Virus record (IMG/VR): IMGVR_UViG_3300030328_001043
Location: 1-26,074 of that record
Strand: one strand, 5' to 3'
From: a virus
Length of the DNA stretch: 26,074 nucleotides
Below the pieces are notes generated by a model. The model ran no database searches. It was not told the origin of the DNA and saw nothing but the letters and a program-made list of their open reading frames with translations. Positions 1 to 26,074 of this stretch are shown in pieces (within the stretch, counting starts at the first letter, position 1; each line of letters starts with the position of its first letter). Both the position numbers and the translations under genes were made by a program.

Positions 1-235
1 AGAATCAACTTCTGATACTACGATTAAGGGTGCGTTAACAAATGTAAATAGATCAGAAGTGAATGATCTGATTGAATCCCAGGATAAAAGATTAACAATA
101 TCAGCAGGGGATTTATCTTTTGTACCGACAACAAAAGATAGAGTCGTTATAAGTAGTGTTGAATTTAAAATTATTCAAGTTGTAACGAATGAACAAAATA
201 ATACAGCAGTAAGCTTTGATCTTATCTTGAGGTAA
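1..235 (+). CDS. Head-tail connector/completion protein, C-terminal end (partial)
   Basis: The reading frame is open from the window edge (first full codon at base 2) to a TAA at 233-235, giving the last 77 residues of a protein. The end is beta-rich, with the pattern DRVVISSVEFKIIQV followed by a short acidic loop and a final strand, as in small phage head-tail adaptor proteins. It lies 2 bp before a Z/gp10-like gene, where lambda-type phages carry a connector such as gpFII. The assignment rests mainly on gene order. The family is not certain because the N-terminus is outside the window. Confidence 0.55.
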   Translation, partial: ESTSDTTIKGALTNVNRSEVNDLIESQDKRLTISAGDLSFVPTTKDRVVISSVEFKIIQVVTNEQNNTAVSFDLILR

Positions 236-237
236 CT

Positions 238-603
238 ATGGCAAGAGAAATAAATTTAACAGACATCGGAAATCACTTCGGTAAGAAGGTTCAAAAAACT
301 GTAAGAAAAGCAACTTTTAAAGCAGAAAAAGATATAAAAGAATTTACTCCTGTTTTTGAACCTAGAGAAGGAGAATCTGGGGTCGGCGGAACTTTAAGAA
401 ATTCATGGCAAAGTGAAGTTCAAGATTACCGTGGTGAAGTTTTTACGAATGTTGAATATGCAGAACCTGTCGCTTATGGCACTAACTTGCCTCCAAGTTG
501 GGGTAGTATTTATAGAACAAGGCAGCAAACAATTAAAGGCTATCCAGAACTTGTTGCAAAACAATTAGAAGAGTATATTAGAAACGAATTTAGGAAGGAA
601 TAA
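238..603 (+). CDS. HK97 gp10-like tail completion protein (lambda Z position)
   Basis: A 121-aa protein. The segment with TPVFEPREG, then TLRNSW, then NVEYAEPVAYGT matches the usual pattern of HK97 gp10/lambda Z-like proteins (TPV..G.LR.SW...V.N...YA..VEYGT). In the family it acts at the head-proximal end of the tail, joining tail and head. The N-terminal third is a basic helix and the C-terminus is an amphipathic helix. The start is 2 bp after the preceding stop, and the stop abuts the next ATG, as expected for one tail operon. Family assignment is by motif and gene order, without a search. Confidence 0.8.
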   Translation: MAREINLTDIGNHFGKKVQKTVRKATFKAEKDIKEFTPVFEPREGESGVGGTLRNSWQSEVQDYRGEVFTNVEYAEPVAYGTNLPPSWGSIYRTRQQTIKGYPELVAKQLEEYIRNEFRKE

Positions 604-1026
604 ATGGCAGCTATTGATTTAAATACAGTTAGATCCACAATCGAGGCTAGGTTAGCCACAGAGCTTGCTTCAAGCCCTGCTATACCTGTTGTATTCAACA
701 ACATGGCATTTGATTCCACGACAGAAGATACTTTTGTTCAATGCCTTACAAGTTTTGGTTCTCATCAATATTTAACTCAAGGAGACACAAGTAATGCTTT
801 TAATAATATTGTTGGTTTAGTTTTAATAAATATATTTACAGAAGAAGGTATCGGGGCTGGATCTAATTACACAATTGGCAAAAGAATTAGAGACTTATAC
901 AATAGAGTGACAGTTTCAAATGTAATTTTTGATTCTCCTGTTGGCCCTGAAGTTTTATCATCAAGTCCAGAAGGTAAGTTTCAAACACAAATAAGAATTA
1001 CATTTAATATTTATGAGGATCTTTAA
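604..1026 (+). CDS. Tail terminator-like protein (lambda U position)
   Basis: A 140-aa protein starting directly after the previous stop. It opens with a helix (DLNTVRSTIEARLATELASS), followed by alternating strands typical of small tail terminator proteins. In the family these cap the tail tube when it reaches full length and form the head-binding face. Its length and its place between a Z-like protein and the tail tube gene fit the role. No motif alone is diagnostic, so the call leans on gene order and fold-like appearance. Confidence 0.65.
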   Translation: MAAIDLNTVRSTIEARLATELASSPAIPVVFNNMAFDSTTEDTFVQCLTSFGSHQYLTQGDTSNAFNNIVGLVLINIFTEEGIGAGSNYTIGKRIRDLYNRVTVSNVIFDSPVGPEVLSSSPEGKFQTQIRITFNIYEDL

Positions 1027-1170
1027 ATGGAAATCACAGAAGAAATGCTTGATGTTATTGAAGCGGTAAAAGGTAGAAGAGAACCCCAGTACTGGGATAA
1101 TCAGTGTAGAAGATACATGGAAAAACAAGAATTAAATAAAAAGGCTGTAAAAAAGTCAGAAAAAGGTTAA
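1027..1170 (+). CDS. Small hypothetical protein, 47 aa, in tail operon
   Basis: A 47-aa ORF begins at the base after the preceding stop and ends 29 bp before the tail tube gene. It starts MEITEEMLDVIEAV and has a lysine-rich C-terminus (KKAVKKSEKG). The central YWDNQCRRYMEKQE segment looks helical. Its position within a tightly packed operon, with no better use for these 144 bases, supports its being a gene. A 249-nt ORF on the opposite strand partly overlaps it but has no family features. Function is unknown. Confidence 0.6.
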   Translation: MEITEEMLDVIEAVKGRREPQYWDNQCRRYMEKQELNKKAVKKSEKG

Positions 1171-1199
1171 TATATTTATAAATCTTTCTTTTAATTGTT

Positions 1200-1619
1200 A
1201 TGGCTGCTGTTAAAGGCGATGTGGGGCAAGTTAAATTTGATGACGGTGGTTCATCTGTAAACCCAGTCCTTGGTACTAGATCCTGGTCTATGTCTATCAC
1301 CAAAGATACCCAAGAAACTACTGTTCAAGGGGACACTTTTAAATCTTTTGTTGGTGGACTTATTGAAGGTGAAGGGTCTGCTGAATTAGTTTATGACGCC
1401 GCCGCTTCTGGTGAAACTGCAACTTTTGTTGATGGAGCTTTAGTTACTGGTGATGCTGGAACTGCTGCTTTTGAACTTTTCCCTGATAGTGCAAGTGGTA
1501 CTAAAAAAATAAGCTTTAGTGGCCTTATAACAAGCTTTGAGCAAAGTTCTGCAATGGGTGATGTAAGTACTATTAATATTACATTCAAGCCAAGCGGTAC
1601 TATTACTTCAGCTATCTAA
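1200..1619 (+). CDS. Major tail tube protein (lambda V position)
   Basis: A 139-aa protein of small polar and beta-forming residues, with the sequence order expected of siphovirus tail tube proteins: an early strand (GQVKFDDGG), RSWSMSITKDTQETTVQGD, then FVGGLIEGEGSAELVYD, and a final strand DVSTINITFKPSG. The phrase TQET.....D.FK.FVGGL followed by EG.....YD is characteristic of tail tube proteins of this type. It should polymerise as stacked hexameric rings around the tape measure. It lies directly before the chaperone genes, as in lambda. Confidence 0.8.
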   Translation: MAAVKGDVGQVKFDDGGSSVNPVLGTRSWSMSITKDTQETTVQGDTFKSFVGGLIEGEGSAELVYDAAASGETATFVDGALVTGDAGTAAFELFPDSASGTKKISFSGLITSFEQSSAMGDVSTINITFKPSGTITSAI

Positions 1620-1644
1620 TTATTAAAGTTATCAACCCCAACTT

Positions 1645-1998
1645 ATGACAAATCAAAGAACCGCAGATCTACTCATCGGTGCATATAAAGATGAGATGAC
1701 ATCAAGACGTAAATATGAATTAAAAGATGCTTCTGGTAAAGTTTTAAGTACAATTTACTTCCCACCTATAACAAGATTTGACAGACAAAAGGCACAGCAG
1801 TCAGCTGGAACTGATGAGGGTCTTGTTATTTCAACACAGTTACTTTGTAAGATGGCACAGAAAGAAGATGGATCTCCAGCTTTTGATATGTCAGATGCTC
1901 CTATATTACAAAGATCACTTCCTGAAAAGGTATTAAATGAGCTTGAATTATTTATGATGGATATACAAGTTGATATTGATTCAGCAAAAAAAGAATAA
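1645..1998 (+). CDS. Tail assembly chaperone, G-like zero-frame product
   Basis: A 117-aa protein between the tail tube and tape measure genes, the invariant site of the lambda G/T chaperones. It contains a short beta hairpin (YELKDASGKVLSTIYFPP) and a helical, acidic C-terminal half. In the family the zero-frame product and the rarer frameshifted product coat the tape measure and recruit tube subunits. Seven A residues lie just before the stop (1986-1992), so that a -1 shift enters a downstream open frame; see the fusion entry. Confidence 0.8.
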   Translation: MTNQRTADLLIGAYKDEMTSRRKYELKDASGKVLSTIYFPPITRFDRQKAQQSAGTDEGLVISTQLLCKMAQKEDGSPAFDMSDAPILQRSLPEKVLNELELFMMDIQVDIDSAKKE

Positions 1999-2174
1999 AT
2001 GGGGATAATTGGCTAAATTTTGAATTTTTCCTAGCAACAGAACTTAGTAAAACTTTAATTGAACTCAGAACTCTTTTAACTGAAGAAGAACTTATCTATT
2101 GGGCTGCTTATTATGATTTAAAGAATGAAAGACATGAAAAAGAAATGCAACGACAAAAGACTAAATCAAGGTAA
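1645..2174 (+). CDS. Tail assembly chaperone GT-like fusion by -1 frameshift (join 1645..1992, 1992..2174)
   Basis: A -1 slip on the A AAA AAA heptamer at 1986-1992 re-reads base 1992 and continues through AGA ATA AAT GGG to a TAA at 2172-2174, adding about 60 residues for a total near 176. The extension (NWLNFEFFLATELSKTL, later LTEEELIYWAAYYDLK) is a typical T-like chaperone tail with its WAA-Y motif. This second frame has no ATG, GTG or TTG near its beginning, so it is best explained as made only by frameshifting. The arrangement is known for lambda G-T. Frameshift efficiency cannot be seen from sequence. Confidence 0.8.
1986..1992 (+). promoter_or_regulatory. Programmed -1 frameshift slippery heptamer (A AAA AAA)
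   Basis: In the zero frame the end of the G-like gene reads gcA AAA AAA gaa taa, an X XXY YYZ heptamer made only of A, two codons before the stop. Both tRNA-Lys anticodons can re-pair after a one-base backward slip. No strong downstream hairpin or pseudoknot is apparent. Confidence 0.78.
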
Positions 2175-2199
2175 TATAGAATAAAGGTTATTTTTTTCT

Positions 2200-4116
2200 G
2201 TGGCCCAATCAACAGTCAAATTAATAGTTGACGCACAAAATGCAATAGTACCTTTAAGAAAGGTTAATGACCAAACAAAAAAATTAAGTCAAACTACAGA
2301 TAAATTAAAAGGAAGATTAGATAAATCAAATAGATCTTTAAGAGATACTGGAAGGTCTGCACAAACCGCTTCAAAAGGCGTAAAAGGTTTAGTTGGAGCA
2401 TTAAGACCTTTATTGGCTGCATTAGCAGTTGTTGGCACAGCAAAATTTGTTATTTTTCAAACAGCAGAACTTGAAAGACAAACAAAAGCTTTAACAGTTT
2501 TGACAGGAAGTGCTGAAAAAGCAAAAAAAATTGTTCAAGAAATTAAAGAATTTGGTGCTGTAACACCTTTTAAATCATCTGAACTTATAGAGGTTGCAAA
2601 ACGAATGAAAGCCTTTGGCTTTGAAACTGAAAATGTAGTGGATATAACTAAGAGAATTGCAGATATAGCTGGTACTGCTGGAGCCGACATAGATGGTGTT
2701 GCTCTAGCAATAGGAAAAGTTCAAGCAAAGAATAAATTTATGCAAGAAGAAAATATAATGTTATTAGAAAAAGGAATAGATGTCACAAAAGAATTAGAAA
2801 GAATTACAGGTATGAATGGAGAAACATTAGCAAAAGCTATGAGCAAAGGTGAAATTGGTGCTGATAAATTTAGACAAGCAATTATTAATTTAACAAGTGA
2901 AGGAGGTGAATTTTTTGAAGGTGCTAAAGCTCAAAGTGATACTTTGTTTGGTAAGTTCAGCACATTGGTTGATGGTATCGAAACGCTGGCACAACAAATA
3001 GGTGAGAAATTAGAGCCAGCATTAAAAAGTTCTTTAGATATAGCAATTAGTCTTGTAAATACAATAAATCAAGCAATAGCAGCAGGGTCAATAACAGACG
3101 TAGATAAAAAAGCTTTGAAAAACCAAGCTGCAGAAATTATCAGACAACAAGAGGGTCGCCTCCCTGGTGGTGCTTTTGGTATGGGTGAGATATCTATTGA
3201 TTTTCAAGGAAAAGAATTTAAAGGACAACCTGCAAGTGTAGAAGCACAACTTACAAATGCACTGATAAATGCAGAGGTCGCAAAAAGATTAAAAGAGCAA
3301 CTTGAGTTGCAAAAAAAATTAGCAAAGGCAACAGAAATAACCAATGGAAAAACAAGGAAAATTAAAGAAAATAATGAGGAAATAAAGACAGTTTCAGAAG
3401 GTCAAATATCAATTAATGATTTATTTAATTCAAGTTTAGGGGAGACAAGTTTTCTTATGAATGAGATTAGTTTTGGATCTGATAATATTGCTGATTCATT
3501 ATTTAATGTAAAAACCGAAGCAGACGAGTTGAAAGAAAAATTTATGGAGATAGGTCAAAGCATTGAGCAAGGTATAGTATCAAGTTTAACTGATGCTGTG
3601 ATGGGGACAAAATCTTTAGCCGATGCTGCTACCAGTGTATTAAATAATCTTAAGAGACAACTTATAGAACTTGCTATGCAACGTACTGTCTCTGGGATTG
3701 GTAATTTCTTTGGAAATGCTTTAAGTGGGATGTTTGGCGGCGGCGGCGGCCTCAGTATAAGTAAAGCTATAGGTTCAGGAGTTAGTTTAGGATCTAATAA
3801 TTTCAGTAAATTTAGTTTTTTAATGGGTGGCAAAATACCAAAATTTGCAAATGGAGGTATGCCACCTGTTGGAAGAGCTTCACTAGTAGGAGAAAAAGGC
3901 CCAGAACTTTTTGTCCCTCGCACTGCTGGAACGATTATCCCTAACAAAGGCTTTGGTGGTGATAGCGTTACAAATGTGATTACTGTTAATGTTGATGCAA
4001 ATTCAAGCAACGTGACGGGTAATAATGCAGATGCAAACCAACTTGGGAATCAAATTGCAGTTGCGATACAATCAGAATTAATAAAACAAAAACGTGCTGG
4101 AGGTTTATTAGCATAA
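2200..4116 (+). CDS. Tape measure protein
   Basis: A 638-aa protein with a GTG start. The N-terminal 60 residues are a helical, lysine-rich region, followed by a hydrophobic segment (LVGALRPLLAALAVVGTAKF), then a long helical region containing a lambda-like tape measure pattern (FGAVTPFKSSELIEVAKRMKA, later LLEKGIDV..EL). The C-terminal part has poly-glycine and the motif GGMPPVGRASLVGEKGPELF, typical of lambda-family tape measure proteins. It sets tail length and is thought to exit first at DNA injection. At roughly 0.15 nm per residue, 638 residues would predict a tail near 95 nm; this is an estimate. The stop overlaps the next start as TAATG. Confidence 0.92.
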   Translation: MAQSTVKLIVDAQNAIVPLRKVNDQTKKLSQTTDKLKGRLDKSNRSLRDTGRSAQTASKGVKGLVGALRPLLAALAVVGTAKFVIFQTAELERQTKALTVLTGSAEKAKKIVQEIKEFGAVTPFKSSELIEVAKRMKAFGFETENVVDITKRIADIAGTAGADIDGVALAIGKVQAKNKFMQEENIMLLEKGIDVTKELERITGMNGETLAKAMSKGEIGADKFRQAIINLTSEGGEFFEGAKAQSDTLFGKFSTLVDGIETLAQQIGEKLEPALKSSLDIAISLVNTINQAIAAGSITDVDKKALKNQAAEIIRQQEGRLPGGAFGMGEISIDFQGKEFKGQPASVEAQLTNALINAEVAKRLKEQLELQKKLAKATEITNGKTRKIKENNEEIKTVSEGQISINDLFNSSLGETSFLMNEISFGSDNIADSLFNVKTEADELKEKFMEIGQSIEQGIVSSLTDAVMGTKSLADAATSVLNNLKRQLIELAMQRTVSGIGNFFGNALSGMFGGGGGLSISKAIGSGVSLGSNNFSKFSFLMGGKIPKFANGGMPPVGRASLVGEKGPELFVPRTAGTIIPNKGFGGDSVTNVITVNVDANSSNVTGNNADANQLGNQIAVAIQSELIKQKRAGGLLA

Positions 4117-4463
4117 TGGCTACTTTTCCAAGCATTACTCCGCAATATTCGACTCAAGAAACTGTTGAACAAGATAGCTTGCGAATCAAACTGGGTGATG
4201 GTTACGAACAGCGTTTTGTTCAAGGGCTGCCAGCAAATAAAAGATTAATTTCTTTAAATCTTACATTTAATGTTTCAACTACAGATGCTACAACTATTGA
4301 TACTTTTTTAGATGCAAGATTTGATGATCAAGATAATTTTGACTTCACACCTCCACATCATTCATCAGCACTTAAGTTTATATGTACAAGAAGATCTAGA
4401 ACAGCAGTTTTAAATAATAGAGTTGTGATGAATTTAACTTTTGAAGAAGTTGCAGAACCATAA
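4116..4463 (+). CDS. Minor tail protein M-like
   Basis: A 115-aa protein matching the lambda M (Phage_min_tail) pattern: FPSITPQYSTQETVE, then LRIKLGDGYEQRF at about residues 24-36, a Thr/Asp-rich middle, and FDFTPPHH near residue 75. In lambda, gpM acts at the tail tip with gpH, gpL and gpJ. It is coupled on both sides by one-base TAATG overlaps, which suggests translational coupling with tape measure and L. Confidence 0.88.
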   Translation: MATFPSITPQYSTQETVEQDSLRIKLGDGYEQRFVQGLPANKRLISLNLTFNVSTTDATTIDTFLDARFDDQDNFDFTPPHHSSALKFICTRRSRTAVLNNRVVMNLTFEEVAEP

Positions 4464-5080
4464 TGGCAATACCAGTATCTGAATTACAAAAACTTAACCC
4501 TAGTTCAAGAATAGAACTGTTTGTATTGGAACTTGTAGAGGGCTTGCATTATGCGACAGGAAACCCCTCTAGTGTCCCTACAACATTTAGATTCCATGCT
4601 GGATCTAATATGAATACAAATGCAGAAATAGTTTGGCAAGGAAATTCTTATCAAAGAGTGCCTATTACATTTGAGGGTGCTGAGTTTTCTGGTAGGGGAC
4701 AAATTCCAAGGCCAACATTAACAATTGCTAATTTAGGCGGTATCACAAGAAGTGGGTCAGTAATTACAATGACTGATCTATTAATTATTGTTAATTTAAC
4801 GACACCTCATAATGATTTAGCAGATGCCAAGCTAATTCGCATCACAACGCTTGCAAGTGAACTTGATGCAGCTAACTTTCCAGGTAGTAGCAACCCATTT
4901 GGTACACCATCATCAAATGAGTTACCTCAAGAAATATTTTTTATTGACAGAAAAACAGCCGAATCAAGAGAATTTGTACAATTTGAACTTGTAGGGTCTT
5001 TAGATCAGGCAAATAAAAAATTACCAGCTAGACAAGTTACCAGAAATGATTTCCCAGGCGTTGGTACATTTATTAATTAA
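4463..5080 (+). CDS. Minor tail protein L-like, lacking the Fe-S cysteine domain
   Basis: A 205-aa protein with the L-type N-terminal domain: LNPSSRIELFVLEL, then FRFHAGSN, IVWQGNSYQRVPI, and the signature FEGAEFSGRGQIPRPTLTIAN near residues 77-97. It helps form the tail tip around gpJ. Lambda gpL has a C-terminal domain that binds an iron-sulfur cluster through conserved cysteines. This protein contains no cysteine at all and stops after ARQVTRNDFPGVGTFIN, where the cysteine-containing domain would begin. The next gene starts 2 bp later, so no missing part is hidden in another frame. Confidence 0.87.
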   Translation: MAIPVSELQKLNPSSRIELFVLELVEGLHYATGNPSSVPTTFRFHAGSNMNTNAEIVWQGNSYQRVPITFEGAEFSGRGQIPRPTLTIANLGGITRSGSVITMTDLLIIVNLTTPHNDLADAKLIRITTLASELDAANFPGSSNPFGTPSSNELPQEIFFIDRKTAESREFVQFELVGSLDQANKKLPARQVTRNDFPGVGTFIN

Positions 5081-5082
5081 TT

Positions 5083-5430
5083 ATGGAATATTTATGGAAA
5101 CAAGATGCAATTAACCATGCAAAGAAATGTGATCCAGAAGAGTGTTGCGGTATTGTAGGAATAAAAAATAATCAAGAAAAATATTATCCATGTAAAAACA
5201 TATCTAATGAATTTAAAGCAGAATCTTTTGTCATAGATCCTTTAGATTATGCAGATGTTGAAGACTCTGTAGATGAGATTATTGGTATTGTTCATAGTCA
5301 CCCTCAAGATGTTCTTGAATTTTCTGAATCTGATAAATATAGTTGTAAATCAATAGATTTAATTTTTTATCTCGTTTCTCCAAAATCAGATAAAATAGCA
5401 GTAATCAGACCTGACGAGATAGATGCTTAA
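5083..5430 (+). CDS. Tail assembly protein K-like, JAMM/MPN metalloprotease domain
   Basis: A 115-aa protein consisting of the JAMM (Mov34/MPN) domain alone. Visible zinc-protease elements are Glu20 in PEECCG, His71 and His73 in HSHP, Ser81 and Asp84 (HxH-x7-S-x2-D). Lambda gpK has this domain plus a C-terminal NlpC/P60 peptidase domain, which is absent here. It overlaps the following I-like gene by 8 bp. The family acts in tail tip assembly; the substrate is not known for phages. Confidence 0.87.
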   Translation: MEYLWKQDAINHAKKCDPEECCGIVGIKNNQEKYYPCKNISNEFKAESFVIDPLDYADVEDSVDEIIGIVHSHPQDVLEFSESDKYSCKSIDLIFYLVSPKSDKIAVIRPDEIDA

Positions 5431-6013
5431 AAAAATTAAAGTTTACGGAACACTAAGGAAATTTTTAGGTCAGGCAGAGTTTGAAGTTGATCTTAATACT
5501 CCTAGAGAAGCAATAAGTTTTTTAGCTTGTAATTTTAAAGGTATTGAGGAACATATGGCAGAGCAGCTTTACACTATACAAGTAGGTGCAAAAGTTATTA
5601 CTGAAGATTTATTAAACTTTAATTCTCAAGATGATATAAGAATTATTCCAGTTGTTCATGGTAACTTTCTTCCAATTCTGCTTGGTATTGGAGCATTAGT
5701 TGGTGCTGCGGCTGCCAAGGCTGCAACTTTTAAAGGAGCAGCTTTACTCGCAAGTGCTTTAGCATCAATTGGAACAAGTTTACTTATTGATGGAGTTACG
5801 TCAATGCTATCTCCACAAATAAATACAATGTCACCTATAGGCCAGCAAAGTAGTTTGGATCCATCAGCTTTAGCTTCAAATTATTCTTTTACAGGGCTGA
5901 CAAATATAAGTAATGCAGGCGTTCCAGTAAATTTGGTATATGGAGAAATTTTAGTTGGCTCTATTGTGGTATCTAATGGGGTTGATACAGTTCAAGTAGA
6001 AGGTACAAACTGA
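5423..6013 (+). CDS. Tail assembly protein I-like, ubiquitin-like N-terminus
   Basis: A 196-aa protein. Residues 1-80 look like a beta-grasp (ubiquitin-like) fold of the lambda I type: KKIKVYGTLRKFLGQAEFEVD, then AISFLACNF, and IRIIPVVHG at the end of the domain. Next comes a glycine/alanine-rich hydrophobic region (about 83-130), then SPIGQQ and a C-terminal beta stretch (GVPVNLVYGEILVGS) common in I proteins. Lambda gpI is needed for tail tip assembly and is not found in the finished tail. It is coupled to J by a TGATG overlap. Confidence 0.85.
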   Translation: MLKKIKVYGTLRKFLGQAEFEVDLNTPREAISFLACNFKGIEEHMAEQLYTIQVGAKVITEDLLNFNSQDDIRIIPVVHGNFLPILLGIGALVGAAAAKAATFKGAALLASALASIGTSLLIDGVTSMLSPQINTMSPIGQQSSLDPSALASNYSFTGLTNISNAGVPVNLVYGEILVGSIVVSNGVDTVQVEGTN

Positions 6014-9000
6014 TGGCGATACAAGAGTTCAATCAAAATACAGTATTTACCAATCCCAATCTCCCAAGTGGTGCATTATCTTCCAAGCAATTTAATACAG
6101 TCGTGGAATTACTGGGGGAGGGAGAACTGGAGGGATCAGCAACAGCATCTAAAGCTGGTATCACAGACAAGACCTCAACTGCATATTTTAATGCTTTTAA
6201 AAAAGATATATTTTTAAATGGAAATCAAGTTTTACAGGAAGCAGCAAGTAATACAGCACCTTCTGATAGTGATTTTAATTTTAAGGATGTAGGTTTTGAC
6301 TTTAGACTTGGAACTGCAAGTCAGACATTTATTGATGGTATTTCTAATATCGAGACTGAAACTGTTATTGGCACAACTGTAACCACTTCAACCCCTGTAA
6401 CTCATACTGTAAGTTCTAGTGATATAAATGCAGTTCGTGTTACTTTAAGATTTCCTGCAATGCAAAAATTTGAAAGTAATGGCGATATTAATGGTGTAGA
6501 AGTAAATTTATTAGTAAAAACTATTGAAAATAATGGAACTACAACAACTGTTATAAATGACACAGTAAAAGGAAGGTCAACCAACGCATATTTCAGAGAT
6601 TATTTAATAAAATTAAAATCAACGACATCTTTTCCTGTAGCGATAAGAGTTGAGAGGGTCACAGCAGATAGTTCAGATGCAACTTTGGTAAATGCTTTTC
6701 AATTTCAACAGGCCACAAATATTATTTTTGAACAGAACGCTTATGCTAATACTGCTCATGTTGCACTTAGGTTTAATGCTGAACAGTTTTCAAGAGTCCC
6801 TTCAAGGGTGTTCCGCATCAGAGGCCGTAAGATAAAAATTCCGCACAACGCAACTGTTGACTTGCAGACAGGTGCAATTTCTTATGCTGGTACATTTAAC
6901 GGAACTTTTAAAACAGATAAAGAGTGGACAACTGACCCAGCATGGATTTTATACGATTTGCTCATAGATACAAGGGCGGGCTGTGGTATTGCAGAATCTA
7001 ATTTGGATAAATTTACATTCAAAACAGTAAGTGAATACTGTGGAGCATCAGTCGATGATGGGTCAGGCACAGGATCTACAGAGCCTAGATTTAGTTGTAA
7101 TGTAAATATCACACAACAACAGGAAGCCTATGGGCTGATCAATGCACTTTGTTCTGTGATGAGAGTTATGCCTTTTTATTCAGCGGGAAGTATTGCCATA
7201 TCTCAGGATTCACCAAAAACGGCCTCATATATCTTTACAAATGCAAATGTAACTGAAGATGGGTTCTTATATGCTGGTTCAAGTTTAAAAACAAGACACA
7301 CAGTTATAAATGTCAGCTATTTTGATATGACAACTCAAGAAGTTGATGTGGAAACTGTTGAAGCTGACGCATCTACTCAAGCTAAATATGGCCTTAATGT
7401 TAAAAATATCAAAGCATTTGCTACAACATCAAGGGGTCAAGCTGCAAGATTAGGAAGATGGTTTTTATATAATGAACAAAATGCTGGAGAAACTTGCTCT
7501 TTCACAACCACCGCCGCTGCTGGTGTATTAGTACGATGTGGTGATGTCATAGAAGTATCAGATAGATTGAAAGCTGGTGTAAGGCGTGGAGGACTTCTTA
7601 AAAGTGTTACTAGTACAACAGTTGTTGTTTTAGATGATTCTGACAATACAGATATTCCAAGTCTTGGAGATAGCCCGACAATTTCTGTTATTCTTCCTGA
7701 CGGGTCTTTAGAAGAAAAAACAATAAGTGCGATTTCCTCGTCAACAATTACTGTATCTTCTGCTTTTAGTACCGCACCAAATAAACACGCACCATACATT
7801 CTTGAAACTTCCAACTTGCAAACTACAACATGGCGAGTTATTAGCGTAAAAGAAAATGATGATAAGACTTTTTCAATTACAGCTTTGTCACATAACTCTG
7901 GCAAATATGCTTTTGTCGAAGATGGCTCTGCATTACCAACAAGAACAATTAACACTCTTACAACTGTTTTAAATCCTCCAGAGGGTTTAAATGTGAGCGA
8001 AAAAATAGTAACTATTAATAATAAAGCTGTGAGCAAATTAATTCTTGATTGGCAAACACAATCTGGAGCTTCAAAATACGAAGTTCAATATAGGTTTAAT
8101 AATGGTCAGTTTAAAAAGATAGAAACTCTATCAAGTGATGCTGAAGTATTTAATTCTGATGCTGGTACATATGAAATTAGATTATTTAGTTTTAATGCTT
8201 TAGGACAACCATCAAGACAGCCCGCAACATTAACATTTAATGCTGTTGGTAAAACTGCTCCACCATCAAACATAACAAATCTTACTTATGAACCAATATC
8301 TGACAAAGAAATAAGGCTTAGATGGGATGCTGTCACAGATGCAGATGTGCGCGCGGGAGGCCGTATTCATGTGCGTCATAGCCCAAAAACGGACGGGAGC
8401 GGTACATTCCAGGATGCAACAGATTTAGTCTTGGCTTTGAGTGGAGCATCAACAGAAAAAGTTGTTCCTTTACTTGAGGGAGAGTATATTCTTAAAGCGC
8501 AAGACGATGGAGACCGCTTCAGTACAGGAGAAACATCTATTGTAATAGATTTACCAGAAGCACAACCTAAACTACTTGTACAGGAAAGAAGAGAAGAGCA
8601 AGATAGCCCTAAATTTCAGGGAGCAAAAACTAATGTTGGTTTTGATTCTGGCACAGCTTCAATAAGTTTGGCTGGTACAGGAAATTTCGACAGCAGTACA
8701 GACATTGACAGTGAAACTTCTATTGATGATATTGGTGGAGTAGCATCAACTGGAACATATTTATTTAATGAAACTTTAGATTTAGGTGCTGTTTATAGCC
8801 TTGATTTGAGAAAAATAATACAAACTGATTCTGTATATTCTTCTGATTTAATTGATTCAGTATCAGATATTGATGCAAGACAGGATTTTGATGGAACAGC
8901 TTCAGTTGATACTAATGCAGAAGTTTTTGTGCAAACTTCTCAAGATGCAAGTAGCTACTCAGGTTTCCAGAAATTTGCCAACGGTACTTTTAAAGGTAGA

Positions 9001-9363
9001 GCATTTAAATTTAAATGTGTGTTAACAACTAAAGACACAAACCAAGATATTAGAGTCAGTCAGCTTGGATATATTGCAGAATTTCAAAGAAGAACAGAAC
9101 AAAGTACAACAGCTATTGCTTCAGGGGCTGGAGCAAAGTCAATCAGCTTCAACTCTCCGTTTTTCACAGGCACTAGCGCATTATTAGGAGCAAATTCTAA
9201 CCCGCCAGCTATTGGAATCACTGCTTTAAATATGGCTTCTGGTGACTTCTTCGAGCTTTCCAGTATCACAGGTAGCGGCTTCGTAGTACATTTTAAAAAT
9301 AGTTCTGGCAGTTCTGTAGATAGAAACTTTAACTTTACTGCTATTGGTTTTGGTAAAGGGTAA
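6013..9363 (+). CDS. Central tail tip / host specificity protein J-like
   Basis: A 1116-aa protein immediately after K and I. The N-terminal half has the TipJ-type baseplate hub features (FNTVVELLGEGELEG, YFNAFKKDIFLNGN, RVFRIRGRKIKIPHN near residue 275, then WILYDLLIDTRAGCG). Residues about 650-860 form two fibronectin type III-like units, one with ASKYEVQYR and one with EIRLRWDAVTDADV. The last 250 residues are beta-rich and polar. In this family the N-terminal part forms the trimeric tail tip and the C-terminal part contacts the host receptor. It is the largest gene in the window, as usual for siphovirus J. Confidence 0.92.
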   Translation: MAIQEFNQNTVFTNPNLPSGALSSKQFNTVVELLGEGELEGSATASKAGITDKTSTAYFNAFKKDIFLNGNQVLQEAASNTAPSDSDFNFKDVGFDFRLGTASQTFIDGISNIETETVIGTTVTTSTPVTHTVSSSDINAVRVTLRFPAMQKFESNGDINGVEVNLLVKTIENNGTTTTVINDTVKGRSTNAYFRDYLIKLKSTTSFPVAIRVERVTADSSDATLVNAFQFQQATNIIFEQNAYANTAHVALRFNAEQFSRVPSRVFRIRGRKIKIPHNATVDLQTGAISYAGTFNGTFKTDKEWTTDPAWILYDLLIDTRAGCGIAESNLDKFTFKTVSEYCGASVDDGSGTGSTEPRFSCNVNITQQQEAYGLINALCSVMRVMPFYSAGSIAISQDSPKTASYIFTNANVTEDGFLYAGSSLKTRHTVINVSYFDMTTQEVDVETVEADASTQAKYGLNVKNIKAFATTSRGQAARLGRWFLYNEQNAGETCSFTTTAAAGVLVRCGDVIEVSDRLKAGVRRGGLLKSVTSTTVVVLDDSDNTDIPSLGDSPTISVILPDGSLEEKTISAISSSTITVSSAFSTAPNKHAPYILETSNLQTTTWRVISVKENDDKTFSITALSHNSGKYAFVEDGSALPTRTINTLTTVLNPPEGLNVSEKIVTINNKAVSKLILDWQTQSGASKYEVQYRFNNGQFKKIETLSSDAEVFNSDAGTYEIRLFSFNALGQPSRQPATLTFNAVGKTAPPSNITNLTYEPISDKEIRLRWDAVTDADVRAGGRIHVRHSPKTDGSGTFQDATDLVLALSGASTEKVVPLLEGEYILKAQDDGDRFSTGETSIVIDLPEAQPKLLVQERREEQDSPKFQGAKTNVGFDSGTASISLAGTGNFDSSTDIDSETSIDDIGGVASTGTYLFNETLDLGAVYSLDLRKIIQTDSVYSSDLIDSVSDIDARQDFDGTASVDTNAEVFVQTSQDASSYSGFQKFANGTFKGRAFKFKCVLTTKDTNQDIRVSQLGYIAEFQRRTEQSTTAIASGAGAKSISFNSPFFTGTSALLGANSNPPAIGITALNMASGDFFELSSITGSGFVVHFKNSSGSSVDRNFNFTAIGFGKG

Positions 9364-9378
9364 AATTTAGGATATACT
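9350..9378 (+). promoter_or_regulatory. Candidate sigma70-type promoter before fibre gene
   Basis: TTGGTA (9350-9355), a 17-nt spacer and TATACT (9373-9378) resemble a bacterial promoter. A start of transcription near 9385 would give a short leader to the ATG at 9400. It would separately drive the fibre genes. A second TATACT lies at 12865-12870 before the 177-aa gene but has no convincing -35 box. Confidence 0.4.
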
Positions 9379-9399
9379 TAGAAAAAAAGTTGGTTTGCT

Positions 9400-10359
9400 A
9401 TGGCAAGAGTCGATAATACTGGTGGATCTGGTTTTACAACTGACAACGGAACTGGTCTTGTTGTAAGAACAAAGTTAAATCAAATAGTCGCAGCTTTATC
9501 TACATTAAATCAAGGCTCTGGTGATCCTTCAATTGGTGTTGCAGCTTATGTCCCTCATATTGATGGAAATACCTTAAAAATTAGAAATGCCGCCAACAAT
9601 GCGTTCGTTTCTTTAGGTGATGTATCAGCTACAAACTTCGGTCATGCGGGATTGTCTGCGGCTAATACTTTTACTTCAACAAATATATTTCAAGACGATG
9701 TAACTTTTGATGGGGCTACTGCTGGAAGAGATATCGTTTTTGACAGATCAGATAATGCCCTGGAGTTTGCAGATAATGCAAGTTTAGTTTTTGGTGCTGG
9801 TTCAGATTTAACCATTACTCATGACGCAACTGACAGCACAATAACAAGTGCAACAAATGATTTAAAAATTACCAGTAATGGTGATGACCTTATTCTTGAG
9901 GCTGAAGATGATGTAATCATCAGGGATAATGGTGGTTCTAATATTTTGGCGCAATTTATTAATGGTGGAGCAAATGAGCTATATCATAATGCAACAAAGA
10001 AATTTGAAACGGCTAGTGGAGGCATATCACTCACAGGAGGAGCAGCAGCTAACGTCACAGCCCTTTCAGATGGGGCAACAATAACAATTGATATGGCTAC
10101 TGCCTGCCACCATTCAGTAACGCTCGGTGGCAATAGAACATTTGCAGCACCAAGTAATCAGGTAGTAGGTCAATCAGGTTCAATATTTATAACGCAAGAT
10201 GGAACAGGGTCTAGGACAGCTTCATTTAATGCTGCATTTAAGTTTGTAGGAGGTACAGCACCAACACTTACAACAACGGCAGCTGCAGTAGATCGAATAG
10301 ATTATATAATTTTATCGAGCAACGTGATACATTGTGCAGTTTCATTGGACGTTAAGTAA
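9400..10359 (+). CDS. Tail fibre-like protein
   Basis: A 319-aa protein. The N-terminal part (GGSGFTTDNGTGLVVRTKLNQIVAALSTLNQG) is typical of proteins that attach fibres to cyanophage tails. The middle has repeated short strands with aspartates (LEFADNASLVFG, DLTITHDATDSTIT, DLKITSNGDDLILEAEDDV), resembling a beta-helical or trimeric fibre shaft. The C-terminal third has a separate beta domain (TITIDMATACHHSVTLGGNRTF). It follows J by 36 bp and joins the next gene by a TAATG overlap. A role in adsorption is inferred; the receptor is unknown. Confidence 0.72.
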   Translation: MARVDNTGGSGFTTDNGTGLVVRTKLNQIVAALSTLNQGSGDPSIGVAAYVPHIDGNTLKIRNAANNAFVSLGDVSATNFGHAGLSAANTFTSTNIFQDDVTFDGATAGRDIVFDRSDNALEFADNASLVFGAGSDLTITHDATDSTITSATNDLKITSNGDDLILEAEDDVIIRDNGGSNILAQFINGGANELYHNATKKFETASGGISLTGGAAANVTALSDGATITIDMATACHHSVTLGGNRTFAAPSNQVVGQSGSIFITQDGTGSRTASFNAAFKFVGGTAPTLTTTAAAVDRIDYIILSSNVIHCAVSLDVK

Positions 10360-12857
10360 TGCCATTTTCTGATGCAATAAGAATCGGTGCTTCTGGGGCT
10401 GCTGATACTACCTATACAGTAGATCGCAGTTTAAGGTTTAATAAATCTGATTCAATGTACTTAGAGAGGACACCATCTAGTACAGGAAATCAAAAAGTTT
10501 GGACATGGAGTGCATGGTTTAAAAGAACTTTATTGCATGATACTGGAGGAACAACTTATCTTTTTAGTTGTAATAATGTATCAGGTAATGATGGCATTGC
10601 TGCAATTTATATAAATAATGACAAAATCAATACTTATTTCGATACAAGTGGTTCAAATCCATATGGTGCTGTAAATGATCGGCTGTATAGGGATGTTGGC
10701 GCGTGGATGCACATTGTTTGGCAAGTTGATGCAGCTAATACTAGTCAAAGAATTTGGATAAATGGAGTTGAAGAAACTTTAAATTCAGGAAATAATCCAC
10801 CTGATTTTGCCTATGGAATGAACCAATCTGGAATAAAAATGTTTCTTGGAAGGGATGGTGATTGGGGCAGTGACCATTCAAATATCTATTTTGCAGAAGT
10901 GCATTTTTCAGATGGTAATAAATATGAAGCTAGTGATTTTGCTGAAACAAATTCCGAAACTGGTCAATGGGTTCCAAAATCACCCTCTATAACATACGGA
11001 ACAAATGGATATTATCTAAATTTTTCAGACAATTCTGGAACGACTGCTACAACTCTTGGCAAAGATTCTAGTGGTAACTCTAACAATTTCACGCCAACTA
11101 ATTTTTCTGTTAGCACTGGTCTTGGTAATGATTCCATGAAAGATACTCCTACAAATAATTTCGCTACTTTTAACCCATTATTAAAAGTAGCTTCAAGTTC
11201 AGCTTACACAAATGGTGCTTTAGAGTTTGCCGCATCTTCTACTGGACAAAAACGTACAGGTTCAACTTTTGCGCATGATTCTGGTAAGTGGTATGCAGAA
11301 TTTAGATTAGATAGTTATTCATCTGCAAGTGGTTCTTATCCTTATATTGGTGTAGCTCCAAATAATGTAACAGAACCTGGGAGCGGTGAATCGAATACTT
11401 GGATTGGTTATATTGGTACTGCCGTAAATAGTGCTGGAGCTGCCTACAAAGATGGTAGTAGCATTACTGGTGGATTTTCTTATGCTGCTGGAGATATTAT
11501 TGGCATGGCTTTAGATGTAGATAATTTATTGGTTTATTTTTATAAAAATGGCACTATACAAAATAGTGGCACTGGTTATGCCATAACGGCTAATACTGAT
11601 AAAGGGTATCAATTTAATGTCTCATTATATGCAAGTAGTGGTAAATGGGCAGCAAATTTTGGTGGTATTGGAATAGGCAGTAATTCAGATGCTAATGGTC
11701 ACGGGAACTTTACTTATGCTGTACCTTCTGGATATCTAGCTGAATGTACAGCAAACTTACCTGAACCATCAATAGCTTTACCTAATAAACATTTTGGAAC
11801 TTTATTATATTCTGCTGGTTCAAGTAATGGTACTTTTACTTTTACAGATAGCGATGCAGTAGATTTTTTCCCTGATTTTACTTGGATAAAATGTAGAGAT
11901 GCTAGTGAAAAACATTTCTTGATGGATGCTATAAGAGGTAATGTTGATATTGATAGTGCTTCAGATAGTAAGTGGCTTATTTCCAATACTAATGAAGTCG
12001 AAGGTAATGGAGGTGGTCATCTTGATGGAGCAACTGTAAGTTCTGTTCAAAATGGAATAAAAATTGTTGAAACTTCTATAGGTTCTGGAGAAATATACTT
12101 TACAAATAGAAATTATGTGACTTGGAACTGGAACGCTGGTGGTTCTACAGTAACTAATAATGATGGAGCGACTGCATCACAAGTAAGAGCTAATACTTCC
12201 GCAGGGTTTTCTATCGTTACTTATACAGGAACAGGTGATACTTCCGAGACTTATGGACATGGACTAGGGGTTAAACCAGATTGCATAATTGTTAAATGTA
12301 GAAATACGGCTGGACAAGATTGGGTTATGTATCACAAAGACTTAAATGGAGGAAGTTCACCTGCTGAACGTGTTCTTAAATTAAATACAACGGCTGCTGA
12401 AGCTGATTTAGGAGATGTTTGGTATGATACAGAACCAACTTCTTCTGTTTTTACTGTTGGTGATGAGTATATGGTTAATGGTAGTTCTAGTCTTAACTAT
12501 GTGGCTTACTGTTTTAGCGGAGTAGCAGGGTACAGCAAATTTGGGTCGTATAAGGGCAATGGATCAAGTGATGGTACATTTGTAAGTCTAGGTTTTAAAC
12601 CAGCTTTTTTAATTTTAAAAGGTGCTGATAATGTTGATAATTGGTTTACTATTGATAATAAAAGAGATACTTCTAACGTATGTGATACTCTTCTAAGGCC
12701 AAACACAAACGAGACTGATTTTACTTTTACAACTCTTGATTTTCTTTCTAATGGATTTAAAATTCGATCTGATAATAGTGCTTTTAATACAAATGGTAAT
12801 ACTTATATTTATTTAGCATTTGCGGAATCACCATTTAGAAACGCTCGTGCTAGATAA
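10359..12857 (+). CDS. Large LamG/SPRY-like adhesin, putative receptor-binding tail protein
   Basis: An 832-aa protein. Residues about 25-200 are a concanavalin A-like (LamG) lectin domain: SMYLERTPSS, KVWTWSAWFKR, MHIVWQVDAANTSQRIWING, IKMFLGRDGDW, YFAEVHFSDG. Residues about 290-440 look like a SPRY/B30.2-type beta sandwich (KWYAEFRLDSYSS, YPYIGVAPNN, AAGDIIGMALDVDNLLVYFY). The remaining part contains two related units with FVSLGFKPAFLILKG and GLGVKPDCIIVKC, each followed by W-x-(V/F) strands. Such modules bind carbohydrates or proteins, so a role in host recognition is inferred. It starts one base inside the previous stop. Confidence 0.72.
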   Translation: MPFSDAIRIGASGAADTTYTVDRSLRFNKSDSMYLERTPSSTGNQKVWTWSAWFKRTLLHDTGGTTYLFSCNNVSGNDGIAAIYINNDKINTYFDTSGSNPYGAVNDRLYRDVGAWMHIVWQVDAANTSQRIWINGVEETLNSGNNPPDFAYGMNQSGIKMFLGRDGDWGSDHSNIYFAEVHFSDGNKYEASDFAETNSETGQWVPKSPSITYGTNGYYLNFSDNSGTTATTLGKDSSGNSNNFTPTNFSVSTGLGNDSMKDTPTNNFATFNPLLKVASSSAYTNGALEFAASSTGQKRTGSTFAHDSGKWYAEFRLDSYSSASGSYPYIGVAPNNVTEPGSGESNTWIGYIGTAVNSAGAAYKDGSSITGGFSYAAGDIIGMALDVDNLLVYFYKNGTIQNSGTGYAITANTDKGYQFNVSLYASSGKWAANFGGIGIGSNSDANGHGNFTYAVPSGYLAECTANLPEPSIALPNKHFGTLLYSAGSSNGTFTFTDSDAVDFFPDFTWIKCRDASEKHFLMDAIRGNVDIDSASDSKWLISNTNEVEGNGGGHLDGATVSSVQNGIKIVETSIGSGEIYFTNRNYVTWNWNAGGSTVTNNDGATASQVRANTSAGFSIVTYTGTGDTSETYGHGLGVKPDCIIVKCRNTAGQDWVMYHKDLNGGSSPAERVLKLNTTAAEADLGDVWYDTEPTSSVFTVGDEYMVNGSSSLNYVAYCFSGVAGYSKFGSYKGNGSSDGTFVSLGFKPAFLILKGADNVDNWFTIDNKRDTSNVCDTLLRPNTNETDFTFTTLDFLSNGFKIRSDNSAFNTNGNTYIYLAFAESPFRNARAR

Positions 12858-12881
12858 ACGAGTATATACTAAAATAAAACT

Positions 12882-13415
12882 ATGGCTTTTAAATTAAACG
12901 GAAACCCATTACCAGTTGATGTGGCATTTAGTCACAACGATATAAACTACCCTGCTAACTGGTTAAGACTATCAACAGCACAAGAAAAGAAAGATCTTGG
13001 TATCACTGAGGTTGATGATCCAAAAACATATGACTCACGTTTTTATTGGGGTGATGGTACTGCAAAAGCACTTGATGACTCTGATGCCAAAGATAAAGAT
13101 GGCAATTTAATTAAAGACGAAGATGGCAATCAAATAGTTAATCAAGGTGTTAAGTCAGTATTAAAAGCACAAGAAAAAGAAATAGCTAAAAGTTTGTTAA
13201 ATCAATATGATTGGCAAGTTGTAAGAAAAGCTGAAAAAGGTACTGCATTAGATAGTGCTGTAGTCACATATAGAGATGGCATACGCACAGCCTATACAAC
13301 ACGCAAAACAGAAATTACGAACTGCAAAGATACCGCAGCTTTAGTTACTCTTTATGGTTCTAAAGAAGATGGAACTCCAAATATGACACAATATCCAAAA
13401 GATCCTAATTCTTAG
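12882..13415 (+). CDS. Tail-associated hypothetical protein, 177 aa
   Basis: A 177-aa protein starting MAFKLNGNPLPVDVAFSHND, followed by INYPANWLRLSTAQEKKDLGI, which resembles small proteins found after fibre genes in many marine phages (DUF4376-like or fibre assembly-like). It has an acidic linker with DxDGN-type repeats (KDKDGNLIKDEDGNQ, about residues 70-84) and a helical C-terminal half. The final 11 bases overlap the convergent 43-aa ORF. Function is not established; chaperone or minor tail roles are guesses from position. Confidence 0.6.
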   Translation: MAFKLNGNPLPVDVAFSHNDINYPANWLRLSTAQEKKDLGITEVDDPKTYDSRFYWGDGTAKALDDSDAKDKDGNLIKDEDGNQIVNQGVKSVLKAQEKEIAKSLLNQYDWQVVRKAEKGTALDSAVVTYRDGIRTAYTTRKTEITNCKDTAALVTLYGSKEDGTPNMTQYPKDPNS

Positions 13416-13536
13416 ATTCTGTCATTTGTCTTGTCACTAAAGACATTGTGACGTAGAGAGGTGCGAGTGCCATAATTCCTACGAAGGTTATAATGGTGAC
13501 AGGCACTAATGCCTTTGCTATTGCTTCTTTAATCAT
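13405..13536 (-). CDS. Small membrane protein, 43 aa, antisense to its neighbours
   Basis: On the minus strand an ATG at 13536 opens a 43-codon ORF ending at TAG 13405-13407. The product has a basic-amphipathic N-terminus (MIKEAIAKALVPV), one hydrophobic transmembrane helix (VTIITFVGIMALAPLYVTM) and a polar C-terminus (TRQMTESKN). It fills an otherwise empty stretch between two plus-strand genes and overlaps the 3' end of one and the 5' end of the other. From memory, a very similar short protein occurs in cyanophages; this is unverified. No Shine-Dalgarno sequence is obvious. Confidence 0.6.
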   Translation of the reverse strand: MIKEAIAKALVPVTIITFVGIMALAPLYVTMSLVTRQMTESKN

Positions 13537-13759
13537 GTTTCAAAAAATTGCTAATGTTCTGAGTATCATCTCATTTTTAATGGTAACTTCTGTTGTTGGT
13601 GGAGGGTACTTTGGTTATAAGTATGTAACCTCTGAACAGTTCAAAGCAAAGATGATGAATCAAGTTATGGGTAATGTAAAAGGAATGATGCCAAATGTAT
13701 TGGAAAAAGGATTACCAAAAACAACTGGCATATCTATACCAGCACCATTAAAGAAATAA
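13535..13759 (+). CDS. Small membrane protein, 74 aa (possible longer start at 13493)
   Basis: From the ATG at 13535 the product begins MFQKIANVLSIISFLMVTS, a transmembrane helix with a glycine-rich end (VVGGGYFGYKYVTS). A Met/Lys-rich helix and a proline-containing end (TTGISIPAPLKK) follow. An in-frame ATG at 13493 preceded by AAGG would add 14 residues, giving 88 aa. The shorter start is preferred because it makes the protein begin directly with the membrane helix and leaves the antisense 43-aa ORF nearly free. I recall similar cyanophage proteins starting at MF-KIAN. Function is unknown; it is followed immediately by the 219-aa gene. Confidence 0.65.
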   Translation: MFQKIANVLSIISFLMVTSVVGGGYFGYKYVTSEQFKAKMMNQVMGNVKGMMPNVLEKGLPKTTGISIPAPLKK

Positions 13760-14419
13760 TTGGAAATACCTGAGATAAGTATTCCAGAAATACATATACC
13801 TGAGATTCATATACCTTATACTTTTTTACCTGACTATGACCATTCAAATGTAGAAGTTATAGGTTGTACTTATTACCATCGAGATACAAAAAATACAGGC
13901 AATAGAAATTTATTATTAGATGATCCAAACGGAGTCGTAAGTAACTGTCCTTATCCAAGTTTCTATCCTTTAAATTATCAGCCAGATCAATTAATTATTG
14001 TTGAGGAATCTGCACCAGTAGAACAGACACAACAACCTTTACCAGAAGGAAAACCTCCTAAAGCAGAGATACCAAAAGATGAAAAGAAAGAAGAAGAATA
14101 CAAACCTTGTCCTCCAAAGGACGCACCATTTAGGGAAGGAGATTACAGAAATGATAAAAAAATTGAAAGATTGGTAAAATATGAAAGAAGTATAGATGGC
14201 TCTTGTGACCCGATCTGGGAAGACGTACCATTCAGAGAAAGTCTTATTGGTACTCCTGAGATACTTATTTCCACTACTGTTATTGGCTTGGTTGCCGGTG
14301 GCTCTGCGGCTCTTGTACCCTTGATACAAGGTGCAGCGAAGTCAGCTATAAAACAATTAGGTAAACGTCTAAGTAAATCTAAGGTTTTAAAGAATGAGAA
14401 TGAGGGATCACCTGATTAG
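13760..14419 (+). CDS. Hypothetical membrane-anchored protein with IPEI repeats, 219 aa
   Basis: The TTG start is the base after the previous stop. The protein opens with tandem short repeats (EIPEISIPEIHIPEIHIP, residues 2-19). A domain with paired cysteines and CTYYHRDTKNTGN, LLLDDPNGVVSNCPYPSFYPLNY comes next, then a proline/lysine/glutamate-rich linker (about 85-115), a domain with further cysteines, and a likely membrane helix (ILISTTVIGLVAGGSAALVPL, about 168-188). A basic C-terminal tail ends it. Similar cyanophage proteins are recalled, without known function. The last 41 bases overlap the convergent minus-strand gene. Confidence 0.65.
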   Translation: MEIPEISIPEIHIPEIHIPYTFLPDYDHSNVEVIGCTYYHRDTKNTGNRNLLLDDPNGVVSNCPYPSFYPLNYQPDQLIIVEESAPVEQTQQPLPEGKPPKAEIPKDEKKEEEYKPCPPKDAPFREGDYRNDKKIERLVKYERSIDGSCDPIWEDVPFRESLIGTPEILISTTVIGLVAGGSAALVPLIQGAAKSAIKQLGKRLSKSKVLKNENEGSPD

Positions 14420-14966
14420 GTGGAACTGAAACTTTTATTCCTTCACAAATCTCTGCGTATTTTCCAACGAAGGTTACTCCCAGTTTTGCCTGCTCTGAGC
14501 AAACCTTAAGTCTAAAAAGTGCAAGCTCTAACGAAGTTTTCTTATATAACAACTCTTGATTTTTAATATTAATCTCAGTTGCTTTATGACAAAGATATGG
14601 TGCTTTTCCTAATGGGATACTTAACTGTGCAGAGATTCCATAGTTCAAGTTATAGTTATCTTTTTCAAATCTAGGTGTTTCTTGAACGTATTTAATAGCA
14701 CCTGTATCTTCATTGTAAATATTTTGTCTGGTAACGTCTTGTCTTGGTAAGTTGAATGTATGAGAATCGGTTACATAAGGAGTGATTGTAAGGCTAGGAG
14801 AAGAACAAACTATACCCTGTGACATCCTGAATTGTGGTGTTGAATTAGGGGCTATCATGGTGGCATTATTATTAACCGTGCCTTGGGCAGTTGAGTTCGG
14901 ACTACTGACCGTTGTCGAGGCTATAACTGGTTTTACAGGGATTAGGAATAAAGCTATTGCCCAAAT
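14379..14966 (-). CDS. Exported cysteine-containing protein; probable ATT start (or ATG at 15092)
   Basis: The frame is open from an ATG at 15092 (237 aa), but the first 42 residues of that version are an Asn/His/Arg-rich stretch that is the shadow of the upstream gene's threonine-rich end. A signal peptide (IWAIALFLIPVKPVIAS) begins at an ATT codon at 14966, which overlaps the upstream stop by 13 bases. That gives about 195 aa. No ATG, GTG or TTG lies between. The mature part has four cysteines (GIVCSS, PYLCHK, LKVCSE, AEICEG) and a strand-then-helix pattern (YGISAQLSIPLGK, then ELLYKKTSLELALFRLKV), vaguely like part of a TolC-type protein. It is the last gene of a four-gene operon; function unknown. 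Confidence 0.62.
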   Translation of the reverse strand: MWAIALFLIPVKPVIASTTVSSPNSTAQGTVNNNATMIAPNSTPQFRMSQGIVCSSPSLTITPYVTDSHTFNLPRQDVTRQNIYNEDTGAIKYVQETPRFEKDNYNLNYGISAQLSIPLGKAPYLCHKATEINIKNQELLYKKTSLELALFRLKVCSEQAKLGVTFVGKYAEICEGIKVSVPPNQVIPHSHSLKP

Positions 14967-15391
14967 GTAGTTTCTACGGTGGTTGTTGTGGTTGTATTTA
15001 TGGTGCGATTTATTGTTGTTATTGTGTCTACTCCTGGTGTGATCATTGTTTCTACCAAGGAGAAAGGTTGACCTGAGTTTACTATTTTCCATCTAGGCAC
15101 ACCTTCCAACGTAGGACTTGTATATGAAAAGTTAATTCCGTTAACCGTTTGTGTAGCTTCTGCGGTAGGTATTGAATTGATATAACCATTAACATCTGCA
15201 CTTTCTATGTTCGTGCCTGATACGCTCAGAGAATACCCTGTACGGAACTGATGAGATACCACCGATTCTGTTATTACTGATTGGGAAGTAGAATTTGTGC
15301 TTGAACTGCCTGTACGGAAGGTAGGTACTACTGGATTTGCAAGGGTTTTGACAGGAAATAATATTATTAATAGCAGCCAAAACTTAGTCAA
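14954..15391 (-). CDS. Exported hypothetical protein, 145 aa (TTG start)
   Basis: The protein starts with a clear signal peptide (MTKFWLLLIILFPVKTLANP, cleavage likely after LANP or LA-N). The mature part is Ser/Thr-rich and beta-forming, with QFRTGYSLSVSGTNIES, VNGINFSYTSPTLEGVPRW, FSLVETMITPGVDTIT and an unbroken threonine run near the C-terminus. The TTG start lies 8 bases inside the end of the 173-aa gene. I recall a family of similar small exported proteins in cyanomyoviruses, sharing the TGY-S-SGTN and FS-VET patterns; unverified. A surface or periplasmic location in the host, or on the virion, is possible. Confidence 0.68.
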   Translation of the reverse strand: MTKFWLLLIILFPVKTLANPVVPTFRTGSSSTNSTSQSVITESVVSHQFRTGYSLSVSGTNIESADVNGYINSIPTAEATQTVNGINFSYTSPTLEGVPRWKIVNSGQPFSLVETMITPGVDTITTINRTINTTTTTTVETTFGQ

Positions 15392-15905
15392 TTTGGATTG
15401 TTACTGTAGTTGACCCTATGCAACTAGAACCTGATCCAAATGCACCGCTACAAGTATGGACACCTGATGATAAAGAAGTCATAGCACCTGATCCAAGAGT
15501 ACCCCCACTACCTACAGTTGTTTGTCCTGATAAGTGTGGCAATGCTGCTATGCCTGATGATGGTGTAACAGCAGAAGGAGTGGCATCTCCAATAGTAACC
15601 GCTTCTGTAAGAGAGAAAGCAGACCCCGCTGTTGTGATAGCTTTATCAGTTTGAATCAAAGCTGGAACACCTGCGGTCAAGCTGCCTACATTTAATCCAC
15701 CAATCGCACCAGAGGTAGTGCTGCCACCAGAAGTTACAGAGGGAGTTATGTTATTACCTGATATTGAATAAGTCGTACCAAGTTTATTAGTAACAGAGTA
15801 CGGCATATCTACACTTATCTGTGCAGAGGTTGTAAATTTTTGAGTTATATCAGCGTATGCCGCAGGGCTAAAAGCCAGAAGTAATAATGGGATTAATTTT
15901 TTCAT
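15384..15905 (-). CDS. Exported Gly/Ser-rich hypothetical protein, 173 aa
   Basis: A classic signal peptide (MKKLIPLLLLAFSPAAYADI, cleavage after AYA) is followed by QKFTTSAQISVDMPYSVTN and TTYSISGNNITP, then a long low-complexity Gly/Ser/Thr region. Two cysteines near the C-terminus (HTCSGAFGSGSSC) could form a disulfide. The pattern of strand, SGNN, then FSLTEAVTIGD parallels that of the 145-aa neighbour (SGTN, then FSLVETMI), suggesting the two are distant paralogues. The start overlaps the upstream stop as ATGA. Confidence 0.68.
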   Translation of the reverse strand: MKKLIPLLLLAFSPAAYADITQKFTTSAQISVDMPYSVTNKLGTTYSISGNNITPSVTSGGSTTSGAIGGLNVGSLTAGVPALIQTDKAITTAGSAFSLTEAVTIGDATPSAVTPSSGIAALPHLSGQTTVGSGGTLGSGAMTSLSSGVHTCSGAFGSGSSCIGSTTVTIQID

Positions 15906-16342
15906 GTGTTTAATTTTCCGTTGTTTTTTACATCTTTCCCAGTAATGGGATCGACTCTAATTACATCAGGTTTACTTGTGATTAATTCTATTGGTTGTTT
16001 TATTATTATTGTTTGATAGCCATTATTGTTTGTATTAACTGTACCATTTTCTTCTTCTTTCTTTTTTTTCTTTGCTCCCTGTGCTGCATTAACACTTATA
16101 CCTAGCCCGCCAAGAATATTTCCTAAAAGTCCAGCAGCAAACGTACTATCAACTCTTGGCTGGTCTGGAATATCCATACCGAATAACTTGTTAGGTAGTT
16201 TAATATAGCCAAGAGACAAGACTAGCAAGCACCACGTTAAGATGAACGCTTGGGCTACAGTAGAAACCAAAAAAGTGATTTTTTCCTGATAGTCAGGTTT
16301 GTCATCTTCTAATTGTTTTGGTTCTTTCGGTTTCTCTGCCAT
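15902..16342 (-). CDS. Membrane protein heading the exported-protein operon, 146 aa
   Basis: A charged cytoplasmic N-terminus (EKPKEPKQLEDDKPDYQEK) is followed by one membrane helix (VAQAFILTWCLLVLSLGYI, about 28-46). Next is a glycine-rich amphipathic stretch (FAAGLLGNILGGLGISVNAA), a run of five lysines, an Asn-rich linker and a short C-terminal domain (VIRVDPITGKDV). It is the first gene of the minus-strand block and joins the next by an ATGA overlap. Similar cyanophage proteins are recalled. It may anchor or help export the three signal-peptide proteins, but that is inference from position only. Confidence 0.65.
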   Translation of the reverse strand: MAEKPKEPKQLEDDKPDYQEKITFLVSTVAQAFILTWCLLVLSLGYIKLPNKLFGMDIPDQPRVDSTFAAGLLGNILGGLGISVNAAQGAKKKKKEEENGTVNTNNNGYQTIIIKQPIELITSKPDVIRVDPITGKDVKNNGKLNT

Positions 16343-16388
16343 AACTGGGGTTTATTAGTCATACTATACATAAATATAGCTTAAATCA
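16343..16388. promoter_or_regulatory. Divergent intergenic region between minus-strand export operon and plus-strand small genes
   Basis: Only 46 bp separate the two ATGs, so any promoters for both directions lie here or extend into the genes. It is AT-rich, with TATAGT/ACTATA elements around 16363-16369. A minus-strand TTGATT near 16383-16388 is spaced about 15 nt from TATAGT. This is weak evidence for a promoter. Confidence 0.3.
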
Positions 16389-16550
16389 ATGCCTGAGATA
16401 TATGCAGCCTTAATAGGAGCAGCAGCTACTGCTTTTGTTATGGTGTTATCTAACATGAGCAACCGCAGAGAAAAAACTATTATTGATATATACAATAGAT
16501 TAAATAAGCTATCACAAGCCGTTAGTAGGTTAGAAGGCAAGATCCAGTGA
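16389..16550 (+). CDS. Small membrane protein, 53 aa (holin-like topology)
   Basis: A 53-aa ORF: one hydrophobic helix (IYAALIGAAATAFVMVL, residues 4-20), then a basic and heptad-patterned helix (NRREKTIIDIYNRLNKLSQAVSRLEGKIQ). One membrane helix plus a cytoplasmic coiled coil is a topology seen in some small holins and in phage accessory membrane proteins. No lysis gene is recognisable nearby, so a holin role is only a possibility. It is divergent from the export operon and followed by two further small genes on the same strand. Confidence 0.6.
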   Translation: MPEIYAALIGAAATAFVMVLSNMSNRREKTIIDIYNRLNKLSQAVSRLEGKIQ

Positions 16551-16581
16551 TTTTTGCTATGTTTGAAAAAACAGACAAATT

Positions 16582-16743
16582 ATGGTCAAAATTCTAAAAC
16601 CTATACTATTACGCTTCCTCACCACGACAACGTGCAAGAGACTTATTGTGGACCTCTTACGCACAATCAGCGAACAAACCTCAAATAATCTTGATAATCG
16701 TGCGGTTGATATTTTGGAAAGACAACTCTTCCCAACAAAATGA
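16582..16743 (+). CDS. Hypothetical protein, 53 aa
   Basis: The ATG at 16582 opens a 53-aa ORF ending in an ATGA overlap with the next gene. The product is helical and basic at first (MVKILKPILLRFLTTTTCKR), then polar with EQTSNNLDNRAVDILERQLFP. Tight coupling to the 89-aa gene and sensible amino-acid composition support it. The sequence resembles small proteins I recall from cyanophages. Function is unknown. Confidence 0.55.
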   Translation: MVKILKPILLRFLTTTTCKRLIVDLLRTISEQTSNNLDNRAVDILERQLFPTK

Positions 16744-17009
16744 AAAGAAAGTTTCTAAACATCGAAATAGACGATGCTCCATTAGAGCTTGAACTGTCAG
16801 TAGAACAAAGATGTCGTGATATCTTGGCCTCTGATGATATCTACAGCATCAAACGGTATTGCACTCATTTAATAAGGCATCAGATGAAACAGGATGTATT
16901 TCTTGCATCTTTACTTGGCCGTCTTGTAGAACTTGAAGCTTTTTCTGCTACACATAAGGTGAAAGAAAATAAAAAAGGATTTATGAAACGCTTCTTTCGT
17001 ATTCCTTAA
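16740..17009 (+). CDS. Hypothetical protein, 89 aa
   Basis: The ATG overlaps the preceding stop (ATGA), and GGAAAG upstream may help ribosome binding. The N-terminus forms strands (KRKFLNIEIDDAPLELELS), followed by helices with CRDILASDDIYSIKRYCTHLIRHQMKQD and a basic C-terminus (KGFMKRFFRIP). No motif points to a function. The last 29 bases overlap the convergent 91-aa gene on the minus strand, marking the boundary between the plus and minus gene blocks. Confidence 0.6.
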   Translation: MKRKFLNIEIDDAPLELELSVEQRCRDILASDDIYSIKRYCTHLIRHQMKQDVFLASLLGRLVELEAFSATHKVKENKKGFMKRFFRIP

Positions 17010-17256
17010 GTTCTTCAGCTGTAAAATCTTTCACCAATAGTTTTTGGATCTTATCAATTTCAAAATTAAACTTCAAGATTGATGTTCTGATGTGTTCAGT
17101 TACCCATGCACCGTCTTTATTTACAACCTGAGCTTTATTTCTTTCATTAATAAACACATAATGATCTTGTCCTTTTAACTGGACATCTAATAAATTTTTT
17201 TCTAAATTTTTACGTCTAATCTCTTTTAACGCTCTTAGCTTTTTTGACTCACTCAT
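16981..17256 (-). CDS. Hypothetical protein, 91 aa
   Basis: A charged, mostly helical 91-aa protein. It has a strongly basic N-terminus (SESKKLRALKEIRRKNLEKNLL), a beta-like middle (LKGQDHYVFINERNKAQVVNKDGAWV) and an amphipathic C-terminal helix. It is the last gene of a minus-strand run of small ORFs; its start lies 8 bp inside the end of the 50-aa gene. It could bind nucleic acid given its charge, but no known domain is visible. Confidence 0.6.
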   Translation of the reverse strand: MSESKKLRALKEIRRKNLEKNLLDVQLKGQDHYVFINERNKAQVVNKDGAWVTEHIRTSILKFNFEIDKIQKLLVKDFTAEELKEYERSVS

Positions 17257-17401
17257 TTTCTAATTCTGTTATCCTTTTATTTATAGCATCATATCTGACA
17301 CAATATTCTTTAATTTCCAAATTTTCAAACCAGTATTGCCTTTGTAGTTCTGCAAGCTGGTCATAATAATTTTTGATCAGGTCTTTGTTGGTTTGCTCCA
17401 T
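17249..17401 (-). CDS. Small hypothetical coiled-coil-like protein, 50 aa
   Basis: ATG at 17401, TGA at 17249-17251. The product (MEQTNKDLIKNYYDQLAELQ, continuing through RQYWFENLEIKE to RITELENE) is almost wholly helical with heptad-like leucines and alternating charge. It overlaps both neighbours, by 8 bp downstream and 25 bp upstream, in the style of this operon. Function is unknown. Confidence 0.55.
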   Translation of the reverse strand: MEQTNKDLIKNYYDQLAELQRQYWFENLEIKEYCVRYDAINKRITELENE

Positions 17402-17469
17402 AGTTTTATTAAAAGTTCAAGTTCAGCAACTCTTTTCCTCGCTGCTGCGATTTTTTCGGCTGTTGTCAT
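17377..17469 (-). CDS. Very small hypothetical protein, 30 aa
   Basis: ATG at 17469 overlaps the upstream stop as ATGA and the ORF ends at 17377. The 30-residue product (MTTAEKIAAARKRVAELELL and ten more residues) is an amphipathic helix. Support is the coupled start, the helical composition and the otherwise unused bases 17402-17465. It is short enough that chance cannot be ruled out. Confidence 0.4.
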   Translation of the reverse strand: MTTAEKIAAARKRVAELELLIKLWSKPTKT

Positions 17470-17627
17470 GGCAATCTTTTATGGTTCCAATCTATTTCCA
17501 TCCATACTCCATCATTAGGGGTTTTAGAATAAGGAAACCACTCATATGTTGTATGGTCTCGGTCATCGTAGTAAACCTGACCACTGTAGGGATTTAGAGG
17601 TTGGCCGTATTTGTTTCTTTTTATCAT
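17466..17627 (-). CDS. Small hypothetical protein, 53 aa, Tyr/Trp-rich
   Basis: ATG at 17627, TGA at 17466-17468. The product is rich in aromatic and polar residues (MIKRNKYGQPLNPYSGQVYY, then DDRDHTTYEWFPYSK, VWMEIDWNHKRLP), suggesting a small beta domain. It is the first gene after the 119-bp gap that follows the SSB gene, and its ATG lies just after the T-run of the candidate structured RNA. No family is recognised. Confidence 0.55.
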   Translation of the reverse strand: MIKRNKYGQPLNPYSGQVYYDDRDHTTYEWFPYSKTPNDGVWMEIDWNHKRLP

Positions 17628-17634
17628 GGTGTAT

Positions 17635-17740
17635 AAAAAAGGGGTCTTACATAGCTTTGATTATTACTGGGTTGTGTACCAAAGTACTTTTGGACTGCTC
17701 CCTCGAACTAAATAAATAGAACGACCATTGCTAATGCCCC
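17635..17740 (-). ncRNA. Candidate structured RNA or leader element in the only long gap of the minus block
   Basis: On the minus strand GGGG (17740-17737) plus CAUUAGC (17736-17730) can pair with GCUAUG (17655-17650) plus CCCC (17644-17641). The closing helix is about 10 bp with a one-base bulge and a 5-nt bulge. It is followed directly by six T residues (17640-17635). Inside, CCAAA/UUUGG (17693-17679) forms a second hairpin. The element lies between the SSB stop and the 53-aa gene, whose ATG is 8 nt after the T-run. This could be a riboswitch-like leader, a terminator with a long loop, or a small RNA. No known family was recognised. Confidence 0.35.
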
Positions 17741-17746
17741 TATAAA

Positions 17747-18067
17747 TTAGGCAGGAATCGCCTCGAAGTCTCTACTTCTCACAGGTAATGTGAAATTATC
17801 AACATTAATTTCAATAGATGCTCCAGCACTTCCATCTCTTCTTTCAAAAGTTTTTAACTTGCCACGACCAACAACAGTAATTTGGTTGCCTTTCTTTACA
17901 TAGTTGGCAATCACATCACCACGATTGCCCCATACAGCACAATCAAATTGTGTCGTAGTATCTTGATCATTTGTAAGTAAAGTAAAACTAGTTACTTTTG
18001 TTCCTTTTGCAGTTTCTTTTTGCACTGGATCTGAGGCTAAATTGCCAACTGCTGTTACGTTTAACAT
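17747..18067 (-). CDS. ssb: Single-stranded DNA-binding protein (OB fold), no acidic tail
   Basis: From the ATG at 18067 the 106-aa protein starts MLNVTAVGNLASDPVQKET, followed by TKVTSFTLLTND, FDCAVWGNRGDVIANYVKKGNQITVVGRGKLKTFERRDG and EINVDNFTLP. This is the order of strands and the conserved pattern of bacterial SSB OB folds. The frame extends to 18115, but the longer N-terminus is not SSB-like. The C-terminus is RSRDFEAIPA, without the linker and acidic DDDIPF-type tip that normally recruits partners. It is the last gene of the recombination operon and would protect ssDNA during replication and annealing. Confidence 0.88.
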   Translation of the reverse strand: MLNVTAVGNLASDPVQKETAKGTKVTSFTLLTNDQDTTTQFDCAVWGNRGDVIANYVKKGNQITVVGRGKLKTFERRDGSAGASIEINVDNFTLPVRSRDFEAIPA

Positions 18068-18077
18068 AATAAAAAAT

Positions 18078-18272
18078 TTAATTAGGGTTGTTAGGTTTGT
18101 TTTGCCAATCCTCAATATCTAATCGGTTGTACCGAATAGTGTTATTAAGAATGACAGTCCATTTTGGGCCACTAGGATGACCCTTGCGAGTTTTGGTTCT
18201 CCAAAGTCGCACAGTTTGAGGTTTTACACCAAGCTCTTCAGCTAATTGATCTGAGGTTATAAGTTCATTCAT
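18078..18272 (-). CDS. Excisionase/MerR-like helix-turn-helix protein, 64 aa
   Basis: A 64-aa protein with ITSDQLAEELGVKPQTVRLWRTKTRKG, a HTH_17/excisionase-type winged helix in which QTVRLWR is the recognition helix, followed by the wing (TIRYNRLDIEDW). A strong Shine-Dalgarno (AGGAGG) precedes the ATG, which overlaps the upstream stop as ATGA. With no integrase in view, a transcription regulator or a replication accessory role is as likely as excision. Confidence 0.75.
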   Translation of the reverse strand: MNELITSDQLAEELGVKPQTVRLWRTKTRKGHPSGPKWTVILNNTIRYNRLDIEDWQNKPNNPN

Positions 18273-18901
18273 GAATCCTCCTTATCTAAAATAAGTGTCA
18301 GTAATCCATCTCTTTGATCTTCACTAATAGCATTAGTTTCATATCGTTTTGAAATGTTTTTCTTTAACAAACCGAGCTTGTCCTTATTGCCTGGTTTATT
18401 AATGAAGGCCTCACATTCTTTGATGAACTTATCACTTTCGGATCTATCTATTGGTTTATTACTTGTGACAGTAGGTTTACTATCTTCAGTCTTTAACCAT
18501 GCCTTGTCTTTATCGTATAAAGAAAGGCCAAATTGATCTCCAAAGCTTTTTAAAGCTCTCTTCAAAGCGTCACTTTCTGCCTCTTTAATTGCTGATTCAT
18601 GCTTTTCACCAATACCGCCCATGCGACCATGACCAGAGCCATAACCTTCTCTGATAACATTTCCAACGGTAATTCTTACCTTTGCAATATAAGAAACACA
18701 TTTTGAATCTTCTGCAACGAGGCCAGCTTCTATTGTTTCTGATGACCAACCATCAAAACCGAAGATGCGGTTAGCTTCCTGTTGAACGTGCCAACTTTCA
18801 ACATAAGCTAGCTTCTGTCCGCCTCCTCCAGGTCTAAAGGAGACATTATTTTTGTTAATTTTTTGATTAAGCAGTTTTTTCTGCTCTTCATTAAAACTCA
18901 T
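18269..18901 (-). CDS. Rad52/Rad22-type single-strand annealing protein
   Basis: Starting at the ATG at 18901 (210 aa) the protein begins MSFNEEQKKLLNQKI. It shows the Rad52 family order: LAYVESWHVQQEANRIFGFDGW, YIAKVRITVG, GYGSGHGRM, and the signature HESAIKEAESDALKRALKSFGDQFGLSLYDK (about residues 97-130). The C-terminal 80 residues are a variable charged tail. It would anneal complementary ssDNA produced by the adjacent exonuclease. The start at 18901 overlaps the exonuclease stop as ATGA; an upstream in-frame ATG at 18928 lies within that gene and is less likely. Confidence 0.9.
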   Translation of the reverse strand: MSFNEEQKKLLNQKINKNNVSFRPGGGGQKLAYVESWHVQQEANRIFGFDGWSSETIEAGLVAEDSKCVSYIAKVRITVGNVIREGYGSGHGRMGGIGEKHESAIKEAESDALKRALKSFGDQFGLSLYDKDKAWLKTEDSKPTVTSNKPIDRSESDKFIKECEAFINKPGNKDKLGLLKKNISKRYETNAISEDQRDGLLTLILDKEDS

Positions 18902-19701
18902 TTTTCTAAGGGGGTTGAAAATGCCCATCGGGGCAGGGATAAAGATTGAACTCCTGTTTTACACCAACTCGGCCAATCATCGAGCAGGCGGCATTCGGCA
19001 ATTTTATCTAAAGCTTCTCTAGAAAGTTTTTGACCTTCTTGCAATGCATCATCATCTAACTCCCATAAACCAACATCAAATGGATATTCAGATTGAACTA
19101 CAAGAAAGATAAATTTCTTTGCTGATGGAATGCCAGATAAATAGTGAGCGCATTGTAAATGGTAGGTGAAATTTGCTACTGCCTTTGCGAAGTCTCTAGG
19201 GTTTGCTCCTGATCTACTGGTTTTTAAATCAACAATAGTTTCTTTATTTAACCAATCAGGTCTGCACTTACAGGTCAAACCAGATGTAGTATCTTCCCAC
19301 CAGTAAGATTTCTCTGCAATACCAAAACTAAGCAGCTTCTTAGCATGAGGTTCTGAAAATACCGCATCCCTCATCTTGATAGCATTTGCCATATCAGATT
19401 CTGTAACGGCAGTCATGCCCTTTTCTTCAGCTTCTTTTGCCTCCTCCTTACCTTTTTTAGTAGTCCTTGATGATACTGCAACAAATCTTTTTGTAAGTTC
19501 ATCAGGTTCTAAAACCGCACAATGGGTTAATGTTCCAAGCAACATTGCAGAAGTTGGTTTATGTTCTGGCCTTTCGGGATTTAGAAAAGAGTTCCAATAA
19601 GCTTTAGGGCCATGTTTTACCATTACTTTTTGCATTGATGCAGAGATAGCATCATCAGCATGGTATTTTTCGTTTGAAATTTGAATTGATCCTGTTGTCA
19701 T
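18898..19701 (-). CDS. RecE-like PD-(D/E)XK exonuclease
   Basis: The ATG at 19701 (267 aa) overlaps the upstream stop as ATGA and follows AAGGAG at a distance of 12 nt; an ATG at 19755 in the same frame lies inside the upstream gene. Family marks are GTLTH (His60), AEKSYWWED (Glu130), CRPDW (Asp149), VDLKTS (Asp158 and Lys160) and HLQCAHYLSG (Gln183, Tyr187). This is the pattern of phage RecE/exodeoxyribonuclease VIII-like nucleases. It should resect dsDNA ends and pass ssDNA to the Rad52-type protein encoded next. Confidence 0.88.
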   Translation of the reverse strand: MTTGSIQISNEKYHADDAISASMQKVMVKHGPKAYWNSFLNPERPEHKPTSAMLLGTLTHCAVLEPDELTKRFVAVSSRTTKKGKEEAKEAEEKGMTAVTESDMANAIKMRDAVFSEPHAKKLLSFGIAEKSYWWEDTTSGLTCKCRPDWLNKETIVDLKTSRSGANPRDFAKAVANFTYHLQCAHYLSGIPSAKKFIFLVVQSEYPFDVGLWELDDDALQEGQKLSREALDKIAECRLLDDWPSWCKTGVQSLSLPRWAFSTPLEK

Positions 19702-19985
19702 GAGTCTGAATATCTCCTTGTATGAGGGCCGTATTGCATCATTAATCGAGGCCATGTTTTTAAGATAAGTGCTTTGTCCTGTGGCATCGCAACAAGACCA
19801 GCCTGTGCTAATCGTTTAAAAAATGGTGATGCACTAGGGCAATCAATAACAGATGCAAATGTATTAAAGATTTCTTTATCGGTCATGGTTAAGATTGGGT
19901 TGCCGAGGTCGGAGCGCTCAGGGGTTGGTCGCTTCTTCCTCGGTTGTTTATGGAAGCGCAGACCGAGATCATATTCACTCATCAT
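19698..19985 (-). CDS. Hypothetical protein, 95 aa, in recombination operon
   Basis: The ATG at 19985 overlaps the previous stop (ATGA), and a second ATG follows immediately. The first 30 residues are basic and probably disordered (FHKQPRKKRPTPERSD). The rest is helical, with TMTDKEIFNTFASVIDCPSASPFFKRLAQAGLVAMP. It is coupled on both sides inside the exonuclease operon, so a role with recombination or its control is plausible but not shown. Confidence 0.6.
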   Translation of the reverse strand: MMSEYDLGLRFHKQPRKKRPTPERSDLGNPILTMTDKEIFNTFASVIDCPSASPFFKRLAQAGLVAMPQDKALILKTWPRLMMQYGPHTRRYSDS

Positions 19986-20119
19986 TTTCGGGCAAGCTCC
20001 TCACACGCAGCTTCGACATTATATGTAAAGCAATCTATCTTAGTAGATTGAAGTAATGAATCTGAAATAGCAAAATATCCTATGCCAAAGATACAGATGT
20101 AAAGAAATAGATGTTTCAT
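19982..20119 (-). CDS. Small membrane or exported protein, 45 aa
   Basis: ATG at 20119, stop 19982-19984. The product starts MKHLFLYICIFGIGYFAIS, a membrane helix or uncleaved signal, followed by a short polar part with two cysteines (KIDCFTYNVEAACEELARK). It lies just downstream of a good promoter and is coupled by ATGA to the next gene, so it is the first gene of the recombination operon. Function unknown. Confidence 0.55.
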   Translation of the reverse strand: MKHLFLYICIFGIGYFAISDSLLQSTKIDCFTYNVEAACEELARK

Positions 20120-20144
20120 GGGGTTGGGTTTTAGGGGCTTCCTA

Positions 20145-20172
20145 ATAATAACTAAATATCAACACTTGTCAA
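20145..20172 (-). promoter_or_regulatory. Promoter for recombination operon (TTGACA-16-TATTAT)
   Basis: On the minus strand TTGACA (20172-20167), 16 nt, then TATTAT (20150-20145). Transcription would start near 20138, about 20 nt before the 45-aa gene. Immediately after GTTGACA comes a second element, GTTGATA, at a 10-bp step. The promoter sits at the 3' end of the 63-aa gene. Confidence 0.62.
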
Positions 20173-20350
20173 CGGTTGATGCGTAAATAATATCTTCACA
20201 GTTTTTGATCTGAAGTTGTAACAATGCAATTTTTTCTATTGCTGCATAAACCTCTTCTTTAGTTCTACGCTCGCAAAGATATTCAATAAATTTTTCTGAC
20301 TCTTGCTCTAAAAAAGCTTCTCTAAACTGATACTCAAGTTTGTCATCCAT
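20159..20350 (-). CDS. Hypothetical acidic protein, 63 aa
   Basis: A 63-aa helical protein (MDDKLEYQFREAFLEQESEK, then FIEYLCERRTKEEVYAAIEKI and LQLQIKNCEDIIY). The start lies 8 bp inside the end of the methyltransferase gene, so it is the last gene of that transcription unit. The -35 part of the next promoter lies in its last codons. No domain is recognised. Confidence 0.6.
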   Translation of the reverse strand: MDDKLEYQFREAFLEQESEKFIEYLCERRTKEEVYAAIEKIALLQLQIKNCEDIIYASTVDKC

Positions 20351-21782
20351 TTTCTAAATCCAAGACACGTTGTAATGGTATTGCAGCACATTGTGGCACT
20401 ACAGAATTTCCTAACGCTCGGAGGCGGTCCATCCGACCTCGTAGCCCATCATCTCCTCTACGAAGGCAGGGTTCAGAAACATATCCTTTCCAGTTTGGGT
20501 TGAGAGTTCGTCTCGTCTTGCCATTGCCGAAAGGCACTTTCCAGCTTGGGTTGTATTCTTCATCCTTGCCTTGTGTTCTGATGCTGTTGGAGTTGGTAAC
20601 ATCTCCCGATCTATTTTGGTTGTCCACTCTATGCTCTGAACTGTTGTCATCTCCTTGTCGAATTGAATTGTTTTTAAGTGTGGTTTTATCATTTTCCAAT
20701 CCTCGATGCTTGGATAACTGAAGCCTCCTTTGTCTTTGCGAAACCAATGTTCTATCGTTGTTTTTTTGATAGTTGTTTTGGCTGCTAATTTTTTTATTGT
20801 CGTTTGACTCCTGAGATAGGTCACAAACTTCTCTTGGCTCGGTAAACATGGCCTCTCCTCCATCTGATGATCCTGATAAATTGTCATCAATTCTGGATTC
20901 TCTTTTATCTTTTCCATCATCACTACATCGCTCAAGCTCACTTGTATTGGTTGACCACTTGCCCGATGTGTCTTGCCCTGAAGTAATTTTGTTGCGTGTT
21001 TCAGAGCATCGTCCTTGGTATCCATCGCTGTCGGGGTAGGAAGCATTGGATATTTTTCCGTTGGAATTCCTATCTGTTTGCATATCCCCTCCTTGAGATT
21101 GTCCCCATAACCTTGATTCGTGCTTCCAGGCTCGCTTGCTCTCGGAGTTGGAAGAAGACTGTTGAAAGTTTTTACTGTCTGTGGATTTACCGCTTCCCTC
21201 AATGTTGATAGCTTGGTTCTTCCTTTCCTTGGCCCCTCCATCTGTCTTTTCAATGCTTTGGGACTTCTCTGAGGGAGGTGATCCATTGTTGTTGGGGTAG
21301 GCAACGAGCCACCATCTGCTTCTACGGTGACAGGCTCCCAATGAACTTGCAGATATAACTGACCATTCTGCATCGTACCCTGTTTCGGAAAGCTCCCCAA
21401 GAACGATGTCCATTCCGTTATTAAGGATCGCTGCCACGTTTTCCAAGATGACGTATTTTGGTCGTACCATGCGTATGACTCGCATGAGTTCGTAAAATAA
21501 ACCCGATCTAGATTCTTTTGTGATTCCTTTGCCTTGCCCTGCAACTGAAATGTCTTGGCAGGGAAATCCTCCGCATACGACATCGTATTGAAAAGGTTTT
21601 GCTGTAAATGTTGTGATGTCATCGTGAATAGGTACGTTAGGCCAATGTTTTTTTAATACTTTTTGACAGTATGGATCAATTTCAATGAATTGTGTAGTTT
21701 CAAAACCACCAACAAGTTTTTCAGCAGCATAAGAGAATCCTCCTATGCCACTGAAAGTATCTAATAATTTTAGTTTTTTCAT
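20343..21782 (-). CDS. C5-cytosine DNA methyltransferase, Dcm type, with dual-coded middle
   Basis: From the ATG at 21782 (479 aa) the enzyme starts MKKLKLLDTFSGIGGF. This is motif I (8-16, AdoMet binding). Others are GGFPCQDIS (motif IV, catalytic Cys75), ENV (motif VI, 114-116), HRRSR (motif VIII, 152-156), and RLRALGNSVVPQ (motif IX, from about 453). Between motifs VIII and IX, where a target-recognition domain is expected, lies a roughly 250-residue Ser/Asn/Asp/Gly/Lys-rich stretch that does not look folded. That same DNA is open in the +1 frame for a 403-codon ORF. The start overlaps the upstream stop (ATGA), preceded by GGGAGG. No restriction enzyme gene is near, so self-protection against host restriction is the likely role. 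Confidence 0.92.
   Translation of the reverse strand: MKKLKLLDTFSGIGGFSYAAEKLVGGFETTQFIEIDPYCQKVLKKHWPNVPIHDDITTFTAKPFQYDVVCGGFPCQDISVAGQGKGITKESRSGLFYELMRVIRMVRPKYVILENVAAILNNGMDIVLGELSETGYDAEWSVISASSLGACHRRSRWWLVAYPNNNGSPPSEKSQSIEKTDGGAKERKNQAINIEGSGKSTDSKNFQQSSSNSESKRAWKHESRLWGQSQGGDMQTDRNSNGKISNASYPDSDGYQGRCSETRNKITSGQDTSGKWSTNTSELERCSDDGKDKRESRIDDNLSGSSDGGEAMFTEPREVCDLSQESNDNKKISSQNNYQKNNDRTLVSQRQRRLQLSKHRGLENDKTTLKNNSIRQGDDNSSEHRVDNQNRSGDVTNSNSIRTQGKDEEYNPSWKVPFGNGKTRRTLNPNWKGYVSEPCLRRGDDGLRGRMDRLRALGNSVVPQCAAIPLQRVLDLENG
20411..21622 (-). CDS. Nested alternate-frame ORF inside the methyltransferase gene: LPTP-repeat protein
   Basis: A 403-codon frame with no stop, lying wholly inside the methyltransferase gene one base out of frame. 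It can start at Met1 (21622) or, more in keeping with recalled relatives, at Met14 (21583, MSYAEDFPAKTF). It contains SSWKTWQRSL and FPKQGTMQNGQLY (59-90), four LPTP motifs at residues 107, 157, 194 and 342 (LPTPTTMD, LPTPRASE, LPTPTAMD, LPTPTASE), an HTH-like segment (TTIKKLAAKTTIKKTTIEHWFRKD, about 274-297) and the C-terminal FLNPAFVEEMMGYEVGWT (382-399). From memory, proteins with SWKT, repeated LPTP and NPEWVEWLMGWPIGWT-type ends accompany phage C5 methyltransferases. Expression and function are unproven. Confidence 0.72.
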   Translation of the reverse strand: MTSQHLQQNLFNTMSYAEDFPAKTFQLQGKAKESQKNLDRVYFTNSCESYAWYDQNTSSWKTWQRSLITEWTSFLGSFPKQGTMQNGQLYLQVHWEPVTVEADGGSLPTPTTMDHLPQRSPKALKRQMEGPRKGRTKLSTLREAVNPQTVKTFNSLLPTPRASEPGSTNQGYGDNLKEGICKQIGIPTEKYPMLPTPTAMDTKDDALKHATKLLQGKTHRASGQPIQVSLSDVVMMEKIKENPELMTIYQDHQMEERPCLPSQEKFVTYLRSQTTIKKLAAKTTIKKTTIEHWFRKDKGGFSYPSIEDWKMIKPHLKTIQFDKEMTTVQSIEWTTKIDREMLPTPTASEHKARMKNTTQAGKCLSAMARRDELSTQTGKDMFLNPAFVEEMMGYEVGWTASER

Positions 21783-21973
21783 TCCTCCCAAGGTTGTAGG
21801 TGTAATGTAATGTTCCAATAAGCATTACAGAAATGTTTACTGTCCCATATATCTGAATGACAAGTAATATGATCCTTTATCATTCTGTCAATTTCTTCTC
21901 TTAAAGTTTGAGGTAACTCCATTTGAAACTGACGATAAAGTTTTTTCTTACCTCTTCTTTTAATAATTTTCAT
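21779..21973 (-). CDS. Hypothetical protein, 64 aa, upstream of methyltransferase
   Basis: A basic N-terminus (MKIIKRRGKKKLYRQFQ) followed by a helical part (LPQTLREEIDRMIKDHITCH) and a C-terminal stretch with aromatic residues and cysteine (HFCNAYWNITLHLQPWEE). The ATG directly follows the stop of the 85-aa gene, and the stop overlaps the methyltransferase ATG. Coupling to the methyltransferase suggests shared expression. Function unknown. Confidence 0.6.
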   Translation of the reverse strand: MKIIKRRGKKKLYRQFQMELPQTLREEIDRMIKDHITCHSDIWDSKHFCNAYWNITLHLQPWEE

Positions 21974-22231
21974 TTACTTAGCCTCCTCATAATTAAGAAC
22001 TTTTAGTGTCAAACAGTTTCTACGACAATCCATTTTGCTTGCAATCTCTTCAGCAGTAATTTTTTTTGGATGCTTTACTTGAAAAACAAATTTTGTTTTG
22101 CAAGGTGTCAATTCATTAATCTCAAGAAATTTCCAAGTCAATAAACCTTTCTGACCTATAATTGTTGCTTTAATTGCTTGAGGAATTGCAGTTTCTGGAT
22201 GTTCGATTTCAAAAGTAAAATTTGTTTTCAT
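21974..22231 (-). CDS. Hypothetical protein of two tandem ~43-aa repeats, 85 aa
   Basis: The protein aligns to itself without gaps at an offset of 43 residues. KTNFTFEIEHP (2-12) matches KTKFVFQVKHP (45-55), I20 matches I63, and LTWKFL (31-36) matches LTLKVL (74-79). Each unit looks like strand, helix, strand. Three cysteines fall in the second half. It is the first gene after a strong promoter, followed by the 64-aa gene and the methyltransferase. The family is not recognised. Confidence 0.65.
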   Translation of the reverse strand: MKTNFTFEIEHPETAIPQAIKATIIGQKGLLTWKFLEINELTPCKTKFVFQVKHPKKITAEEIASKMDCRRNCLTLKVLNYEEAK

Positions 22232-22256
22232 TTGAGGGGGTTGTCTCTATACCTAT

Positions 22257-22286
22257 ATTATAAACATATTTGTCAACAACTGTCAA
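22257..22286 (-). promoter_or_regulatory. Promoter for methyltransferase operon (TTGACA-18-TATAAT)
   Basis: On the minus strand a perfect TTGACA (22286-22281), 18 nt, and a perfect TATAAT (22262-22257). A second GTTGACA follows the first at a 10-bp step inside the spacer. Transcription would begin near 22250, about 19 nt before the 85-aa gene. This is the best consensus promoter in the window. Confidence 0.72.
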
Positions 22287-22289
22287 CAC

Positions 22290-23246
22290 TTATTCTCTAC
22301 TTGGCATTGATTCAACTTCAAAATCCTTTACAAGATCGTTTGGTTCTACTTCTTTCTGCAATAATTCAACAAGATAATCTGTCTGCTGGTTTAAAGAATC
22401 TATTTTTTTATCAATATCTGATACAGAATACAAGCCAGCATCAAATTGTTTCATCTGATCTAAATATGCACTTCCATATTTATTTATCTGATGATATAGA
22501 ACACCATGCAAATCTTGTAAACTTTTCTCTGCTGCATATAAAACATCATGTAATTTTTTACATTCAGAGAATGGATCTACTTCTTGTGTGTTTCTTTCTT
22601 GTTCCCAAACTGGAGTAGTAGTTTTGGGTTGTTCGTAACTCGTATTTGTGGATGTTTGATATGAAGGTTCTGTATAAGAAATTTTTTCAACATTATTATC
22701 TGATTTTAATTCTGGTTGTTTTTCTGTTGAAGATATTTGTGTTCTGTAAGAATAATAGGCTCTATTAACTTGTTGATATGTTGGAACTTTATTACTTCCA
22801 GCTTCAGAACAGGCAGCTTTCCAAATTTCAACAGCTTCCTTTGGATTTTTTAAATAACCAAGTAATGGAACAACTTGGGTTTTATTAGTTGGTAAAATTG
22901 AATGATAATTCAATTCCTGTAATATTTCGCAACGAAACTCATAAAAACCTCTAAGGTTTATCGCATCTTTTTGAGTTATAGGTTCTGAATTACTTGTTAA
23001 TTTTGCAGATTCCTCTTTTAAATAATCAGGCCATAATCGACCTCCATTAACACCTCTATATAACTTTTGTCTCTTAATTTTTAAAAGACCAGCACCGATA
23101 GCTAAATCTCTTTCCATTTTTCCTTGAAAAGAAGTTTTAATTACTGTTTCAGTTTCAATAAGTTCTTTTTGTTCTTGTTCTGTCATAGGAGACTCTTCAA
23201 GAATCTCCGTTTGACCAACAATCTCAGGAATTATTGCATTACTCAT
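22290..23246 (-). CDS. Hypothetical protein with coiled-coil C-terminus, 318 aa
   Basis: From the ATG at 23246 (overlapping the previous stop as ATGAGTAA; an ATG at 23255 is also possible). Residues about 25-130 are helical with ERDLAIGAGLLKIKRQKLYRG and WPDYLKEES, loosely like DUF3102/ParB-associated proteins, in which a kinase-like 'gLL..K+' helix precedes a DNA-binding part. A Thr/Ser/Pro/Gln-rich linker follows (about 180-225) and then a long amphipathic coiled coil (CKKLHDVLYAAEKSLQDLHGV to YLVELLQKEV). A DNA-binding or structural role in replication is conceivable, but no domain is certain. Confidence 0.62.
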   Translation of the reverse strand: MSNAIIPEIVGQTEILEESPMTEQEQKELIETETVIKTSFQGKMERDLAIGAGLLKIKRQKLYRGVNGGRLWPDYLKEESAKLTSNSEPITQKDAINLRGFYEFRCEILQELNYHSILPTNKTQVVPLLGYLKNPKEAVEIWKAACSEAGSNKVPTYQQVNRAYYSYRTQISSTEKQPELKSDNNVEKISYTEPSYQTSTNTSYEQPKTTTPVWEQERNTQEVDPFSECKKLHDVLYAAEKSLQDLHGVLYHQINKYGSAYLDQMKQFDAGLYSVSDIDKKIDSLNQQTDYLVELLQKEVEPNDLVKDFEVESMPSRE

Positions 23247-23847
23247 TTTCTTCACCTACTTCTGAACTAATAACATCAGCAAGTTTTAAAAACTTTTGTT
23301 TTGCTACAGGTAATGATGGTAATTGTTCAAAATCACTATTCTTTGCGTGTTGTGCAAGTGTAATAATCTTTTCCAACCTTGATTCCATCTGGTCATACCA
23401 TTTTTTTATTTCCTTATCAGTGGCAGCAGCACTTAATAAAGTTACAGTCATGTTTGATGTATCAGGTCTTAAGACGAGATTATAAGCAGTATGTAAATAT
23501 TTTGCTGCTTTTTTTAGATTAGATAAAACTGAATTATCAGTAATTGTTTTTTTCCCTAATGCAATTAATTGATTGTTATTTGAATTTACAATATTAGCCA
23601 AAGGAATTGGTTTGTTTTTATATAATCCATGCTCTTCAGCACCTCTTAAGGCCAACATGGGAGAAGTAAGCATAACACCATTCCAGACAAAATATTCCCA
23701 ACTAGGATCATTTAACATCATGTCAGATAATGCGTGTGGATTTTCATCCATTTTTGCTTTTAACTGTTTTGGAGTAATTTCATCTAGAAGATAATTACCG
23801 ATTTGCTGTGGTTTTTTTTCACGCATTGGATAGGTAGTAGAGGTCAT
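23239..23847 (-). CDS. Hypothetical protein, 202 aa
   Basis: A 202-aa protein with a soluble, mixed composition: IGNYLLDEITPKQLKAKMDENPHAL, WEYFVWNGVMLTSPMLALRG, then helices with LKKAAKYLHTAYNLVLRP and a C-terminal acidic helix. It is the first gene after a TTGACA promoter and is translationally coupled to the 318-aa gene (8-bp overlap), so the two probably act together. No known family is recognised. Confidence 0.62.
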   Translation of the reverse strand: MTSTTYPMREKKPQQIGNYLLDEITPKQLKAKMDENPHALSDMMLNDPSWEYFVWNGVMLTSPMLALRGAEEHGLYKNKPIPLANIVNSNNNQLIALGKKTITDNSVLSNLKKAAKYLHTAYNLVLRPDTSNMTVTLLSAAATDKEIKKWYDQMESRLEKIITLAQHAKNSDFEQLPSLPVAKQKFLKLADVISSEVGEENE

Positions 23848-23876
23848 TGAATAAATAAGAGACGTTTACTCTCTAG

Positions 23877-23905
23877 AGTGTATAGACGCTTTAGGGAGTT
23901 GTCAA
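23877..23905 (-). promoter_or_regulatory. Promoter for the 202-aa/318-aa operon (TTGACA-17-TACACT)
   Basis: On the minus strand TTGACA (23905-23900), 17 nt, TACACT (23882-23877), with transcription starting near 23870 and a leader of about 22 nt. An 8-bp palindrome CTCTAGAG (23871-23878) overlaps the -10 box and could be an operator. The -35 overlaps the stop of the VRR-NUC gene. Confidence 0.62.
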
Positions 23906-24141
23906 CTTGGTTTCATTACTTTTACATCAAATCCCTTTTCTTTCAACTCTTCAATCCTATATTTTTGAATCTCGCTTAACCTTCCCTTTTCGCTTTTGAC
24001 TTCAATAAACTTAACCTCATTAGGTTTCATACATATCAAATCAGGCATACCAGCTCGGTTGCACATAATAAGTTTTATCACTGTCCACCCTTCTTTCTCG
24101 TGCCTGTCGATCAGCTTCTTCTGATATTGTGCCTCTGTCAT
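23902..24141 (-). CDS. VRR-NUC family nuclease
   Basis: A 79-aa stand-alone VRR-NUC domain. Visible residues of the active site are Glu3, Asp34 in GMPDLIC, Glu47-Val-Lys49 in FIEVKSEKG and Gln59 in LSEIQKYRIEEL. The family cleaves branched or flap DNA structures such as Holliday junctions, and phages often pair it with a helicase. Its first 101 bases overlap the end of the helicase gene in another frame. The size is normal for phage stand-alone copies. Confidence 0.88.
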   Translation of the reverse strand: MTEAQYQKKLIDRHEKEGWTVIKLIMCNRAGMPDLICMKPNEVKFIEVKSEKGRLSEIQKYRIEELKEKGFDVKVMKPS

Positions 24142-25354
24142 TCCGATAATGCTTGATCGTGTAGCTTTCTTTAGATTGTACTACCTGATAAACTTTTGGC
24201 TCGATTCCCTTCTCAGCAAAAATATAATGGATTTTATTCTTTCTATCCCTACCAAGAAAACTTGCTCTCTCTCTGCCCTGCAAATAACTAAGTGCAGAAT
24301 AATCAATACCCAAAAAGATTAAGTGATCGGCACTGCTTAAATTAACACCCTCTCTGCAACTTTTGACTTGACCGATAAAAACAGAATCACTTACCGCATT
24401 AAATATATCTGGATCATCTGTTGCTTTATGTCCAAAACATTCCTCAAGCATTTTCTTTTCAGCAATAAAACAATATAAAATGGCAATCCTTCCACTGAAG
24501 TTATTTTTTATATAATCAATCTTGCTTTTGTCAAATACAACAGCACCATAATTCTCAGTGATCACATGGCCATTATAAATCTGCCTTAATTTGCTCATTA
24601 CCTTTGCACCAGTATCTGCCACGACTGATCTTCCTCCAGGTCTACCAATGACACCGTTTTTAATAATCCTTAACGCTAACCGATAAGTTCTTCTAGACAT
24701 CTTTACCATATGCACTTCTTCTTCCACCTCCTGAGTAAAACCTGCTTCCTTCTGCGTCATCTGGACTGTATAAGGTGCAATATCCTTTAAAATTCTGCTT
24801 TGTTTAGCATCTGAGTAATCTTTAATGACAATTCCAGTTCCAACTCTTTTCTCCTTTATATCCACATAATCACTGGCCCATCTATAAAAGTTCTGATATC
24901 TACTCCATAAAAAAGGAGCTAATGACCATTGGTGGTATAACTGACTGAAACTTTCAGGGCTTGGTGTTCCACTCATCAAAATAATGATGTTATATCTAAG
25001 CTGCAAGATATTCTGATATCGTTGAGATGGTTTTGGAAATGCACCCACGCTATGGGCTTCATCAACAATAATCATGTTCCAGCTCGTACCCTTAAATTTT
25101 TTTAACTGCTCAAAGTTAGTTATGGATACTATCTCTTCAAGATTCATCTTTTCTATATCGTTTTTAATACTGGGGATTGCCTTTTTCTTGGTAATTACCA
25201 ACACCTTTTCAAGTGCCATATTCTTAACAACAGATAATGCAACTAATGTCTTACCTGTTCTACATTCACCACTTAAATATGCACATTTTTTAATTTGACA
25301 TAACTTGGTTAACTTTCTACTTGCTGCTTTTTGATATTCTCTTAATTTGATCAT
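24041..25354 (-). CDS. Superfamily 2 (SNF2/DEAD-like) helicase
   Basis: A 437-aa protein with REYQ (5-8), Walker A GECRTGKT (29-36), DEAH (98-101), SGTP (128-131), and helicase C-terminal motifs SCREGVNLSSADHLIFLG and QGRERASFLGR. This is the layout of phage SNF2-like helicases. The Walker A has Cys where Gly or Ala is usual. It probably remodels DNA during replication or recombination with the VRR-NUC nuclease, whose gene overlaps its last 33 codons. It is divergent from the RHH and primase-polymerase genes. Confidence 0.9.
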   Translation of the reverse strand: MIKLREYQKAASRKLTKLCQIKKCAYLSGECRTGKTLVALSVVKNMALEKVLVITKKKAIPSIKNDIEKMNLEEIVSITNFEQLKKFKGTSWNMIIVDEAHSVGAFPKPSQRYQNILQLRYNIIILMSGTPSPESFSQLYHQWSLAPFLWSRYQNFYRWASDYVDIKEKRVGTGIVIKDYSDAKQSRILKDIAPYTVQMTQKEAGFTQEVEEEVHMVKMSRRTYRLALRIIKNGVIGRPGGRSVVADTGAKVMSKLRQIYNGHVITENYGAVVFDKSKIDYIKNNFSGRIAILYCFIAEKKMLEECFGHKATDDPDIFNAVSDSVFIGQVKSCREGVNLSSADHLIFLGIDYSALSYLQGRERASFLGRDRKNKIHYIFAEKGIEPKVYQVVQSKESYTIKHYRNDRGTISEEADRQARERRVDSDKTYYVQPSWYA

Positions 25355-25412
25355 TGACTATACTAGATTTAGTGGTATCTTACCCTATAGTTACACATAA
25401 ACAACCCTAAAT
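25355..25412. promoter_or_regulatory. Divergent control region between helicase and RHH/primase-polymerase
   Basis: The 58-bp gap holds inverted repeats: ACTA-gatt-TAGT (25362-25373) and ACTATA (25357-25362) facing TATAGT (25386-25391). A weak plus-strand promoter is TTGACT (25354-25359), 16 nt, TATCTT (25376-25381). The repeats are the kind of site ribbon-helix-helix regulators bind, and such a protein is encoded by the first plus-strand gene. Autoregulation is an inference. Confidence 0.35.
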
Positions 25413-25556
25413 ATGGAACAAGATCAAAGTTTAAAAACCATCAATATTCAACTTTCGCAGGGGCAGATAAAATGGCTTGACGATAACAAAGGGTCTGAAT
25501 CAAGATCTTGTTTACTCAGATTTATAGTTGCAAAAGAGATGGAGAAGGTTGCTTAA
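25413..25556 (+). CDS. Ribbon-helix-helix (CopG/Arc-like) regulator, 47 aa
   Basis: A 47-aa protein with a beta strand (LKTINIQLS, 7-15), helix 1 (QGQIKWLDDNKG) and helix 2 (SRSCLLRFIVAKEMEKV). This is the compact RHH fold with the strand residues that contact DNA and the conserved hydrophobic spacing. It dimerises in the family and represses its own promoter in most known cases. The gene ends 2 bp before the primase-polymerase start. Confidence 0.7.
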   Translation: MEQDQSLKTINIQLSQGQIKWLDDNKGSESRSCLLRFIVAKEMEKVA

Positions 25557-25558
25557 CA

Positions 25559-26074
25559 ATGGATATAAAAGAAGAATTGCTTGGCCTTCCCAAGCACTGG
25601 GGTTTTGTTGCCGTTCAAAATAAAAGACCCTATCAAAACGACTGGCAAAATAATCCACTTACACGCTCTCAGCTATTCAAAGAAATATCTTCCAAAAAAT
25701 CTACAGGTATCGGTGTATGCTGTGGAACTCCCTCTGGTGGTTTATTATTTCTTGACCATGATGGGCCGTCAGCTGCAAAGATATTAGGAGAATGGGGGTT
25801 TTCTCTTTCCTCACTACCACCCTCATGGATGGTTACATCAGGTCGTGTTGGTAGATTCCAGATAATTTACCAAGTGCCAGAAAAATATTGGTCAAAAATT
25901 AAAACTCGTAAATATCAAACAGGGGTAAAAGATGAAGATGGTTCTGTTGAACAAATTGAATTACGGTGGAATGGCACACAGTCAATAGTATCGGGGAAAC
26001 ATCCAATAACAGACGGTTACAGATGGATGGAAAATCGCTCACCAAGAGATTTAGAAATTGCAGAAGCTCCTGTT
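25559..26074 (+). CDS. Primase-polymerase, N-terminal Prim-Pol domain (partial)
   Basis: 172 codons are visible before the window edge. The pattern is that of bifunctional DNA primase/polymerase N-terminal domains: LPKHWGFVAVQNKRPYQNDWQ, TGIGVCCGTPSGGLLFLDHDG (metal-binding aspartates of DxD type, about residues 71-73), PPSWMVTSGRVGRFQIIYQVP and IELRWNGTQSIVSGKHP, where the final His is a conserved catalytic or nucleotide-binding residue. Phage members often continue into a helicase domain. It would start DNA synthesis for replication. Confidence 0.87.
   Translation, partial: MDIKEELLGLPKHWGFVAVQNKRPYQNDWQNNPLTRSQLFKEISSKKSTGIGVCCGTPSGGLLFLDHDGPSAAKILGEWGFSLSSLPPSWMVTSGRVGRFQIIYQVPEKYWSKIKTRKYQTGVKDEDGSVEQIELRWNGTQSIVSGKHPITDGYRWMENRSPRDLEIAEAPV

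Follow-up and report, generated by a model that had tools for sequence, protein, structure and literature searches.

The DNA analyzed here, referred to as the window, is a viral contig of 26,074 bases that encodes siphovirus tail proteins (tail terminator, major tail protein, tape measure, and central tail fibre J). Plus-strand genes continue after the tail genes up to position 14419; next come an island on the minus strand, three short genes on the plus strand, and genes for recombination and replication on the minus strand. The island comprises genes M, A, B, and C and makes up the exported half of a cassette that is mobile and specific to cyanophages; on the opposite strand, E and D converge on these four genes, and the small genes P and Q diverge from them (Table 1). 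A preliminary description of this DNA had listed four overlapping minus-strand open reading frames, and all are present at the coordinates given in the table. It had placed them inside a plus-strand region, which is correct for the immediate neighbours; on a wider scale, however, the island separates late genes on the plus strand from minus-strand genes for recombination and replication. Its treatment of the island as a four-gene unit has to be widened, as the genes are real but form only half of the cassette, to which the plus-strand genes E, D, P, and Q also belong.

Table 1 Genes and sequence features of the cassette in the window
Feature	Position	Strand	Description
E	13493..13759	+	Small single-TM protein, phrog_568, T4-GC 414, usual annotation 'plasmid stability'
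D	13760..14419	+	Proline-rich protein with C-terminal hydrophobic segment and basic tail, phrog_570, T4-GC 234
C	14379..15092	-	Exported protein, 237 aa, phrog_848 / phrog_1755, T4-GC 235
B/C dual-coded stretch, 139 nt	14954..15092	-	3' end of B (frame 0) and basic N-region of C signal peptide (frame -1)
Shine-Dalgarno-like GGAAGG	15102..15107	-	9 nt upstream of C ATG
B	14954..15391	-	Sec-type exported protein, 145 aa, TTG start, DUF6322 / phrog_650, T4-GC 236
A	15384..15905	-	Sec-type exported protein, 173 aa, phrog_564, T4-GC 237, paralogue of B
M	15902..16342	-	Membrane protein, 146 aa, DUF6450 / phrog_2714 / phrog_721, T4-GC 218 of cyanomyoviruses
P	16389..16550	+	53 aa, N-terminal TM segment, divergent from M
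Q	16582..16743	+	53 aa, phrog_2738

The island genes overlap in tandem by 4 nt (M/A), 8 nt (A/B), and 139 nt (B/C), and the convergent genes C and D share a 41-nt overlap at their tails. Promoters predicted in the window show no excess over shuffled sequences (11 versus 12.4); terminator-like sites number 6 versus 1.9 in shuffles, with none at the C/D junction.

Hydropathy profiles agree with the earlier view that the island encodes one membrane protein and three signal-peptide proteins. M has one strong transmembrane-like segment (residues 24 to 42) and a lysine-rich soluble C terminus; A and B carry a signal-type hydrophobic segment at the N terminus, and that of C lies at residues 43 to 61, counted from its ATG. 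Overall, every cassette member except Q has a signal peptide or a transmembrane-like segment. The cleavage sites of A, B, and C are of the AxA type, with no lipobox in the sequences examined, and nearly every C sequence combines a hydrophobic core with such a site. Distant paralogy of A and B, also suggested previously, is confirmed by profile comparison (hhalign probability 97.1%, E 7e-11), in which the SGN(N/T) and FSL.E motifs are aligned; the middle region of both proteins varies among relatives. C contains four invariant cysteines (96, 168, 198, and 216).

The AF2 model of B (pLDDT 76) has two strands of 22 to 23 residues at the two ends of the protein and a beta-rich tip. That of C, which is of low confidence (pLDDT 55), predicts a long hairpin (106-126/133-154) and a 40-residue helix (164-203). 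It has no fold match in the PDB at E<=0.001, the weak top matches being long-hairpin and ring proteins, and profiles of C and B searched against PDB sequences returned nothing meaningful. The PHROG matches of M, A, B, C, D, and E are all to families of no known function; only E bears a name, 'plasmid stability', through its match to phrog_568 at 8.7e-17. We reject that name as an identity, as E has only sub-threshold hits in Pfam and NCBIfam and matches no known plasmid stability or toxin-antitoxin family. Searches of Pfam, PHROGs, and NCBIfam placed no cassette member above threshold in a holin, endolysin, or spanin family, and no member contains a recognized peptidoglycan hydrolase domain. 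M resembles a holin in size and hydropathy/topology alone, its sole family match being DUF6450. A known defence system was likewise sought with PADLOC, in which the only match was a weak one for D.

Composition and distribution of the cassette

Homologues were found in 231 (A), 412 (B), and 392 (C) phage records, all of them cyanophage or marine-virus records, consistent with the relatives in cyanomyoviruses that the preliminary description had mentioned. Co-occurrence was assessed in 160 IMG/VR loci found using C alone, divided into two sets, with only testable cases counted. B lies upstream of C, in the same orientation, in 64/64 and 68/68 loci, A accompanies C in 54/54 and 62/62, and D converges with C in 56/58 and 65/70 (121/128 together); E is present in 104 of 107. 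The genes thus co-occur almost perfectly in other phages, an association far removed from chance; a lack of co-occurrence had been named beforehand as an observation that would refute the earlier idea. P is found at the corresponding position in relatives. The Prochlorococcus siphoviruses MED4-184 and MED4-117 have the layout of the window; P-HS2 is described as a lytic siphovirus (PMC7852597), and siphoviruses of the P-HS2 type, the window among them, carry the cassette.

Almost all T4-like cyanomyoviruses carry the cassette. In S-TIM5, S-RIM2, P-SSM3, and S-PRM1, A-B-C lie on one strand and converge on other cassette genes, e.g., D, F, and E; F has no match in the siphovirus-type loci and was found only in the myovirus set. 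The S-SM1 record labels the genes as T4-GCs: M is 218, E is 414 (plasmid stability), F is 219, D is 234, C is 235, B is 236, and A is 237. Sullivan et al. (2010, PMC3037559) report a "mobile hypothetical genes cluster" in all but S-PM2 of 16 cyanomyoviruses, comprising T4-GCs 218, 219, 234, 235, and 237 and "plasmid stability," and describe it as hypothetical proteins, apart from the proteome-confirmed structural genes. Together with the S-SM1 labels, this means that the cassette was already known in myoviruses. Their paper deals with myoviruses only, and the passages on the cluster consulted here propose no function and do not mention the B/C overlap.

A search of reference phages with the B and C profiles also detected the cassette in the T7-like podovirus P-SSP7, where a D-like gene (PSSP7_042), M (_043), B (_044), and C (_045) lie between the tail fibres and the terminase small subunit. 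With P-SSP7 B as the tblastn query, 50 records were matched, and the genomes among the matches listed are of podovirus size. B and C adjoin the small terminase in S-RIP2, NATL1A-7, and S-TIP37, and the architecture of P-SCSP1u, with Q, M, B, C, and a convergent D-like gene, matches that of the window. Q adjoins the cassette in T7-like cyanopodoviruses too. In the profile search of reference phages, B, C, D, and E were absent from S-PM2, P-SS2, S-CBS2, Ma-LMM01, and T4.

Several IMG/VR contigs whose C is 72 to 79% identical to that of the window carry a T7-like portal, and others carry a siphovirus J protein. The siphovirus/podovirus-type set (L008-L087) includes four contigs that are T7-like by portal and four more assigned to podoviruses by terminase or by a gene match to P-SCSP1u. 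In a maximum-likelihood tree of C, the podovirus copies, half of them (4/8) labelled by the T7-like portal and half (4/8) by terminase or P-SCSP1u gene match, nest among siphovirus copies, and therefore the cassette has moved between morphotypes. One podovirus sequence (L016) falls inside a starred clade with five siphoviruses, the window among them, and the remaining seven fall together in another group with weaker support. Even when only well-supported branches are counted, the podovirus label has to change three times. In addition, the M gene of contig L064, which is short and of a morphotype that is not independently fixed, is 88.7% identical over 275 bases to that of P-SCSP1u. Identity at this level in the DNA shows recent exchange. 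The earlier idea of a module moved between unrelated morphotypes is thus borne out by the occurrence of the cassette in myoviruses, siphoviruses, and T7-like podoviruses, by the C tree, and by the L064 M gene.

A scan of genome contigs returned 12 loci, two of them in Prochlorococcus single-cell assemblies and the others in unrelated taxa. Given this taxonomic scatter and the contig sizes, we read them as putative phage contigs, either infecting or misbinned, and reject a host origin of the cassette.

The start of C inside B

The start of C lies within B, in the -1 frame, and the two genes overlap by 139 nt in the window and by 166 to 172 nt in myoviruses. In 72 of 81 testable loci of the first set, exactly 139 nt separate the C ATG from the end of B, and in most cases an in-frame stop is directly upstream of that ATG; the 81 include four myoviruses with the ATG elsewhere. 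In the myovirus set, the ATG is at -166 or -172 in all 83 loci. Homology of C with more distant relatives starts near residue 43, though the conserved ATG sits 139 nt inside B.

The frame in which C begins is kept open in diverged clusters far beyond expectation. Random synonymous recoding of B, drawn from the codon usage of the phages themselves, left the C frame open in approximately 3.5% of trials. In clusters defined at <80% nucleotide identity, it is open in 9 of 10 siphovirus/podovirus-type clusters (0.3 expected) and in 29 of 29 myovirus clusters (1.0 expected), and the other alternative frame, used as a control, is open in none of the clusters tested. The corresponding log10 P values of -17.7 and -47.0 overstate independence, as the clusters share descent; the contrast between the C frame and the control frame is independent of cluster kinship. 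The hidden N-region of C is rich in lysine plus arginine (8.3 versus 5.1 expected) and poor in acidic residues (2.0 versus 3.3 expected), which fits the needs of a signal-peptide N-region. Because C starts inside B in a frame that is kept open, much of the C signal peptide is dual-coded. In P-SCSP1u the B/C overlap is 56 nt and in the +1 frame, with C having its own ATG, so the overlap persists while the frame has changed.

It could be argued that translation of C does not begin at the internal ATG and that a -1 ribosomal frameshift within the overlap yields a B-C fusion instead, a route compatible with any function of the cassette. Such frameshifting would require C to be in the -1 frame, as it is in 83/83 loci of the myovirus set and in almost every other locus. 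However, we give this little credence, considering the conserved ATG at the positions above, mostly just behind an in-frame stop at -139, the Shine-Dalgarno-like motif before it (GGAAGG or GGAGGG in many relatives), the lack of a conserved slippery heptamer by eye, and the +1 frame with a separate C ATG in P-SCSP1u. The conserved out-of-frame start makes C a clear example of dual coding in a signal peptide. It also explains why C is missing, shortened, or mis-started in the records of S-PRM1, S-TIM5, P-SSP7, S-TIP37, and S-RIP2. In the NATL1A-7 record, it is B that is unannotated, under the C reading frame.

Candidate functions

Among the functions that had been suggested for the island, namely surface modification, superinfection exclusion, or a lysis aid, the evidence leans to lysis. 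We consider it possible, with slightly less than even confidence, that the cassette is a lysis module that breaks the host envelope late in infection. This is favoured by the position of the cassette in podoviruses, by its membrane and exported members, and by its near-complementarity with stand-alone lysozyme. T7 keeps late lysis genes between the tail fibres and the small terminase. The confinement of the cassette, among the phage records examined, to cyanophages and marine viruses also bears on its function. Moreover, mobility between morphotypes fits a function common to all lytic phages of one host group.

A stand-alone phage lysozyme (PF00959) is absent from 14 of 16 cassette-positive phages; S-SM1 has PF00959 only inside a 925-aa open reading frame, and DSL-LC02 has both cassette and lysozyme. 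Among nine cassette-negative phages tested, PF00959 occurs in S-PM2, S-CAM7, ACG-2014f, S-SRM01, S-CREM1, S-CBS2, and T4, a lysozyme has been reported for P-SS2 (PMC2784084), and Ma-LMM01 showed neither. S-PM2, the only cassette-less cyanomyovirus in the set of Sullivan et al., has an annotated lysin, and four of five cyanomyoviruses picked for an S-PM2-type lysin are without the cassette. The sample was partly selected, with five phages chosen for having lysozyme, and the anticorrelation may go back to a small number of independent events among related myoviruses, lineage effects being likely. The hydrolase families covered genome-wide were PF00959 and PF01510; amidases of the latter were found in 0 of 14 phages. 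Within this selected sample, the complementarity supports a putative replacement of canonical lysis genes by the cassette.

A possible mechanism can be outlined. M, perhaps with P, Q, D, and E, would open or mark the inner membrane in a holin-like manner, and A, B, and C would cross that membrane by Sec. C, via its predicted long hairpin, might then disrupt the outer membrane or bridge to it, so that the cassette proteins would take over the role of the endolysin and spanins of other phages. In its most complete form, the proposal is of a hitherto unrecognized lysis system, with no recognizable endolysin, in most marine picocyanophages of all three tail types. It would consist of a holin-like DUF6450 protein with membrane partners and of two or three exported proteins rich in beta structure, the outer-membrane effector being started inside a neighbour gene and having a partly dual-coded signal peptide. 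Taken whole, this version is tentative and on the unlikely side.

The exported proteins A, B, and C could instead act with their membrane partners to alter the envelope and block adsorption or injection by further phages. Export signals on all three, the variable middle of A and B, the placement of the island on a separate strand, as for a moron that is expressed independently, and its presence in many phages with common hosts are what superinfection exclusion or surface remodelling would predict. By itself, however, this leaves both the near-complementarity with lysozyme and the pre-terminase position in podoviruses unexplained, no member matches a named Pfam or PHROGs family, and the PADLOC match of D is weak. 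We therefore regard it as unlikely. A nutrient or metabolite channel, with C in the outer membrane and A and B as periplasmic partners raising uptake during infection in the oligotrophic ocean, is brought to mind by the S-SM1 island, which lies near pstS and phoA, and by the strand-helix order of C (a long hairpin and then a long helix in the model), which by eye recalls outer-membrane efflux proteins. We consider such a channel improbable, as hhalign gave no significant profile similarity to cyanobacterial OEP proteins from 24 loci (best probability 1.5%), which leads us to reject homology of C to OEP/TolC (PF02321), and no nutrient-uptake genes adjoin the cassette in the siphoviruses and podoviruses examined.

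Lastly, these could be virion-associated or adsorption proteins with incidental hydrophobic N termini, given that D and E directly follow the tail genes in the window and that a D homologue does likewise in P-SSP7. But signal peptides imply export, and the cassette occurs with three tail types. In S-TIM5, genes annotated as virion structural proteins surround A, B, and C, which are themselves annotated as hypothetical, and the portion of Sullivan et al. (2010, PMC3037559) cited above sets the cluster apart from the proteome-confirmed structural genes. Detection of the proteins solely as virion parts, the other observation named beforehand as refuting, was therefore not encountered in these records. 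This makes a virion role very improbable.

The lysis reading, if correct, would explain how these cells are burst; exclusion would explain competition among cyanophages. Cyanophages are major killers of the ocean's main photosynthesizers, and the cassette-positive genomes searched are, with one exception, without stand-alone lysozyme. In many of the most abundant phages of the ocean, the cassette may be the lysis system that has so far been missing. Being common to contractile-, long-, and short-tailed cyanophages, it probably serves a need set by the host envelope and not by the virion.

Relation to known systems

We found no function for the cassette genes or DUF6322 in the open literature. 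Within that literature, with subscription papers outside the search, the presence in siphoviruses and podoviruses with transfer, the dual-coded start, the paralogy of A and B, and the lysozyme complementarity appear to be new.

Like the spanin pairs of lambda (Rz/Rz1) and T7 (18.5/18.7), B and C are two envelope proteins encoded by out-of-frame overlapping genes that adjoin late or packaging genes. They differ in that both have signal-peptidase-I-type signals and no lipobox, in the absence of a TM-anchored coiled-coil partner, and in having no sequence match to spanins; given its AxA-type sites and lack of a lipobox, C is not a canonical o-spanin. C also shares with OEP/TolC a hydrophobic strand ending in PLG/PL and followed by a long amphipathic helix, but it has a single strand-helix unit where OEP has two repeats and shows no significant profile match.

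The T7-like cyanopodovirus cassette (PSSP7_042-045 and relatives), annotated as uncharacterized or hypothetical, is much closer, with D, M, B, and C homologues, an out-of-frame overlap of C with B, and Q nearby in several genomes. It is collinear in P-SSP7 and convergent in P-SCSP1u, and it differs from the window in that A was not recognized in five reference podoviruses. The cluster of Sullivan et al. shares with the window the association of T4-GC 218, 234, 235, and 237 homologues (by phrog, tblastn, and S-SM1 labels) and of the "plasmid stability" gene E, and also the convergence of A-B-C against D and E, as in S-SM1. In contrast, the window is a siphovirus that has M on the A-B-C strand, carries P and Q, and is without F (219). 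As F is absent, we conclude that the cassette in the window is a variant of that cluster and not an identical copy.

Small genes and annotations of the cassette

The 'plasmid stability' label carried by E and its S-SM1 counterpart (SSM1_164) was unsupported by Pfam or NCBIfam search. Published ideas on cassette mobility and pseudolysogeny are based on this annotation (PMC3037559, PMC9602691). The small genes P and Q are both found repeatedly alongside the cassette, and Q is present in podoviruses too.

Features discussed here, with their coordinates
Feature	Location	Strand	Remarks
E	window 13493-13759		counterpart SSM1_164
P	window 16389-16550	plus	53 aa, N-terminal TM; divergent from island
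Q	window 16582-16743	plus	53 aa, phrog_2738; divergent from island
Small HTH-like protein	window 18078-18272		
'Putative lysin'	S-PM2 (L221) 1487-1918		annotated
Gene B	DSL-LC02 (OR032571) 82402-82743		
Lysozyme	DSL-LC02 (OR032571) 88122-88532		
Tail-fibre match	IMG/VR contig L028 10293-10773 (locus coordinates)		

Just past the end of B, a T run comprises seven residues in MED4-184 (L001, near 9949) and eight in MED4-117 (L002). The shorter run breaks the frame of the N-region of C in MED4-184, and is either a sequencing error or a genuine variant.

Lysozymes

DSL-LC02, a Synechococcus phage from a lake, is a useful exception to the complementary pattern of cassette and lysozyme, as its genome has gene B of the cassette together with a lysozyme gene, the two separated by about 5.4 kb. 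In S-PM2, the 'putative lysin' appears to be annotated approximately 213 nt too short, because lysozyme homology starts well upstream of the annotated start.

Tail fibres and an HTH-like gene

The 77% DNA identity over 487 bases between the L028 segment and a P-SSP7 tail-fibre region indicates that tail fibres, too, are probably transferred between such phage types. MED4-184 and MED4-117, which are considered lytic, carry an excisionase and transcriptional regulator annotation; the HTH-like gene of the window resembles the gene so annotated in size and place.
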